Below, piece after piece: positions 1 to 64,000 of a DNA stretch of 64,000 bases. The DNA lies in NCBI GenBank assembly GCA_026421245.1, contig JAPKDJ010000011.1, positions 1-64,000 of the forward strand, read 5' to 3'. The first letter of the stretch is position 1, and every line of letters begins with the position of its first letter. Both the position numbers and the translations under genes were made by a program. The stretch is from Akkermansiaceae bacterium. Its GTDB lineage: Bacteria > Verrucomicrobiota > Verrucomicrobiia > Verrucomicrobiales > Akkermansiaceae. The notes under the pieces are model-generated. The model did not search any database. It had not been told where the DNA came from and saw only the letters and a list, made by a program, of their open reading frames with translations.

Positions 1-10
1 CCCTTCCGAA

Positions 11-121
11 TTCCAAAAGAGCGGAATGAAATTTTAAGTGTTTTGAGGTGAGCCGGGCGCTTTTCAGGCATCGCCACGTTGCTTGCCCAAAAAACCACTC
101 CGGCATTCCGCTCTTTTGGAA
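11..121. repeat. 18-bp perfect inverted repeat around a 75-bp core
   Basis: Positions 11-28 and 104-121 are exact reverse complements (left arm TTCCAAAAGAGCGGAATG). The 75-bp core has no plausible ORF. It lies just downstream of the minus-strand gene ending at 139, so it could be a transcript-end structure. The long spacer and the lack of a terminal T run next to the arms fit a small non-autonomous element with terminal inverted repeats better. I saw no second copy in this window. Confidence 0.5.
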
Positions 122-138
122 CTCTCCGTGGTGCACGG

Positions 139-1026
139 CTACCGCCCTTCGAGCTGTTTGCGGAGCTGCCCGGCCAGCTTGCCGTGGGCTGAATTGGCGT
201 CCACCGCAATCATCTCGTCCGCAGCCACGATGGCTTCCCGGAATTTCTTGCCATGCCTTAGAGCGGCCAGCTTTGGGAAAAGTGCTTTTTGCAACAACTC
301 TCCCTCGGGCTGGAATTCGCGCACGTAGGTATCAACCAACTTCACGACTTCATCGTAGGAATTCTTGTGAAAGACTTCCTTCAAGGCCCGATCGAGGTCA
401 CGAAATCCTTCCGCCGCCAACCGCTTCCTTTGAAAGCCCAAGGTGTCATTGGGATCCACTTCCGCAAGTTCTGCTATGTGGCTGGCATGCAATTTGGCGG
501 AAGCTCCTTTGGGGGATTTTTTTAGAACGGCAATGATCGCCTTGGCCCGCGCAAGTCCTTCTTTTTCATAGGCCTCCGCGAATGCTTGGTTCCGATCCGT
601 TTGTTCGGTGGATTTTTTGAGCAGATGTTTGGCGTAGTCATCAGGCCCTCCCATCAACGCCCCGGTTTCCGAAGCATACGATCGTCCTTTTGAATCCAGA
701 TAGAACGCCGTGGGGTAGCTCTCGACTCTAAAACTTTTTGCAACAATCCGGTTTGCGGCCAAAGGAGAAATCATACCAGGCTTCTGCTGGAGAGGGACAT
801 CAAGATGCACCAAGACGAATTTTTCGGCGACCGCCTTTTGGAAACTCTCCTGCGAAAGCACCCGCTTCTCCAGCTGAAGGCAGGCACCCGAGACCTTCAG
901 TGAAGTGAAGATGAGATAAATATTCTTCTCCTCTTTCGCGGCCAAATTCCTGGCCGTATCGAGGTCCTTAAGCCAGGCCGCCTTGAGGGGCAGGACAAAC
1001 AGGACTACGAGACCAAAACGCCACAT
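139..1026 (-). CDS. Exported thioredoxin-fold protein lacking CxxC
   Basis: Exported protein of 295 residues. A hydrophobic signal peptide (MWRFGLVVLFVLPLKA) is followed by a thioredoxin-like domain over about residues 20-130. The cis-proline loop is visible (ESYPTAF, P105). The redox motif is degenerate: where related domains have WCxxC, this one reads VSGAC, leaving only C49. A classical dithiol oxidoreductase role is therefore unlikely, and a chaperone, scaffold or single-Cys role is inference. The C-terminal half is helical and TPR-like. I chose ATG 1026; a GTG at 1035 would give a 4-base overlap with the stop of the upstream gene. The two genes are surely co-transcribed, and the neighbour has the same fold, also without CxxC. 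No precise function can be assigned. Confidence 0.82.
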   Translation of the reverse strand: MWRFGLVVLFVLPLKAAWLKDLDTARNLAAKEEKNIYLIFTSLKVSGACLQLEKRVLSQESFQKAVAEKFVLVHLDVPLQQKPGMISPLAANRIVAKSFRVESYPTAFYLDSKGRSYASETGALMGGPDDYAKHLLKKSTEQTDRNQAFAEAYEKEGLARAKAIIAVLKKSPKGASAKLHASHIAELAEVDPNDTLGFQRKRLAAEGFRDLDRALKEVFHKNSYDEVVKLVDTYVREFQPEGELLQKALFPKLAALRHGKKFREAIVAADEMIAVDANSAHGKLAGQLRKQLEGR

Positions 1027-1031
1027 GGTGA

Positions 1032-2366
1032 TCACTTGCCCTGCTGAATATCAGCAGCCTTCTTGCGAAGTTCTTCCCCCTGCTTCTTCAACTCGGCGGC
1101 TTTCTTTTCAAGCAGTCCTATGTCCCGCTTGCGCTTCTCCATGGCCTCATGGTTCTCCACCACTTCCTTCATGGCCGTGGCTTTGCGGGCCAATTTCGCG
1201 CTCTCAACGCTTGCCTTTTTAAGGGCCTCGGCGGCCTTCTTGTCACCTTCACGGAGCTTCGTCAACTCAGCTTCAAGGTCGGAGATTTTTTTGGCCGAAG
1301 CCACATTTGACTTCTTAAGTTCCTCTTCTTTGACAATTGCCCTGGCGGCGGCGGCTTCGATTTCTTTGGCCTCCTTCTTCAGCGCGTTGATATCAGTCAC
1401 GATCGCCACCGGCTTGGAAACAATTGGCTTGGAAGGTTTCTTCACCCTGGGCGTCTTCGCGCGCTCATGACGAGTCTTGGCATTCGTCAGATAGGAAACG
1501 TATTGCTTGGAATTTTTGGCATAGTCGGATTCGGGAGCCATCTTGGTCATCACCTCAATCTCTTTGATCGCCTGCTCATAGTCATGTTTTCCGGCGAGAG
1601 CCTGGATCACATAAATCTTAAGGCGCTGGGCATCCTCGCCCTTGAGTTTCGCTCCCTCGGATTCAGCTTCTTTGATCACTTTGTCAAATTCACGGCTCCG
1701 GAGGAAGAGATTGTATCGCTCCCGCTCGCTGCGAAGGGCTTCGGCCTTCTCAATCTCGTTCACATAGCTGGTCTTCCCCTCTGGATCGGCCTGGGCAATG
1801 AAAGTTAACTCCGGTGAATAAAATTCGCGAATGCTCCCATCAGGGAGCGTTTCGAGGGATTTCAGGGCCTGAATGTAAAGGTTGGCTCGTTCCATTCCCT
1901 TCGCCTTGAATCCTTCGCCGAACAGGCGATCCCGCTCAACCCCCACCTTATGGAGCCCGGCAAGATGAGCGAGAAACTCATCAGGCTTGGCGTTGTTTGC
2001 TCCCGTGTAGGCATAGGGACGACCTTGCGGATCAACGAGGATCAACGAGGGCATTTCACGAAATCGATACTTTTGCTGGATCTCTAGTAAGTCTTTGTGG
2101 GCATCTTCACGCCGGTTGGGGTAGTCGAAAACGATCTTTTCGAAGTCCTTTGCCATTCCCTTTATGATCTCGTCATTCCGAAGGATCTCCTGATCGAATT
2201 TTTTGCTCCCCTTGCTCCAAGCGTTTCCGGAAATTACAATGAGAAGGTCTTTTTTCTGCTCGGCCGCTTTCTTTTGGGCAGCTTCCATTTGGTGCCCGGG
2301 ACAGTCTGCCGAAACAGCGAGAGGAAGAACTGCCAGAGCGGAAATGAAAAAGGTGATCGGTTTCAT
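1032..2366 (-). CDS. Exported thioredoxin-like protein with C-terminal coiled coil
   Basis: Exported protein of 444 residues with a clear signal peptide (about residues 1-20, ending AVSA). A thioredoxin-like domain spans about residues 25-145, with a cis-Pro segment (REMPSLILVDPQG). Its active-site position reads SGNAWSKGS and has no cysteines. A helical TPR-like middle follows, and from about residue 320 a long Lys/Glu/Ala-rich coiled coil runs to the end. It is first in a two-gene operon with the 139-1026 gene, whose start touches this stop. The coiled coil suggests oligomerisation or a structural role in the periplasm. Function is unknown; the fold call is confident, and a redox role is argued against by the missing cysteines. 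Confidence 0.85.
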   Translation of the reverse strand: MKPITFFISALAVLPLAVSADCPGHQMEAAQKKAAEQKKDLLIVISGNAWSKGSKKFDQEILRNDEIIKGMAKDFEKIVFDYPNRREDAHKDLLEIQQKYRFREMPSLILVDPQGRPYAYTGANNAKPDEFLAHLAGLHKVGVERDRLFGEGFKAKGMERANLYIQALKSLETLPDGSIREFYSPELTFIAQADPEGKTSYVNEIEKAEALRSERERYNLFLRSREFDKVIKEAESEGAKLKGEDAQRLKIYVIQALAGKHDYEQAIKEIEVMTKMAPESDYAKNSKQYVSYLTNAKTRHERAKTPRVKKPSKPIVSKPVAIVTDINALKKEAKEIEAAAARAIVKEEELKKSNVASAKKISDLEAELTKLREGDKKAAEALKKASVESAKLARKATAMKEVVENHEAMEKRKRDIGLLEKKAAELKKQGEELRKKAADIQQGK

Positions 2367-2420
2367 AATAGGTGAAAGATTGGGAGGGAAAGTCGCCCAG
2401 CGACGAGAATCCGTCGAGTG

Positions 2421-2456
2421 GAAAAAACAAAAAGGCTCCGGCGAACCGTAGCCTTT
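2421..2456 (-). terminator. Rho-independent terminator after the Verru_Chthon A-like gene
   Basis: Read on the minus strand, an 11-bp stem with one mismatch (arms 2446-2456 and 2431-2441) encloses a TTCG tetraloop and is followed by a T-rich tract (2422-2430). It lies 22 bases past the stop at 2479 and before the next minus-strand start at 2366. The 2479-6123 transcript therefore likely ends here, and the thioredoxin-like pair is transcribed separately. Confidence 0.85.
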
Positions 2457-2478
2457 GGTGTTTTAATGGTGGCGTGTT

Positions 2479-5400
2479 TTAAACTTCGTCCGCGCTCAAC
2501 CAGCGGAAGGAAACAATCCGGAAACGGCGACCGAAATCGGTCTGGTTTTCTTGAGGATCCTTGGGGTTCATCCCAGTGATGTCATCAGGGACGACCGGCT
2601 CGGGAGTGCGCTGGACAACCGCTTCACACCAGGCACGTGCGAGAACCTTTCCATTCACGTCCTTTGATTCGCCGTAAGAACGAACCGTGAAGGTATCGGA
2701 GCGTGCAACCAGACCGGATCCAATCACCTGAAGAATATCTCCCTGGGTGATGTATCCAGGTGTGCCATATCCGGTGGAGGCTGGTTTGAGCAGCTGGTCA
2801 CTTGGGGTGAGGTCAGCCTGGGATGGGCTTCCTTGCGCCACCAGTCTGCCTTGATTTGGCAGAGGCTCCCGAACAACCGGGAACTTAGTATTCTGACCCC
2901 GGTTGGGGAGTGACTTCTCAAGAGCAGCTTCAAGCGCTCCATTCCGACCGGTTTCGTCATCAGCAAGGCGGCGGTTCACAAAATCAGACAATCCAAAGAA
3001 CGGCGCCCGGATCTTGACCTCACGGACAATCGCCTCGGCAAACGAGTCAATCTCCTTGTCACCCAAGCTGCGGAAGCCGGTGAAAACCTTGGTGGAGTAT
3101 TCCGCTTTGACGTTCTCCTGCCCTTTCGGGAACAGGGTCCGCGGGAAAGGAGTCCGGTCCCTGGAGCCATAACCGGTATCCCGGGTGGTCGCGAGGAGAG
3201 CCTTCCAAGCTTCCTTATTCGTAGAGTGAACATCAAATCCTCCGTCCATCATGAGGCGCCCGGCAGCTCGGAAAAAGTCGGTGAGATCTTCACTTGGATC
3301 GCCATTCCGATCCCACAAACGAAGGTTTCCGTTCTTAAGCGGGCTTCTCACGGGATCTTGCGCGAAGTTGGCAATCTGGCCCGGGGTGGCACCTGTCAGG
3401 AAGAAATCAGACCAAAGGTTATGATTCACCTCGTAGCTCATGTCGAAGATGAGGTGGTTGTCCTCTGCCAGATAAAAGACGAGGTCACTGAAGAGCCGCG
3501 ACCAATAGGATGTCCCGTAACCCTGAGAAGACCACCCATGGTTGTTTCCAGGAATCTCCGTTGGAACCGTTCCGGTTCGGGGAACCCGTGGATCGGCGAT
3601 CGATGCACCAATGGCATAACTTGGTTGCCAAACATACTCCGAAAGCTGCAAGTGACGCAGATATCCCAGCGAGGGAATTCCAACTTCACGGGTAGGCACC
3701 TCAAAGGCGACCACGCTGTCCACTCCAAAGCCGGCAGGTCCAAATGGAAACCCAGTCTGGAAACCACCTTTTAGAACCGGTGACAAAGCATTCCAGGACA
3801 ATTCCTCACTCGGGTTGTCCCGCGTGTAAATCCCGTGGAAGTAGGGGGCCCGGCTGGTGACATTGTCGAATGGAGTCCGACAGATGTAGGAAGCACGGAG
3901 ATTCCAGTTTCCCAGCGCTGCCTCTTGCAAGAAGAGCTCGTTATTCGCGCCCTTGTTGGAGAGAGTTTCGTCCAGCCAACGGACACGGAAGCCATCCCGC
4001 GTGAAAGGGTGGGGAGGAACCCCTTCATCAACATGGTCGCCGACACCAGTCAACTGCACCACGTTGGCACCTGAGTCGACGTTCCACTCGAGGGGGTACT
4101 CATCGCCTCCACCGGCCTGCAGCGCGACACTTGCGTAAACCAGCATGGGCTCACTTCTGAAGCTCGAGATATTGGGGTCCGGATTGTTCTTCAGATACTT
4201 GAGCATGAACATATAGTTATCAGCTCCGTGCGTTCCGAAATTGAGCGGCTTTTCCCTGAAGGTGCTTGGAGCAACCGGCATAAATTCGGAGTTTTTATTG
4301 TCATCATCCTTCGCGTAGGTGGCTCTTTCTCCGCTGATCGTCCTGAGACGATAATCCTTGTAGAGATAGCTGGCGGATGATGGCGCTTCCTCTGCCTGGA
4401 GAATGTTGGATCCAAAGTTCCTGATATCCAACTCACGGGGTGGACCTCCCATGGAGAAGATAAAGGTCTCTCCGGCAGGAATCGTAACGGCAGGAAGTTT
4501 GAAATACACTTGACCACCAAACTGGTTGTCGAAGCTGTCTCTCCGGCCTCCGTAGTAGATTTCTCTGGTGAAGTTGGCGTTTCCATCCAACTCGATCGAC
4601 TTTTTACCATTGAGGAAGAGCTGCATAAGCATCGGCTTGTCCAACCTCATCTCCACGTTGTAGGGATTCCAAAGACCAATCCGGGGGTAGATGCATTGAC
4701 GCAAAACATGACTCTGCTCCACACCGGTTCCTTCCGGATAGGTCGCGAGGTTGTAGTAGGTCGCGGCTTCCACGATGACCGGAGTCATCTTGATGTCGGT
4801 CAGATTACGGGGATCGGCTGGTTTGAGATTCTCACCGTCATACACGTTCGCCCCGCCATTTCGAAATGGGGCGCCATTCCAAATTTTCTGCTCCCGGATA
4901 CCGGTTGAGCTTTCGCCAAAGCGAAACTCATTGGCGAGGTTCGCCCAGTTCCACAAAAGTTCAAAATTCGGGGCGATGTCTTGGTATTGCGAGTCGTCAT
5001 AGCTCTCGTCGCGAAGGAGCGCATAACGTTCGTTCGGAGGTCCGATCAAGCGGTCCTCCGGAGAGACTCCGATGTAGTGAACCTTGCTGGAATCCTGGAG
5101 ATCGTTAATCTCCGGGGCTTTGCCGCCATCGTCTCCATGAAGGAATGCTGAAAGGTTCCTCTTAAGGCCTCCGTCGCGAACGTTGCAGATCACACTGCTG
5201 GAGAGTCCGGTCATGGCATGGAAATTTTCCAAAACCCCTGCCCGGTTTGATTCGCTCACGAGAGTAAAGGTCTTCGGAGTTAACACCCGAAAGTCGCGGC
5301 TATCCTGTCCTTTTTCGATTCCGTCGATCACAAAAGGCTCCGCATCCTGGGGGTGAAGCATTCTCCACATTCCCAATCCGGAATTATGATCAATCGCAGT

Positions 5401-6123
5401 ATTGCGGTGGGCATCCGGGCGTCCAATATGAGCTTTTTGGTTATCCGCACTCACCCAGTAGGCGTAGGCCCCCTTCGGGCGATACTCAGTCCGACCATCG
5501 GGAGTCAGTTGCTGTTTTTCGGTCGTGACTTTCTTTACCCTCACGAAATCATCGGGGCTCTGGACCGATCCTCTCGAAACAATCTGTTCCACTTTTGGAT
5601 CCCGCTCCTCCAAAGTTTCGACGCGGGCATCCTGATACTCCCGGAAACCCGATAACTTGTCCCGGCCACCCTCGTTACCACTAACGAAGTAGTTGAAAAT
5701 CTGATCCTTTGCGCGGAAATCCGTTCCGTTTCGGGCATCCTTAACCCCTCCTTCGTCCATATCACGGGTGTAAGGACTTCCGTTCGAGTTCTGATCATAA
5801 ATGGAAGAGATCACCCCCATCCAGTGGCGGTTCTTAACCCCGTCAACTTGCAGTGAGTCTGGATCGGTATCCAAAATCGAAGCGCTCACCGCGATTCGCT
5901 GGTCCGGACCAAGATCGCGCTGAATTTCACCGAGGGCAATCATCAGTCCAAGGCGTGCATTGGCCCGTGCTTCTTCCTGAGCCCACTCGAAGCGGCTGGT
6001 CTTCACAGTCAGTGAGGCGAGAGACAGGAAGGCCACCGCAACCAAAGTGAGAAGAAGAAGAACGGAAATGGTCGCAATAAGGGCGAATCCCTTCATCGCT
6101 TGTCGAGCATTGTGCGCTTTCAT
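2479..6123 (-). CDS. Verru_Chthon cassette protein A-like, prepilin-type N-terminus
   Basis: Large protein of 1214 residues. Its N-terminus (MKAHNARQAMKGFALI) is a short basic leader, then a GF junction, then a roughly 24-residue hydrophobic helix, as in type IV prepilin-like and PilX-like proteins. This layout and the body (helix, RANARLGLMIALGEIQ segment, long soluble part) match the Verru_Chthon cassette protein A family described from Verrucomicrobium and Chthoniobacter. Those proteins are thought to be surface or secretion-associated; function is unproven. I chose ATG 6123 because it places the leader correctly. The open frame extends upstream to 6390, but that stretch is not protein-like. 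Other members of the cassette (small prepilins) are not adjacent. The gene ends at a clear terminator and appears monocistronic. Confidence 0.82.
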   Translation of the reverse strand: MKAHNARQAMKGFALIATISVLLLLTLVAVAFLSLASLTVKTSRFEWAQEEARANARLGLMIALGEIQRDLGPDQRIAVSASILDTDPDSLQVDGVKNRHWMGVISSIYDQNSNGSPYTRDMDEGGVKDARNGTDFRAKDQIFNYFVSGNEGGRDKLSGFREYQDARVETLEERDPKVEQIVSRGSVQSPDDFVRVKKVTTEKQQLTPDGRTEYRPKGAYAYWVSADNQKAHIGRPDAHRNTAIDHNSGLGMWRMLHPQDAEPFVIDGIEKGQDSRDFRVLTPKTFTLVSESNRAGVLENFHAMTGLSSSVICNVRDGGLKRNLSAFLHGDDGGKAPEINDLQDSSKVHYIGVSPEDRLIGPPNERYALLRDESYDDSQYQDIAPNFELLWNWANLANEFRFGESSTGIREQKIWNGAPFRNGGANVYDGENLKPADPRNLTDIKMTPVIVEAATYYNLATYPEGTGVEQSHVLRQCIYPRIGLWNPYNVEMRLDKPMLMQLFLNGKKSIELDGNANFTREIYYGGRRDSFDNQFGGQVYFKLPAVTIPAGETFIFSMGGPPRELDIRNFGSNILQAEEAPSSASYLYKDYRLRTISGERATYAKDDDNKNSEFMPVAPSTFREKPLNFGTHGADNYMFMLKYLKNNPDPNISSFRSEPMLVYASVALQAGGGDEYPLEWNVDSGANVVQLTGVGDHVDEGVPPHPFTRDGFRVRWLDETLSNKGANNELFLQEAALGNWNLRASYICRTPFDNVTSRAPYFHGIYTRDNPSEELSWNALSPVLKGGFQTGFPFGPAGFGVDSVVAFEVPTREVGIPSLGYLRHLQLSEYVWQPSYAIGASIADPRVPRTGTVPTEIPGNNHGWSSQGYGTSYWSRLFSDLVFYLAEDNHLIFDMSYEVNHNLWSDFFLTGATPGQIANFAQDPVRSPLKNGNLRLWDRNGDPSEDLTDFFRAAGRLMMDGGFDVHSTNKEAWKALLATTRDTGYGSRDRTPFPRTLFPKGQENVKAEYSTKVFTGFRSLGDKEIDSFAEAIVREVKIRAPFFGLSDFVNRRLADDETGRNGALEAALEKSLPNRGQNTKFPVVREPLPNQGRLVAQGSPSQADLTPSDQLLKPASTGYGTPGYITQGDILQVIGSGLVARSDTFTVRSYGESKDVNGKVLARAWCEAVVQRTPEPVVPDDITGMNPKDPQENQTDFGRRFRIVSFRWLSADEV

Positions 6124-6232
6124 GATGAACACTATGTAAACACATTGTGCCTTCGTGACAACCAAGAAATTTGCTCTTTTTACAAAAAAATCTTCGATAT
6201 TTTTCAAAATTAGCCACCCCTCCCCATTTATT

Positions 6233-6430
6233 ATGAACGTCAATTCCGTCGCGCAAACCAAGATCTTTGCCCGCCTTCTCACCATTCCCGTGGTCAAAGG
6301 GGCAGAAGAGAGTTCGTTCAAATTCATCAACCTCTCCGGCGACTGGGACTTCTTCCCCAATCTCAAGGAGAATCGTGGCAAACCGAACACCCTCGATCTC
6401 CTCGCCCAACCGGTCGCCCTCGCCGGCTAG
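6233..6430 (+). CDS. Possible small protein, 65 residues, unknown
   Basis: A short plus-strand frame starts at ATG 6233 and stops at 6430, two bases before the convergent methyltransferase gene ends. Third positions are strongly C/G, as in real genes of this window, and the composition is protein-like (NLSGDWDFFPNLKENRG near the C-terminus). No signal peptide, membrane helix or recognised domain. There is no convincing ribosome binding site. It lies opposite the unused upstream extension of the Verru_Chthon A-like frame. Could be a genuine small gene or chance; moderate-low confidence. Confidence 0.4.
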   Translation: MNVNSVAQTKIFARLLTIPVVKGAEESSFKFINLSGDWDFFPNLKENRGKPNTLDLLAQPVALAG

Positions 6431-6431
6431 G

Positions 6432-7193
6432 CTAGATCTCTTTCAACCGAACTCCTTCGTGCTGGAGGAGCTTTCGCTTGATATCAAGCCCTCCTCCAAA
6501 GCCCGTCAGCGAACCATCTTTGCCAATCACCCGGTGGCAGGGCACAATGATCGAAATGGGATTCGCCCCATTCGCAGTTCCCACCGCACGGACCGCCTGA
6601 GGGTTTTCCATGGACGCCGCGAGTTCTCCGTAGCCCCGGGTCTCGCCAAAAGGAATCGCGCTGAGATGACGCCAGACCGCCCGCTGAAACTGACTTCCGC
6701 GTGCATCGAGCGAAATGCTGAAGCTCTCCCGATCCCGTGCAAAGTACTCTGCCAACTCCGCCTCCACCTGATTCAAAATCTTGTCGCGTGGGTTCTCCTT
6801 CGGCAGCGAGGTCTTCTCCACCCGGTGGCCGAAATAAAGTCCGCATAACCCTTTCTTGGAACTCAAAAGATAAAGCGGGCCCACCAAACTCATCACTTTC
6901 CTAGCCGCCACCGCATGAGTCGGCATTGTTTCTTTCTTCTTCTCCTTTATCGGCTTTGAACTCATGCCATTCCCTTTCCGTCCGCCCCCAAAGTATTTTT
7001 CGCTCCGATACCGCAACCAAACCCGGAGTTGTTCGGGGACTTCCCCACGCTCCGCTTGTGTCAATTCCTCATACGATTCGATGGCGCGCTCCCTTTCCCG
7101 TCGACAGGCTTGGTTTTCATGAGCGTCCCAGCGCTTCCGCGCTTCGCGAATCCGGCGGCACGCTTCTTTGATCAATCCCGACCGCAAATTCAT
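6432..7193 (-). CDS. ogt: Methylated-DNA-protein-cysteine methyltransferase with N-terminal extension
   Basis: DNA repair enzyme that removes O6-alkyl groups from guanine by transfer to its own cysteine (suicide reaction). The C-terminal domain (about residues 95-253) has the acceptor motif VPCHRVIGKDG with C219, the preceding NGANPISII strand and the RAVGTANG segment, all typical of the Ogt/MGMT family. Residues 1-76 are unusual: a charged helical stretch with a distinctive LRVWLRYRSEKYFGG segment, joined without a stop. The methyltransferase alone could start at ATG 6965, close to the usual family length. I kept the full frame because the extension starts with an ATG and looks like real protein. 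It is convergent with the small ORF at 6233-6430. The enzyme call is sure; the start is not. Confidence 0.88.
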   Translation of the reverse strand: MNLRSGLIKEACRRIREARKRWDAHENQACRRERERAIESYEELTQAERGEVPEQLRVWLRYRSEKYFGGGRKGNGMSSKPIKEKKKETMPTHAVAARKVMSLVGPLYLLSSKKGLCGLYFGHRVEKTSLPKENPRDKILNQVEAELAEYFARDRESFSISLDARGSQFQRAVWRHLSAIPFGETRGYGELAASMENPQAVRAVGTANGANPISIIVPCHRVIGKDGSLTGFGGGLDIKRKLLQHEGVRLKEI

Positions 7194-7308
7194 ATCCAGG
7201 ACGATAAATCCGAACCATTTAAAAAAAAGTTCAAAAAAGTTCGAACGAATTTCAAGACCGAGAGTCTATCCCTACGATAGTTAGCAATTAAATGTCGTTT
7301 TTCATATA

Positions 7309-7406
7309 GGGTGAACAGGCATTTGCCTCAAACCCGTGAGTGCGGAATTTTGAGATGCAGATGCTCAGAAACCGCCGGAACTTTTCGCAAGAGTTCCGGC
7401 GGTTTT
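7309..7406 (+). ncRNA. Candidate structured RNA or leader ending in a strong terminator hairpin
   Basis: Intergenic sequence upstream of the MATE gene folds on paper into consecutive hairpins. The first is GGGT (7309-7312) with ACCC (7332-7335), enclosing AGGCA/TGCCT (7317-7321, 7324-7328). A TGAG/CTCA pair follows (about 7350-7367). Last comes a 14-bp perfect stem (7369-7382 with 7392-7405) followed by TT and an AT-rich tail, which looks like an intrinsic terminator. A weak promoter-like pair (TTAGCA at 7281, CATATA at about 7303) sits just upstream. It could be a small RNA or a terminating riboswitch-type leader for the exporter starting at 7459. I recognise no known riboswitch class. Confidence 0.4.
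7369..7406 (+). terminator. Strong intrinsic terminator-like hairpin upstream of MATE gene
   Basis: 14-bp perfect stem (arms 7369-7382 and 7392-7405) with a 9-base loop, ending in a short T stretch (7403-7406). It lies 53 bases before the ATG at 7459 and cannot terminate any plus-strand gene seen upstream, since the preceding gene is on the minus strand and begins at 7193. It therefore marks either the end of a small transcript or an attenuator. Confidence 0.65.
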
Positions 7407-7458
7407 GCATTTAAAGAATGTCCCATCACGGGCCGGACCGCTATGCAGCGGCCCACCA

Positions 7459-8919
7459 ATGGCGCGCCCGGGAAAAATCATTGAAGCCGAACAACGCTCG
7501 GGCCTTCAGAAAGCCGATGGCAGCCTCGCCGGTCGCCTCGGAAAGCTCTCCCTCGGACGACAGGTCGTCGCCCTTGCGATCTGGCCCTTCCTTGAGCAAA
7601 TCCTCAGCTTCATGGTCAACACCGTGGACCTTATCCTCGCCACCCGTATGGCCGAGGGAGATGCCCGCGTCGCCATCATGGACGCCCTCGGTCTCGGGGG
7701 ATACGTCATGTGGCTCATGATGATCCTGCAAGGAGCCGTCGCCACCGGAGTCCTCGCCATTATCTCACGGGCGGCCGGTGCCCGAAAGCCCGACGAAGCG
7801 CGCGAAGGTCTCGTCCAGGGCATCCTCGCCGGTCTTTTGATGGGGGTTCTTTCCGGACTCATCATCCGGCTCTCCCTCCCGACTCTCATCCGGATCTTTG
7901 GTCTCTCAGACGCCGCCGCCGGATACGCCTTCGACTACCTCTCCATCCTCTGCTGGTCTTGCCCCGTCCTTGGCATCTTCTATGCCTGCACCAACGCCCT
8001 TCGTGCCATCGGGGACACCCGCACCCCCTTCTTCATCATGCTCCTGATCAACGTGAGCAATGCCATCCTCAGCTCATGCTTCGTCTTCCTTGAACCCCCC
8101 ATCGGCGGGATGGGCATCGCGGGACTGGCCTATGGAAGTCTTCTCGCCTGGGTCCTCGGAGCCATCGTCGTGGTCGCCCTCCTCTACCGAAACCCCCGAC
8201 CGCACTCCGACGAAATCACCCTCACGCTTCGGGAAGCCGATTGGGCTCCCCAGCGCGAAATGATGGCCCGCATTGGACGCGTCGGACTTCCCCAGGGCGT
8301 TGAAATGCTCGGGATGTGGCTCATCCACGCCTACGTCCTCAGATTCATCACGGGCCTCGCTTTCGACGGAGCATTGGGTGCCCACTTCATCGCCATTCGC
8401 GTCGAGTCCCTGAGCTTTCTTCCCGGATTCGCGATTGGGACCGCCACTGCCACCCTCGTCGGCCAATACCTCGGAGCAAACAATCCCGCCATGGCGATGA
8501 AAGCCCTCCGCACCGCCTGGCTTTACGCCCTCGCCTTCATGAGCGCGATCGGCGTGTTTTTCCTCATTGCGCCCGAAGTCATTGTCCACCTCATCCTGCC
8601 CGAAACCGATTCCCAAGCCACCCAACTCATCGCCGTTGCCGTCCCCCTCGTCTTCATCTGCGGTATTTTCCAACCCGCTCTCGCCACCACCATCGTCATG
8701 AAAACCTCCCTTCGTGGAGCCGGAGCCACCAAGACCGTCATGATCTGCTCCTTTGCCTGCCTCATCCTTTTCCGGGTCATCGGAATCACACTCTACGACG
8801 CCTTTGCCGATCTCACCCTGAACATCATTTGGATCTTCATGAGTATCGACCTCTTTATTCAGGCCTTCGTGTTCGCCACCATCGCCTGGCGGGGCAAGTG
8901 GGTGAATGCCCAAGTCTAG
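7459..8919 (+). CDS. MATE family efflux transporter
   Basis: Inner-membrane multidrug or metabolite exporter of 486 residues, close to the usual MATE length, driven by H+ or Na+. About twelve hydrophobic helices are visible. The N-terminal half contains PFLEQILSFMVNTVDLILA and the C-terminal half starts near VGLPQGVEMLGMWLIHAY, reflecting the pseudo-twofold repeat of this family. I chose ATG 7459 (MARPGKII). The longer frame from 7405 would begin inside the terminator hairpin at 7369-7406. The gene stands alone on this strand, 3 bases from the stop of the convergent propeller gene. The structured RNA upstream may control it. Substrate cannot be told from sequence. Confidence 0.9.
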   Translation: MARPGKIIEAEQRSGLQKADGSLAGRLGKLSLGRQVVALAIWPFLEQILSFMVNTVDLILATRMAEGDARVAIMDALGLGGYVMWLMMILQGAVATGVLAIISRAAGARKPDEAREGLVQGILAGLLMGVLSGLIIRLSLPTLIRIFGLSDAAAGYAFDYLSILCWSCPVLGIFYACTNALRAIGDTRTPFFIMLLINVSNAILSSCFVFLEPPIGGMGIAGLAYGSLLAWVLGAIVVVALLYRNPRPHSDEITLTLREADWAPQREMMARIGRVGLPQGVEMLGMWLIHAYVLRFITGLAFDGALGAHFIAIRVESLSFLPGFAIGTATATLVGQYLGANNPAMAMKALRTAWLYALAFMSAIGVFFLIAPEVIVHLILPETDSQATQLIAVAVPLVFICGIFQPALATTIVMKTSLRGAGATKTVMICSFACLILFRVIGITLYDAFADLTLNIIWIFMSIDLFIQAFVFATIAWRGKWVNAQV

Positions 8920-8922
8920 AAT

Positions 8923-10062
8923 TTACTTTTCCCCCAGCGCAAAAAGCGTCCCGTCTTCACTCCCGATCAGGATCACTCCCTTCGCATAAGACGGAGCGGC
9001 CACGACCGCCTCTCCCAAGTCCACCTTCCAGACCTCCTCGCCCTTTTCAAGGTCCAAGGCATAAATCCGCCCGTCGCTTGACCCACAAACCAGCCCGTTC
9101 GTAAAGACAATGGGGGAACTCTCGACACGTCCTCCGGTCTTAAACTTCCAGACCGCGTCACCGCTAGCCCGAGAAATTGCGTGAATCTTTTTATCGCGCC
9201 CCCCGATATACACATTCTTCGCATCCACCGCCGGCGCCGCCATGAACGGGAAATTTCGGTCACTATAGTCCCAGTTCAACTGACCCTTCGTCAGGTCCGC
9301 TCCCATCACCTTGTTTGAGTGATCTCCCCAGGCCACGAAGCTCCCATCCGTCCCCACCGTCGAAACAATCGGAGCCTCGCCTTCGATCTTCTCGGTCGCT
9401 TTCCCGTCGGCCAGGCTCAAGGTGTAAAGGTAGTGGTCACATCCTCCAAAAACCACCCACTTGCCATCCACGACCGCCGGCGTTCCATTAATCGGCTGCT
9501 CGGTCTCATGCTTCCAGATCTCCTTTCCATCCTTCGCATTCAGCGCCCGGCATACCCCGTCATAACCATTCATGACAATCCACGTCTCCTTCCCGTCCGG
9601 ACTTTTAGTGATATTTACCCCGGCCGTGATCTTGTCCTCGGTCTCAATCGCCCACTTCTCATCGCCTGACATCAAATCTAGCGCATAAAGCTTCATGTCC
9701 TCACAGCCGATATAGATCGTGTTCCCGTGAATCGCTGGCGCCGCCTCAAAACTTTGTTCAAATTCCTTCTGCCACTTCTTTTCTCCCGTCTCCAATTCCA
9801 CTGCGGTCAAAAGACCCGCGCTATTCCCGAAAACAACCACATCCCTGCTCACCACCGCTTCCCCCACAATCGCCCCCTCGGTCTTAAACATCCACTTGAT
9901 CCCCGGCTTCCCTGGCAAAGCGACTCCCACCTGTCCCGACAAGCCGGCACCCCCGCGCGCAATTGGCCATTCATCCCTCTCCGCCTGCCCGGCCGCCTTC
10001 TTCTCCTGACCCTGACACGACCAAACCCCAAGAGCCATCGCAACAAACACTATCTTCTTCAT
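8923..10062 (-). CDS. PQQ-like beta-propeller lipoprotein
   Basis: Exported WD/PQQ-like propeller of 379 residues. The N-terminus (MKKIVFVAMALGVWSCQGQ) has a hydrophobic core followed by VWSC, a probable lipobox, so it is likely a lipoprotein. The body is a series of propeller blades with the repeated pattern ALD..GE..W (for example ALDLMSGDEKWAIET and ALDLEKGEEVWKVDL). Such proteins bind PQQ or serve as non-enzymatic scaffolds, and some resemble BamB; enzymatic residues cannot be recognised here. I chose ATG 10062 because it places the lipoprotein signal at the N-terminus; the frame runs open to 10194. It is convergent with and almost touching the MATE gene. A second propeller gene occurs at 21282. 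Confidence 0.87.
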   Translation of the reverse strand: MKKIVFVAMALGVWSCQGQEKKAAGQAERDEWPIARGGAGLSGQVGVALPGKPGIKWMFKTEGAIVGEAVVSRDVVVFGNSAGLLTAVELETGEKKWQKEFEQSFEAAPAIHGNTIYIGCEDMKLYALDLMSGDEKWAIETEDKITAGVNITKSPDGKETWIVMNGYDGVCRALNAKDGKEIWKHETEQPINGTPAVVDGKWVVFGGCDHYLYTLSLADGKATEKIEGEAPIVSTVGTDGSFVAWGDHSNKVMGADLTKGQLNWDYSDRNFPFMAAPAVDAKNVYIGGRDKKIHAISRASGDAVWKFKTGGRVESSPIVFTNGLVCGSSDGRIYALDLEKGEEVWKVDLGEAVVAAPSYAKGVILIGSEDGTLFALGEK

Positions 10063-10132
10063 GGGAGTATCCTGCCACAATTCGCTTATCAAGCAATCGG
10101 GCTTTCTATAGGCGGGCAAAACACCTTGGAAT

Positions 10133-10339
10133 TTGGCAGACACCCTGCCGACGGAAACAAGAATTTCTGAAACATCCTTTGAACGCATTGCCACGATTTC
10201 CTATGATCCAAAAAGCTTTGCGGAAAATCTCAGGGGCACCGTTTCAACCACCCATGGAGGGCGCTTTCCAAAGTTCATTGAGAAGGAGATCCAAGAACTG
10301 AGACTTGAACAATCATATGAAAATGCCCCCTCGGCTTAA
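10133..10339 (+). CDS. Possible small protein, 68 residues, unknown
   Basis: Frame from a TTG at 10133 to a stop at 10339 in the gap between two minus-strand genes. The composition is balanced and protein-like (ISYDPKSFAENLRG), more so than random shadows, but there is no ATG and no recognised domain. An in-frame stop lies just upstream. It may be a small gene with a TTG start or the tail of a decayed gene. Confidence 0.33.
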   Translation: MADTLPTETRISETSFERIATISYDPKSFAENLRGTVSTTHGGRFPKFIEKEIQELRLEQSYENAPSA

Positions 10340-10346
10340 TTCCGCG

Positions 10347-11390
10347 CTATAGCGCATCACGATAAATCGCTTCAAAATCCCCGACCTCCAAAGTGCGGGG
10401 ATTAAACTGCCCCGTCCACTGCTTCGCCGCCTCCTCTGCCAGTTGGGGAATTTCATCGAATGGAACATCAACCGGATTCAGCTCCGCCAACTCGCGCAAG
10501 TTCTCCACCCACTCGATCAACCCCGGCTTCAGTTCATCGTAAATCTCTCCCACCACCCCGGCATTCCAACGCATCACCGTCGGCAACATCGTCATCACCG
10601 CACGACCGTGCACCACATCAAAATGCGCGGTCAAAGGATTCGCCGACGCGTGGGCCGCTCCCAACATACTCGCCTCGATCGCGCGACCAGCCAGAGCCGC
10701 TCCCATCAACATTTCTCCTCGTTCTTCAACCGTTGCCGTCCCCTTCAGAATTTTTTCAATCACCGCCTCAATCCTGCGAAAAGCCTCAACCGAAAACCGC
10801 TGGGATTCCTCCGTCCGCTTGTTGCAAACCGCACTCTCGAGAGCATGCGAAAGTGCATCCAAGGCCGTCAGCCTGGCCACTCCTAATGGCATTGAGGCCG
10901 TCAGCTCGGGATCCAAAATCGCCACCTTTGCCAAGGCCCGCGGGTCCCCGCACGCCATCTTCTCGTGTGATTCGTCCCGGCTCAATACCGCATAACTCTG
11001 GCACTCACTCCCCGTTCCCGCGGTTGTCGGAATCGCGATAAAAGGCAACATCTCCCCCTTCGCCTTCCCGTGCCCCTGATAGTCCGACATCGTCCCGCCT
11101 CCACTCAGGAGAAACAAGACGCCCTTCGCCGTGTCCATTGAACTTCCTCCGCCCAACCCAATGATGACATCAGGGTTGACCTCCCGCGCAAACTCCGCGC
11201 AAAGCGCCACATCCTTCTCACACGGATTCTCGTGCACTTTGTCAAAAACCGCGACCTCATCCAGTAACTCAACGGCCCGATCGACATGCCCGGCCGCCAC
11301 GATCCCCGCATCCGTGACAATCAAGGCTCGGCCTTTGACCAACGAAGAGAGATCTCGAAGCGAACCGGAACCGTGAATGATTTTCTGCAT
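10347..11390 (-). CDS. Iron-containing alcohol dehydrogenase
   Basis: NAD(P)-dependent group III alcohol dehydrogenase of 347 residues, a typical family length. The nucleotide-binding loop GGGSSMDTAK (about residues 80-89) and the PTTAGTGSEC segment (121-130) are present. Metal ligands line up as D178, H182 (TALDALSHALE), H247 and H261 (ANPLTAHFDVVHG region). It should reduce or oxidise small alcohols, aldehydes or glycerol-like substrates in the cytoplasm; the exact substrate is not readable. The gene seems monocistronic, divergent from the sulfatase gene with about 145 bases between starts. The stop codon overlaps a 12-bp palindrome (10344-10355, GCGCTATAGCGC) of unknown role. Confidence 0.9.
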   Translation of the reverse strand: MQKIIHGSGSLRDLSSLVKGRALIVTDAGIVAAGHVDRAVELLDEVAVFDKVHENPCEKDVALCAEFAREVNPDVIIGLGGGSSMDTAKGVLFLLSGGGTMSDYQGHGKAKGEMLPFIAIPTTAGTGSECQSYAVLSRDESHEKMACGDPRALAKVAILDPELTASMPLGVARLTALDALSHALESAVCNKRTEESQRFSVEAFRRIEAVIEKILKGTATVEERGEMLMGAALAGRAIEASMLGAAHASANPLTAHFDVVHGRAVMTMLPTVMRWNAGVVGEIYDELKPGLIEWVENLRELAELNPVDVPFDEIPQLAEEAAKQWTGQFNPRTLEVGDFEAIYRDAL

Positions 11391-11483
11391 AGTCGGAGGA
11401 CGGAGGAACTTGCCTCGATTTTCCTACCCTGCAAGGCTCATCTTATTTCAGAGAGATTGCAGAAAGTTGGGAAAACCCATAGA

Positions 11484-11524
11484 CCCCCAACTACGCCTCG
11501 TCAGATCGGGCCAGGCAGCAGCCT
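11484..11524 (+). other. SRP RNA-like core motif, apparently truncated
   Basis: The string GTCAGATCGGGCCAGGCAGC followed by AGCC (around 11500-11523) resembles the conserved helix-8 region of bacterial SRP RNA, whose hallmark is GUCAG, a short stem-loop, then AGCAGCC. The upstream CCCCCAAC stretch is also reminiscent of the 5' half. However, only about 14 bases separate it from the sulfatase start at 11537, so a complete 3' strand cannot fit, and the bases after AGCAGCC do not pair with the 5' strand. It is either a chance match or a truncated copy. Confidence 0.22.
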
Positions 11525-11536
11525 TCTCTCATCAGA

Positions 11537-14500
11537 ATGATCAAGACCTCCCTCTCTCTCCTCCTTGCCGTTCCCCTGTTCGCCCAGCAACCTAATGTCG
11601 TTGTCATCATCTCGGATGATGCCGGCTACGCCGACTGGGAGTTCATGGACGCCTCCCTCCAAGCCGTGAATCCCGGCCAGGCCCCCAGCCCGGTTCCCAC
11701 CCCAAATCTAAATGCCCTCCGCAGTCGCGGCACCCTTCTCACCAACGCATACACCGCTGCGGTTTGCTCTCCCTCCCGAGCCGCCATCGTCACCGGTTCC
11801 TACCAGCAACGCATTGGTTACGAATACAATATCAACAACCTCACCGGTGCCACTGCCATTGACGGACTCTCTCCCGATACCACCACCATCTTCGACCGCA
11901 TGGGTGCCGAAGGCTACACCACCGGAGCCATCGGAAAATGGCACATCGGTGCCCGCGCCAACGACATCGGCCTTGGCAACCGCCCCGAGAACCAAGGGGT
12001 CGACGAATTTTTCGGCATCTGGAAAGGCTCCCGTAACTACACCATCGGCTCGACCACCGGATCAGGCGAACTCCGTGAAACCATCACCTCCCCGTTCTCC
12101 GATACCGTTCTCGAAACCACCGCGCCTTGGAACACCAACAACAACTACGTCACCAACGCCTTCGGAATCGGTGCGGTGGACTTCATCGATCGACACTACG
12201 CCGACCCTGATCCCTTCTTCCTCTACGTCGCCTTCACCTCGCCACACGGACCCATCGGCCCATCCCCCGATTTTAATGACCCGCGCATCGCCTCCCTCAC
12301 CGGGATTCGCAAGAACTACGCCTCCATGGTTCTGACAATGGACAAGGAAATCGGAACCATCCTCAACAAGCTCGATGACCCGGCGGGCGATGGCTCGGTC
12401 TCCCTCACCGCCAACACGCTTGTCATCTTCATCAACGACAACGGAGGGGCCAGAAACATCGGCACCGTCAACACTCCTCTCAACGATTTCAAAGGCTCGG
12501 TCTATGAAGGAGGCACCCGCGTCCCCATGATCATCGCCGGGCCGGGCCTCCCTTCCAATGAGACCTATCACGAACCCATCCACTCAATCGACATCCTTCC
12601 CACCTGTCTCGAGGCGACCGGCGCCACCCCTCCCGCCAACATCGATGGCGTCAGCCTCATTCCCTTCCTCAATGGCAGCGACACCGGATCTCCCCACGAG
12701 GTCCTCACCATCCGAAGTGAATCCAAGGTGAGCGTTCGCAAAGGCAACTGGAAGCTCACCAGAAATGGGGCCTCTTCCCCTTTCTCCCTCTTTGATCTTT
12801 CCCGCGATATCGGAGAAAGCACCAACCTCGCAGCGGCCAACCCCGAAGTCGTCGAAGAACTCCTTCGCGATTTTACCGCCTTCGAAGTGGGCGCCGACAA
12901 ACCCCGCCATGCCGGGCTGGGAAAAAATGCCAACACCATCAATCTCAACAACCATTTCATCCTAAATCCCCAACCAATTGATGTTGGCCCGTTCACCACA
13001 AACCTCTCCCTCGTCGGAGGCACCCTCCTCAATGGCGACTTCAATGCCGGCGGTGGATCCGGAGTCCAAACCTTCGATCAAACCATCTCCTGGCAAAACA
13101 TCGGCGCCGGCGCCGGAACCCTCAATGCCACCCAAACCTCGCTCAATGCCAACGGAACCCGCAATGGCATCATCGCGGAAACCGCTTCCCGCATCTTTGG
13201 TCTAGACACCAACCACACCCTGGCCACGGGTGAGATTTTCCAGGCCACCTATCAATGGCGGGACGCCTCAAACTGGAACGACGGCGGCGATAAGATCCGC
13301 ATCAGCCTGTTCACCACATCCGACAATACCGTGACCGGCGCCCAAACCATCATGGAATCGCTGGACTCGGAACTCTCCACCGCGAACTCGACCTACCAAA
13401 CAGAGATCGCCTTGTTCAACCCCGTCCCCGCATCAGCCAACGAAAAACGGCTGTTTGTCTCACTCAACTCGGCTCAAACCGGCTCAGGCTTCGCCCGGCT
13501 GGAGGACTTCACTCTCGACCGAGGCACTCTCGAAGAAGGAGGCGGTGCCGCCCTGCCCATCGCGCTCACCTGGTCCGCACAAAATGCCTGGATCGATCCC
13601 GACACCAATTCTCCGGATACCTTTTTAAGCCTCGATTCCTTCGCCGGATGTATTCTCGATTTTCCGGCCACGAACAACTTTTCCTACACCGCCGGCAACA
13701 ATCTCACTCGCCCCACCGGCCTCACCTTCATGCTCAACTCCCTGCGCATGACAGGGGAATTCGCAGGCGCTGCTCCGCAGACCGCAACCATTGACGGGAA
13801 CGAATTGCTCTTCACCCACAGCCTCTCCGACGTTCCCCCCAGCCTCGTGCTGGCAAGCACCGGACCGGAATTCGACTATCAAATCAAGACCCCATTCGTT
13901 CTCTACCACGACCTCATCATCTCGGGCGATGGCACCTCATCGTTCACCCTGAACGGCGAAATCAGCGAGTATCTTAATCCCGCAGGTTTGACCAAAACGG
14001 GATCCTCCAGCCTCCTTCTCACCACCAGCCCAAGCTACACCGGAACCACCACCATCAACGGAGGACAATTGACCCTCGCTCCCGACGTCAACCTCTCAGC
14101 AACCGCAGAAGTCGTGATGAGTCAAAGTGGAATCCTAGGAGGAAACGGCACCGTCGACGCAAAAATTCGCGGCGCGGGAACGATCTCCCCTGGCCAATCA
14201 ACCGGCACCCTCACCGCAACGAATGACGCCAGCATCGGCGCGCTGTTCATTGAGATCGACGGAGCATCCAGCGACCGTTTCGACGTCACCGGGCAGCTTG
14301 ATATCTCCGGAGCCACGCTCACCCTCATCAGCCTCGACGGCGGTTTCACCGAGCCCAGCTATCCTATCGCATCATACGGGACTCTCACCGGCCCCTTCGC
14401 CACCATCATCAACCTCCCCGCTGAATACTCGATCGACTACGCCTTTGAGGGAAACCAGATTGCCCTCGTGAGCAACACCGACCCATTCACGGTCTGGTCA

Positions 14501-14872
14501 CAAACCACCCACGATCTCACCGGAGAAGACGCCGACTTCAACGCCGATCCCGACAAAGACGGACTCCCAAATGGAATTGAATTCACGATCGGATCAAACC
14601 CAACCACTGCCGATCAGGAGATCCCCATCCAATTCCAAACTCCCGGGGGGAGCACGATCGTCACCTTCCCTCTCTCAGCCCAGGCAGCCTATCTGGATCC
14701 TGTTCCCCAGTTCTCAAACAACCTGATAACTTGGGACGACAAGATTGATGAAATGGAAGGCCACCTTTCCATCGAAGAAGATTTCTACGCCCCCTCACTT
14801 CACAGGGTGACCATCGAATTCATTCATCCCTCTTCTCCTCGCCGCTTCCTCCGCCTTCACGTCTCCCGCTAG
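11537..14872 (+). CDS. Secreted multidomain sulfatase with beta-strand-repeat tail
   Basis: Extracellular type I sulfatase of 1111 residues, releasing sulfate from sulfated glycans or similar esters. A signal peptide (about residues 1-16) leads into the alkaline-phosphatase-fold sulfatase domain. Metal ligands D27/D28 (ISDDAG) and the formylglycine motif CSPSR (C77 to R81) are intact, as are GKWHIG and INDNGG. A domain of about 170 residues follows (about 495-665) that also occurs in the phosphatase gene at 17157. Next come an autotransporter-associated beta-strand-type repeat (GTTTINGGQLTL) and a calcium-binding-like stretch (DADFNADPDKDGLPNG, about 998-1013), ending in a RRFLRLHVSR tail common in exported verrucomicrobial proteins. 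A formylglycine-generating enzyme is needed but not in this window. First gene of an exported-protein block. Confidence 0.9.
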   Translation: MIKTSLSLLLAVPLFAQQPNVVVIISDDAGYADWEFMDASLQAVNPGQAPSPVPTPNLNALRSRGTLLTNAYTAAVCSPSRAAIVTGSYQQRIGYEYNINNLTGATAIDGLSPDTTTIFDRMGAEGYTTGAIGKWHIGARANDIGLGNRPENQGVDEFFGIWKGSRNYTIGSTTGSGELRETITSPFSDTVLETTAPWNTNNNYVTNAFGIGAVDFIDRHYADPDPFFLYVAFTSPHGPIGPSPDFNDPRIASLTGIRKNYASMVLTMDKEIGTILNKLDDPAGDGSVSLTANTLVIFINDNGGARNIGTVNTPLNDFKGSVYEGGTRVPMIIAGPGLPSNETYHEPIHSIDILPTCLEATGATPPANIDGVSLIPFLNGSDTGSPHEVLTIRSESKVSVRKGNWKLTRNGASSPFSLFDLSRDIGESTNLAAANPEVVEELLRDFTAFEVGADKPRHAGLGKNANTINLNNHFILNPQPIDVGPFTTNLSLVGGTLLNGDFNAGGGSGVQTFDQTISWQNIGAGAGTLNATQTSLNANGTRNGIIAETASRIFGLDTNHTLATGEIFQATYQWRDASNWNDGGDKIRISLFTTSDNTVTGAQTIMESLDSELSTANSTYQTEIALFNPVPASANEKRLFVSLNSAQTGSGFARLEDFTLDRGTLEEGGGAALPIALTWSAQNAWIDPDTNSPDTFLSLDSFAGCILDFPATNNFSYTAGNNLTRPTGLTFMLNSLRMTGEFAGAAPQTATIDGNELLFTHSLSDVPPSLVLASTGPEFDYQIKTPFVLYHDLIISGDGTSSFTLNGEISEYLNPAGLTKTGSSSLLLTTSPSYTGTTTINGGQLTLAPDVNLSATAEVVMSQSGILGGNGTVDAKIRGAGTISPGQSTGTLTATNDASIGALFIEIDGASSDRFDVTGQLDISGATLTLISLDGGFTEPSYPIASYGTLTGPFATIINLPAEYSIDYAFEGNQIALVSNTDPFTVWSQTTHDLTGEDADFNADPDKDGLPNGIEFTIGSNPTTADQEIPIQFQTPGGSTIVTFPLSAQAAYLDPVPQFSNNLITWDDKIDEMEGHLSIEEDFYAPSLHRVTIEFIHPSSPRRFLRLHVSR

Positions 14873-14929
14873 ATCAATTGGAAATATTATCTTGTCGATA
14901 GGGTTGAAATTTTTTTAAAAGACACAGTT

Positions 14930-15886
14930 ATGACTTTGAAAGTTCTTTTCATCCCCCTCATTTTACCCTCCTCCCTCTTTTCCGCGACCCTTTACACTGG
15001 CTCGCCAAACAACATCTTTGATACCGGCAATTGGGATGCCGGACTTCCTGCAATTGGCAATCAAGGCACAATCTCAACGGATTCCGCTTGGCCCTCTAAC
15101 AACGATCTCAACGGGTGGGACCTCCTCCTGACCGGTGGAACTCTCACCGACGCATCCACTTCATTCAGCACAAATGAAATTTACGGAGGAACCAAATTCA
15201 ACATCCAAGGCGGTACCTGGCAACGAGGCGGAGTCGTCCGGATGCACGGAGGCGCCGAGGTCACCATAGGTAGCGGAGCCGCAACCATCGGAGGAATCGC
15301 CGCCATTTCAGCTGCTACCGGAGGCGGACAGGATGGCGGATTCAGCCTGAATGTATCAGGCGGCACCATGACGATGAACAACGTCATTAACTTCAACAAT
15401 CAGGCCAACCTCAGCACCATCAATGTCTCGGGCGGCTCCCTCATCATGGGATACGTTGCTTCAGATGCTAGGACCATCGATGAATCCAACTCTCTCTTCA
15501 ATCTTACCGGAGGCGCTCTGAGCTCCTACAGCCTGAACATGTCTGCCGCAGACAACAATATCGTGGTCACGCTGAGCGACGGACAATTCATTGTCGGCGC
15601 CGGTGGCTACAACCCGAATTCCACTGACGGCATTACCGACGAAAGAAACGTCAACTTTACCCCGGGGGGCTCTGCCACCTGGCAACTTGAAGGAGCCGAT
15701 CAGGCACTATTTGAAGGACTCTACACCAATGGCACCCTTCTCGCCGGCAGTGACAACTCCGCCCCCTTCGACTCAACCTTCCAGGTCTCCGGCGACACCA
15801 TCTCACTGCTCGCCGTTCCCGAGCCATCCAGCGCTCTTCTCTCCCTGGTTGGCCTCGCCGCCTTTGTCCGGCGGAAACGCTCCTGA
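14930..15886 (+). CDS. PEP-CTERM exported beta-repeat protein
   Basis: Exported protein of 318 residues. An N-terminal signal peptide is followed by a Gly/Ser/Thr/Asn-rich right-handed beta-type body with repeated N-x-SGG segments (NVSGGTMTMNN, NVSGGSLIMG). The C-terminus is a textbook PEP-CTERM sorting signal: VPEPSSALL, hydrophobic helix, then RRKRS (residues 296-318). Such proteins are processed by an exosortase and displayed or shed with exopolysaccharide; no exosortase is in the window. The gene at 15975 is a tandem paralogue of the body with a different C-terminus. A 9-bp inverted repeat follows the stop (15889-15923). Role is probably adhesive or matrix-related (inference). Confidence 0.88.
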   Translation: MTLKVLFIPLILPSSLFSATLYTGSPNNIFDTGNWDAGLPAIGNQGTISTDSAWPSNNDLNGWDLLLTGGTLTDASTSFSTNEIYGGTKFNIQGGTWQRGGVVRMHGGAEVTIGSGAATIGGIAAISAATGGGQDGGFSLNVSGGTMTMNNVINFNNQANLSTINVSGGSLIMGYVASDARTIDESNSLFNLTGGALSSYSLNMSAADNNIVVTLSDGQFIVGAGGYNPNSTDGITDERNVNFTPGGSATWQLEGADQALFEGLYTNGTLLAGSDNSAPFDSTFQVSGDTISLLAVPEPSSALLSLVGLAAFVRRKRS

Positions 15887-15888
15887 AC

Positions 15889-15923
15889 AGGAGCCATCGT
15901 ATTCTTTGTTTCAAATGGCTCCT
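15889..15923 (+). terminator. Inverted repeat after PEP-CTERM gene
   Basis: AGGAGCCAT (15889-15897) pairs perfectly with ATGGCTCCT (15915-15923) across a 17-base loop, beginning three bases past the stop codon at 15886. Only a weak T stretch follows directly. Likely a transcript end or an mRNA-stabilising hairpin between the two paralogues. Confidence 0.45.
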
Positions 15924-15974
15924 CTTGTGACATTGGGGCCTTTTTTATCGCCATACTTCCCAACCTTCAGGCCC

Positions 15975-17111
15975 ATGAAGCAACATCTCATCATTCTCTC
16001 CCTACTCAGCTCAGCTGCTTTGAGCGCCCAGACCACTTTCACGGGGACTCCCGACAACATTATTGACGCCCTCAACTGGGACAACGGTCTCCCCACCCTG
16101 ACCCAGCAGGGAACGATCTCGTCCGATGCCACCTGGCCTTCAGACAACGATCTCGATGGCTGGGATCTTGTCCTCACCGGAGGAACCCTCACTGATGGCT
16201 CCACCTCATATCTCCTAAATGAAATCATGGGTGGAACCAAATTTGATATTCAAGGAGGCACCTGGCAACGAGGCGGAGTCGTCCGGATGCACGGCGGCGC
16301 TATTCTTAGTATCAACGGCGGCACTGCCAACCTCGGAGGAATCGCCGCCATTTCAGCGGCCGTCGGCGGCGGACAGGACGGCGGGTTCACCCTCAATGTC
16401 GCCAGCGGATCCATAACGATGAACAATGTCATCAATTTCAACAACCAGGAAAACACCAGCACCATCAACGTCTCCGGCGGTACATTCACGATGGGCTACA
16501 TCTCACTGCAAACCCGGCCCATCGACGAAGCCAACACATTCTTCAACATATCGGGCGGAACTCTGGAGACCTACAGCCTCCGCATGAGCGCAAATGATCC
16601 CAATATCGTTGTCACCGTCTCCGGTGGAGAACTCAATATCGGAGCAGGGGGCTACAACCCCAACTCACTCGACGGAATCACCGACCAACGGCATATCAAC
16701 TTCCCCCTCAACAGCGCCGGCACCCTCACGATCACGGACGCCACTCAACTCACCTTTGAAGAATTCTACACAGCCGGGACTCTCCTCTTCAATGGCTCCA
16801 ACACAGCTCCCTTCAACGAAGTTTTCTTTGTCCAGGGCAGTACCCTCTCCCTCGGAGCCTCAGCTCAATCTCTCGAAATTACCGACGCCACCTTCAATCC
16901 CTCCACCAACGAAGTCACCCTTCGGTGGATCGACACCGGAACCACCTATCTCATTCAGGCAACCGATGATCTGAACTTTTTCGAAGGAGTCTCCGAAATC
17001 AACGTCAATGAAACCGCCGACACCACCTCTTATCCGGGCGAGATTGCTTTCACCTTCACTGACCCCAGCGCCGCTCAAAAGAGATTCTGGCGGGTCAAGG
17101 GCGGCTCCTAG
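15975..17111 (+). CDS. Exported paralogue of the PEP-CTERM protein with different C-terminal tail
   Basis: Exported protein of 378 residues with signal peptide (MKQHLIILSLLSSAALSAQ). The body closely matches the preceding gene, including identical runs such as GGTWQRGGVVRMHGG and MNNVINFNNQ, so the two arose by tandem duplication. The end differs: instead of PEP-CTERM it carries a small beta domain (ITDATFNPSTNEVTLRW ... FWRVKG) that ends many exported verrucomicrobial proteins, and a fragment of the same domain stands alone at 57304. The longer open frame starting at 15591 lies over the previous gene and is not used; ATG 15975 gives the signal peptide. The pair suggests two display routes for one surface module. 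Function unknown. Confidence 0.87.
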   Translation: MKQHLIILSLLSSAALSAQTTFTGTPDNIIDALNWDNGLPTLTQQGTISSDATWPSDNDLDGWDLVLTGGTLTDGSTSYLLNEIMGGTKFDIQGGTWQRGGVVRMHGGAILSINGGTANLGGIAAISAAVGGGQDGGFTLNVASGSITMNNVINFNNQENTSTINVSGGTFTMGYISLQTRPIDEANTFFNISGGTLETYSLRMSANDPNIVVTVSGGELNIGAGGYNPNSLDGITDQRHINFPLNSAGTLTITDATQLTFEEFYTAGTLLFNGSNTAPFNEVFFVQGSTLSLGASAQSLEITDATFNPSTNEVTLRWIDTGTTYLIQATDDLNFFEGVSEINVNETADTTSYPGEIAFTFTDPSAAQKRFWRVKGGS

Positions 17112-17156
17112 TCTCTCGTGCCAATTGATGATTTTCCAAAGACTGCATCCAGCCCC

Positions 17157-20100
17157 ATGAAACTCTTTCTCGTCTTCCTCACACCCGCAGCTCTTCTTCA
17201 CGCCGCACCCATTCCCCTCGTTAACCCCGGCGGAGAGCTCAACAATGGGACCGACCGCACCCTCGTCTCCGATCCCTCTGTCCTTGGCTGGGAAGGCACC
17301 GGTCAGGTCATCAACGACCGCACCGATTACGGAAACGGCGGTTGGCGCCTCACTTTTGAAGACGGCACAAACCTTTCCCAAACGACCACTCATCTCATCG
17401 AAACCGGAGCCTCCTATTCGCTCCGCTTCGATGCTGCCATCTTTTCCGACGGCGCTCCCAGCGGAGATTTCACCCCGGATCTCACTCTGATTGAACCGGG
17501 TCTCTTGAATGGCGATTTCAATGCAGACACTTCAACCGTTGATAGCCGGACATTCGCTGACACCCCCCTTTGGTCCAATCTTGGATCAGCCGGTCAACCC
17601 CATCAGGCCACCCGCTTCAACCCCGCCAACACCTCACTCGATGGCTCCCGCAATGCCGTCATCGCCGCCAACGAGCAACGCCGATTTGCCATCGATTCAG
17701 GCCACACCCTCGCGGAAGGAGAAGTCTTTCAAGCGAGCTACCAATGGCGGGATGCCTTCAATTGGAACGATGCCACGAACCGCATTCGAGTCACTTTGTT
17801 CACGACCGATGCCGACCTCATCACCGGTGCCGCTTCCATCATTCAAACATTGGATTCAGACCTCTCCAGCATCGATGCCACCTACGAAACCCAAAACTCC
17901 ATCTTTAGCCCCATTCCCGCCTCCGCCGCGGGCAAACGCCTCTTCGCCTCGTTCCAGGCCATCAATGGAGGCGGAGGATTTTCCCGCGTTGAAAATTTTA
18001 CCCTGCAACGTGGCACCGCAGGCGGCAACCCAGGCGGCGCTCCGGTTGAGAGGAATTTCACCGCCGAATTTATCGTGGACAATGACGGCCCTCCCGAAGT
18101 CATCGCCACCCGCACCTTCGATTTTAAATCCAACTCGGTTGCTTCGTGGCATCATTACAACTTCGCGATCCAGCCCGGCACTCTCGATGCCCACTCGGGC
18201 AAGGCCTTCGGCATCCGGTTTCGCTCAACACCCACGGAAGCCACCAACTACCAATCGGTTGACAACGTCCGCCTCGATTTCTGGTCTGCCGACACTCCAA
18301 CCGGACATTTCTCAATCGATTGGGACAATACCCCGAATCAAGTTTGGCCCGGCCCCGGATTCTGGGGAAACCGTCTCCACGACTGGCAGGTCGACAATGG
18401 CCGTGTCAATTGCATCCTCGGAAGTCGCGACCGCCGCACCCTCCACAAGGTCGACACCACCCTGCGGGGCAATGGCGAAAACTTCTCGCTTTCAGTCCGC
18501 ACCGGTCGTCATGCCGGGACCCTCTCCTCCTCGGCTCGCACCGGCTTCCTCCTCGGAGCCGGACCAGGACTCGATTGGCGTGGCTCACTCCTCGTCCACG
18601 ATGGCCTGGGACGGGACTTTGGCATCTTCGTCGGGCTGCGTGGAGATGGCCGCGCCGTCATTGAAGACCTGTCCAAAGGAGGAACCAACACGCTCGCGAC
18701 AGGAGGAACCCCCGCTTCCTTCCCCGCAGATGCCCGCCTCGATCTCACCGCCACTTACCTTCCTGCCCGTGGTCGCTACCAACTTTCTCTCACCGTCTTC
18801 GACCCGGCAAACAACCCCATAAGCACTGCCTCCGCCGAAGTGGATTCCGCGCAACTTCTCGGCTCACTCGGCCTCCTCTCTCACAAAGGAGGAAACGACG
18901 CCCGCTTCTGGTTCGATGAATTCTCCGGCACCGGCACCGCGCTCAACTCCGAGCCCGATCGCCATCTCGCCATCGTGGGGGCGATGTATACGTTGAGCCG
19001 CCAGACACTCAAACTCACCGCCCAGTTCCCCCCTCTCGATCTCGCTTCCACCCCTCCGGTCCGGCTCGAAACCAAGGACGGCGATGATTGGAACGAGATC
19101 TCCAACGCCGCCATCGACAACACCGATTCCCTTTCCTCTTATACGACCACTTTCAAAATCCCCAACTGGGACGACACCCGCGATACCGATTTCCGGATCA
19201 CCGTTGAGATCGACAATGCCCCCTATTCCTGGACCGGTATCATTCGGAAAAACCCCGTCGACCAAGCACAGATCACTCTCGCTGCCACCACCTGCCAGCG
19301 CATCACTGATGGCCGTATTCAAAACGATGGCTTCGACTGGTCACCTGTCAGGCTTTGGCAACCCAACACCCTCGCCTTCACCAATCTCGTCAAACATGAT
19401 CCCGATGTTTTCCTCGCACTCGGCGATCAGATTTACGAAGGACAACCGACCCCGGAGGACAGCGGCAACGACTTCAACCGCCACCACGACTACCTTTACA
19501 AATGGTATCTCTGGGTTCTCCAGGCCCGCGATGTCACCCGCATCATGCCCACCATTTGCATCCCCGATGATCACGATGTCTACCAAGGCAACCTCTGGGG
19601 AGAAGGTGGCATCGCAACCAACAGCCAAAATTCCGGCGGCTACGAAGAACCCGCCAACTGGGTGAAAATGCTCGAGCGAACCCAGACCTCGCATCTCCCC
19701 GACACCGACCCCTACAACCCTGTTCAACCAGCTCCTCCAGTTGCGCAGGGAATCCCACCGTACTTCACCGGAATGATCTATGGCGATGTCGGCTTCGCGA
19801 TTCTCGAGGACCGAAAATTTAAAACCGGCAAGGACAACCCGCCCGCCGATCTCAACCAACAATTCCTCCTGGGCACCCGACAAAAAGACTTCCTCCGGGC
19901 TTGGGCCAACGACTGGGATGACCAAACGGTAAAGTGCGTCATTTCCCAATCACCCTTCGGTAACATCCACACTCATGCCAACAGCGGATATGGCTTTGGA
20001 CTCAACGACCGCGACACCCACGGCTGGCCCACCCATCGACGCAATGAAGCCTGGGAACTCTTGCGAAAGACGAGAATGTTCCAGATCGCCGGAGACCAAC

Positions 20101-21260
20101 ACCTCGCCACCTTTGCCCATCACGGAATCGAAGGCCCGGCCGATGCCGGCTTCTCCTACACCGCCCCCGCCATCGGCAACTTCTTCCCGCGGGCCTGGGA
20201 CCCCATTCACAACTCCGCCGGAAGAATCGATGTCGTGAATCCCTACAAAGGCGACTTCTTCTTCGATGGAAACGGCACCCTCCCCTGGGGCCAACCCAAC
20301 CTCACCTCCGCTTTCCCTCATCACGTCCGGGTCCTCGGTGCCGGAAATCCCCACCAATATCACAATCAAACTCGTAACATCTCCCCCGCCAATCTTCACG
20401 ACCGGGGAGCCGGATACGGCATCGTTCGGATCGAAAAAAATAGCCGCCAAATCACCTTCGAAACCTGGCCCCTCCACGCCGACCCGGACTACCCGAACAC
20501 CGGATCCCAGTTCGACGACTGGCCCATCACCATCAGCCAGACTGACAACGACGGACGTATTCCTACCGGCTTCCTCCCCCTCATCGATTCCGGATATCAA
20601 CTCGCTCCCGTCCTCTCGGTTTACAACGAATCGACCGGGGAGCTCGTTTACGCCATCCGCACCCGTGACAACCTCGTCCGCCCTCCCGTTTATGACAACA
20701 CCGTCACCTACCGCGTCGTCATTGAAAACGGTTTTGCTCCCATCACCCTCGAAAACCAAACACCTCTTCTTCCGGAACCGCCTGCCATCAATTCCTTCCG
20801 TGCGCTTGAACCCCGCATCTCCACCAGAGCAACCGCCACTCTTCGCTGGGATGTTAGCGGAGCCGAAACCCTCACCATCAATGGCGAAGACGTCCTCCCT
20901 TTCACCGTCGACGGCATCGGTTTCCTTCAGGTTTCCCCCGGGAGCGACACCACTTACTCCCTCACCCTCAATGGCACCACCACTGGCACCACCATCGTTC
21001 TTGTGTTCAATGAACCCGAGCCCGTTCTCTCAACCTCGTCAGCCGCGAAAGACTCCGACGCTTCCTTCACCTCACTCATTCCACTCGATACCCGGATTGA
21101 AAATTTCGTCATCGAACAAAGCCCCGACCTCATGACCTGGACCGAGCTCGGAAGTGAAAACACCACCCGGAAAATCACGGGCTCCAACGTCACCCTCACA
21201 CTCGCTCCCTTTTACATTCCCTCATCACCCACCAACTTCTACCGTGCCGGTTGGCGCTGA
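17157..21260 (+). CDS. Secreted PhoD-like metallophosphatase, multidomain
   Basis: Exported enzyme of 1367 residues. A signal peptide is followed by a domain at about 117-288 shared with the sulfatase at 11537 (common pattern NGDFNA ... YQWRDA.NWND ... KRLF.S), then a large beta-sandwich or LamG-like region (about 300-610). The catalytic metallophosphoesterase part has LALGDQIYEGQ (about 753), PDDHDVYQGNLWGEGG (about 802) and QIAGDQHLATF (about 977), the metal-binding signatures of PhoD-type alkaline phosphatase/phosphodiesterase. The C-terminal tail ends NFYRAGWR, like other exported proteins here. It would release phosphate from extracellular esters. Start ATG 17157 chosen for the signal peptide. 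Much larger than simple PhoD because of accessory domains. Same strand and tight spacing as its neighbours. Confidence 0.88.
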   Translation: MKLFLVFLTPAALLHAAPIPLVNPGGELNNGTDRTLVSDPSVLGWEGTGQVINDRTDYGNGGWRLTFEDGTNLSQTTTHLIETGASYSLRFDAAIFSDGAPSGDFTPDLTLIEPGLLNGDFNADTSTVDSRTFADTPLWSNLGSAGQPHQATRFNPANTSLDGSRNAVIAANEQRRFAIDSGHTLAEGEVFQASYQWRDAFNWNDATNRIRVTLFTTDADLITGAASIIQTLDSDLSSIDATYETQNSIFSPIPASAAGKRLFASFQAINGGGGFSRVENFTLQRGTAGGNPGGAPVERNFTAEFIVDNDGPPEVIATRTFDFKSNSVASWHHYNFAIQPGTLDAHSGKAFGIRFRSTPTEATNYQSVDNVRLDFWSADTPTGHFSIDWDNTPNQVWPGPGFWGNRLHDWQVDNGRVNCILGSRDRRTLHKVDTTLRGNGENFSLSVRTGRHAGTLSSSARTGFLLGAGPGLDWRGSLLVHDGLGRDFGIFVGLRGDGRAVIEDLSKGGTNTLATGGTPASFPADARLDLTATYLPARGRYQLSLTVFDPANNPISTASAEVDSAQLLGSLGLLSHKGGNDARFWFDEFSGTGTALNSEPDRHLAIVGAMYTLSRQTLKLTAQFPPLDLASTPPVRLETKDGDDWNEISNAAIDNTDSLSSYTTTFKIPNWDDTRDTDFRITVEIDNAPYSWTGIIRKNPVDQAQITLAATTCQRITDGRIQNDGFDWSPVRLWQPNTLAFTNLVKHDPDVFLALGDQIYEGQPTPEDSGNDFNRHHDYLYKWYLWVLQARDVTRIMPTICIPDDHDVYQGNLWGEGGIATNSQNSGGYEEPANWVKMLERTQTSHLPDTDPYNPVQPAPPVAQGIPPYFTGMIYGDVGFAILEDRKFKTGKDNPPADLNQQFLLGTRQKDFLRAWANDWDDQTVKCVISQSPFGNIHTHANSGYGFGLNDRDTHGWPTHRRNEAWELLRKTRMFQIAGDQHLATFAHHGIEGPADAGFSYTAPAIGNFFPRAWDPIHNSAGRIDVVNPYKGDFFFDGNGTLPWGQPNLTSAFPHHVRVLGAGNPHQYHNQTRNISPANLHDRGAGYGIVRIEKNSRQITFETWPLHADPDYPNTGSQFDDWPITISQTDNDGRIPTGFLPLIDSGYQLAPVLSVYNESTGELVYAIRTRDNLVRPPVYDNTVTYRVVIENGFAPITLENQTPLLPEPPAINSFRALEPRISTRATATLRWDVSGAETLTINGEDVLPFTVDGIGFLQVSPGSDTTYSLTLNGTTTGTTIVLVFNEPEPVLSTSSAAKDSDASFTSLIPLDTRIENFVIEQSPDLMTWTELGSENTTRKITGSNVTLTLAPFYIPSSPTNFYRAGWR

Positions 21261-21281
21261 TCGGCGCCGTTTGCCAATTCG

Positions 21282-22490
21282 ATGAAAACACTCCTCGTCT
21301 TTCTCCTCCTTGCCCTCCCCGCTCTCGCCACCTGGTCCCAATGGCGCGGCCCCAATGGCAACGGAAACTTCGACCACGAAACCACTTGGACCCATCAATG
21401 GCCCGCGACCGGCCCCAAGGTCCTCTGGACCGCCAAAGTCCACATGGGCTACTCCGGCATCGTCGTCTCTGAAAACCGCGCATACACCCTCGGCAACTTC
21501 GCAGGCGATGACCTCGTCCAATGCTTCGACGCCACCACCGGAAAACCTCTCTGGAGCAAGAACTACCCCCAGGACCTCATCCCCAAATACAACCCCGGTG
21601 GCCCCAATGCCCCGCCCGTCATCCACGGAAAATGGCTCTACACTTATAGCAAACAAGGCCTCGTCTCTTGCTGGGACAAAGCCAATGGTGATCTCCGTTG
21701 GACCACCGACCTCGCCACCGTAGCCAAAGCCCTCATGCCCACCTGGGGCTTCTCCTCCGCCCCCGTCATCGTCGGTGACCGACTCTTTCTCAACGCCAAC
21801 CAATCCGGCATCGCCCTCGACAAAAACTCCGGAAAAGTCCTCTGGAACTCCCCCACCCTCTCCTGCGGATACGCCGCCGCCGTCCCCCTCTCCTGCCGAG
21901 ACCAACCCGCCCTCGCCATCTTTGGCCACAAAGCGATGCACGTCGTTTCCCAAACTAATGGCAAGATCCTCTGGAAAGTCGACTGGCCCACCAAATACGG
22001 CGAAAACTCCGCCGACCCGCTCGTCGTCGACAACAAACTCTACCTCTCCTCCTGGTGGGGTGAAGGCGCCGCCCTCTTCGATCCCAACCAAGACTCAAGC
22101 GAGCCCATCTGGACCAACAAAGAGTTCCAAAACCACATCAACCCACCCGTCCTTCACCAAGCCCACCTCTACGGCTTCGATGGCCCCGTTCACAAAAAGA
22201 AAATCAAAAGCCACCTCCGCTGCCTCGATTTTAAAACCGGGGAAACCCTCTGGTCCCACCCCGACCTCCGCGGGTCCCTCATCCTCTCCCAAGGCAAGCT
22301 CATCATCCTCACCAACGACGGGGCCCTCATCATCGCCAAAGCCACCCCCGGTGGCTTCGAGCAACTCGCCCGCCACAACGGCCTCGGCAAACGCACCTGG
22401 TCCCCTCCCCTCCTCCACCAGGGAAACCTCTACCTCCGCGACGCCGATGGCACCGCCACCTGTCTCGGTTTAAACACACATGACAATTGA
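21282..22490 (+). CDS. Exported PQQ-like beta-propeller protein
   Basis: Exported propeller of 402 residues, starting MKTLLVFLLLALPALATWSQWRGP; the WRGPNGNG segment after the signal peptide is typical of PVC outer-membrane-biogenesis/PQQ-like propeller proteins. Repeated blades (CFDATTGKPLWSKNYP, CWDKANGDLRWTTDL, CLDFKTGETLWSHPD) are clear. The gene begins 21 bases after the phosphatase and probably shares its transcript. No catalytic residues of quinoprotein dehydrogenases are evident; a binding or scaffold role is likely. Paralogue-like to the 8923 lipoprotein but without a lipobox. Confidence 0.86.
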   Translation: MKTLLVFLLLALPALATWSQWRGPNGNGNFDHETTWTHQWPATGPKVLWTAKVHMGYSGIVVSENRAYTLGNFAGDDLVQCFDATTGKPLWSKNYPQDLIPKYNPGGPNAPPVIHGKWLYTYSKQGLVSCWDKANGDLRWTTDLATVAKALMPTWGFSSAPVIVGDRLFLNANQSGIALDKNSGKVLWNSPTLSCGYAAAVPLSCRDQPALAIFGHKAMHVVSQTNGKILWKVDWPTKYGENSADPLVVDNKLYLSSWWGEGAALFDPNQDSSEPIWTNKEFQNHINPPVLHQAHLYGFDGPVHKKKIKSHLRCLDFKTGETLWSHPDLRGSLILSQGKLIILTNDGALIIAKATPGGFEQLARHNGLGKRTWSPPLLHQGNLYLRDADGTATCLGLNTHDN

Positions 22491-22922
22491 TGCCACTCAG
22501 TGTTGAAGCTGATCACATTTTAAGATCAGGCAGAATTACAGAGATACGAGAGAAATAACGCGCGTCGTTTTTAACGAGCAGTCCCATAAAATTTCCCTCC
22601 ATTCTCACCTTTTCCCTCCTCTCCGTTTATCTCAAAGAACGCGGAGCCAAAAATCCCCGAAGTGGCGTGACACAGTTTCGAGACAGAGGATGGGACCTTG
22701 AGGTGACACTACTTCAAAAGCATCCCTTCAAAAAAATGCGGGAAGGAGCTGCCATCACTATTGCCTAAAAAGTAGCCCGTTACATCCTGCCCATTCATCG
22801 ATCATCTCACATTCCACCTGTTGGGAGTCAATGTCAGGATTCCCTGATCCGGAATGTTTGTCTTGGAAGAATCTCGCAGAAGTTCCATCCCTTAAAAAAC
22901 TGGGATGGCTATGAGGAAGTCA
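22491..22922. other. Gene-free gap with weak hairpin
   Basis: No convincing gene. A hairpin (CCATCCC at 22885-22891 with GGGATGG at 22902-22908) lies just past the stop of the minus-strand aldehyde dehydrogenase and could end its transcript, though it lacks a T tail outside the stem. The rest shows no clear repeats or coding bias and looks like decayed sequence. Confidence 0.4.
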
Positions 22923-24335
22923 TCAACCCACCGTCGAAAGATTACCTTGAATCGCCCGACGACGATAAAGGAACTCGAAGAGGTTTCCTTCGTGGGGCTG
23001 TTCCCACTGAACCCGATTCGTTGGGAATGGTCCGATGTTGAGACGCTCGATATCCGGGCTCAGCATGAGTTCTTGGATCCAATCCTTGTTTTCAGTGAAG
23101 GCACTCACGACAAGTGTCTCGCCAATGGTGGCCAGCATCTCCTCCTGCGGCATTTCGACAATACTCGCATACGGGAACATGAACTCGGTATTCGCCAGCG
23201 CATGGTCCTTGTCATCGCAGGCAATGAGAGTCGGGCAGAGATATGTTTGCTCAAAGGCTTCCGCCTTACGGTCTCCATCACGATGGGCAGCGGTCACATC
23301 ACGGGCTCCTTTTTCCTCAAGAAAACCCTCGATCATTCCATCGATGCCGTCTGCGAGAGCTGTGTTCGCAAAACCACAGAGGATAGCCTTGGCGTCATCG
23401 CGAGCCAGCGGCTTAATCTCCGCCAACTTCGCTGCCAGGGCCTCCGCGATCTCATCACGATGTGAGGGCACCAGAATCGCCGAAGTGTTGATACAACTCC
23501 GTCCGCCATTCGCCGAAACCGAAGTCACAAGGACATCGATAAACTCTTCCCACCGGTCAATATAATCCTCACCAATAAGGATCTTCGAGCGCCCTGTTCC
23601 GTGAACCTGAATCGTCTTGAACGGCGCATACTTCTTCACCGTGACATCCGAGCCGAAGGAAATTCCTGCCCCGCAAGAAGTCAGCAGAGTATCACCACCT
23701 TCGTGCGTCGTCGGATAATAACCAAAAGCCTCTTTCGGGAATCCCGCCTGAATCATGGCCTGCACAATCCGAAGCGGCGTAAAAGGATCCTCACGACCCG
23801 GCTTGAGAAGAACGGGAATCTTCATCACCAAAGCAGGGAGCCACAGTGAATTTACGGCCGGAGCATTGCTGGGAAGAGACACACCCAACGAGCTGGTGGC
23901 GGGATAATAATTAACATCCAAACCACCAACCGAAGTGATCCCCCGATCAAAAATTTCCAGAGGCATCCCGCGGGTCAGCCCGCCGATCACAGTGCGAATC
24001 TGGGACATCGCCGCATGGATCTTGCTCATGTTCATCCGCACGAGCGTATGAGGAAGACGCGTCAGCGCAGAAAGTGATTCAACGTAGTCATCCGGTCCCT
24101 GGGTGGAATCACCACAAGGCAAATCGGCATTCATGAACAACTCGGCCGCCGCCTCGCAATAATCCGCCAGCGTCTCGGCCGGGATGGCATCAAGCGCCGC
24201 CTTCGATTCGTGAATGCGCAGAAGGTCGCGGCGAATCAATCCCGGGTTTGCGGTGTGCGTCACGAGAGAGTCATTGAGCTCAACAAGATCGGCTGACTGG
24301 TAGGTTTCACCGAGACGAAGAATAGAAATTTGCAT
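22923..24335 (-). CDS. Aldehyde dehydrogenase-superfamily acyl reductase
   Basis: Cytoplasmic enzyme of 470 residues with an ALDH fold. The catalytic cysteine sits in NGGRSCINTS (C281), and an NAD(P)-binding region with LPSNAPAVNSLW and VLLKPGREDPFTP precedes it. The overall sequence is closer to acyl reductases (LuxC/EhpG type) than to ordinary aldehyde oxidisers. It starts 42 bases after the stop of an adenylating enzyme gene on the same strand, so the two almost certainly act together: the partner activates a carboxylic acid and this protein reduces the activated acyl group to an aldehyde with NAD(P)H. The acid is unknown. Assignment to the ALDH superfamily is sure; reductive direction is inference from context. 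Confidence 0.8.
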   Translation of the reverse strand: MQISILRLGETYQSADLVELNDSLVTHTANPGLIRRDLLRIHESKAALDAIPAETLADYCEAAAELFMNADLPCGDSTQGPDDYVESLSALTRLPHTLVRMNMSKIHAAMSQIRTVIGGLTRGMPLEIFDRGITSVGGLDVNYYPATSSLGVSLPSNAPAVNSLWLPALVMKIPVLLKPGREDPFTPLRIVQAMIQAGFPKEAFGYYPTTHEGGDTLLTSCGAGISFGSDVTVKKYAPFKTIQVHGTGRSKILIGEDYIDRWEEFIDVLVTSVSANGGRSCINTSAILVPSHRDEIAEALAAKLAEIKPLARDDAKAILCGFANTALADGIDGMIEGFLEEKGARDVTAAHRDGDRKAEAFEQTYLCPTLIACDDKDHALANTEFMFPYASIVEMPQEEMLATIGETLVVSAFTENKDWIQELMLSPDIERLNIGPFPTNRVQWEQPHEGNLFEFLYRRRAIQGNLSTVG

Positions 24336-24377
24336 GGCTAATGAGAAGTGATTCGTTTGGAAGATGGTTTTGAAATC

Positions 24378-25448
24378 CTAGTAGACTCCTTCAATGACAG
24401 CTTTGGTGCCGCTCTGGAACGGTCGAACGTCGCCAACACCATCCCACGGGAACTCGTCGCATTCAGGGCGGCGAATCGCTTCATCGCGCTCCAGAAAACG
24501 TGGGACAAAGAACTCCTTCGTCATCGTGGTCAGCTCAACCCGTCCGTATTCTCCGTAATCGACAACCTTTGTCGAATCCTTCGGATCAACCACTCTCAAA
24601 ATTGCACGCGGTTGCGGCGCATAGTAGGTGAGCGAATATTCACCCGCCTCCCGCTTCTTCGAGATGGCCAAACCCATCAATGTGTTTCCATAGGTCGGAG
24701 CGTAGTTGATTTTCCCTTCAAGCACCTCTTCCTGGATGAATTTCACATACTGGGGAGTCATTGTCGTGCCGCCCGCAAAAACGCCGCGAATCCCGGCATC
24801 CGCCAGCGACATCCGCAAAGAAAGACTCTCGAGCAATCGCGGCGTCGTAAAGATGCACTTAATGTCGCGATGACGAATAATGGTTACCGCCTGATCAATC
24901 ACGTGCTCCTGATAAGCCTTCGCCATTTTCATTTCACCCATCCCGATCAGTCGCTTCACCCAACGGGGATCAAGATCGATAAAGTAACACGCTCCACCGC
25001 GGATATTTGCGAGGTGCTCGATCGCCATACGGAGGCGTCGGGGGCCGGTTGGGCCAACCATCAGCCAGTTCGCGCCCTGGGGGAAAAAGTCCGGGCCGTA
25101 GTGCTCGGAGAACTCGGTGTAGTCGGTCTTGTAGTCCTCCCACCCGATCCGCTGCTTGGGCATTCCAGTTGTTCCCCCGGTTTCAAACACATTATAAGGA
25201 CGACCTTCATAAGCCTTCGGGATGAACTTTGCCGGATCCTCTTTTCTCAGGACTTCGTCGTCGAAATTGTCAAAGTGCAGCATGTCCGCAAAACACCGGA
25301 CCTTCTCACGAGGATCCCAGCCAGCACTTTTGGCCCAATCAAGCCAATAGGGACATCCGGTTTCAGGCGAGAAATGCCAATTGATCAATTCCCGGGTTTG
25401 GGAATCAACTTGGGCGTGGGCTTCGTCAACGGTCAGCGAGGAACTCAT
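24378..25448 (-). CDS. Adenylate-forming enzyme, LuxE/EhpF-like
   Basis: ANL-superfamily protein of 356 residues. The phosphate-binding loop ETGGTTGMPKQR (residues 89-100) and the APTYGNTLMGLA segment are characteristic. It is much shorter than acyl-CoA synthetases (about 500+) and lacks their mobile C-terminal domain, like LuxE acyl-protein synthetases and EhpF of phenazine (griseoluteic acid) biosynthesis. It is first in a two-gene operon with the aldehyde dehydrogenase-type reductase. The expected reaction is ATP-dependent activation of a carboxylate to an acyl-adenylate, then handover to the reductase. The upstream region (25449-26242) has a 12-bp palindrome at 25843 that may be regulatory. 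The substrate is not predictable. Confidence 0.8.
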   Translation of the reverse strand: MSSSLTVDEAHAQVDSQTRELINWHFSPETGCPYWLDWAKSAGWDPREKVRCFADMLHFDNFDDEVLRKEDPAKFIPKAYEGRPYNVFETGGTTGMPKQRIGWEDYKTDYTEFSEHYGPDFFPQGANWLMVGPTGPRRLRMAIEHLANIRGGACYFIDLDPRWVKRLIGMGEMKMAKAYQEHVIDQAVTIIRHRDIKCIFTTPRLLESLSLRMSLADAGIRGVFAGGTTMTPQYVKFIQEEVLEGKINYAPTYGNTLMGLAISKKREAGEYSLTYYAPQPRAILRVVDPKDSTKVVDYGEYGRVELTTMTKEFFVPRFLERDEAIRRPECDEFPWDGVGDVRPFQSGTKAVIEGVY

Positions 25449-25842
25449 AATCTGTGGGCTTCAAAATGCCTGCCCAAAGAAGTAGCCTAACCGTCAATAC
25501 TCGCAAGAAGGAGTTTCTGAATCTCACCTGAAAATCCTCAACAGACACTTTCGGCAGGCGCCTGCACAATCGGTCTCAATCGCGACATGGGACCACGCCC
25601 CACTAGGCGCCTCGGCCTTTTAGCCCTCCATTGGATCCAACTCGAACAGGCTCAAGATTCACTCCACGAACCTGAAATGATACCCTAAGCTGGGTCTTAC
25701 AAAAAACACCTGGCTCCTCCAACTGAGAAGACGTTGATTTAAGCACTCCCTTGCAATTGGGGCATTCGATCCAAACGATCATACACTCGGAATTCTATCC
25801 CATCCCAATTCCTCTTCAGGTGACCGGAGGTGCCCTTCAAAA

Positions 25843-25870
25843 CATTTAATTAAGAGGGCTTAATTAAATG
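25843..25870. repeat. 12-bp perfect palindrome, AT-rich
   Basis: CATTTAATTAAG (25843-25854) and CTTAATTAAATG (25859-25870) are exact inverted copies around AGGG. Without a T tail beyond what the arms supply, it looks more like an operator or structural element than a terminator. It sits in the long divergent gap. Confidence 0.5.
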
Positions 25871-26140
25871 CTCCGCGATTCCAAACGCCCAAGTAATTAT
25901 TGAAAGGCGTCTTCCCCCAAAATGGCCACTCCTCGACTTCGAATCCCTTTTTCTCCAAGGCCCCCCGACCACGTCACAAAAAATCGGAAGTTCTTTTCCT
26001 TCAAACCGTTCCGAATCACCAGTTTTTCCCGGGGGACACTCTCACCATCAAAGCCACCATTCAGGGTCGCATGAGCCCCCTCACCAAGTCTTCGACGGCG
26101 ACACAACACCTTGCCACCGCCATGCTGAGTGGCACCGCGC

Positions 26141-26164
26141 CATCAGCTTAGAAAGCTGACCTAC
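26141..26164. repeat. REP-like hairpin of the GTAGGTC type
   Basis: Read on the minus strand the element begins GTAGGTCAGC, has a short loop and returns as GCTGATG. A related element is at 53137-53161. Short intergenic palindromes starting GTAGGTC are, to my knowledge, frequent in Planctomycetota/Verrucomicrobiota genomes. It lies about 80 bases upstream of the start at 26243. Confidence 0.4.
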
Positions 26165-26242
26165 TCCATCGAGGGCAAGAGAGGCAGGTATTTAAACAAA
26201 GTGGGACTTTCTCACGGACCTCCCTTTCGCCAGGCTTGGCTC

Positions 26243-28843
26243 ATGAAGCAAAAGATTCTCCCTCTGACCTTTTCGGCAGCTCTTTTATCAAGTGCGATCG
26301 CTGCGGGGAAATCGAAACCCAAGCTGGTGATCGATCCGGATACCCGGATCACTCTGGAACAAGGATTTGATGCCGACCTCCTCTACGAAGTCCCTCCATC
26401 CCAAGGCTCCTGGGTTGCCATGGCCTTTGACCCCAAAGGAAGATTGATCGTTTCCGACCAAGACGACAAAGGAGTTTTCCGGGTAACCCTCCCTCAGGAA
26501 GGAAAACCAAACTCAAAGGCTTCCGTCGAAAGCCTCAAAGGCTTCCCCTACCTCCCCATCAACTGGGGCAAACGCAAAGTTGGCGGCGCTCTCGGATTCC
26601 TCCATGCCTTTGACAGCCTCTACATGTCGTCCATGAAAGGCTTCTATCGCATCAGGGACACCAACGGTGATGACCAATACGACGAATTCAAACTCATCAA
26701 AAAGCTCGGCGTGGGCTACGAACATTCCGCGCACTCCATCATCTTGTCGGAGGATCAAAAATCCCTCTACCTCGTCACTGGCAACCACACTCCCATCCCC
26801 AAGGACATCCCAAGCCTTCAGCCCTCTGTCTGGGAAAAAGATGCCCTCCTTCCGCCCTTGCCGGATCCCATGGGCCACGCCGTCAGCATTCGACCTCCCG
26901 CCGGCTGGATCTGCCGCATCTCGCCCGATGGCAAGGATTGGACCATGATCTCCTCCGGCTTCCGCAATCCCGTCGATCTTGCCCTTAATCCGGAAGGCGA
27001 ACTCTTCACCTTCGACTCCGATCTCGAGTTTGATATCGGCAGCCCCTGGTATCGCCCCACCAGAGTCAACCACGTCACCTCCGCCAGCGAATTTGGCTGG
27101 CGTTCCGGCTCCGCTAAGTGGAAAGAGTATTTTGCCGACAGCAACGGCGCCGTCGTCAATGTCGGCCCTGGATCGCCCACCGGCATCAGCTTTGGTCACC
27201 ACTCAAATTTCCCCGCTTACTACCAAAGCAAACTCTTCATCTGCGACTGGACCTTCGGCACCATCTACACCGTTGAATTAGAGGAAGACGGCTCAAGCTA
27301 CACGGGGACCAAACGTGAGTTCCTTCACGGAAACCCCCTCAATGTCTCAGCAATGAGATTCGGACCCGATGGACACATGTACTTCCTCACCGGCGGCCGG
27401 AACACTGCTTCCAAGCTCTACCGCATCCGCCACACCGGAGAGCAAACTTCCGGTAAAAAGCCCAAACGCCTGGTCAAAAACCAAGCTCTCCGCAATCTCC
27501 GCAATCGCCTCGAAAAATGCCACCGTCCGCTCGAAAACGGCACCGAGGCTATCGCCAATTGCTGGCCTCAACTCTCACACCCCGACCGCAACATCCGCTA
27601 CGCCGCACGCCTCGGCATCGAGAACCAAGATCTCACTCTTTGGCAGGAAAAAGTTTTCTCCGAATCCAACCCTCGCGCCGTAATTTACTCCGCCATTGCC
27701 CTCTGCCGCCACGGCGAAAAAACCCTTTCCAGTCGCCTCCTTAAGAAGCTCAACAAACTCCCTTTCAATTCGCTCGATGCCACCGACCAACTCGCCCTTC
27801 TACGAGCCTACTCCCTCTGTTTCATCCGTCTGGAGAAACCCTCGATCGAAGAAATCAATGCCGTCATCGCCAAACTGGAACCCGCGTATCCCGCCAAAGA
27901 CGAGAACCTAAACACCGAACTTTGCCGCGTCCTCAGCTATCTCAACTCCCCAACCGTAGTTGGAAAAACAATCGCCCTCATGAAGGTGACCCAAGCCAAG
28001 ACCGTCGTCTTCGATAAGGAAATGTTGGACCGCCACGAATACGGAAAAAGCATCCTCCAAATGATGAGCAACACCCCCAACCGCCAGAACATCCACTACG
28101 CCTACTCTCTCCGGCAGGTGCAAAACGGGTGGACTCTGGAAAATCGCAAATTCTACTTCAGCTGGCTCAATGAAACCCTCGAAAAAAACGGAGGAAAAAG
28201 CTTCGCCGGCTACATTCGCGCCATTCGTGAAGACGCCATCTCCCATCTCCCCAAAGAAGAAGCCGCCTCTATCTCCTGGCTCCTCGGGAAAATTGCCCCC
28301 ATCGATCTCAGCAAACTTCCGGTTCCTACAGGACCACCGGTCGTCTGGACTGTCGAATCAGCCTCCAAGCTTTTCGAGGGAGGCCTCAAAGGAAGAGATT
28401 TCAAAAACGGAAAAAAGATGTTCTCCGCCGGTCAATGCGTCGCCTGCCACCGCTTCGAAGGCTCCGGCGGCTACTCCGGCCCCGATCTTGGATCCGTTGG
28501 GAATCGCTACGCCATCAAAGACATCCTCGTCGCCATCTGCGAACCAAGCCAGTCCATCTCCGAGCAATATCAAGCCAGCACCGTCACCCTCAAAGAGGGC
28601 GGCTCAGCCTACGGTCGCATTATCTATAAAAACAAAAAAGAGATCGCCGTCGCCCCGAACCCTTACAATCTCGGCGATGTCATCAAAACCCCCATGGACA
28701 AGGTGAAAAAAATCGAATGGTCCCAAACTTCCATGATGCCTCCCGGCACCATCTTTGCCATGAACAAAAATGAAGTCATGGACCTTGTCGCTTACCTCAT
28801 CTCCAGCGGAAATCCCAAACACGAAGCCTTTCAAAACGAATAG
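26243..28843 (+). CDS. PVC-type secreted sugar dehydrogenase-like propeller fused to cytochrome c
   Basis: Exported protein of 866 residues with signal peptide (MKQKILPLTFSAALLSSAIAAG). The N-terminal half is a sorbosone/glucose dehydrogenase-like propeller (for example GFRNPVDLALNPEGELFTFD). A helical HEAT-like middle (about 410-690) follows. The C-terminus is a heme-binding domain with CVACH (C732, C735, H736) and the conserved downstream pattern typical of the Pirellula/Verrucomicrobium cytochrome type, including SMMPPGTIF. It probably oxidises a sugar or polyol in the periplasm and passes electrons through its own heme. Start ATG 26243 chosen for the signal peptide; the frame is open from 26129. 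No partner cytochrome is adjacent. Confidence 0.88.
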   Translation: MKQKILPLTFSAALLSSAIAAGKSKPKLVIDPDTRITLEQGFDADLLYEVPPSQGSWVAMAFDPKGRLIVSDQDDKGVFRVTLPQEGKPNSKASVESLKGFPYLPINWGKRKVGGALGFLHAFDSLYMSSMKGFYRIRDTNGDDQYDEFKLIKKLGVGYEHSAHSIILSEDQKSLYLVTGNHTPIPKDIPSLQPSVWEKDALLPPLPDPMGHAVSIRPPAGWICRISPDGKDWTMISSGFRNPVDLALNPEGELFTFDSDLEFDIGSPWYRPTRVNHVTSASEFGWRSGSAKWKEYFADSNGAVVNVGPGSPTGISFGHHSNFPAYYQSKLFICDWTFGTIYTVELEEDGSSYTGTKREFLHGNPLNVSAMRFGPDGHMYFLTGGRNTASKLYRIRHTGEQTSGKKPKRLVKNQALRNLRNRLEKCHRPLENGTEAIANCWPQLSHPDRNIRYAARLGIENQDLTLWQEKVFSESNPRAVIYSAIALCRHGEKTLSSRLLKKLNKLPFNSLDATDQLALLRAYSLCFIRLEKPSIEEINAVIAKLEPAYPAKDENLNTELCRVLSYLNSPTVVGKTIALMKVTQAKTVVFDKEMLDRHEYGKSILQMMSNTPNRQNIHYAYSLRQVQNGWTLENRKFYFSWLNETLEKNGGKSFAGYIRAIREDAISHLPKEEAASISWLLGKIAPIDLSKLPVPTGPPVVWTVESASKLFEGGLKGRDFKNGKKMFSAGQCVACHRFEGSGGYSGPDLGSVGNRYAIKDILVAICEPSQSISEQYQASTVTLKEGGSAYGRIIYKNKKEIAVAPNPYNLGDVIKTPMDKVKKIEWSQTSMMPPGTIFAMNKNEVMDLVAYLISSGNPKHEAFQNE

Positions 28844-28850
28844 CTCTGAA

Positions 28851-29223
28851 CTCAATACCTTGAAAGCCGGCCTCGTCATCTTCGCCCTCCACCTTTTCTC
28901 CGGAAGCGCCCTCCGAATTGGTTTGAGAAATACTTCGCGAGCAATGACGCCTACTTTGGCACCGTCTTGCCTATGGAAGGCTATCCCGTCAATGACATGG
29001 TTCACGATGAAAGCGTGATCTGGACTCGATGAGGAACCGGGTCCCACCGCGGCCCGTTAGAACATGATAAACTGGAACGCGCAGACCTCGTTCAGATTCT
29101 CCGCAAGAATGTCATTTTTGTCCGTAAGGTTCCACCCAGAACAGAGATCGCCAAATATGGTCTACATCGACCAAAGTCGCTCAATCCCAGCGCGATCGAA
29201 TCGCACTTTAAACCCTCATCCTA
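28851..29223 (+). pseudogene. Anonymous gene remnant with internal stop
   Basis: One frame gives two protein-like stretches separated by TGA: the first contains NWFEKYFASNDAYFGTVLP and ends ESVIWTR; after the TGA it continues with EHDKLERADLVQILRKNV and ends at 29223. No start codon or known family is evident. The TGA is preceded by CGA and followed by GGA, with no redox motif, so recoding is unlikely. Best read as a decayed gene lying between the cytochrome and HAD genes. Confidence 0.35.
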
Positions 29224-29270
29224 ATCGAGTTCAACATTGCGATCCCTGCTTTTGCCGCTACCTCTTCCCC

Positions 29271-29933
29271 ATGAAACCCGCTGCCATTCTCTTCGACTTC
29301 GACGGTGTCATCCTCGACACCGAATGGTCCATCTACGAATCCATCCGCGATGTTTTCCTCGAGAACGGACACGATCTTCCTCTCGAGGAGTATGTCCAGT
29401 GCATCGGCTCCGACTTCAAAACCTGGTCTCCCGAAACCCGTCTCGAAGAACTCACCGGCAAGTCCTTCGAATGGAAGGCCATCAGCAGGGTCCGCAACAA
29501 GTGGATCCGCGAAGAAATTGCCAAACTCGACGCCATGCCCGGTGTCCGTGATACTCTCGAACACTGCCGGGATATATCCCTCCCCTGCGCCGTTGTCTCC
29601 AGTTCCACCCACAACTGGGTCGATGGCTGGCTCAAAAAACTCGGGCTTCTCTCGTACTTCGCCCACATCGTCGCTCGCGAAGACGCCCCCCGCATCAAAC
29701 CCGCGCCAGATCTCTACCTCGAAGCCGTGCGGCGCATGAACCTTCCTGCCGAAAAATGCCTCGTCATCGAGGATTCGCTCAATGGTCTCAAATCCGCCCA
29801 CGAAACAGGATGCCCGGTTGCTGCCATTCCCAACCGCATCACAAGCTGCATTGATTTCTCGGAAGCCCAACACCAATATCCCTCCCTCGTCGAATTCCTT
29901 CAAGATCTGTCATGCGCTTCCTCTTTCCATTGA
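29271..29933 (+). CDS. HAD-superfamily phosphatase, beta-phosphoglucomutase-like
   Basis: Cytoplasmic HAD hydrolase of 220 residues, the usual length for this subfamily. Motif I is LFDFDGVILDTE (nucleophile and acid/base aspartates), motif II is VVSSSTHNW, motif III is the lysine in RIKPAPDLY, and motif IV is VIEDSLNGLKSA. A helical cap is inserted after motif I, as in beta-phosphoglucomutase and related sugar-phosphate phosphatases. The frame runs open from 29064, but ATG 29271 starts directly before the Rossmann strand. The 3' end overlaps the lipoprotein apbE gene by 22 bases, which implies co-translation. Substrate not predictable. Confidence 0.9.
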   Translation: MKPAAILFDFDGVILDTEWSIYESIRDVFLENGHDLPLEEYVQCIGSDFKTWSPETRLEELTGKSFEWKAISRVRNKWIREEIAKLDAMPGVRDTLEHCRDISLPCAVVSSSTHNWVDGWLKKLGLLSYFAHIVAREDAPRIKPAPDLYLEAVRRMNLPAEKCLVIEDSLNGLKSAHETGCPVAAIPNRITSCIDFSEAQHQYPSLVEFLQDLSCASSFH

Positions 29934-30907
29934 TTCTCTTCCTCGCTTCATGCCAGGAACAGGAATCCCCCGCCAACGTTGAAAATGGCGCCACCCCCAT
30001 TCGCATTGAGACCCAGCGCCCGCTCATGGGCACACTCTTCACCGTCAAAACCTATGCCCACGATGCCAGGGAAGGCTACCTCGCCATGGAGGAAGCCCTT
30101 GACCTCGCCGAGGACTTTGGCAACCGAGCCACCGACTACGACCCCGACTCCGAACTCAATCGCCTCACCAAATCTCCCGTCGGCGCCCCCATCAAAGTCA
30201 GCGACGACCTCTTCCAGGTCCTTCTCCTCGGACAAAAGCTCGCCAGAGAAACCGGCGGGATCTTTGATCCCACCTACGGCCCCCTCACTCACTTATGGCG
30301 CCAAACCCGCCGCACCAAGCAGGTCCCATCCGAAGAAGACCTTGCCGAGGCCCGCAGCCGCTGCGGCATCGCCCACCTCTCCTTCGACGTGAAAACCCAA
30401 ACGATCACCGTTCTTCAAGAAGGCATGCAACTCGATCTCGGAGGGATCGCCAAAGGCTTCGCTGCCGACATGATCTTCGATCACCTCAAAAAACAAGGTT
30501 ACTCGCAATCCCTCGTCGCAGCAGCGGGAGACCTCCGCATCGGCGATCCTCCCCCAGGCAAGGAAGGCTGGAACATCGGCCTCCGGACCTTCCGCCTCAC
30601 TCCCACCAGCAGCCTTCCTCTACGAAGCTGCGCCGTTTCCACCTCCGGTGACCTCCACCAAAACGTCATCGCAAACGGCCAAAAGTTCTCCCACCTCATC
30701 GACCTTCGTACCGGCCTCGGCCTCACCACGAGACGGGCCGCCTCTGTCATCCTCCCCGAAGCCAAACTCACCGACCCTCTCGCCACCGCCGCCTGCTTGT
30801 CCAACGATCCAAAATCTATCCTAAAACACTACCCCTCCGCCTCCATCCGCGTCATCTACGAGGATCAAAGCATTCCCCCCGTCACCACCGGCATCTTCTC
30901 AAAATAA
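29912..30907 (+). CDS. apbE: FAD:protein FMN transferase lipoprotein
   Basis: ApbE family protein of 331 residues that flavinylates periplasmic or membrane proteins (for example RNF/NQR subunits) by attaching FMN to Thr/Ser. The N-terminus MRFLFPLILFLASCQEQ is a lipoprotein signal (lipobox LASC). Family features: PLMGTLFTVKTY, DYDPDSELNRL, FDPTYGPL, LDLGGIAKGFAAD and a C-terminal SHLIDLRTG. The start overlaps the upstream HAD gene. Likely anchored facing the periplasm. Target flavoproteins are not in the window. Confidence 0.92.
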   Translation: MRFLFPLILFLASCQEQESPANVENGATPIRIETQRPLMGTLFTVKTYAHDAREGYLAMEEALDLAEDFGNRATDYDPDSELNRLTKSPVGAPIKVSDDLFQVLLLGQKLARETGGIFDPTYGPLTHLWRQTRRTKQVPSEEDLAEARSRCGIAHLSFDVKTQTITVLQEGMQLDLGGIAKGFAADMIFDHLKKQGYSQSLVAAAGDLRIGDPPPGKEGWNIGLRTFRLTPTSSLPLRSCAVSTSGDLHQNVIANGQKFSHLIDLRTGLGLTTRRAASVILPEAKLTDPLATAACLSNDPKSILKHYPSASIRVIYEDQSIPPVTTGIFSK

Positions 30908-31004
30908 CCCATCACGCTCCGCTCCCCCACGCCTCCGTGTGAGCCCCTCCTCAACCTCACTTGTTCATTGCCCGTTCATCTTCGAAAGGAGAAGATCCCA
31001 TTCA

Positions 31005-32060
31005 ATGAATCTCGAAACCCTCGAAAACGCCATTGGCCACTGGCTCGAAAACGACGCCACCGACGTCTTCCTTGCCGAGGGCCAACCAACGCGCCTCCGC
31101 ATCAATGGCGAAGTCGTTGCGATTGAGGAATCCAACATGACCCGTGACGAAATCGCCACCCTCTGGGAAGCCTGTGGCGTCAATCCGGAAACCCATAACG
31201 AACACGACGCCCGTCACCTCATGTCTTCCGGCGGCTACCTCCGCGTCAATCTCTACCGGGCCATGGGCAATCTCTCCGCCGCCATTCGCCCCATCAAAGA
31301 CGTCATCCCGCCGCTCGATTCCCTGGGCCTCCCCACCGATCTTTTTCGCAGTTGGACGAAACGCCGCTCCGGACTCGTCCTCGTCACCGGGGCCACCGGC
31401 TCGGGGAAATCCACCACCCTCGCCTCCGCTCTCGATGATTTAAACCAATCCCTCCACGGTCACATCGTCACCCTCGAGGACCCCATCGAATACATCTTCC
31501 AAAACAAGCAGTCCTACTTCTCGCAACGGGAACTCAACTCCGATACCAACAGCTTCTCCGGAGCCCTCCGTGCCTCCCTTCGGCAAAACCCCGACGTCAT
31601 CATGATCGGCGAAATCCGGGACGAAGAAACCGCCCAACTCGCCCTCCGAGCCGCCGAAACGGGCCACCTCGTCCTCACCACGCTCCACAGCTCCGGCGTT
31701 GTTGAAGCCATCGAGCGCCTGAGCAACCTCTTCCCCGACGGCCCGCGCGAAACCTCCCTCATGCTCCTCTCCCGCCAGCTCATCGGGGTCCTGACCCAGA
31801 ATCTCCTCCCCGGCATCGACGGTTCGCTCAAGCTCGTCTGCGAGTATCTCGAAAACGACGGAGCCACCCGCACCTGGATCCGGGAAGGACGCTACCGCGA
31901 CCTCATCGACCACCTTCTCCGCCCGCAACAGGCACACGCCCGGGATATGCTGACCAGCATCGTTGAGGCCCACCAAGCAGGCCTGGTTGATGAAAATTCC
32001 GCCCGCAACGCCTCTCCCAACCCCAGCGACTTCGACCGCCAAATCCGCGGAATCTCCTAA
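31005..32060 (+). CDS. PilT/PilU-type twitching ATPase
   Basis: Cytoplasmic type IV pilus retraction-type ATPase of 351 residues. Walker A GATGSGKST lies near residue 129, with the Asp box TLEDPIEY, Walker B-like region VIMIGEIRDEETAQ and His box TGHLVLTTLHSSG. AAGGAG-type Shine-Dalgarno bases (GAAAGGAG, ending 13 bases before ATG) support start 31005 over the longer frame. A second PilT-type gene follows after 14 bases, so the two form an operon, like pilT-pilU pairs. No pilin, PilB or secretin is in the window. The two differ enough to be specialised (inference). Confidence 0.9.
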   Translation: MNLETLENAIGHWLENDATDVFLAEGQPTRLRINGEVVAIEESNMTRDEIATLWEACGVNPETHNEHDARHLMSSGGYLRVNLYRAMGNLSAAIRPIKDVIPPLDSLGLPTDLFRSWTKRRSGLVLVTGATGSGKSTTLASALDDLNQSLHGHIVTLEDPIEYIFQNKQSYFSQRELNSDTNSFSGALRASLRQNPDVIMIGEIRDEETAQLALRAAETGHLVLTTLHSSGVVEAIERLSNLFPDGPRETSLMLLSRQLIGVLTQNLLPGIDGSLKLVCEYLENDGATRTWIREGRYRDLIDHLLRPQQAHARDMLTSIVEAHQAGLVDENSARNASPNPSDFDRQIRGIS

Positions 32061-32074
32061 CCTTCACTGTCACC

Positions 32075-33163
32075 ATGAACCAAGCCCGCGAAATCCGCGA
32101 CTACCTCCACCTCACCGTCGAAAAAGGCGGCTCCGATCTCCACCTCACCGTCGGCGCCCCGCCCGCCGCCCGCGTCAACGGGGTCCTGCAGGCACTCGAA
32201 GACTTCTCCCTCAACGCCGACCAAATCCGCGAGCTCATCCTCGGCACCATGAATGAGACCCAACGCGCCACTCTCGACGAAGATTGGGAACTCGACTACG
32301 CTATCGAGGTTCGTAACGTCGGCCGCTTCCGCGGAAACGTCCACTTCTGCCGCCAAAACATCGAAGCAGTCTATCGCTACATCCCCGCCGAAATTCCGGA
32401 CCTCTCCTCGCTCGGGCACTACCCAATCATGGAGGAAATCTGTCATCTCCAACGCGGCCTCATTCTTATCACCGGCGTCACCGGATCGGGAAAAACCACC
32501 ACCCTCGCCGCCCTCGTCCAACGGATCTCCGAACTCCGCTCCGGCACCGTCATCACCCTCGAGGATCCCATCGAATTCACCTTCCAGCACAACTCCTCCC
32601 TCGTCAAACAACGCGAGATTGGGCGTGATACCAAGTCCTTCGCCAAGGGACTGCGCCAATGCATGAGACAGGATCCCGACGTCATCGTTGTTGGTGAACT
32701 CCGCGACCGTGAGTCCATGCAAATCGCCATGACTGCCGCCGAAACCGGACACCTTGTCATCAGCACTCTTCACACCCTCGACGCTCCCAAATCTATCGAG
32801 CGCATCATGGATCTCTTCCCCTCCGACCAGCAAAGGCAAATCGCCTCCCAACTCTCAAACGTCCTCGAAGCCATCGTCTGTCAGCGGCTTCTCCCCCGGG
32901 CCGATGTCGACGGCCGCGTCCTCTGTAGCGAAGCCTTACGAGTCAACTCCGGTATCCGTGCCTGCCTTCGTGAGCGAAAAGTCGAACAACTCGTCGGCCT
33001 CATGGAAATTGCCCATAAAGAAGGATGTCACACGATCGACGCCTGCCTCGAAACTCTCCTGAAGCACGGATACATCACCCACCACGATGCCGTGCAAAAC
33101 TGCCGCGACGAACGGCGCTTTAGCTCTGAAAATCTCGCTGCGAGAAGCGCAGTTAAGAAGTAG
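32075..33163 (+). CDS. pilT: PilT-type twitching motility ATPase
   Basis: Pilus retraction ATPase of 362 residues. The N-terminal PAS-like domain begins GGSDLHLTVGAPPAARVNG, the typical PilT start. Walker A is GVTGSGKTTT; the Asp box (TLEDPIEF), Walker B (VIVVGELRDRESMQ) and His box (ETGHLVISTLHT) are all intact. It hydrolyses ATP to disassemble the type IV pilus, acting at the inner-membrane base. It follows a paralogue by 14 bases. The gene end overlaps the tail of a toxin relict on the other strand (33153-33400). Confidence 0.92.
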   Translation: MNQAREIRDYLHLTVEKGGSDLHLTVGAPPAARVNGVLQALEDFSLNADQIRELILGTMNETQRATLDEDWELDYAIEVRNVGRFRGNVHFCRQNIEAVYRYIPAEIPDLSSLGHYPIMEEICHLQRGLILITGVTGSGKTTTLAALVQRISELRSGTVITLEDPIEFTFQHNSSLVKQREIGRDTKSFAKGLRQCMRQDPDVIVVGELRDRESMQIAMTAAETGHLVISTLHTLDAPKSIERIMDLFPSDQQRQIASQLSNVLEAIVCQRLLPRADVDGRVLCSEALRVNSGIRACLRERKVEQLVGLMEIAHKEGCHTIDACLETLLKHGYITHHDAVQNCRDERRFSSENLAARSAVKK

Positions 33164-33400
33164 AACCACTTGCAGCTTCCTTATACAAAGCATTCGCTTG
33201 TCCGTAAGACGGATTCCGAAAGTCATGCCTAACGACTGTCACCTTGATCTGCGTCTGACTTTTTCGAGGACAAGGAAATGAGACGGAAATCGCACCAAGT
33301 TGCATCGTCTGCGTCCACTGGGATCGAAATGATGCCTTTCAGGATACTCACAGACGTAATCAACCGCTTTCGTTAACTCTTTCCAAAAGTCGTCACCCAC
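33153..33400 (-). pseudogene. ParE/RelE-type toxin relict, truncated and frameshifted
   Basis: The minus strand encodes DDFWKELTKAVDYVCEYPER and HHFDPSGRRRCNLVRFPSHF, then, after a shift of one base at an A run (33260-33264), continues as IKVTVVRHDFRNPSYGQANA and stops at 33155-33153. These are hallmark segments of ParE/RelE-superfamily toxins (the PERH motif and the VVRHDxRxPSYG end). Adding one A to the run restores a single frame. The N-terminal 25-30 residues are missing; an in-frame TGA and the end of the 33419 gene precede it, and no antitoxin gene is adjacent. It is a decayed toxin, or an intact one with a sequencing indel plus a lost N-terminus. Confidence 0.72.
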
Positions 33401-33418
33401 CTCCTGTCAAAGAAGCCA

Positions 33419-33940
33419 CTATGACGAAGGCGGCGCAAATTGCCCCTTCAACGCTTCCGGGATTTCCACCTTTGGATGTTCGGATTCCGTCATCTTCCTC
33501 CAACCGAGGTGCTTGAGTGGATACAATTGACCAAGAACAATCGCATTTCTCCTTTCCCGGATCACGCGTCGTCCCCTCCGGTCGAGGCGCTTTTTCCCGA
33601 AGGCAATGATGGCATCTCCCATTTCGGCATCCTGCATCGGACCAAACGAAAGATCAATCAGCCGACTGTAAATTTCCAGATTCCGGGGGTGCTTTTTCAA
33701 GAACTGCCGGAAAAGGTGAAAAGCACCGCTCACATCCCCCTGCATCGCGAGGGCATCACCCTGGCTGAGGAGCGGAGGGGGGTTCCGAAATCTCTCAAGG
33801 GAGAAAAACGAAAGCGAATTGGCCATCCTCTGGCTAACCCAATGGGTTGTCCGAATCGCCAGAAAAATTGCCACCACAATGGCAGCGACCACCATGGAGA
33901 AAATGGCGAAGAAGCCTTTTAAGGCTGCGGCGAGGATCAT
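33419..33940 (-). CDS. Small membrane protein with TPR-like segment
   Basis: Protein of 173 residues. One N-terminal membrane helix (about residues 3-28, LAAALKGFFAIFSMVVAAIVVAIF) is followed by a soluble part with a TPR-like helix pair (GDALAMQGDVSGAFHLFRQF). It begins 3 bases after the stop of the FtsX-type permease gene, so the two are in one operon. Perhaps an accessory subunit of that permease or an assembly factor; no family recognised. Confidence 0.72.
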   Translation of the reverse strand: MILAAALKGFFAIFSMVVAAIVVAIFLAIRTTHWVSQRMANSLSFFSLERFRNPPPLLSQGDALAMQGDVSGAFHLFRQFLKKHPRNLEIYSRLIDLSFGPMQDAEMGDAIIAFGKKRLDRRGRRVIRERRNAIVLGQLYPLKHLGWRKMTESEHPKVEIPEALKGQFAPPSS

Positions 33941-33943
33941 AAA

Positions 33944-36900
33944 CTAAAGGCGGCAAAGAGCCCGAGTTCCTACGAAGTTTGCAATAAGAGCCATCACGAC
34001 GACCAGCCCAATCATCCAGGCTAAATCAACGAATCCGACTGTTCCACCCAGAACCGGAATCACCGCAACGAGCGCTGAAATCAATCCGATGCCCAGTCCC
34101 CACATCACCATCTCCCGAACTTCCCGTTTCACGATGGCAGCTCGAAGCCCCTTGGAAATCCCAAGGATTTTCAGCGTTTCAAACTCCCCCTTCCGCTCCA
34201 CCAAATTCCGTGCGGTGACAATTCCCACCCCAACACTGCCCAAAATAATTCCCAGACCACCGAGCACATTAAAAATCGCGATGTAGGTATTCTCCACCTC
34301 ATGAAAAGCCGCCAGCCGATCACGGGTTGCCGTCACCTTGCCTCCCAAATCAGCCGTTTCTTCCTGAAGGAGCTTTTTGTCCTCCTCTCCCGGGACGAGG
34401 AAAAGCTGATATCCGCCCATCGAAGGATATTTCTCAAGCAGCTTTGCCTCATCGACGATCACGCTCCCCTGAAAAATCGAATCCTTCACCACCCCCGCAA
34501 TCGTCACCGGATAATCATTCCCCCACTCATCCTGATACCTTAACTCATCCCCCACCTTCTTTTTCAAAACCCACATCATCGTCGTTTCATCAACGAAGGC
34601 CGGAACCCCGTCTCCTTTCAAAAGCGACCACTCATCGCTAGTTTTAAATCGTCCCTCCAGCAGTTTCGAATCAACTCCCAGAAGACGCGGCTGATCAGAT
34701 GCGGTGAGATTAAAACAATCGACATCGTCGCCCACCCCGATCCGGAACGGCACCAGCGAGTTCAGTCCAAACCACGCCACCTCTCCCTTGGCATCAGCCG
34801 GTCGATTCACCGGAGAAGTCGTCTCCACCCACCAGGCAAAACCTCCGGATCCACTCTTCTTGTCCTCCCAATCACCCCCGCCATTCTTGCGGAAGGATGC
34901 CACCGAGAGCACCAGAAAAACTCCGGCCGCCAAAACGCCAACCACAGTAAGGCTCCTCGATGCCCGCCGACTCAAATTCACCTTGGCCATTCCCTCCGCA
35001 GTGAGGCTCCCAAGCGAACCTATCCTGGCCAGTCTCTTTCGAAAGACCGCCAACCCGGTCACGAGCACCCCGAAGCCAACCAGAAAAAAGGCTCCCTGTG
35101 CTCCCGCCGTGAAAATCATCGCCACTCCGCCCAACACCAGCAGGAGTCCAATAATCAGGAACCCGGTCGCCCACTTGCTCTTCACCCCGATCTGCTCTTC
35201 GGCTCCGGAATTCAGCCGCAAACTCGCACTCTGTTTGGCTTGCTTGCGGGTCGTGAGCCACACCGCGATGAGTGAAAGCTTCACAATCGCCAGCATCCCC
35301 TTGGCAATCGTCCAACCACTGAGATGAAGCTCAAAATTCGTCCCGCTTCCCCAGATCGAACTGATGATTTTGAGAACCAGAACGCAGAACACCACCGCAA
35401 GCAATCCGCCAAGAATCGTGCCTCCCAAAACAACAACAAAGGCCTCGCCAATCCGCCAATTCGTAATCTTCTTTGCTGACACCCCAACTGCCGCAAGGAG
35501 GGCCCCTTCTTCGGCACGCTGCTCGACATTGAAACGGAAAAGCATCGCCACCAAGGCCACCGCCGCAAGGATGAGGAAAAAACTCATGCTCAAAAAGAGA
35601 ACCGCAAAGTCCACCGGCGACTTCGCGGTCTCCTTGGCTTCAGATGAAAAATTCAACACCTGCATGCCCGCCAACGAGGGCTCCAAAACTCCCCGTAGCT
35701 GCGCCGCCACTCCCTGCGCCTCACCCCCCGGCACACGGATTCCCGTCACCTTGCCCCAGCGGTTTGCCCACAAACTCTCCCCGGTTTCATGCGAGACAAA
35801 GGCCTTGGGCGTCCCTTTAAACTGCTCCCAGTAATCGTCGTCCTTGTCCCGAATCCGGGTCAAATCGAGCGGTAGTCCCGGTTCCCAATCGCGCGCGCTT
35901 TTCACATCCGCAACCCCCGGAAAATCCGGCATCCACCGTTTGTCCCGCGCCGGCCCGGCCATCGGAATAATTGCCTTCACCGTGAAAACCGCTCTTTCCT
36001 CCACAAGCTTGCTGCCGTCTTCCACCACAAAATAATCCATCGTCATTTCATCACCCACTTGCGCCCGCAGATCCTCGGCCAACCACTCATTAATGACCAC
36101 CTCGTCGTCACCCGGTTGAACCGGAAGGAAATCTGCGGACTCCCCACTCACCGCTGTCACCATGGAGTACGGCGTTTCTCCGACTTCTGTCGCCAGCGTA
36201 TTGACCAGATAAGTCAGCACCGGCTCTCCCGAGACCTTCTCCGCAATGCGCGGCTCCACAAAAATGCGTTCGGAACGAACTTCCACCCCACCGGGAACTT
36301 CCACGACCGAAATCCCATAGTCTGCCAGGGTGAGCATTTTCGCATCAAAGGGCGTCTTCTTGTTGAGGAGAAGCGCATTGGCCTTCCCCTCCAATTTAAG
36401 AACTTTTTGCAATCGCCCCAAGGGGAGAAAGACGGACGACGGCGGAACCTGCGTTTGCGCAAGACTGAAACGTCCAAACTCTCCCTCGCTGAGCACCTTC
36501 CCGATCGTGATGCGCAGCGAAGAAACTGATTCGCTTTCACCCGAAAGTGGGGCATCGCGGGACAAAAGGCCGGGCTTTTGAAGCCGCACCACCGCCGAAT
36601 CCCCCTTCTTAAGATCCAGGGCCCGCGCCAAAGGTCCGCTAATTGCCGCTTCGCCGTCCTTCAAGGCGACGGAAGTCTCCTCGGGCGCGAAGTCCCAAAA
36701 GTCATCACTGATCCCCATCACCTGAACCTGGCCTTCCGCCCGGTCCTCAACATTAACCTGCCCTTTTAAGTAAATCAGGGCAGAGCCCCCATTCCGCATG
36801 GCGAGGTCCGCCCGAAAGAAACGCTCCCCACCTGAAAAAATCTTCGCCACCTTGCCCGTCCTTAACTCGGCGGACTTCGAGAGACTCTGCTGCACCGAGT

Positions 36901-37018
36901 CACCTGCCATGAGAGCCCCGAGAAGCACCATCGCCCCCACCGCAGCCCCTGCCAAAACACCCCAATACGCAGAGCGATAATAACGAATCCCTTTCCAAAT
37001 AAATCCCCAGCTCTTCAC
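33944..37018 (-). CDS. FtsX-family ABC transporter permease, two repeats
   Basis: Inner-membrane protein of 1024 residues. An N-terminal helix (about residues 10-35, GVLAGAAVGAMVLLGALMAG) and a large periplasmic MacB-like domain precede a cluster of helices at about 500-700; a second periplasmic domain follows, then the C-terminal FtsX block (YIAIFNVLGGLGIILGSVGVG ... VERKGEFETLKILGISKG). This matches the double-FtsX permeases of lipoprotein or peptide export ABC systems. No ATPase or membrane-fusion gene adjoins it; the downstream partner is a small membrane protein. The start is uncertain: I propose GTG 37018 just before the first helix, whereas the frame is open to 37162 without a plausible signal. 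Confidence 0.83.
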   Translation of the reverse strand: MKSWGFIWKGIRYYRSAYWGVLAGAAVGAMVLLGALMAGDSVQQSLSKSAELRTGKVAKIFSGGERFFRADLAMRNGGSALIYLKGQVNVEDRAEGQVQVMGISDDFWDFAPEETSVALKDGEAAISGPLARALDLKKGDSAVVRLQKPGLLSRDAPLSGESESVSSLRITIGKVLSEGEFGRFSLAQTQVPPSSVFLPLGRLQKVLKLEGKANALLLNKKTPFDAKMLTLADYGISVVEVPGGVEVRSERIFVEPRIAEKVSGEPVLTYLVNTLATEVGETPYSMVTAVSGESADFLPVQPGDDEVVINEWLAEDLRAQVGDEMTMDYFVVEDGSKLVEERAVFTVKAIIPMAGPARDKRWMPDFPGVADVKSARDWEPGLPLDLTRIRDKDDDYWEQFKGTPKAFVSHETGESLWANRWGKVTGIRVPGGEAQGVAAQLRGVLEPSLAGMQVLNFSSEAKETAKSPVDFAVLFLSMSFFLILAAVALVAMLFRFNVEQRAEEGALLAAVGVSAKKITNWRIGEAFVVVLGGTILGGLLAVVFCVLVLKIISSIWGSGTNFELHLSGWTIAKGMLAIVKLSLIAVWLTTRKQAKQSASLRLNSGAEEQIGVKSKWATGFLIIGLLLVLGGVAMIFTAGAQGAFFLVGFGVLVTGLAVFRKRLARIGSLGSLTAEGMAKVNLSRRASRSLTVVGVLAAGVFLVLSVASFRKNGGGDWEDKKSGSGGFAWWVETTSPVNRPADAKGEVAWFGLNSLVPFRIGVGDDVDCFNLTASDQPRLLGVDSKLLEGRFKTSDEWSLLKGDGVPAFVDETTMMWVLKKKVGDELRYQDEWGNDYPVTIAGVVKDSIFQGSVIVDEAKLLEKYPSMGGYQLFLVPGEEDKKLLQEETADLGGKVTATRDRLAAFHEVENTYIAIFNVLGGLGIILGSVGVGIVTARNLVERKGEFETLKILGISKGLRAAIVKREVREMVMWGLGIGLISALVAVIPVLGGTVGFVDLAWMIGLVVVMALIANFVGTRALCRL

Positions 37019-37316
37019 GACCCAAAGTATATGGTCAGATCCCCAAAGGGCAAACCCAAGGAAGGACGGTCTCCAGACCAACCATAAACCAAGAGGGGCC
37101 ACTGGAGAAAACCCTCCGCTCGAAAACTTAGCCCTTCCCTGCTTCCGGGAGGCCTCAAACAAACTCGGCTTCCAACCCCGCCATTCGTATTTGGAATGGA
37201 TTTCTCGGTTTCTCCCATACGGTTCCCTCCGTCAGCCCAAACGAACGGCGAAGAGATCAACGTGAAAAGGGCAATCTTGAATTACTCCCTTCACCGCTTG
37301 AAACATCGTGAATGGG

Positions 37317-39521
37317 TTACTTCTTGGCAGCAGCAGCCTGCTCAAGAGCCTGAAGAGCTTCTTTTGGACCAAAGACTTCCGGCATGACGATCACCGGAGC
37401 ACCCGGATCAGCTGGAGCAATGATGTTGACGGGGAGGTTCGCCCGGTCATATCGCTTCAAATCATCATTAATGGATTGCAGCTTGTTGGTATTGTCCGCC
37501 TTGATCAAAAGGACGTCTAATTCTTCAAGCTTATCGAGAACTTCCTGATTCGAGAACACACGGCTCTCGTTCACTTTGCAAGTCGCTCACCAATCGGCGG
37601 TGTAATCGAGCCAAATAATTCGACCCTTCGGTCGGGAAACCTCCATGACCCCGGGATACCATTCCTTCCAGGCCAGTCCGGATTCGGGTGGCTTGGCCGT
37701 GGAGTAGGCCCAGGTAATACCGCCAATTGTCATGAGTCCGGCGAGCCCAAATCCGGTGACCATGCGTTTGACCTTGGCAACCACCGGCGTCCCGTATCGA
37801 CCATAGATGTAGACTCCGAGTCCAATCAAACAGAGGGCAAAGAGAAAGGAATTAAAATGATCGTCTCCCACCAGCTTCATGTATCCCTTCATGAAAAAGA
37901 CAGCAGTGGCAAAAACGAAAAACGCCATCACTTGCTTGAACGTTTCCATCCATGCTCCGGGACGTGGAAGCTTTTTGATTAAGGAAGGAAAAAGTGAGAG
38001 CACGATGTAAGGTGACGCAATCCCCAGCGCAAAGACGGTGAAGATCACGAACTGAATGAGCTTGTTGTCCTCGGAAAGTGCAAATGCCATGACCGCCCCG
38101 AGAAATGGCCCGGAGCAAGGGGTCGCCACAAGTGTGGTCAATGCCCCCGAAAAGAAGGAACCCAAGTACCCTTTTTGGGACTGAAGTTCGCCCCCCACAC
38201 TCGTCATGCTGGTTCCAATCTCAAAGACTCCGTAAAGATTCAATCCCATCAGGAAGAAAATAATGATCATCGTTCCAAGGAAAACCGGGTTGGCCAACTG
38301 CTGCCCCCAGTCGAGCTTTAGCCCGATGATAAAGGCCGCCAAAATCCACATCGTGACGAGTAGACCCAGCCCGAAGATCAAACCGTGAAATTTGATTTTC
38401 TTCTCGTCTTCTCCGGCTTGGGAAACGAACCCCATGATCTTGATGCCAAGGACCGGAAAAACACAGGGCATGAGATTCAGAATCAAGCCGCCAAGAAAAA
38501 CGAGTCCAAGCGATGACAGGAAGGTCACTTTCTCCTCCTTCGCTCCTCCAAGGAGAACAATATCTGGCCGTGCTTCGACATCGTAAACCTCAAGACCGGC
38601 TTTGCGTTCCTCTTCGGTCGCTAGAATCAATTCCACATATCCCAAATCGGCATCAGGAGTGAGAGCCGCCTTCACCGGCACACTGGCCGGTCCAAATTCC
38701 GACTCAAAGGTCAGCAACCCGGTCAGAGTTTCTCCCACCTCCCCTGCATCGATATACAGTTCCTCGTTCCCCTCATTCCGCTTCAAGGTCAGCGATACCT
38801 TCTTGCTCGTAATTTCCACTTCCTGCGGAGCCTGCGAGTCGATCTGCTTGTCATCGGAAAAGAAATAAACCGGCTCCTTCACCTCCACACCCTCGGGGCG
38901 AATGACCTCGATTTTGATCGTATTACTCTTTTCGGTCACGATGAACCCCCACGCTGAGGCATCTTGTGGAAGCTTCTCCTTTGTCTCCGAGAAAAGCTCT
39001 TCATTCGCCCCGATGAATTCAGTCTCGTCTCCGGTTTTGACCGTGAATGCAAACTCCTTGTCACCCTGAATGCAGCTTTCATCGCACTCCTGCCAATTGA
39101 AGGTTCCCTTGATCGTAAATTTCTTCCCTTTCTCAAGATTCTCGCTGGCATCAATCTGTGCCACAAAGGTCACCACTCCCTCATAACCGTAGAGAACAGT
39201 ATCAACCCCAGCAGATTTTGTTTTGATCGCAGTGGGCCGTGGAAATTGCAACTCCCCCGCCGTAAAGCCCTCCGGCAACTCCCAGTCGACGGAGGGTGGA
39301 TCTCCCACAATCCCCGCATTTTTATAATAAGCATGGAAGTGAGGCTGGAGATCAAGAGTGAACGCGGCATCAAAGTAATCGCCCGGATCCACCGAACTGG
39401 CTTCCGGCGTGATCGTGGCAGTGGTTTCCTTCTTAGGAGCAAAGCCCCCCCCAAAGGGATCCTGTGCCGAAACAAAGGACGCAAATGCTAAGACGAAAAG
39501 AAAAGTAAGGGCTCGGTGCAT
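37317..39521 (-). CDS. dsbD: DsbD thiol:disulfide interchange protein, probable selenoprotein (TGA = Sec645)
   Basis: Inner-membrane electron conduit that passes reducing power from cytoplasmic thioredoxin to periplasmic substrates. Read through the TGA at 37589-37587 it is 734 residues. Signal peptide (1-18). N-terminal DsbD-alpha-type domain with C146/C150 (ECDESC). CcdA-like membrane domain with C353 (LMPCVFPVL) and C469 (ATPCSGPF). C-terminal thioredoxin domain starting about 615. In that domain the redox site reads ADW-TGA-ATCKVNES where family members have ADWCxxCKVNE, so the stop replaces exactly the first active-site cysteine (U645/C648). The downstream 89 codons are open, in frame and domain-like. 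A SECIS-like hairpin is at 37551-37569. Ordinary calling would split it into 37587-39521 and 37317-37574. Start ATG 39521 chosen for the signal peptide. An actual nonsense mutation is the main alternative. Confidence 0.85.
37551..37569 (-). promoter_or_regulatory. Candidate bacterial SECIS hairpin
   Basis: On the minus strand, starting 17 nt after the TGA at 37589-37587, CGAGA(G) (37569-37564) pairs with (T)TCTCG (37556-37551) around a loop GCCGTGTGT containing GU. Bacterial SECIS elements are short stem-loops inside the coding region just 3' of UGA, and, as I recall, the published consensus puts the apical loop roughly 16-37 nt away with a G among its first two bases. Here the 5-bp stem puts the loop 22 nt away and it begins with G. 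Suggestive only; SelB binding is not provable by eye. Confidence 0.5.
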
Positions 39522-39726
39522 AACTTGGTGTCGTGGATTGTCCATTGGAGGGAAGCAGGTGCGAGTTTCTTCCCGATTATTTTCACAAAGGGAGCGGTTA
39601 AGGGCAGCCCCTTTGTTCGGCCGCCGCCAGAATGGCACGATCCAGCCCATCCACAAGTTCGCGAACCGTCTCAAAATCAAAACTCCAAGCTGGAGCCTCC
39701 CCCTCCCTCCGGTACAAGCTCCCGCC
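39522..39726. promoter_or_regulatory. Divergent promoter region dsbD / GH-GT2 fusion gene
   Basis: 205 bases separate the start of dsbD (minus, 39521) from the start of the glycoside hydrolase/glycosyltransferase gene (plus, 39727). No other gene fits, so promoters of both must be here. I cannot point to clear -35/-10 boxes. Confidence 0.35.
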
Positions 39727-41808
39727 ATGCGGCTCACCGTGCACGGAAAGCACTTCCATCTCGATGGAAGACCGCACTTTCTGCGCACCGTCACCTACGG
39801 GCCCTTTCCTCCCGAATCAGGACATTCACCTGGGGCCGACTTCCCCAAAATCCGGCAAACCGGCTTCGACTCAATCCGCGTTTACGCCCTCCCGGACAAA
39901 GCCCTCCTCGACACCGCGGCGGAACATAACCTGATCGTTATCGCCACCCACGCCTGGGGCCATGGCTGCGACTTCATCAAAGAAAATCCCTCCCTCCTCG
40001 AGGAAGCCCGAAAGGATCTCATCGACTGGCTGGGCAAACACCATGATCACCCCGGATTAGGCGCGGTTTTAGTAGGGAACGAAATCCCCTCCGACATGGC
40101 CCGCTGGATGACCCCGTGGAAAGTCAACCGCGCGCTCGATGGCCTCATCCGTGCTGCCCAAAAGGCCGCCCCTGGCCTCCCTATCGCTTACGCCAACTTC
40201 CCCACCACCGAATATCTCGAACCCCCCTCCGCAGACTTCACCGCTTTCAACATCTTTCTTGAAGAAGGGGAATTACTCGAAAGCTACCTTCCCCGCCTCC
40301 ATCACCTCGCCGGCGATCGTCCGGTCTATCTCACCGAATTCGGCCTCGATACCTCCCGCAATTCCGAAGAGGCACAAGCCGCGCTTCTCCCCGCCGCCCT
40401 CCGCATGAGCCGCAAAGCAGGGCTTTGCGGCATCACCCTCTACGCTTGGTCGGATCACTGGTTCAACAATGGCCGGACCATGGACGATTGGTCCTTCGGA
40501 CTCCTCCGCCGCGATGGTTCCGCGAAGCCCGCCCTCTCGGCTCTTCATAGCACCGACTTGCCGGATCCTCTTCCGAAGAATCCTCCCCGCTTTTCCGTCA
40601 TCGTCTGCACCCGCAACGGCGAAAATCGTCTCGCCGATTGCCTCTCAGCCTGCCGCGCGCTCGACTACCCCGACTTTGAAATCATTGTAATCAACGACGG
40701 CTCCACCGATCGCACCCCCACCCTCCTCGACCAAATAGAAAACATCCGTGTCTTTCATCTTGAACCCTGCGGCCTTTCCGCCGCTCGAGACCACGGGGCC
40801 GAACAAGCAACCGGTGAAATCCTCGCTTTCACTGACGACGATTGCTGCCCCGACGAACAATGGCTCACCTGGCTGGCGCGGGCCTACTCCGAAGGTGACT
40901 ACGCTGCCATCGGAGGTCCTAATCTCCCCCCCAAACCGGATTCTCTCGGCCGCGCCCTCACCACCGCAGCACCCGGGGCACCCACCCATGTCATGCTCGA
41001 CGATACCACCGCCGAGCATCTCCCCGGATGCCACCTCTCGGTGAAAAAATCCGCCTTCCAGACAATCGGCGGCTTTGATCCCGTTTTCCAAACTGCTGGT
41101 GACGACGTCGACTTTTGCTGGCGGCTTCGTGATGCCGGCTTCTCTCTCGGATTCTCCGGAGCCTCCTTCGTATGGCACCATCGTCGGGCGACGCCATGGA
41201 GATATCTCAAACAGCAGATGGGCTACGGGAAAGCCGAAGCCCTTCTCTACAAAAAACATCCCCATCGTTTTTCCGAAGGCGGCATTCGCTGGGAAGGCTG
41301 CGTCTACCGGGGCGTCGCACTGGGCATCGAGCCGGGCGACTTCATCTACTCCGGACCCACCGGCGAAGCGCCTTATCAAAGCCTGGGGCAACTTCTTCGG
41401 CAACCTATGCGCGGACTTCATCCCACCTTCGATTGTTTTCTCGCCCGCCGTCTCCTTTCCATCCTGACCTGGCTCCAAAGCCACCTCCGTCACCGGGCCC
41501 GCAAACGTAATGGCGGGCCCTCCGCCCGTGGAAGTTGGCCAAGTCCCCCACGTCAGGCTGATTACGCTGCGACCCTGACTTTCCTCAATTCGAAAGGCCT
41601 GGGCCGCCACGAACTCTATCGGCATCTTCTCTCCCATGGCTGGGAAGGCTGCGGAGACCCTGACTTCGACCTCCAACGCGGCGCCCTTAAACTCATCGCC
41701 GCCACCGAGCAGACCGGCACCTCCACCAGCCGGACCTTCGTCGGGCTCAACAATTCAGCTGCGAATCTCCCCGACCTTGTTGAATCCGCCGGTTTCGCCA
41801 AGGCATAA
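39727..41808 (+). CDS. Glycoside hydrolase (clan A-like) fused to GT2 glycosyltransferase
   Basis: Single 693-residue protein with two catalytic modules and no signal peptide. Residues 1-285 form a TIM-barrel hydrolase of the clan GH-A type: acid/base site VGNE (E119) and nucleophile region LTEFG (E204). Residues about 288-600 form a family 2 glycosyltransferase, beginning FSVIVCTRNGENRL, with VINDGSTD, the metal-binding FTDDDCCP segment and GGFDPVFQTAGDDVDFCWRL. The C-terminal 90 residues are unassigned. The fusion suggests build-and-trim or transglycosylation on a surface polysaccharide (inference). ATG 39727 opens both modules in frame; earlier starts overlap the divergent dsbD promoter. 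The stop is 7 bases before queA. Confidence 0.87.
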   Translation: MRLTVHGKHFHLDGRPHFLRTVTYGPFPPESGHSPGADFPKIRQTGFDSIRVYALPDKALLDTAAEHNLIVIATHAWGHGCDFIKENPSLLEEARKDLIDWLGKHHDHPGLGAVLVGNEIPSDMARWMTPWKVNRALDGLIRAAQKAAPGLPIAYANFPTTEYLEPPSADFTAFNIFLEEGELLESYLPRLHHLAGDRPVYLTEFGLDTSRNSEEAQAALLPAALRMSRKAGLCGITLYAWSDHWFNNGRTMDDWSFGLLRRDGSAKPALSALHSTDLPDPLPKNPPRFSVIVCTRNGENRLADCLSACRALDYPDFEIIVINDGSTDRTPTLLDQIENIRVFHLEPCGLSAARDHGAEQATGEILAFTDDDCCPDEQWLTWLARAYSEGDYAAIGGPNLPPKPDSLGRALTTAAPGAPTHVMLDDTTAEHLPGCHLSVKKSAFQTIGGFDPVFQTAGDDVDFCWRLRDAGFSLGFSGASFVWHHRRATPWRYLKQQMGYGKAEALLYKKHPHRFSEGGIRWEGCVYRGVALGIEPGDFIYSGPTGEAPYQSLGQLLRQPMRGLHPTFDCFLARRLLSILTWLQSHLRHRARKRNGGPSARGSWPSPPRQADYAATLTFLNSKGLGRHELYRHLLSHGWEGCGDPDFDLQRGALKLIAATEQTGTSTSRTFVGLNNSAANLPDLVESAGFAKA

Positions 41809-41815
41809 CCCAGCC

Positions 41816-42787
41816 ATGCGCACCACCGATTTCCACTACGAACTCCCCTCGGAACTCATCGCCTCCCGCCCTCTCGAAGATCGGGCGGCCTCCCGCATGA
41901 TGCTCGTCAACCGTGCCAACGGCGAAATCTCCCACCACCACTTCAGCGACTTCGCCGACCTCCTCCCACCGAACCACCTTCTTGTCCTCAATGACACCAA
42001 GGTTATTCCAGCGAGACTCTTCTCAAACGACCGCAAAATCGAACTCGTCCGCACCAATGCCGCCGACCCCAACCATTGGTGGTGCCTCGTCCGACCCGGA
42101 AAGAAAATGAAACCCGGCCGAACCGTCGAAGTCGGCCAAAGTACGGGTACCGTCGTACAAACCAACGAAAAAGGCGAACGCCTCATCGAATGGGACACCC
42201 CACCCGACCTCGAAGAACACGGTCACCTCGCCCTCCCCCACTACATGGAGCGCGAGCCTGACAAAGCCGACCGCGACCGCTACCAAACCGTTTACGCCAA
42301 GGAGGATGGAGCCATCGCCGCCCCCACCGCCGGCCTTCACTTCACTCCGGAACTCCTCTCAAAGCTCGACCACACCTTCCTCACCCTCCACGTCGGGGTG
42401 GGAACCTTCCGCCCGGTCAAAGTCGATGATCCCCGCGACCATGACATGCACTCTGAGCGCTACCACCTCAGTGAGGAGGCCGCCACCAAAATGCAGTCTG
42501 CCAAAAAAATCGCCGCCGTCGGCACCACCGTTACCCGCGTCCTCGAGCACCTTGCGCGTGACCGTAAAATCGCCGCCTGCCATGGCGAGACCGACATCTT
42601 CATCTACCCCCCGTACGAATTCAACGCCGTCAGCGCCCTCCAGACCAACTTTCACCTCCCCTGCAGCACCCTGATGATGCTCGTCTCGGCCTTCGCCACC
42701 CGCGAACTCATCATGGAAGCCTACGCCAAAGCGGTCGAAAACCGCTACCGCTTTTACTCCTACGGCGACTGCATGCTCATCATTTAG
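41816..42787 (+). CDS. queA: S-adenosylmethionine:tRNA ribosyltransferase-isomerase
   Basis: QueA transfers and isomerises ribose from SAM onto 7-aminomethyl-7-deazaguanine in tRNA, giving epoxyqueuosine. The 323-residue protein shows FHYELPSELIASRPLEDR, LVLNDTKVIPARL, APTAGLHFTPELL, TLHVGVGTFRPV and HPC-type LPCSTLMMLVSAF signatures. It starts at ATG 41816, 7 bases after the fusion gene, suggesting a shared transcript. The 383-residue upstream-extended frame runs over that gene and is rejected. Other queuosine genes are not in the window. Confidence 0.95.
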   Translation: MRTTDFHYELPSELIASRPLEDRAASRMMLVNRANGEISHHHFSDFADLLPPNHLLVLNDTKVIPARLFSNDRKIELVRTNAADPNHWWCLVRPGKKMKPGRTVEVGQSTGTVVQTNEKGERLIEWDTPPDLEEHGHLALPHYMEREPDKADRDRYQTVYAKEDGAIAAPTAGLHFTPELLSKLDHTFLTLHVGVGTFRPVKVDDPRDHDMHSERYHLSEEAATKMQSAKKIAAVGTTVTRVLEHLARDRKIAACHGETDIFIYPPYEFNAVSALQTNFHLPCSTLMMLVSAFATRELIMEAYAKAVENRYRFYSYGDCMLII

Positions 42788-42788
42788 C

Positions 42789-42962
42789 GGGAAGATCACG
42801 CGGATCTTGGATGGAGCTCCACCTCCTGCGACCGTTACCCAAACCACGACGTATTTCGAGCCCACCCCGGTTTCGGGAACATCCGTATCAGTCGTGACCG
42901 GCGATGAGGTTGCCGCCGGGTCCTCGCCAAATCCGGTCTCGCCATTGGTGGTGACCCATTAA
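42789..42962 (+). pseudogene. C-terminal remnant of an exported protein
   Basis: Between queA and the helicase gene one frame reads GKITRILDGAPPPATVTQTT and on through FEPTPVSGTSVSVVTGDEVA to a stop at 42960-42962. The Thr/Ser/Pro/Val-rich composition resembles tails of large secreted proteins. No start codon is present, and the frame has no upstream continuation because queA's stop precedes it. I call it a relic, not a gene. Confidence 0.3.
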
Positions 42963-43070
42963 CAACACTCGCGGCGGGAGCAGTGGAAGCGAAGGCCAGA
43001 GCAAGAAGAGAATAGGAAAGCGGAGCCGCTTTTCTTTTGCCCCAATCATCCCATCGCTTAGTCTCCCGAT

Positions 43071-45725
43071 GTGCCTCTTGACCTTAAATCCTTTTTCACC
43101 GATCCGGATTGGCACCATCGCTTTGACGCACACATCCTCGCCCGCGGAAAAAAGCTCTCTTCACCCCGCTTCCTCACTTCGTTAAATCTCGAAGAAGTTG
43201 ACGACGGCTACCTCCTCACCGGCCAAGCGGACGACCACGACGCCGAAGTCAACCTCTGGCCGGAATCCAAAACCCATTGGGAGTTTGATACCTCCTGCAC
43301 TTGCGATTTCGGCCCCTATTGCCCTCATGCAGCAGCAGCCATACTACGCGCCTCCCGCCCCAACACCCTCGCGCGCCTGTTGAGAGGAGGTGGCACTTCC
43401 CCACAACCATCCACCGTCGAGGAGACTCCAGAGCCGATTCAAAAAGACAAGACCAATTACAAACCGGCCTTCCATATCGAAGTCGCCGAAGAACCCGCCC
43501 GCACTCGTGTCGTCCAACTTCTCTTGCAAGCACTCAAGATGAAGCAACGCGAAACCTGGCTCGTGGCCCGCCCGGTCGTCCGCTACGGCCCTCACGAATT
43601 TCCCCTCATCAAAACGAGCCCCGAATCTCCAATTCAACGCGACAAAGCCGCCGAGTTTCGGGCCATCGAACAACTCACCAAGCTCGCGCTCACCAACCTC
43701 TCCACCAACCCCACCTACCGCTTCCTCCTCTCGCTCGCCAAAAAACAATCTTCCGAATTCTCGGTCGAAGGCTGTTGGTTTCCCGACCCCCACCTCTCCA
43801 CACCCGCGATGTATTGGCCGTGGTTTCGTGCCAAGGCCGCCAAGATGCTCGTCGAACACGGATGGACTGTTGAGATCGATGCCGACTTCGGTCACGACGT
43901 TCATGAACTTACTGACGAGGAAATGAAGGCCTCCCTCGAACCCGCTCCCGGCGGTTGGTTCAAACTCTCCGTCGGCATCGATCTCGACGGCCAGCGCCTC
44001 GACCTCCTCCCCATCCTCACGAGCCTTCTCGATGGCGACACCATCGACCAGCTCCAGGAGTTGGCCGACGACGAACCCCACTTAATCTACCTCCCCAGTG
44101 GAGGCGCGTTACAAGTTCCCGCCGGGCGTCTCCGCACCATCCTCCACCATCTCGCTGCTCTCACTGACCCAAAGGTCCCTTGCCTTCACCCACTCGATGC
44201 GGCCTCCCTGATCGAAGCCGGAGCCCTCCCCATCGATCCCCCCGCTGAGCTTACTGCACTCAAAAAAAGACTCTCCGCCAAGGAATCTTCACCAGAGGAA
44301 TTTGCCCCGCCCGAGGGCCTGCAAGCCGACCTCCGTGACTACCAAAAGACAGGCGCTGATTGGATAAGGTTCCTCGCCGATCACGAACTCAATGGCATCC
44401 TTGCCGACGACATGGGCCTCGGAAAAACCCTCCAAACCCTCACCCACATCCTCCGCCTCAAGAATGCCGGAGCAAGTGGGCCTGTTCTCGTCGTTGCTCC
44501 CACCTCGGTCGTTCCCAACTGGTTTGCCGAGGCTAAAAGATTCACGCCATCTCTGAAGGTCATCATCCTGTACGGCCCGCAACGACGAAAACTTTTTCCC
44601 CACATCCCTCACGCGGACATCGTCCTCACCTCCTTTGCCCTTCTGCAACGCGATGTCGCCGAGCTTAAAAAACACGAGTTCCAACTCGTTGCCCTCGACG
44701 AAGCACAGCACATCAAAAACCCCTCCGCCAAGGTCAGTCAGGCCGCCTGCGAACTTCGTTCCCGCCACCGCCTCTGCCTCTCCGGCACTCCGGTCGAAAA
44801 CAACCTCGGTGAACTCTGGTCTCTCTTCCGCTTCCTCATGCCCGGCTTCCTCGGCCCGCTCGAACGCTTCCGTCGCAACTACCAGAACCCCATCGAAAAA
44901 GACGACGACGAAGAGCGCCGCGGATTCCTCCGCGCTCGCCTCGGCCCTCTCATCCTTCGCCGAACCAAAGACCAGGTTGCCACCGAGCTCCCCCCCAAAA
45001 CCATCCTCGTTCATCCCGTTGACCTCAACTCTGCACAACGCGATCTTTACGAAACCGTTCGCGCTACCATGGATAAACATGTCCGCGACGCCATCGCCGC
45101 CCGCGGCCTTGAACAATCGCAGTTCGCGATCCTCGACGCACTCCTCAAACTTCGCCAAATCTGCTGCCACCCCTCACTCCTCAAGCTGCAATCCGAAGCC
45201 GTCCGCAAAGCGAAACGCTCCGCAAAACTGGAATACCTCTTCGATCTTCTCGACACCCTCTTCGCCGAAGGCCGGCGCGTCCTCCTCTTCTCGCAGTTCA
45301 CCTCCATGCTCAGCCTCATCGAGGCCGAACTTAACATCCGACGAATCTCTTACTTAAAACTCACCGGCGAATCCAAAGACCGGGGCAAACTCGTGGAACG
45401 ATTCCAAAACGAAACCATTCCCATCTTCCTCATCTCTCTCAAAGCCGGCGGCACCGGCCTCAACCTCACTGCGGCCGACAGCGTCATCCATTACGACCCA
45501 TGGTGGAACCCCGCCACGGAAAACCAAGCGACCGACCGCGCCTACCGCATCGGCCAGGACAAGCCCGTCTTCGTCCACAAACTCATCTGCACCGGCACCG
45601 TTGAAGACCGCATTCACCAGCTTCAACAAAAGAAATCCCTCCTCGCCGATTCCCTTCTCGCCGGCGCCACCAAATCCACCCCAAACGCCGAGTCCCTCCG
45701 CGAACTCCTCAAGCCACTGGCTTGA
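43071..45725 (+). CDS. SNF2-family helicase with SWIM zinc finger
   Basis: Swi2/Snf2-type dsDNA translocase of 884 residues. An N-terminal SWIM zinc finger reads CTCDFGPYCPH (C76, C78, C84, H86). A linker region follows, then the helicase core: Walker A DDMGLGKT (about 446), motif II DEAQ (about 543), motif III CLSGTPVENN, and C-terminal motifs LLFSQFTSML, SLKAGGTGLNL and DPWWNPATENQATDRAYRIGQ. The fold and motif order are typical of bacterial HepA/RapA-related proteins with SWIM domains; roles in transcription recycling or repair are proposed for the family. GTG 43071 is the start in frame. It stands alone on its strand. Confidence 0.92.
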   Translation: MPLDLKSFFTDPDWHHRFDAHILARGKKLSSPRFLTSLNLEEVDDGYLLTGQADDHDAEVNLWPESKTHWEFDTSCTCDFGPYCPHAAAAILRASRPNTLARLLRGGGTSPQPSTVEETPEPIQKDKTNYKPAFHIEVAEEPARTRVVQLLLQALKMKQRETWLVARPVVRYGPHEFPLIKTSPESPIQRDKAAEFRAIEQLTKLALTNLSTNPTYRFLLSLAKKQSSEFSVEGCWFPDPHLSTPAMYWPWFRAKAAKMLVEHGWTVEIDADFGHDVHELTDEEMKASLEPAPGGWFKLSVGIDLDGQRLDLLPILTSLLDGDTIDQLQELADDEPHLIYLPSGGALQVPAGRLRTILHHLAALTDPKVPCLHPLDAASLIEAGALPIDPPAELTALKKRLSAKESSPEEFAPPEGLQADLRDYQKTGADWIRFLADHELNGILADDMGLGKTLQTLTHILRLKNAGASGPVLVVAPTSVVPNWFAEAKRFTPSLKVIILYGPQRRKLFPHIPHADIVLTSFALLQRDVAELKKHEFQLVALDEAQHIKNPSAKVSQAACELRSRHRLCLSGTPVENNLGELWSLFRFLMPGFLGPLERFRRNYQNPIEKDDDEERRGFLRARLGPLILRRTKDQVATELPPKTILVHPVDLNSAQRDLYETVRATMDKHVRDAIAARGLEQSQFAILDALLKLRQICCHPSLLKLQSEAVRKAKRSAKLEYLFDLLDTLFAEGRRVLLFSQFTSMLSLIEAELNIRRISYLKLTGESKDRGKLVERFQNETIPIFLISLKAGGTGLNLTAADSVIHYDPWWNPATENQATDRAYRIGQDKPVFVHKLICTGTVEDRIHQLQQKKSLLADSLLAGATKSTPNAESLRELLKPLA

Positions 45726-46124
45726 CGTATCAGATCTCGCTGGGACTCCATGGGAGAAAAACCGGGCCCGACAGAAACGATGAGCTCCCTCACGGGCTCT
45801 CGACTCTCACCGCCGAAGGCACTCTGACCCCAAAAGCCTTCTCCTCCCTTTTTAGCCCGGTTTGTGTCCTCAACAGGTTTCAATTTTTTTCGACCGCTCC
45901 GCACCATCTCTTCCCTTGGTTCCTTTTCTAATCAACAAAACCACTCTAATTTCTAGGCTGGCATCTCGTCGAATCACTTCTTGCGCAAATAAGAACTCGC
46001 AAATTCCAAGAGCACCCGACGAACCCTCACTTTGAGCCGCATCCGAAACAAGGCCTCTTGCGAAAGCCAAAACATCTCAAAGGTCGTCGCAACCCTTGAG
46101 ATGTGTTTGGTAGAATCGCTTTCG
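45726..46124. other. Gene-free gap between helicase and oxidoreductase genes
   Basis: No convincing coding frame on either strand; the composition is more AT-rich than the genes. The only structure seen is the terminator hairpin at 46068-46104. Confidence 0.5.
46068..46104 (-). terminator. Terminator of the 46125 oxidoreductase gene
   Basis: Read on the minus strand, ACATCTCAA...(46104-46096) pairs with TTGAGATGT (46080-46072), extended by two G-C pairs, and is followed by TTTTGG. It starts 21 bases after the stop at 46125. Confidence 0.72.
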
Positions 46125-47441
46125 CTATGAGTTAATCTCCCACCCTTTACGGTAGTCTTTGGTCAGCAACTTGTTCGCTGCTTCGTCATTCGTGATCTTG
46201 AAATTCTTTGCGTCCCAATCGAGCGCCTTTCCGGCACGGTGCGCCACGTTGCCAAGCAGGTTGTGTTCAATGAGAGTTCCAGAGTAGTCAAAATTGCAAA
46301 GAGTCTCACCCTCACCACGGCAGGCTTTGAGCCATTCGTTGTAATGACCTGCAGAAGGCGCGATGGTCTGTTCGGGCAGCTTGTAGTCTTTAAATTTGTC
46401 CGAAGGACTCAGGACATTTTTCCCATAGTCGGAAACAAGAACACCTTTCTCGCCAATGAAGGCCACGCCAATTCCCCATTTGTTGATCACCGTGTCTTTC
46501 CCAACCATGGGCTGGAGAACCGCGCTACGCCGTTTCATTCCTTCCGGTCCGTGATACCACTTCACTTTCACATCACCCGGATGGTCCCAGGTCACTTCCT
46601 GCCACGGCGCGGCAGCCACGAGATCAGGATCAGGTCCTTCCGAAACCACCCGCGTCGGATGCCTGAGTTTCAAGGCCCACCACGCAAGGTCGATGAGATG
46701 ACTTCCCATGTCGCCCGGCACTCCATTTCCAAACTCCCAACGCCGGTTCCAGTTCAGGTTTCCACCCTTCCAGTATCCTTGATTGTATGCTCGATCAGCT
46801 GCCGGCCCGAGCCAAACGTCCCAGTCAAAAAAGTCAGGAATCGGCTGCTCTTCCAGAACCGGTTTCCCAATCGGATTGATCGAACGATTGCACCAAACGT
46901 GGGCTTCTTTCACCTTGCCGATCGCCCCCGCCTGGATCAATTCCACGGCACGGCGATACGCATTCCCAGCATGAATCTGCGTTCCCATCTGGGTCGCAAT
47001 TTTACCTTTTTGTTTGGCATACTCTTCCTGCATCCACCGGGCCTCCTGTACCGTATGGGCAAGTGGTTTCTCACAATAAACATGCTTCCCGGCTCTCATC
47101 GCGGCGATCGCTGCAAGCGCGTGATGATGATCCGCCGTGCTAATGACCACCGCATCAATTTCGGGGTTGCTCACGACTTCCCGCCAATCAGTCGTTGTTT
47201 TGGCATTCTTAAACTTTGCTTGGACCGACTTGAGGACATTTCGGTTAATATCACAGAGCGTGTGGATGTTTTGGCTCTTCACTCCATTCAGGTTCGCACC
47301 ACCACGACCACCTGATCCGATAATCCCAATATTGAGCTTGGAGTTTGGCGATTGGGCACGGCCCACGGAGGGGGCAAGCGCAGAGGCGAGACCGAGGCCG
47401 ACAAATTTACGGCGGGATAATTCAGACTGATGTTGTTTCAT
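46125..47441 (-). CDS. Gfo/Idh/MocA-family oxidoreductase, Tat-exported
   Basis: NAD(P)-dependent sugar or inositol dehydrogenase-type protein of 438 residues. The N-terminus MKQHQSELSRRKFVGLGLAS has the twin-arginine motif (SRRKF), so it is folded and exported through Tat with bound cofactor. The Rossmann motif GIIGSGGRGGANL, the EKP motif (YCEKPLAHT) and the C-terminal substrate domain (DFFDWDVWLGPA, GDMGSHLIDLAWWAL) are typical of PVC family members. It lies divergent to a DUF1080 gene with 64 bases between starts; such pairs are common in Verrucomicrobiota and act on keto-sugars (family knowledge). Start ATG 47441 chosen for the Tat signal. Confidence 0.92.
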   Translation of the reverse strand: MKQHQSELSRRKFVGLGLASALAPSVGRAQSPNSKLNIGIIGSGGRGGANLNGVKSQNIHTLCDINRNVLKSVQAKFKNAKTTTDWREVVSNPEIDAVVISTADHHHALAAIAAMRAGKHVYCEKPLAHTVQEARWMQEEYAKQKGKIATQMGTQIHAGNAYRRAVELIQAGAIGKVKEAHVWCNRSINPIGKPVLEEQPIPDFFDWDVWLGPAADRAYNQGYWKGGNLNWNRRWEFGNGVPGDMGSHLIDLAWWALKLRHPTRVVSEGPDPDLVAAAPWQEVTWDHPGDVKVKWYHGPEGMKRRSAVLQPMVGKDTVINKWGIGVAFIGEKGVLVSDYGKNVLSPSDKFKDYKLPEQTIAPSAGHYNEWLKACRGEGETLCNFDYSGTLIEHNLLGNVAHRAGKALDWDAKNFKITNDEAANKLLTKDYRKGWEINS

Positions 47442-47505
47442 ATAGAGTGTCGGTTTTGTAGTGGAATTTGGTAAGGGTGTCGACCTGACTACGTATTGCA
47501 AAGGC

Positions 47506-48273
47506 ATGATCTTAAAAAGAATCTCAACGAGCGCGGTCTTAGGGGCTGCCTTTCTTGGCCTGGGCATCTTTGCCGCCCAAAGTTTTTCAGATGAAAAGAA
47601 GGAGACCAAAAACCCTCAGCCGGAACTAAAAAAGGCCTTCATCGATGGCACCGGCCACGGATGGAAGGAGCTCACGGGCGATGATTTCGTCAATGTCAAC
47701 TGCAAGCTCGACACGTGGCGTTGGGAGGGTGGTCACGCCTTTTGCACTGGTAATCCAGTGGGCGTAATCCGGTCAAAAGAAACGATCAAGAATTTCGAAC
47801 TGGTGTGCGAGTGGATGCATACCAAAAGCGCTGGAAACTCGGGTGTTTTCGCTTGGGCCAGCCCGGCCTCCATCGAAAAGCTCGCCGCCGGAAAAGGCCG
47901 CCTTCCAGATGGCATCGAAGTCCAGGTCCTCGATCTCGGCTACGAGACCAACTGGGAGAAAAGCAAAGGCAAACCATCCGATTGGTTCACCTCACATGGT
48001 GATGTCTTCCCCACCGGCCCCGCCAAAATGAAACCCTTCCCACCCGTCGCCCCCAACGGAACACGCAGTTTCCCAACCAAGCGCCTCACCAATGGGGTCA
48101 ACGAGTGGAATCACTACTACATCCGCGCCATCAACGGTGAGGTCCGCCTCTGGGTCAACGGCGAGGAGGTTTCCGGCGGAACCAATTGCCAACCAGCCGA
48201 CGGCTACCTCTGCCTCGAGTCCGAAGGCTCCCCAGTCCAGTTCAAAAACATCCGTCTCCGGGTTTTGCCCTAG
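47506..48273 (+). CDS. Exported DUF1080 protein (3-keto-disaccharide hydrolase-like)
   Basis: Exported protein of 255 residues with signal peptide (MILKRISTSAVLGAAFLGL). The DUF1080 jelly-roll carries LDTWRWEGGHAFCTGN, FELVCEWMHTKSAGNSGVF, DGIEVQVLDLGYE, EWNHYYIRAINGEVRLWVNG and the end VQFKNIRLR. DUF1080 members cleave 3-keto-glycosides made by Gfo/Idh-type oxidases, which fits the divergently transcribed oxidoreductase next door. ATG 47506, with AAAGG just upstream, is preferred to the longer frame from 47461. Confidence 0.9.
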   Translation: MILKRISTSAVLGAAFLGLGIFAAQSFSDEKKETKNPQPELKKAFIDGTGHGWKELTGDDFVNVNCKLDTWRWEGGHAFCTGNPVGVIRSKETIKNFELVCEWMHTKSAGNSGVFAWASPASIEKLAAGKGRLPDGIEVQVLDLGYETNWEKSKGKPSDWFTSHGDVFPTGPAKMKPFPPVAPNGTRSFPTKRLTNGVNEWNHYYIRAINGEVRLWVNGEEVSGGTNCQPADGYLCLESEGSPVQFKNIRLRVLP

Positions 48274-48655
48274 TGAAGAGTTGGCACTGGGCCAACTTAA
48301 GAGTTTCCCGTATTGAGGCCCCTTCTTCCCCTTCACCAGAGTAAAGGCACACTTTCCTTTGTCTTCCAAACCGTCTTCTATAGTCGGTTTGTTTGTTGGG
48401 AGTGAGGGTTGCAAACGAGTTTGAGAGGATCGAACTCAGTGCCAAGTGCGTGGATTGAGACTTTCAGTTGACCGGCAAGCTCTTCAACCCTCTTTGGTGA
48501 GGTCGCCAGCGAGATGGTGCCACATCGGCATCTTTGCCACTCCAGTCAAGGGTGGTCATAATATCGGAGTTGAAAAAACGCACGACAAGCGCGTCCCGCG
48601 GTAGATAGCCGCCCCGCCCGCCAAGTGGAGATAGGTGAAAAGAGTATGCTTCTCA
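48274..48655. other. Gap with small stem-loop and coding-like debris
   Basis: A 7-bp stem (AGTTGGC 48279-48285 with GCCAACT, about 48291-48297) follows the DUF1080 gene and may end its transcript. Further on, the minus strand has short coding-like pieces (for example GYLPRDALVVRFFNSDIM in one frame and RVEELAGQLKVSIHALG in another), separated by shifts. Probably a decayed gene; no family recognised. Confidence 0.3.
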
Positions 48656-48904
48656 TTAAGCATCGGAGTCCTGCGGCTCCTTGACCTTCACAATCATCGC
48701 GGCTTCCTCAAATACCGACTTTGCATCAGGCACCATATCTGCACCCGCCGCGACATATTGCTCATTAGCATACGCCGAGCCTTCCCCTGCTCCGGATTGC
48801 ACCACGACCCGATGACCACGCTTCACCAAATCAGAAACGTAACTGGGAATCATCGATACCCTGTTCTCCTGCGCTTTAATCTCCTTGGGAATTCCTACGA
48901 TCAT
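48656..48904 (-). pseudogene. ald: Alanine dehydrogenase N-terminal stump
   Basis: 82 residues beginning MIVGIPKEIKAQENRVSMIP and including HRVVVQSGAGEGSAYANEQY and IVKVKEPQ match the N-terminus of L-alanine dehydrogenase (about 370 residues). The frame ends after DSDA and the NAD-binding and C-terminal parts are missing. The remaining domain cannot be active, so this is a truncated pseudogene. ATG 48904 is the family-like start. Confidence 0.8.
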
Positions 48905-49057
48905 CTTCTCGACCTGTGGAGAAAATACCAATTGTCCGCAAAAAATATTTTGATGAGGATGAGATCCTCACGCCTTTCCAATCGCAAGGGAATCTAGCTT
49001 CAATCTGCGAGCCCAACGATATCTACCAGATCCGCTCATGCTTCCGCCATCCGCGCA

Positions 49058-49264
49058 TTGATCAATCCCCAGCTTTTTACGCCCGATGATTCGGTCACCG
49101 AAGCCCTCGACTCGATGGGGCTCATGCAATTCATCATGCTCATGGCGCAGAAATTTCGCATCACCCTTGGACCGGAAGATCTGAATCGCGACGACTTCGC
49201 CACCCTTGGAGACCGCAGCGACTTCACTTGCTTGATTCATCCCGGCGTGTCCGCCTTCAGATAA
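49058..49264 (+). pseudogene. Acyl carrier protein-like fragment
   Basis: 68 residues from a TTG; the segment DDSVTEALDSMGLMQFIMLM places a serine in the DSxxLxxF-type phosphopantetheine site of acyl carrier proteins, and RITLGPEDLNRDDFATLGD resembles their helix III. There is no good start codon, and the N-terminus upstream of 49058 is poor. It follows the alanine dehydrogenase stump within about 150 bases. Either a small ACP-like gene with a TTG start or the end of a decayed one. Confidence 0.45.
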
Positions 49265-49300
49265 AAGAAAACAATTGAGAGGCGGGCATTCTGGAAAATC

Positions 49301-50143
49301 TTACTTTCCGTTTAAAGGGTGCCCTATAGTCGGCTCACCCTTGAGAAACCCGAGCGAGGCAAGAAATCGGTCGGCTTCAAACACCGTTTCGTGATACTTC
49401 GATTTGTTAAAGAATCCATGTGGCTCGCCATCGTAAAGGTGAAGATCACAACGAGCGCCCAAGCCCTTCATGGTGTCACGATACTTCTCCCCTGTCGCCA
49501 CCGGGATGAGATTGTCCTTGGTTCCCAGAAAAACGATCGTCGGCGGAGTGGTCTTGTCGAGGTTATGAAATGGGGAAATCTTTTCCCAGTATGCCTTCAC
49601 CCGGTCATGACCGTAACCCTTCGGGCCATTGTCGAAGACAGGATTAAAGAGCACCAGAGCATCTGGGCGGGAACTCACCGTTCGATCTTCTCCTTCCTCG
49701 ACAATCCCCTTTGTCGTCCCGATCGCAGCCGCCACATGACCACCGGCTGAACCACCGCCCGCGGCGATTTTCTTGGGATCGATGCCCAATTCACCGGCGT
49801 GTGCCCTCACCCAGCGGATCGCCGAATTTCCATCCTTCACACATTCAAGAGGAGACGTCTTGTGTCGGCTCTTCACCCGGTATTCCGCCGAGATCGCAAC
49901 CATCCCCCGCGAGGCCAGATACTCGCTCTGCGGGTAGAACTGTGAAGGGGACCCGCCATTCCATCCCCCGCCAAAAAAGAAAACAATCGCCGGCCGCTGA
50001 TCCCCTACCTTGTGACCATCCGGATTGAAGATGTGCAGTTTTAATTCATGCCCGCCGACCTTCTTATAGGTCTTCACGAGATCAGGCTGCGGTGCGCCCA
50101 GAACCATCCCGGCGAGGGCAAGAAATAGAAAAAGTGGTTTCAT
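49301..50143 (-). CDS. Exported alpha/beta-hydrolase esterase (BD-FAE-like)
   Basis: Exported esterase of 280 residues with signal peptide (MKPLFLFLALAGMVLG). HSL/BD-FAE family features: oxyanion region VFFFGGGWNGGSP, nucleophile elbow GGGSAGGH, DALVLFNPVF, acid region FLGTKDNLIPV and catalytic histidine in YDGEPHGFFN. It probably deacylates acetylated sugars or hemicellulose in the periplasm. Start at ATG 50143 or 50146 (two adjacent ATG codons behind an AAGAG). Confidence 0.9.
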   Translation of the reverse strand: MKPLFLFLALAGMVLGAPQPDLVKTYKKVGGHELKLHIFNPDGHKVGDQRPAIVFFFGGGWNGGSPSQFYPQSEYLASRGMVAISAEYRVKSRHKTSPLECVKDGNSAIRWVRAHAGELGIDPKKIAAGGGSAGGHVAAAIGTTKGIVEEGEDRTVSSRPDALVLFNPVFDNGPKGYGHDRVKAYWEKISPFHNLDKTTPPTIVFLGTKDNLIPVATGEKYRDTMKGLGARCDLHLYDGEPHGFFNKSKYHETVFEADRFLASLGFLKGEPTIGHPLNGK

Positions 50144-50534
50144 CATCTCTTTTCTACGGTTTGACCACGCGACTTCTTGAAGCTTTTCTACCAATCCCTA
50201 ACCTCAAGGCATGCCAGAGAGCGAAACCGGCGATCCCTCTCAACTTCCCGGCTCGATTGAGGACGCAACCATCCTGCGGGCATCAGGAATCCCCCGCTTT
50301 ACCTGAAACTACTCCCCCCGTTTTGGGCTGGGCCTCCCTTACCTTTCTTGTCGTCACCATCATCCGGTCCAACGCCCTCCGTTTCGATACCAGTTTCTTG
50401 CGATGGCTCTGGGTGGGCGCTGCCCTAAAACGCCGAAGCAAAGGGGCTGAGAACAAGCAGGATCGTGATTCGAACTTTTATTTTGGGCAAACACGACACT
50501 TCCCGCCAAATCCTTCGCAAAAATGGAAATTATT
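50144..50534. other. Gap, possible membrane-protein debris
   Basis: Plus-strand pieces such as MPESETGDPSQLPGSIEDAT and, in another frame, VLGWASLTFLVVTIIRS look protein-like but are separated by stops. I cannot name a family. Otherwise no features; promoters of the flanking minus-strand esterase should be in the first part. Confidence 0.25.
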
Positions 50535-51311
50535 TTAGCGAGACTTCCAAACCGGGATCTCCTTACGGGGATTCTCTTTCGTGCGCGACGTCCCCTGCCA
50601 GGTCAGCCAAGCAATCACGCCCAAGGAAATTAAAATCCCCAACCACGCCATGACACGTCCCAACCAAGGCTCCCGTGGCGGTTCATAGCCCGTCAAGGCC
50701 GGACTTCGCTCCTCAACAAAGGGAATGGGATCTTGCTTCCGTACCTTCTTCGGAAGTCGCAGTTGCCTCACCGCCAATCCCTCCAAGAGCTTCCTCACCT
50801 CCGCCGTAGCGCTCTTCCCTGACCCAGGAGACCGCCCTGACGACCAATCATCGAACCAACGACCATAGTCGATGGAGAAAAGTGCATGAAGTTGGTCGTC
50901 TGGAGTTCTTACCGTCAGAATATGGTCCGGATCAAAATTCACCGCATTGGCAGAATCACCCAGATCCGCCAAGAGCGCGTGAAATTGTTTGCCCAGCATG
51001 CGGATTTCCTTTTCCTCCACCCTGCATTCACTCAGCGGCTTACCCTCCATCCACAGGCTCGTCACCCACGGGTAACCCTCCCCGTCCTCCTGTGCACCAT
51101 CAATCACTTTGCGAAGATACGCATGATTCAGCGACTTTAACTTGCCGAGCGCCTGATCAAAAACCCCTGCTGCCCGGAGCCGTCCCACGGCATCTCCTTC
51201 CAGCCGTAAACGAGACAAGACCAGCGGCGTTTCATCCCGCGCCAACGCGCGATAAACCAACATTTCGGAGGTCTGGCTCACAAGGTCCTGGACTTGGAAG
51301 TGGCTTGGCAT
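50535..51311 (-). CDS. Membrane-anchored kinase-like protein (probable pseudokinase)
   Basis: Protein of 258 residues. The first 150 residues show remnants of a Ser/Thr kinase fold: VNFDPDHILTV where kinases have the HRDxKPxN catalytic loop, and FSIDYGRW where DFG should be. The catalytic aspartate of HRD and a glycine-rich loop are not recognisable, so catalysis is unlikely. A single membrane helix follows near residue 215-240 (AWLGILISLGVIAWLTW), leaving the kinase-like part inside. A pseudokinase scaffold or lipid/nucleotide sensor is conceivable. Monocistronic and divergent from the M32 peptidase. Confidence 0.6.
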   Translation of the reverse strand: MPSHFQVQDLVSQTSEMLVYRALARDETPLVLSRLRLEGDAVGRLRAAGVFDQALGKLKSLNHAYLRKVIDGAQEDGEGYPWVTSLWMEGKPLSECRVEEKEIRMLGKQFHALLADLGDSANAVNFDPDHILTVRTPDDQLHALFSIDYGRWFDDWSSGRSPGSGKSATAEVRKLLEGLAVRQLRLPKKVRKQDPIPFVEERSPALTGYEPPREPWLGRVMAWLGILISLGVIAWLTWQGTSRTKENPRKEIPVWKSR

Positions 51312-51400
51312 TTCTTAACTGTTAGGAGATACGCAAAGTATCTGCCAGTCCTTCCGCTCGTGCCAGAAAACCTTTCAATTAAGATATCAAAATCCCCTTC

Positions 51401-52867
51401 ATGGACGATGCGAGCTCCATTCGATACAGTCGCGTCATGCAAGATCTTCTCCACGAAATCACCCTTCTTTCATCAACCTCCGCCACCCTCGACTGGGATC
51501 AGGAAACCTATGCCCCGGCACAATCGGTCGCCCACCGCGCCAAGCAACTCGCTTACCTGCAAGGCCGTATTCACAAACTCCAAACATCCGAGGCCTTCCG
51601 CGACGGCCTCTCCGCCCTCGATCCTGCCAACCAACGCGAACTCACCCACCGATACGAGCGCGCTACCAAACTTCCCCAAGAACTCGTCGAGCGCGACTCC
51701 GAAACCTCCTCCCTCGCCAAAGCCGCCTGGTCCGAAGCCCGCGAAAAAAACGAGTTCTCCACCTTCTCCCCCCATCTGGCCAAGCTCCTGGAAATCGCCC
51801 GCGAAAAGGCCAACCACTGGGGCTACGAGGACGAACCCTACGACGCCCTTCTCTCTGAATACGAGCGCGGTGCAAAAACCCGCGAAATTGCCGCCCTCTT
51901 CGATTCGATCGATACCGAGCTCGCCCAAATCGCCGCGGCCGCTGTCGAGGCCTCCGCCTCCATCCCCGCTAACTTCCTCCACGGGCCCGCTCCCATCGAA
52001 GCCCAGCAAACCCTCAACCGCGAAGTCGCCGAATCTCTCGGCTTCGATTTCTCCCAAGGCCGCATCGATACCACTGCTCACCCCTTCTGCACCACTCTCG
52101 GCCCCGCCGACGTCCGCCTCACCACCCGTTACGAGGATCACGACTTCGCCTCCTCCCTCTTCGGGGTCATGCACGAAACCGGCCATGGCCTCTACGAACA
52201 AGGCCTCCCCGCCTCCGACTTCCACCTCCCCTCCGGCCACGCCGTTTCCCTCGGCATCCATGAATCCCAATCCCGTCTCTGGGAAAACCACATCGGTCGC
52301 TCCCGTCCCTTCTGGGAAAAATGGTACCCCCGCGCCCAGGAGCTCTTCCCCCACCTAAGAAAGATCTCACTCGATGACTTCCTTCCTGCCGTCAACCGCG
52401 CCGCCTACACGCCCATCCGCGTCGAGGCCGATGAAGCCACCTACGACCTTCACATCCTCCTCCGCTTCAAACTCGAACGCGCCCTCCTCGCCGGCGAGCT
52501 CGAAGTGGCCGACGTCCCCGCCGCTTGGAATGACTCCTTCGAAAAACTCTTCGGCTTCCGTCCCAAAAACGACACCGAAGGCTGCCTTCAAGACATCCAC
52601 TGGTCCATGGGCGGCCTCGGCTACTTCGCCACCTACTCCCTCGGCAACATCAACTCCGCCCAACTCTTCCAAGCCGCCCAAAAAGATGAATCCGTCTCAA
52701 CCGCCTTCTCCAAAGGCGACTTCCTCCCCCTCCTCGCCTGGATGCAAAAAAACATCCACCGCCACGGCTCCACTCTCTTTCCGCAAGACCTCATGCAACA
52801 AGCCGCCGGCTCCAAAACCGACCCCCAACCCTACCTCACCCACCTCCGCAACCGTTTCACCCGCTAA
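51401..52867 (+). CDS. M32 carboxypeptidase
   Basis: Cytoplasmic zinc metallocarboxypeptidase of 488 residues, the size of Thermus aquaticus/Pyrococcus M32 enzymes (about 500). The zinc motif is in GVMHETGHGLYEQG (HExxH), the second ligand region is GIHESQSRLWENH, and the family segment DVRLTTRYEDHDFASSLF precedes it. It trims C-terminal residues of peptides. No leader. Alone on this strand; an M32 call is secure. Confidence 0.95.
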   Translation: MDDASSIRYSRVMQDLLHEITLLSSTSATLDWDQETYAPAQSVAHRAKQLAYLQGRIHKLQTSEAFRDGLSALDPANQRELTHRYERATKLPQELVERDSETSSLAKAAWSEAREKNEFSTFSPHLAKLLEIAREKANHWGYEDEPYDALLSEYERGAKTREIAALFDSIDTELAQIAAAAVEASASIPANFLHGPAPIEAQQTLNREVAESLGFDFSQGRIDTTAHPFCTTLGPADVRLTTRYEDHDFASSLFGVMHETGHGLYEQGLPASDFHLPSGHAVSLGIHESQSRLWENHIGRSRPFWEKWYPRAQELFPHLRKISLDDFLPAVNRAAYTPIRVEADEATYDLHILLRFKLERALLAGELEVADVPAAWNDSFEKLFGFRPKNDTEGCLQDIHWSMGGLGYFATYSLGNINSAQLFQAAQKDESVSTAFSKGDFLPLLAWMQKNIHRHGSTLFPQDLMQQAAGSKTDPQPYLTHLRNRFTR

Positions 52868-53245
52868 GGGACGCGGCCGGCCCGGCCTACGTCAACATCG
52901 CCTTGGTCTTCAAGAGCATCCATGAAAACCTTCGCGGCTCTGCGTGAGCCTCCAAACTCAACCCATCTTTCCTGACAAAAAAATCCCTCCGCAAATTCAT
53001 CCGGCGGGAGGTGAAGGGACTTCGAAAAGAGTCCACGAAGCTCGTCCAAAGGAGAGCCTAAAAATTAGCCGGCAAGTTCCGGGCCAAATCCCATCGCCGA
53101 CGAAGGAGGGGCCCATCTGAGCATACCCGAAGAACCGTAGGTCGGCAGCCATTGGCTGACCTTCCCATCCAATCAAAAGAACCCTCCCGGGCGAGGGCTA
53201 TTCGCCAGCGTCCCTACGGGACTCCAGATGGATTTTTTAAGATCC
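52868..53245. other. Repeat-containing gap
   Basis: No gene. The stretch holds a REP-like GTAGGTCGGCAGCCATTGGC palindrome (53137-53161), a small perfect hairpin GTCCCTACGGGAC (about 53210-53222), and a segment CCTTCGCGGCTCTGCGTGAG typical of dispersed intergenic repeats. Confidence 0.45.
53137..53161. repeat. REP-like palindrome of the GTAGGTC type
   Basis: GTAGGTCGGCAGCCATTGGC plus TGACC folds into a hairpin with near-perfect arms and is the same kind as the element at 26141-26164. Confidence 0.45.
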
Positions 53246-54772
53246 CTACTCCGTGGTAAAACAGCTCGTAGGGAGCCCTTCACCATTCACGAGGTTGGCA
53301 CCCTGCGGATTGGCCGCCCAAGCATAACGTGCTTTAGCGGGCTCCTTGAGCTCATCGTGCCAGAGAACCACCTTGTCATGATCGATCTTAGCCTTGGCCC
53401 AATGCCACTTGCCATCGGCCCCGGCGATTTCAAAACGCTGGAGCTCCTTGCCATCACGCGCTTTCAAACCATCGGCATGGTCGAAGGAAACAACAATCTT
53501 GCCGTCCTTCTTCTCCATTCCAGAATAAAGCGGCCCGGAGATCACGATCTTCTTGTTTCCGTAATCCTGCCCCAAGGCCCAGCGTGCGAGACGGTCACCG
53601 ACATCGTGCTTGTTCTTAGGGTGAATGTCGGTGGGGTGGCCGATGTCGTTGATGACAGCCATACCGCTCTTGGGAATTGATTTCAGGGCGCGGCGCATTT
53701 CATCCTGCACCACCACCCAGTCGCTTTCGGCTCCCGGCTCGGTAGTCGGCTTCCTGAAGTTAGCAAGCTGCACCCAGTAGAAGGAAAGATCGTGCCCCCA
53801 GCGCTGACGCCAATCAGCGACCATGCAGCCGAGAAGTTCCTCGTATTCTTGCGCGGTCCCGTGGTTGGCATTGGATTCTCCCTGATACCAAATCGCGCCG
53901 CGATTCCCGTAACCCACAATGGGTGCAATCATTCCGTTGTAGATCGTGGAAGGCATGCTGGGATTTTTTCCCGGATCAACTGCCTTACGAGGCCCCCTAG
54001 GCTGACGACCCTTCTTATCCTTCTTCCATACCGCGAGCTTATCTCGGTAGATTTTCTGCTGCTTCTGAAACTCCGCTTCCGCCTTAGTAGGGTCAAACGC
54101 CGAAATTGCTTTGTGCTTGGCCGCGAGCAGGATCTTTCCTGCCGGGAGTTTCCTCAAGGCTTCCTCGCTGGTGAAGGCCTGAACAGGCTTTCCTCCCCAA
54201 GCACATTCCACAACCCCCACGGGAACCCCCAGTTCGGCGCGGAGACGTTTCGCAAAATAATATCCCACCGCCGTAAAGCTCCCGGTATTAGTCGGCTCGG
54301 TCGGAGTCCAGGTCCCCTGCCAGTCCTTCTGAGGCTTGTTCTCGGCCACATTGGCGGAAACATAAACCCGGAGAAGCGGATCGTTGGCGTTCGCAATCTC
54401 CTCCTTTGCATTGTCACTGTTCGAAACGCGCCACTCCATGTTCGACTGTCCCGAAGCAAGCCAGACCTCACCGACGAGGACATTTTGAATCACCTTGGTA
54501 GCACCAGAAGCTTCCACCGAGAGGTTACTGCCCTTCGCACTCGCCTTAAGTCCCTTCAAATCAACGTGCCAATCGCCATTTTGATCGGCATTGGTTTCGT
54601 GGCTTTTCCCTGCAAAAACCACTTTCACAGGAGCATTGGCATCCGTCCATCCCCAGATTCGGGCAGAGGTATCCCGCTGCAAAACCATTCCATCAGAGAA
54701 GATTTTCGGAAGCTTAAGACCGGCAACCGAAGGGAGAGCCGCAAGAAAGAGAGCGCTGAGAATATTTTTCAT
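53246..54772 (-). CDS. Exported sialate O-acetylesterase
   Basis: Exported SGNH hydrolase of 508 residues with signal peptide. Block I is GEVWLASGQSNMEW (Ser110), then GAIWYQGESNA (Gly/Asn oxyanion) and the C-terminal DIHPKNKHDVGDRLA (Asp/His). Family enzymes remove acetyl groups from sialic acids and plant or algal acetylated sugars. A distinctive insert (residues about 230-275) is rich in Lys/Arg. Divergent from the GH20-like gene (starts 92 bases apart, using ATG 54865 there). Confidence 0.92.
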   Translation of the reverse strand: MKNILSALFLAALPSVAGLKLPKIFSDGMVLQRDTSARIWGWTDANAPVKVVFAGKSHETNADQNGDWHVDLKGLKASAKGSNLSVEASGATKVIQNVLVGEVWLASGQSNMEWRVSNSDNAKEEIANANDPLLRVYVSANVAENKPQKDWQGTWTPTEPTNTGSFTAVGYYFAKRLRAELGVPVGVVECAWGGKPVQAFTSEEALRKLPAGKILLAAKHKAISAFDPTKAEAEFQKQQKIYRDKLAVWKKDKKGRQPRGPRKAVDPGKNPSMPSTIYNGMIAPIVGYGNRGAIWYQGESNANHGTAQEYEELLGCMVADWRQRWGHDLSFYWVQLANFRKPTTEPGAESDWVVVQDEMRRALKSIPKSGMAVINDIGHPTDIHPKNKHDVGDRLARWALGQDYGNKKIVISGPLYSGMEKKDGKIVVSFDHADGLKARDGKELQRFEIAGADGKWHWAKAKIDHDKVVLWHDELKEPAKARYAWAANPQGANLVNGEGLPTSCFTTE

Positions 54773-54864
54773 GGATGAAACGGTTCTCCGGATACGAATC
54801 CAACGTCCCCAGTCTTTCCGCTTGTCTTCTTGCGCTGAAGAAAAGAGGACTCCATCTTTTCCGC

Positions 54865-57189
54865 ATGAGGCTTCCTTTCATCATTTCCGCCGTCCTATGT
54901 CATTCTTTGGTAGCAGCCCTCGTCCCGGCACCCCAGCAGGTTGAAGCGGGTTCCGGCCAATTGGTCGTCGACGTCCAGACCTCTGTCATCGCCCCCAAGA
55001 ATCTCGCAAGCCACGCCGAGGTGCTCATCAAAGCTCTCCAAAAGACCACCGGCTATCTTCATCGCTCACGCACCCTTGCACAAATCGGGCGAATGCAAAT
55101 CAAGCGTGCCATTCGCCTGGGCCTCGCCGCTTCCGAGAAAGAAGAATTTTACCGTCTCGAAATCACTCCCGAGGGCGCAACCATCACTGGCAGTGACCCC
55201 GCCGGCCTAATGCATGGTGTGCAGACTTTCGTTCAACTCCTCCCAGTCGCCAAAGAACCCTTTCCACGTGCCCTCATTCCAGCCCAGACCATTGATGACT
55301 GGGCTGAAACCAGACGCCGCATTTTCCACCTCGACATCAGCGCCCATCTTTTCCCCTCCGATGACCTGAAAACCCTCCTCGGCTGGCTCTCATTCCACAA
55401 AATCAACGAACTCCACCTCCAACTCAATGGCGATCACGGATGGCGTATGGAAAGCTTGAAGTTCCCGAGACTCCACGAAATCGGAAGTGTCAGATCTTCG
55501 ACCCCCCCTTTCGGTGACCCGACCGGTAGCGATTCCAGTGAATACGGAGGATATTACACTCAGGAGAATCTTAAGGAGCTCGTGGCATACGCCGCCTCTC
55601 GACAAATCGAACTCGTTCCCGCTTTCACCTTCGTCTCCGGAGCCTCGGCCCTCATTGCCGCCTATCCCGAACTCGGTAAAGAAGCCGTCCCGGTAGCCGC
55701 CACCTGGGAAAAGCGCGCCATTGGTGTCCGACAAAACGAGAAAACGCTCCAGTTTCTCGATGCCCTCTTCGGCGAAGTTGCCGCCATTTTCCCCTCAAAA
55801 AGTGTCCGCGTTGAAGGCAACGACGACACCTTCCACAAGCAACTTGGAGCCCTCCTCGCCAAAAGAAAAAAAGAGCTCTTCGAGAGCCACTCGATCCCTA
55901 CCACCAACTTCTCAAACTACAGCCGCCCCAAGGACGCCGAACTTTTTCTCTCTCCCAAACTGGAGGCGGAAGACGGCTTTAATCCGGTCAATAAGGTCTA
56001 CCGTTTGCAATCAACCACAGCCGCACAAGCATCTTTACGCACACAATATGTCCCCGATTTTCCCAAACTCCAGCACCAGGTCTTTCCCCGTCTCGCTGCC
56101 TTCGCGGAGGCCAGCTGGAGACCCGCCGGAAGGCTAAACTACGAAGATTTTCGGACACGCCTCGCCGAACTCGCCGATCGCTACTCCTTGATGGGGATTA
56201 ACGCCGCCAAAGTGTACGACCCGCCTGCCGGACCCCTCGTGGGAACCAAGATCACAGGTTCCATCGCAGCACGGGACCTTCATCAAGCCGACTGCATCTT
56301 TGATGGCAATAAAGATTCCTTTTTCTGGTCTGCCGAAGGACTGCAAAAAGGGGATCACCTCACCCTCGAGTTTCCCTACCCGGTCACCGGTGATGTCACC
56401 TTCGCCACCGGTCGGTCAGGGGACGCCGGCGGAGAAGTATCAGGCATCTTAGTTGATGGTGTCCTTGATCTATCTCCCGATGGCGAAGAGTGGGACGCCG
56501 CCACCGAGTTTTTCGATGGCCTTGCCTCTGTGACAGTCCCGGAGGGCACCAGGTTCATTCGCCTGCGAGCCACTGCCCCCCAGGATGACCCCTTGGCCCT
56601 TCACGAAGTCACGCTCTCCGAGGCCATCCTCATGCCCGTCCACAGGGAAACGCGGGACCTTCAACTCCCCGTCACCAAAGAAGAAATCCAACTCACGTTT
56701 AAGGCCAACTTTGCAGAGTTTCCCGAACTACGGGATGAGATCACCATGATTCGACGCACTTTTTTTGGTGAGTGGCTCCAGCTTTCAACCAGACTCGGAC
56801 TCGCACATGATCCTAAAACCCCTCGCAACTTTGAAGTCAAACCGGGCGAACCGGGAACGCTGACCCCAGATCAAGCTCGTCTCTGGCTGATCAAACGTCT
56901 CGTGCCCCGGATTCAAAACTACCCCATCACCGCTCCACTCTGGTTCGTGACTGGAATAAGCTCCAGGCTCTATGGCGAAGTTCCTGCCAAACCGGATCGA
57001 AAGAAAAACCTCGCCGGGGGCCCCGAAACCGCCGCGTTTCTAAACTGGATCGCAAAGAAACACGGAGAGGAAATCCTCATCGCCATTTCCCAGGATTGTC
57101 GCTCGGAGAGATATCGGCTCTCTGTCTGGAAAACCTTCACCAAAAGCTCCCTCGAGGAACTTTCAGCGCAATATCAGGACGAGAAATAA
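54865..57189 (+). CDS. GH20-like hexosaminidase (degenerate) with basic-secretory-protein-like tail
   Basis: Exported protein of 774 residues with signal peptide MRLPFIISAVLCHSLVAA. N-terminal GH20 accessory domain, then a TIM barrel (RRIFHLDISAHLFP, INELHLQLNGDHGWRM) ending at about residue 420. Where GH20 enzymes have the catalytic D-E (HxGGDE), this protein reads VEGNDD (about residue 315), so ordinary hexosaminidase activity is doubtful. A beta-sandwich follows, then a C-terminal stretch (about 630-774, APLWFVTGISSRLYGE ... SSLEELSAQYQ) resembling plant-type basic secretory proteins but without the HExxH zinc motif. The alternative ATG 54775 would be 2 bases from the divergent start and gives no signal peptide, hence ATG 54865. 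Role: binding or degenerate enzyme. Confidence 0.8.
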   Translation: MRLPFIISAVLCHSLVAALVPAPQQVEAGSGQLVVDVQTSVIAPKNLASHAEVLIKALQKTTGYLHRSRTLAQIGRMQIKRAIRLGLAASEKEEFYRLEITPEGATITGSDPAGLMHGVQTFVQLLPVAKEPFPRALIPAQTIDDWAETRRRIFHLDISAHLFPSDDLKTLLGWLSFHKINELHLQLNGDHGWRMESLKFPRLHEIGSVRSSTPPFGDPTGSDSSEYGGYYTQENLKELVAYAASRQIELVPAFTFVSGASALIAAYPELGKEAVPVAATWEKRAIGVRQNEKTLQFLDALFGEVAAIFPSKSVRVEGNDDTFHKQLGALLAKRKKELFESHSIPTTNFSNYSRPKDAELFLSPKLEAEDGFNPVNKVYRLQSTTAAQASLRTQYVPDFPKLQHQVFPRLAAFAEASWRPAGRLNYEDFRTRLAELADRYSLMGINAAKVYDPPAGPLVGTKITGSIAARDLHQADCIFDGNKDSFFWSAEGLQKGDHLTLEFPYPVTGDVTFATGRSGDAGGEVSGILVDGVLDLSPDGEEWDAATEFFDGLASVTVPEGTRFIRLRATAPQDDPLALHEVTLSEAILMPVHRETRDLQLPVTKEEIQLTFKANFAEFPELRDEITMIRRTFFGEWLQLSTRLGLAHDPKTPRNFEVKPGEPGTLTPDQARLWLIKRLVPRIQNYPITAPLWFVTGISSRLYGEVPAKPDRKKNLAGGPETAAFLNWIAKKHGEEILIAISQDCRSERYRLSVWKTFTKSSLEELSAQYQDEK

Positions 57190-57303
57190 ATCCAGCATCA
57201 CGCAGAAGTGCGATTGACACAGCATTTAAATGCTGTTGGTGCCTTCGCGTGTTGAACCAATGAGAGAGGACACCGAAGCGGTCAGGTCATTGCGCCAAGC
57301 TTC

Positions 57304-57558
57304 ATGACACCCGAGTTGTTTGGGCCGCTCACGCCCTTTGTGATCACGGAAATCAGCTACGATCCGGCCACCGACAAGGCAGCCCTAACGTGGAACTCAA
57401 AGAACAACCGAATCTACTCCATCGATGCCTCCACTGCCCTCGAGTTATGGGTTGATGTCACCGGCAATGTCCCAAGCGATGGAGCGCCCACCACCGTCGA
57501 GCCTCCATCCCTCCTGGGTGAGGACCCACTCTTCTTCCAGATTCGCCAGACGAACTAG
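57304..57558 (+). pseudogene. Orphan C-terminal beta domain remnant
   Basis: 84 residues starting ITEISYDPATDKAALTW-like and ending FFQIRQTN, homologous to the tail domain of the 15975 protein (ITDATFNPSTNEVTLRW ... FWRV). It has no signal peptide or body, so it is the 3' end of a lost exported protein. Sits between the GH20-like gene and a terminator. Confidence 0.6.
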
Positions 57559-57581
57559 CAGGAAGGCCAAAGAATCCTAAT

Positions 57582-57612
57582 AAAAAAACCTCGTGTCCTT
57601 TCAGACACGAGG
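57582..57612 (-). terminator. Bidirectional terminator, minus-strand oxidoreductase side
   Basis: A 9-bp perfect stem (CCTCGTGTC 57589-57597 and GACACGAGG 57604-57612). On the minus strand it is followed by seven T, 28 bases past the stop at 57640. The plus strand has a GGGGTCTTTCT flank, so it may also stop plus transcripts. Confidence 0.88.
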
Positions 57613-57639
57613 GGGGTCTTTCTAAGAGAGGATATAAGC

Positions 57640-59070
57640 CTACGCATTCGGCAGGGTATGACCCTCACGATAGTGCTCACGGTCAAGCTTCGTGGCAGCC
57701 GCCCCGAACTCGCCGGTGAAGACCTTTCCATCCGTGGTTAAAGGAGCTCCCAGACCAGGTTTCGTCGCTCCAATTCCATTGGCCTCAAAATGGGTCATCA
57801 TCCGGTCCACTGCATCAACAACCTGCGGATTAGTCTTTAAGGAAGCCTTGATCTGTTCAGCAGGCAGCTCTTTTCCAAGAGAAAGTGCATGAGCTCCGAG
57901 GTGAGCGAGGGCAGCCGAGTGGTGGCCATTCTCAGCATTATACATCGGGTTCTGTTTGCCACTGAGACATGCTTCAAAAAAGTTATGAATGTGGTTCTGA
58001 CCACCCTTGAATTCCTTTACCAGTTTCCCATCCTTGTCGACCACCTTGCAACTCGCTCCATGTCCTCCAAGAAGTGAGCCGCCTTCGTATTCGATGACAT
58101 TCCCAATCGTCACGCCCCGGTAATTCGGCATCCCGTGTTTCCAATCGAGGTCTTTCTTCGGCAAACCGCGCACTTCGAAAAGAATCGGCCCGGGCTTATG
58201 ATCAATATAAAGGATCTGGGTGTTGGCGGTATTGCCATCGTCGTCATATCCGTAACGACCACCGATGCTCAGAATGGCCGGCGGCAAAGACATGGGATCC
58301 CCGAGCGCCCATCGACAAACATCAAGTTGGTGCGGTCCCTGATTGCCAAGATCACCATTCCCGTAGGGCGACTGCCAGTGCCAGTCGTAGTGAAACTGTT
58401 TCCGCTGGATTGGGAGCATTTTGCGAGGCCCCGACCAAAGATCATAATCAACCGTTTTCGGAGCTGCAACAGGGGCGGACAGTTTCCCAATTGATTTCCG
58501 TGGTTTATAACAAAACCCGCGGGCCAAAGTCAGTTTCCCAAGATTCCCTTCCTTGAGCCAGGCAAAGGCCTCGGCCCAACACGTTTCGGACCGTCGTTGA
58601 AATCCATGCTGAATCACGGTGCCATACTTGGCCTGGCCGTCAGCCAGCTTTTGCCCTTCCCAGACATTGTGGGAAACCGGCTTCTCGGTGTAAGCATGCT
58701 TGCCATTGGCAGCAGCAGTGAGAGCAATGACGGTGTGAGTGTGGTTGGCCGTGGCAATGCAAACGGCATCGACATTGGGATCCTCGCAAACCTTACGGTA
58801 GTCCTTGTAAGTCTTCAGACCCGTCAGCTTGTGACGTTTCTCCATTTCAGTCACCCGGCGTTTGAGTTGATCAGAATCAATGTCGCACAGACCAACAAGG
58901 CGTGCTTTTGTGTGTGATAAAACAGCGTTGATGTGGCTGGAACCCCGGCCCTTCACCCCAATCACCACCACCCGGAGTTCACCATTGGCTCCGGCGGCTC
59001 TGGCAAAGGGTGAAAGAAGGGAATAGGTTCCGGCAAAGGCTGAGGAGCGAATAAGTTGTCGACGATTCAT
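57640..59070 (-). CDS. Gfo/Idh/MocA-family oxidoreductase, Tat-exported
   Basis: NAD(P)-dependent oxidoreductase of 476 residues. N-terminus MNRRQLIRSSAFAGTYS has a twin-arginine signal. Rossmann motif VVVIGVKGRGSSHIN, the EKP motif (YTEKPVSHNV) and the substrate domain (GNGDLGNQGPHQLDVCRWALG) mark the family; it is a second member besides 46125. The C-terminus is longer than in the other copy. It precedes a VCBS-repeat protein gene upstream on the same strand (54-base gap). Likely acts on a keto- or amino-sugar in the periplasm. Confidence 0.92.
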   Translation of the reverse strand: MNRRQLIRSSAFAGTYSLLSPFARAAGANGELRVVVIGVKGRGSSHINAVLSHTKARLVGLCDIDSDQLKRRVTEMEKRHKLTGLKTYKDYRKVCEDPNVDAVCIATANHTHTVIALTAAANGKHAYTEKPVSHNVWEGQKLADGQAKYGTVIQHGFQRRSETCWAEAFAWLKEGNLGKLTLARGFCYKPRKSIGKLSAPVAAPKTVDYDLWSGPRKMLPIQRKQFHYDWHWQSPYGNGDLGNQGPHQLDVCRWALGDPMSLPPAILSIGGRYGYDDDGNTANTQILYIDHKPGPILFEVRGLPKKDLDWKHGMPNYRGVTIGNVIEYEGGSLLGGHGASCKVVDKDGKLVKEFKGGQNHIHNFFEACLSGKQNPMYNAENGHHSAALAHLGAHALSLGKELPAEQIKASLKTNPQVVDAVDRMMTHFEANGIGATKPGLGAPLTTDGKVFTGEFGAAATKLDREHYREGHTLPNA

Positions 59071-59123
59071 GATTGGAAAAAAAAGTGAAAATTAGATACG
59101 AAAGAAACTTGGGGAGCTTGTCA

Positions 59124-60281
59124 TCATTTTGAAACCTTGGAGGATTGATTCCAATAAATGATCACGTTCTTGGTCGCACGACCCGCCGCCACGAGATCAA
59201 GGTCACCGTCACCATCCAAATCAGCCGCTTTGAGATCCTCGCAAGCCATCTGGTTATCATCGATCACTGCATGACGTTTCCACTTGGTGCCCTCTTGATT
59301 CGTCGGCACATACAGCCGGATCCCCACCTTCTTTTCTTCTCCCGCTTTCTGACGCCATCCCGCCACCACCTGATCATACCCCAATCCCAAAAAATCCCCC
59401 GCCACCAGCGCGTGCCCCTGATTCAAACCATCATCAATCACGACCCGGTTCTTCGACCACAACCCCGCCTTTTCCTCAGGATTAATGACCACCTCGTTCC
59501 CGTGCATCGGCTCGATCGATGTGATAAAGCGCTTCCCGTTCGGCAGCTTCCCCAATCGCACCTCGCCCGCTCCCTTTTCTGTCATTGGCCTCGCCGTCCA
59601 TTCTTTCCCCGCCGCCGGATAGAGCAAATGTACCCCTTCCTTGCACGCCACTAGGATACTCTCGCTCCCCGAATCATCCCACTTCACCGGATCGAAGTTG
59701 TGCGCCAAATGAAACCCCTTGTGGATCATAAAGGTCTTCCAGTCCTCCTCCGGCCGATACCCCAAAAAGTTGATCCCCTCGCCCTCGCCCCTCACATTCC
59801 CGGGCCCGTGCAAAGGCAGCACCGCTAGAAAATTCTTCCCGCCCTTCTCGGCCACCCAATGCATCCGGTGCACCGTCGGTTCACGATGCAGCGCCTTCGC
59901 ATCCCGTGTCGCAAAACAATCCGCCGACTCCCCTAATGAAAACACCGCGCCACTGTTCTTGGTATCCCCCGGATTCCACTCCGCCCCCACCGCAATCTCC
60001 GCCTTACTATCCCCCGTGATGTCCTTCGCGCAAAGACAGACATGGTCCTTTCCTGTCAACTTCCCCGTTAACTCACGCTTCTCCCACTTCGGCCCGCGAT
60101 ATGCCATCGTGCGATCCGAATCCGCCAATAGAATATCCAGCTTCCCGTCACCATCCACATCCGCCACCGCAAGCCCATATCCAACCGTTATCTTGGCATC
60201 GATCACCTGAGCTTTAAATACCGCCTCGGGCAAGGCAAGCGACGACGAAACCAAGACAGCAGACAGAGCAGGAATTTTCAT
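59124..60281 (-). CDS. Exported FG-GAP/VCBS-repeat protein
   Basis: Exported protein of 385 residues with signal peptide (MKIPALSAVLVSSSLALP). Calcium-binding FG-GAP/VCBS blades are visible: DVDGDGKLDILLADSD near the start and DLDGDGDLDLVAAGR near the end, with less conserved repeats between, giving an integrin-like propeller. It begins upstream of the Gfo/Idh gene and may be co-transcribed with it. Start ATG 60281 chosen over 60329 for the signal. Function unknown, likely binding. Confidence 0.85.
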   Translation of the reverse strand: MKIPALSAVLVSSSLALPEAVFKAQVIDAKITVGYGLAVADVDGDGKLDILLADSDRTMAYRGPKWEKRELTGKLTGKDHVCLCAKDITGDSKAEIAVGAEWNPGDTKNSGAVFSLGESADCFATRDAKALHREPTVHRMHWVAEKGGKNFLAVLPLHGPGNVRGEGEGINFLGYRPEEDWKTFMIHKGFHLAHNFDPVKWDDSGSESILVACKEGVHLLYPAAGKEWTARPMTEKGAGEVRLGKLPNGKRFITSIEPMHGNEVVINPEEKAGLWSKNRVVIDDGLNQGHALVAGDFLGLGYDQVVAGWRQKAGEEKKVGIRLYVPTNQEGTKWKRHAVIDDNQMACEDLKAADLDGDGDLDLVAAGRATKNVIIYWNQSSKVSK

Positions 60282-60349
60282 GCGCACTCCCACTATCATA
60301 ATCCGCTCCGCATTTGAACGGATTTCCAATCTCCCCTCGTAATATCTTC

Positions 60350-60787
60350 ATGCCCTTGGGCCGTGTCCTTCTCACCCTCCTCGCCACGACCTTCCTCGTG
60401 GCAGCTTCCACGCAGACCTTTTTCAAGGAGCATTGCGTCAAGTGCCACGGCCCCAAAAAGTAAAAAGGCGACCTCCGCCTCGATACTCTCGCGCCCGATT
60501 CCGATGACTGGCACCTTGTCCTCGAAGTCCTCGAAAACGGCAACATGCCACCAAAAAAAGAACCCCGGCCCGATGCCGCTAAACTAAAAAAGACCATCTC
60601 ATCCCTCCTCAATACCATCGAGCCCCCCCTCGCCCTCCGCCGCCTCAATCGTGTCGAATACGAACTCACCGTCCGCGACCTCCTCGGAATCGACACCTCC
60701 CTCGCCGACCTCTTCGTCTCCCACCTCCAACACCTCGAGCTCGAAGCCGACAAATTCGCCACCGGAACCCTCGAAGGTCTTCATTGA
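60350..60787 (+). pseudogene. Broken PVC cytochrome c / DUF1587-type gene
   Basis: ATG 60350 opens an exported cytochrome reading CVKCHGPKK, then TAA (60461-60463, probably from CAA), then KGDLRLDTLAPDSDDW and the DUF1587-like LRRLNRVEYELTVRDLLG segment, before a stop at 60785-60787. Intact family members are several hundred residues longer. Nonsense mutation plus truncation make this a pseudogene; divergent from the VCBS gene. Confidence 0.75.
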
Positions 60788-60965
60788 CCAATCCCTCGTA
60801 TTTTTCCCCCACCAGAGGAAGTTCCGCCGAAATCACAGCCGTCCTCGCAGGATTAAGACCATCCGGTAGATCATCGCCGGTTTCAAATTCATCACTGAAA
60901 TCTACACCTGCACATGGCGCCGCCAGGGCAAGTAACGGCAGGAGAAAGAGAGATTTCGTTTTCAT
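60780..60965 (-). pseudogene. N-terminal stump of an exported protein
   Basis: Signal peptide and about 40 more residues (MKTKSLFLLPLLALAAPCAG, then DFSDEFETGDDLPDG and AELPLVGEKYE), after which the frame runs into the tail of the broken cytochrome gene and becomes Arg-rich nonsense. The junction near 60787 looks like a deletion joining two genes tail to body. Confidence 0.45.
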
Positions 60966-61117
60966 GCCGATTCTATCAACCTAGATCTCAATTTTTTGAG
61001 GGGTAAAGAATCAAACTGTTAGGGCCAATTTCTTCCCGAACATCACCGCCCCTGTTTCTTTTTCATCTCTCGGATTGGAACTCGGAGCCGAAACTAGTAA
61101 AACCGGCGGGAGCCTGA

Positions 61118-62467
61118 ATGAAAAAACCCGCAATCAACAATACCCGCCTAGGCATTGTGACCGTCATTCTTGGCCTCATCGTCGCCGTAATCAGTTGGTC
61201 TTCATCCCCCAAGAAAAACGAATTCCACCTACACGGCCTCGAACGGGAGGGTCGCGTCCTCAGCGGCAACCAGTCCCCCACCCCGTCCCTCCGCATCTTC
61301 ACCAACGCCTCGTCCGACTCCATCGACATGCAAGTCGTCGAAGTCACCGTCACCCCAGAAGAATTTGAAAAGGCTCCCGTTGGCACTCACCTCTCACTCC
61401 TCGTCCTTCCCGGAAATCCACCGCGCGCCCGCCTCAATACCCCCGCCAAAAGTGCGCCCTCCCCAACCGGCCTCGTCATCGCCTCATTCTTCACCTGCAT
61501 CGGAATCTTCTTCCTCTGGCTCGATTTCCCCAAAAACAAACACGCAAAAACCAAGCTCCCAAAACCTCCCAAAGAAACCACCAAATCACCCCCCCCCGCT
61601 CCTCTCCTAACCATGGAAAAGGTCCCCTTCAAAGATCCTACCCTATACGATGGCATCTTCGAATTCTCCTACGCCGAAGAAAAAACCAGCATTGAGATGC
61701 CCGACGGAACCTCCCTCCGTATCAACCAATACTGCTCTCTCCCAAAACTGACCCAGGTCCTCACCGATCGCGATCTCGTCAAGGTCCTCCGCACTGCCAA
61801 AAGCACCTGGAAAATCCCCAGGGTCACTGGTGGTCGGAAAATCCTAGTCCAACTCATCAAGAACCGGAAAGTGACCAAAGCCGACCAATTCTTCATCAAT
61901 GGCGAACATCTCGGCCTCCTCTTCCGCGACGAGGTCGACCACGGCCGCTGGCATGCCTGGGTCCGTGGCCTCTGGAAAATTTCCCCGCTCAGCAAGCTCT
62001 TTGCTGACCTCGTTTCCCGCGACGCCGCCCGCTCCCGAGATGCTGCCAACGAAGTCCTCCACCACAACGAAATCCAACTTCTCACCGCACTCGCTCCCGA
62101 CGCCGACCTCATCCGCGACGCCGCCAAACACACCCCACGCGACCGACGCCGCGACGATAACCGCCGCGCCATCACCCTCGCCGCCGACATGGTTGAAGCC
62201 CTCGGCGAAGGGAATTGCCAATGCCACATCTACTCCGGCAACCCCGACTTCTCCCCCGCCCAGCTCGTCAAAAAAGAAAAGTTCACCAAAGTCACCCCGG
62301 ATGAAGTCGGCTACATTCAAATGGCCGACATCAACCACGTCGCCTGCTGCCAATGCAACCGTGAATACAAAGTGACCGGAAAGATCGGAAGCCACATCCC
62401 TAACTTCAAATGGGAGCCAAAAACCACGGGTTCCGCAAGCCCCGCCTCTCCCTTGGAAAACTCATAA
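61118..62467 (+). CDS. Membrane protein with C-terminal cysteine cluster, unknown
   Basis: Protein of 449 residues with a helix at about 10-28 (LGIVTVILGLIVAVISWSS) and a second at about 120-137 (LVIASFFTCIGIFFLWL); between them is a small outside domain. The large cytoplasmic part has no recognised family; near the end it has CQCHIYSG and CCQCNREYKV, which could form a zinc-binding pair. No neighbours suggest a role. Isolated gene between a pseudogene and the PEP-utilising protein. Confidence 0.75.
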   Translation: MKKPAINNTRLGIVTVILGLIVAVISWSSSPKKNEFHLHGLEREGRVLSGNQSPTPSLRIFTNASSDSIDMQVVEVTVTPEEFEKAPVGTHLSLLVLPGNPPRARLNTPAKSAPSPTGLVIASFFTCIGIFFLWLDFPKNKHAKTKLPKPPKETTKSPPPAPLLTMEKVPFKDPTLYDGIFEFSYAEEKTSIEMPDGTSLRINQYCSLPKLTQVLTDRDLVKVLRTAKSTWKIPRVTGGRKILVQLIKNRKVTKADQFFINGEHLGLLFRDEVDHGRWHAWVRGLWKISPLSKLFADLVSRDAARSRDAANEVLHHNEIQLLTALAPDADLIRDAAKHTPRDRRRDDNRRAITLAADMVEALGEGNCQCHIYSGNPDFSPAQLVKKEKFTKVTPDEVGYIQMADINHVACCQCNREYKVTGKIGSHIPNFKWEPKTTGSASPASPLENS

Positions 62468-62623
62468 CACCACCGCACACGCGGTCCATCAGTTTTCACA
62501 CTTGCCGTAATGAGCGCACCCTCCGAAGAAGCACCTCAAGACAAGTGGAAACTGAAAAAAAGGAATTTCAAATAGCGGCAACTTCAATTGACTTACCGTT
62601 GAGAACAAGCTTTTTTGCCCACT

Positions 62624-64000
62624 ATGATAAAACTTCTCCTTCAGATCATCTCCTCATTCTGCGGAGCGGCTATTCTGGCCCAATCCCTGACCCTGAAAAT
62701 TGAACCAGACCCCGGAACCGGCGGTCAAAAGCTGGAGCTCAATGGCAGCCAGACCCCAGGCTCAAACCTCCTTCTTCAATTAAGTCACGACGCGCAAACC
62801 TGGTTTCCCATCGCAGGAACCCGGGCTCTCCCCTGGCAGCACTTCGATACCGACCCCCTTGACCGGACCCGTGGCTTCTATCGCGTCACTCAAAATCCCC
62901 TCGTTCCAATCTCATCGCACTCAACCTGGCGAAACACCGTCACCCTCCCCGACGACTCCTTTCGCTCCAATCCTGTCCTCACCGGCTTCGGCCAGACCGA
63001 AATCCGCTGGATCAAATTCTCCATCATTCTCGACAATGCCCCCACCGTCTACTTTCAGGACGGCAACCACTACCAATTCCACTACAACTTTGCAAACGGA
63101 CGCCTCGATCCCTTCACCGGAATTTCCCTTGCTGATTTCAACGCCGCCTCCCTTTTCCCACCGGAACAAGAAATCGTTCTGGGGGCTCTTCTTTTTGCGC
63201 CCGCTCACAAGGAATTTGCTTTTGAATTCGTTGGTCAAAAATCGTACCCGCCCGAGATGTTGCGCTACCTCTACGAGATCGTAGAGGCCGCCGTCGAGCG
63301 CCCCGATGATTGGTCTGGTCGGTATTTCCCCACCTTCGAACAGGCCGAAAACGCCCGGGAAAATACCGATTACTTCCAGCGGAATCAAATTGCTCTCGGC
63401 TCCATCGCCCGATGGCAAAACGCCGATGCCTGTTACTCCTCCGGTTGGGCCCTTGGGCGACTCGTCTTCGTGCCGGGTGCGGAGATCGACGAAGCCTTCC
63501 TCAACGGTACCCTGAAAAGCACCGACATCCTCATCACCGACGGCGTTCCCGCTGAAGTACCTTACATTGCCGGCATCATCTCCACCTCTCCCGGCACCCC
63601 CAATTCCCACGTCGCCATTCTCGCCCGTTCCTACGGCGTTCCGTTTGTCTACCTCTCGGACGGAGCGGATGTCGAAGCCACCCTCGCTCTCGCCGGGCAA
63701 GACGTCGTCCTCCGCGGTGCCTCGCAATACTCCGGCGAATGCAATGTTGATGTCTTTGCCGCCAGCAACGTCAACCCCGGATATTACGCCGCCATTCTGG
63801 ATCTAAAAAGCACCCCGCCCCTGGATCCCACCCCTCGCGAAAACCGTGGCTCTCTCACCATGGATGTCGCCGCCGCTATTCTATCCGACATTCGATTCAT
63901 CGGAGGCAAAGCCGCCAACTTCGGCCTCCTCCGCCAAACCATCCCCGATTCCTCGCCCACCGCCATTGCCTTTACCTTCGACCTCTGGGACAGCTACCTC
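62624..64000 (+). CDS. Exported PEP-utilising/PPDK-like protein (5' part, cut by window edge)
   Basis: 459 codons open to the end of the window, no stop yet. Signal peptide MIKLLLQIISSFCGAAILAQ, then a small beta domain of the tail type (ending GFYRVTQN, about residue 88). Next comes a PEP-utilising mobile (swivelling) domain whose histidine sits in TPNSHVAILARSYGVP (H329). After about 100 residues the N-terminal ATP-grasp-like segment of pyruvate/phosphate dikinases begins (IGGKAANFGLL, about residue 428). In PPDK and PEP synthase the order is ATP-grasp then His domain; here it is reversed. Exported location is also unusual since ATP and PEP are cytoplasmic. The C-terminal half lies outside the window. 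Confidence 0.85.
   Translation, partial: MIKLLLQIISSFCGAAILAQSLTLKIEPDPGTGGQKLELNGSQTPGSNLLLQLSHDAQTWFPIAGTRALPWQHFDTDPLDRTRGFYRVTQNPLVPISSHSTWRNTVTLPDDSFRSNPVLTGFGQTEIRWIKFSIILDNAPTVYFQDGNHYQFHYNFANGRLDPFTGISLADFNAASLFPPEQEIVLGALLFAPAHKEFAFEFVGQKSYPPEMLRYLYEIVEAAVERPDDWSGRYFPTFEQAENARENTDYFQRNQIALGSIARWQNADACYSSGWALGRLVFVPGAEIDEAFLNGTLKSTDILITDGVPAEVPYIAGIISTSPGTPNSHVAILARSYGVPFVYLSDGADVEATLALAGQDVVLRGASQYSGECNVDVFAASNVNPGYYAAILDLKSTPPLDPTPRENRGSLTMDVAAAILSDIRFIGGKAANFGLLRQTIPDSSPTAIAFTFDLWDSYL

Follow-up and report, generated by a model that had tools for sequence, protein, structure and literature searches.

The dsbD gene on the minus strand of the window, as we call the whole 64,000-nt stretch of Akkermansiaceae DNA analysed here, very probably contains a selenocysteine (Sec) codon in place of the first cysteine codon of its C-terminal CxxC motif. 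The gene spans 37317..39521 (-), and its frame, read from 39521 to 37317, comprises 734 codons and a stop, with the TGA at 37589-37587 (37587..37589 (-), residue 645) as the sole internal stop. With Sec at this codon, the sequence becomes ADW-U-ATCKVNE and UATC replaces the C-terminal CxxC of DsbD. A preliminary description had placed the TGA exactly at this cysteine, and both the frame and an alignment of related loci confirm the assignment. As it also stated, the other relay cysteines (C146/C150, C353 and C469) and the partner C648 are all intact at their positions, and the frame remains open past the TGA to 37317, giving a read-through protein of 734 residues. Its prediction that annotation would split the gene was reproduced by table-11 ORF calling, which returns a truncated DsbD and an orphan 85-aa ORF (37317..37574); Sec-DsbD genes in general are likely to be called in this way, and the family may therefore be undercounted. 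The window has 213 TGA codons flanked on either side by 40 or more open codons, and of these only 37589-37587 combines a Cys codon within three codons with a 7-bp hairpin carrying GU in its loop, while the best other TGA with a nearby Cys, a single codon among those screened, has a 6-bp hairpin. We conclude with high confidence that the gene encodes a transmembrane thiol:disulfide reductase of the DsbD type, in which Sec645 of the C-terminal thioredoxin domain (Sec645-x-x-Cys648) would be the exposed attacking residue. Its UGA would be decoded via tRNA-Sec, SelB and a downstream hairpin, and we infer that Sec is inserted in the cell. At the sequence level, this proposal is backed by conservation of the TGA and of the hairpin, by the Sec machinery, by constraint on the region beyond the TGA and by an intact cysteine relay.

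The read-through protein matches the Pfam families DsbD_N (residues 43-159), DsbD_TM (338-545) and Thioredoxin_7 (617-698), all above cut-off, and has orthologues across the family. It thus has the three domains of a DsbD, with the Cys pairs of the N-terminal and membrane domains present. Cys146 to Cys150 of the alpha (N-terminal) domain (39072..39086 (-)) and Cys353 and Cys469 of the beta (transmembrane) domain (37887..38510 (-)) are kept in 35/35 Sec loci of the family that cover these sites, the one remaining Sec locus being a fragment. Cys648 (37578..37580 (-)), the presumed resolving partner of Sec645, is found in the read-through frame and in the locus alignment. The order DsbD_N, DsbD_TM and thioredoxin-like domain, the positions of the relay cysteines, and an Asp at -6 and a Glu at +7 relative to the attacking residue are shared with the E. 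coli-type DsbD; the window gene departs from it where Sec is encoded in place of the first C-terminal CxxC cysteine. As the protein has UxxC, with Cys648 retained, a definition that insists on CxxC would exclude it from DsbD, and it would be a Sec variant with homology along all three domains. Its score against PRK00293, the NCBIfam model for DsbD, is 120.3 bits and falls short of the cut-off of 330. Residues 630-684 match DsbD C-terminal domain chains in the PDB weakly (E 0.0007-0.006) but in the right place, with position 645 aligned to the first Cys of CVAC in the solved chains, and residues 337-538 align with CcdA (E 6e-6), a chain of 232 residues. Downstream of dsbD, on the same strand, positions 33944-37162 encode an FtsX/MacB-type permease. 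On the plus strand, the longest ORF (39409-41808) runs divergently from dsbD and overlaps its 5' end, the start of the ORF probably being placed too far upstream. Elsewhere in the same genome, a 293-aa open frame (L071, C151:27218-27904) resembles only the N-terminal part of DsbD and has a Cys-rich MCCAKGC site, and its product is possibly a separate periplasmic partner.

Cytochrome c maturation and the isomerisation of disulfides both draw reductant from DsbD. If the protein works like its E. coli homologue, cytoplasmic thioredoxin would reduce the Cys353/Cys469 pair in the membrane, which would in turn reduce Sec645-Cys648, a selenenylsulfide when oxidised that Cys648 would resolve. In the last step, Sec645-Cys648 would pass electrons to Cys146/Cys150 of the N-terminal domain and from there to periplasmic substrates. 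By this analogy, Sec-DsbD is predicted to transfer electrons from cytoplasmic thioredoxin to the periplasm through a cascade like the thiol cascade described for E. coli DsbD in the consulted parts of two papers (PMC3961690, PMC7347389). For the insertion of Sec, SelB would be recruited to the UGA by the hairpin that starts 17 nt downstream. One might also speculate that the UGA doubles as a true stop, with DsbD ending at Trp644 when selenium is scarce and made at full length with Sec otherwise, which would constitute a selenium-dependent switch of periplasmic reduction. Decoding of UGA as Sec competes with termination, and the short product would retain the membrane domain, a part similar to the 232-residue CcdA chain. 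Against such a switch, the genome contains a single full DsbD and no second one as a replacement, the only other match covering the N-terminal part alone (residues 7-244). We regard the switch as unlikely.

A protein search of 195 family genomes gave a match in 193, weaker matches not being listed. We aligned 50 loci to residue 645, namely all 38 listed TGA-bearing rows and 12 listed rows without a TGA. Column 645 is TGA in 36/50 loci and TGC or TGT in 14/50; two loci flagged for a TGA elsewhere (L056 and L058) have Cys at this column. Relatives hence carry TGA or TGY here, the alternation by which the preliminary description had proposed that a Sec codon could be recognised. The Sec form is present in 24/27 genomes of the window's genus, the remaining three (G134, G138 and G157; 65-80% complete) having weaker matches only, and in 12 genomes of other genera of the family among the matches listed. 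A broader sample, drawn from the whole phylum, had matches at 1e-60 in 130 of its 387 genomes; eight listed rows were flagged for a TGA, two of them at the column (the window's own genome and G014) and six with Cys there. Besides L056 and L058, the flagged rows that proved to have Cys at the column are L076, L088, L096, L098, L204 and L205. Together, the family and phylum counts indicate that within the Verrucomicrobiota the Sec form is frequent among the nearer relatives of the window's genome and rare outside them.

To look further afield, the pattern D-x-x-A-D-W-U-x-x-C-K was scanned against one genome per species (84,980 species). This gave 104 stretches, of which 76 are DsbD by comparison with the window protein (E < 1e-10) and 28 are not. 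Of the 76, 48 come from Planctomycetota, 25 from Verrucomicrobiota and three from assemblies without a phylum name; these are stretches rather than genomes, since two assemblies contribute two stretches each and some of the 25 come from genomes already counted in the family search. Persicirhabdus sediminis KCTC 22039 (L158) and a complete chromosome, that of Planctomycetes bacterium K23_9 (L176), are included. In the family of K23_9, 20 of 149 genomes matched the K23_9 DsbD at 1e-70; K23_9 itself and the genome of L110 belong to the four listed rows in which a TGA occurs. For comparisons across this wider set, 172 matching loci were reduced by eight that start late or miss the column and by 27 identical ones to 137 rows (80 Sec, 57 Cys).

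The window's own genome (G000; 192 contigs, 93.5% complete) encodes selA (479 bits, cut-off 267.9), selB (299.5 bits, cut-off 242.25) and selD (387.8 bits, cut-off 125). For tRNA-Sec, one model match lies above the gathering score (55 vs 47 bits) and 12 more lie below it; ARAGORN called the same gene tRNA-SeC with anticodon TCA. The selD gene itself (L018, C68:142009-142938) has an in-frame TGA in CGGUASK, followed by the inverted repeat CACGCAAGTCTTGCGTG, so the genome has another UGA-encoded gene of a known selenoprotein family. As expected of a bacterial selenoprotein, the UGA of dsbD thus stands where homologues have Cys, in a genome with SelA, SelB, SelD and a tRNA-Sec (UCA). The preliminary description had made its Sec reading depend on this machinery, and the reading is supported by its presence and by the TGA/TGY alternation. 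Across the family, selB was found in 69/195 genomes (68 over the cut-off), namely in 34/36 Sec-DsbD genomes versus 35/159 others, one of the latter below the cut-off (Fisher p 1.9e-16, a value that overstates independence, as the genomes are related). The two Sec-DsbD genomes in which selB was not found are G115 (88% complete) and G097 (84% complete). In the wider set, selB lies over the cut-off in 10/10 genomes picked from the motif-scan loci and was found in 3/3 further-tested planctomycete Sec genomes, one of which is shared with the ten.

In bacteria, a SECIS hairpin closely follows the UGA and bears GU in its apical loop; the window gene has such a structure at 37551..37569 (-), starting 17 nt after the TGA, with a 7-bp stem and the loop CGUGU (37562-37558). 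With the T of the TGA as nucleotide 1, nucleotides 21-27 pair with 33-39. Over the 36 aligned Sec loci (31 distinct sequences), 94.0% of cells are paired, compared with 29.5-69.6% in slid control versions of the hairpin. Covariation is seen at the outer pair (U-A to C-G) and at the inner pair (C-G to G-C), with both sides changed; double-sided changes amount to 13 cells versus 3.0 in shuffles, and the covariation score is 0.305 versus 0.184. The number of pairs with a double change (2 vs 1.7) and of further pair types (7 vs 7.3) shows no excess over shuffles. As relatedness survives shuffling, the slid and Cys controls carry more weight. Among the 31 sequences, the outermost pair 21-39 fails in five, 25-35 and 26-34 in three each, and 22-38 and 23-37 in one each, both in L044. 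When a simple finder looked for stems of six or more base pairs whose loop contains GU, 71/80 Sec rows and 4/57 Cys rows gave a hit. A 25-nt stretch of the window, picked after the hairpin had been seen, folds with -8.6 kcal/mol (z -3.45); the equivalent folds of three other Sec genes have z values from -1.59 (L047) to -4.53, and those of four Cys genes are absent or weak (0 to -4.0 kcal/mol). A 61-nt fold starting from the UGA is not exceptional (z -1.45), and an Rfam scan of the window found no family at the gathering threshold. In Cys forms nested in the Sec clade (L211-L213 and L061), a search for relic hairpins gave weak stems, none clearly above shuffles. Ordinary suppression, in which the UGA would be read as another amino acid such as Trp or Cys, would likewise leave the frame open beyond the UGA; however, tRNA-Sec, SelA, SelB and SelD are all present, SelD has its own UGA in CGGUASK, and the hairpin accompanies TGA far more often than TGY. 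On these grounds we reject suppression as very improbable, in favour of decoding as Sec.

Selection on the part beyond the TGA was assessed by the Nei-Gojobori method with 23 loci of the genus (253 pairs). The median dN/dS is 0.090 before the TGA (maximum 0.291; 66 usable pairs) and 0.113 after it (maximum 0.464; 106 usable pairs), values that are rough because synonymous change is almost saturated (median dS 1.69 before and 1.61 after the TGA). They indicate that the read-through part is constrained by purifying selection. A lone in-frame stop in one draft assembly would look the same if a nonsense mutation had turned the gene into a pseudogene or if the base had been misread in sequencing. 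This rival is rejected as scarcely credible: 36 genomes of the family share the TGA, as do planctomycete records, the downstream part is under selection and the frame has no other internal stop. The identical TGA at the aligned column in 36 genomes also bears out the argument of the preliminary description that a chance nonsense mutation is unlikely.

Sec is ionised at neutral pH, and we infer that Sec645 would act as a selenolate where Cys461 of E. coli DsbD has a pKa of 10.6. Exchange would be faster and the protection afforded by a high pKa would be lost, and acidic neighbours may partly restore control. The pKa of 10.6 was reported to be set by Asp455 and Glu468 and taken as a guard against side reactions in the part of that work consulted (PMC3961690). 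Asp455 and Glu468 occupy positions -6 and +7 relative to the attacking Cys461, and by alignment with the PDB chains the equivalent of Glu468 is Glu652 (codon GAG, 37566..37568 (-)). In loci not selected by motif, +7 is E in 36/36 Sec and K in 14/14 Cys forms, and -2 is D in 36/36 Sec and 0/14 Cys forms. In the wider set, +7, which lies outside the scan pattern, is E in 79/80 Sec and 4/57 Cys rows (K in 42/57). Position -2 is D in 80/80 Sec and 2/57 Cys rows (R or K in 40/57 Cys rows), and -6 is D in 137/137 rows and hence common to both forms; as -6, -2 and +4 are part of the scan pattern, their Sec counts in this set are biased. The GAG codon of Glu652 lies within the hairpin stem, and what is conserved could thus be the RNA or the protein. 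Nor is the charge pattern confined to Sec forms, for E. coli DsbD, a Cys form, combines D at -2 with E at +7. The nested planctomycete Cys rows L211-L213 also keep E at +7.

For a tree, the 137 rows were thinned at 80% identity to 94 (48 Sec, 46 Cys) and the Sec/Cys column was masked. Seven Sec/Cys changes are needed, four of them forced by starred branches; the method is a quick one with five long branches flagged, and the count carries no direction. The K23_9-type planctomycete DsbDs are placed within a clade of Verrucomicrobiota, a position suggestive of transfer between the two phyla. A second, separate planctomycete group is also Sec. Among the Cys forms nested in the Sec clade, selB is found in 3/3 planctomycetes and 0/4 Verrucomicrobiota; as the planctomycetes keep selB, loss of the machinery accounts for at most part of the switches. 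On balance, we favour a broader view in which Sec-DsbD is a widespread, repeatedly exchanged conduit crossing the Verrucomicrobiota/Planctomycetota phylum boundary. In this conduit, a selenol would replace the nucleophile with the highest reported CxxC pKa (10.6, E. coli Cys461), positions -2 and +7 would be acidic in Sec forms and mostly not in Cys relatives, and RNA and protein constraints would coincide at the Glu at +7 in the SECIS stem.

In our reading, the conserved-domain entry cd02953 corresponds to the gamma domain of DsbD. Under cd02953, a metagenome study of 2008 recorded 22 UxxC sequences from 13 ocean samples as 'Trx-like 2 (Thiol disulfide interchange protein)' (PMC2398784 Table 2). 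These share with the window gene a UxxC in what would be the DsbD-gamma domain; they differ in being domain-level metagenome reads, for which the consulted part of the paper gives no full-length DsbD, host or hairpin. They may represent fragments of this family or of one like it, and the novelty of our finding is limited in so far as UxxC under cd02953 was already listed there. TsoB, a selenoprotein of the rhodanese/DsbD fusion-like kind (NF045694; PMC13188914 Table 1), has a DsbD-like part that matches residues 331-693 of the window protein (E 2.3e-52); it differs in being listed, in the table as consulted, under rhodanese-like proteins with two Sec (UxxxxU), whereas the window gene has one TGA. 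We rejected membership in TsoB on the grounds of 177.8 bits against a cut-off of 805, the single TGA and the absence of a rhodanese match. A 'Thiol:disulfide interchange protein' with UxxC, WP_011366075.1, is filed under PF13098 (Thioredoxin_2) in the portions consulted of PMC9312934 and PMC13188914, and the name is also used for Geobacter and Syntrophus (PMC1794560, consulted in part). Compared by description only, it shares the name and the UxxC with the window gene and differs in its assignment to PF13098. A 2026 inventory of 119 selenoprotein families or subfamilies names DsbD in TsoB only, in the sections consulted (PMC13188914), and planctomycete selenoproteins are reported in a supplementary table of another study, likewise consulted in part (PMC4807772). 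No description of a full-length Sec-DsbD was found in the parts consulted of the open papers searched.

If the Sec form is true, a transmembrane relay passes electrons via a selenenylsulfide in an oxidising compartment, in contrast to E. coli DsbD, which protects its Cys there by an extreme pKa. Natural Sec/Cys pairs of DsbD exist in related, partly cultured bacteria, and the reason for using Sec is thus directly testable.

Some of the 28 scan stretches that are not DsbD are probably due to chance. Ten D-x-YADWUxxCK frames that fail as DsbD (L100, L129, L143, L146, L150, L161, L171, L188, L193 and L194) come from Zixibacteria, Armatimonadota, Gemmatimonadota, Krumholzibacteriota and other bacteria, and some of these may be further selenoproteins. 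In an uncultured Rubritalea (L167:3622-3654), a thioredoxin-like frame has WUGPC and, a short distance after it, an inverted repeat; it may encode a Sec thioredoxin rather than a DsbD. Lastly, one planctomycete DsbD frame contains two ADWUxxCK sites 178 residues apart (L109:5449-5481 and 5983-6015), which suggests that its C-terminal thioredoxin domain has been duplicated and carries Sec in both copies.
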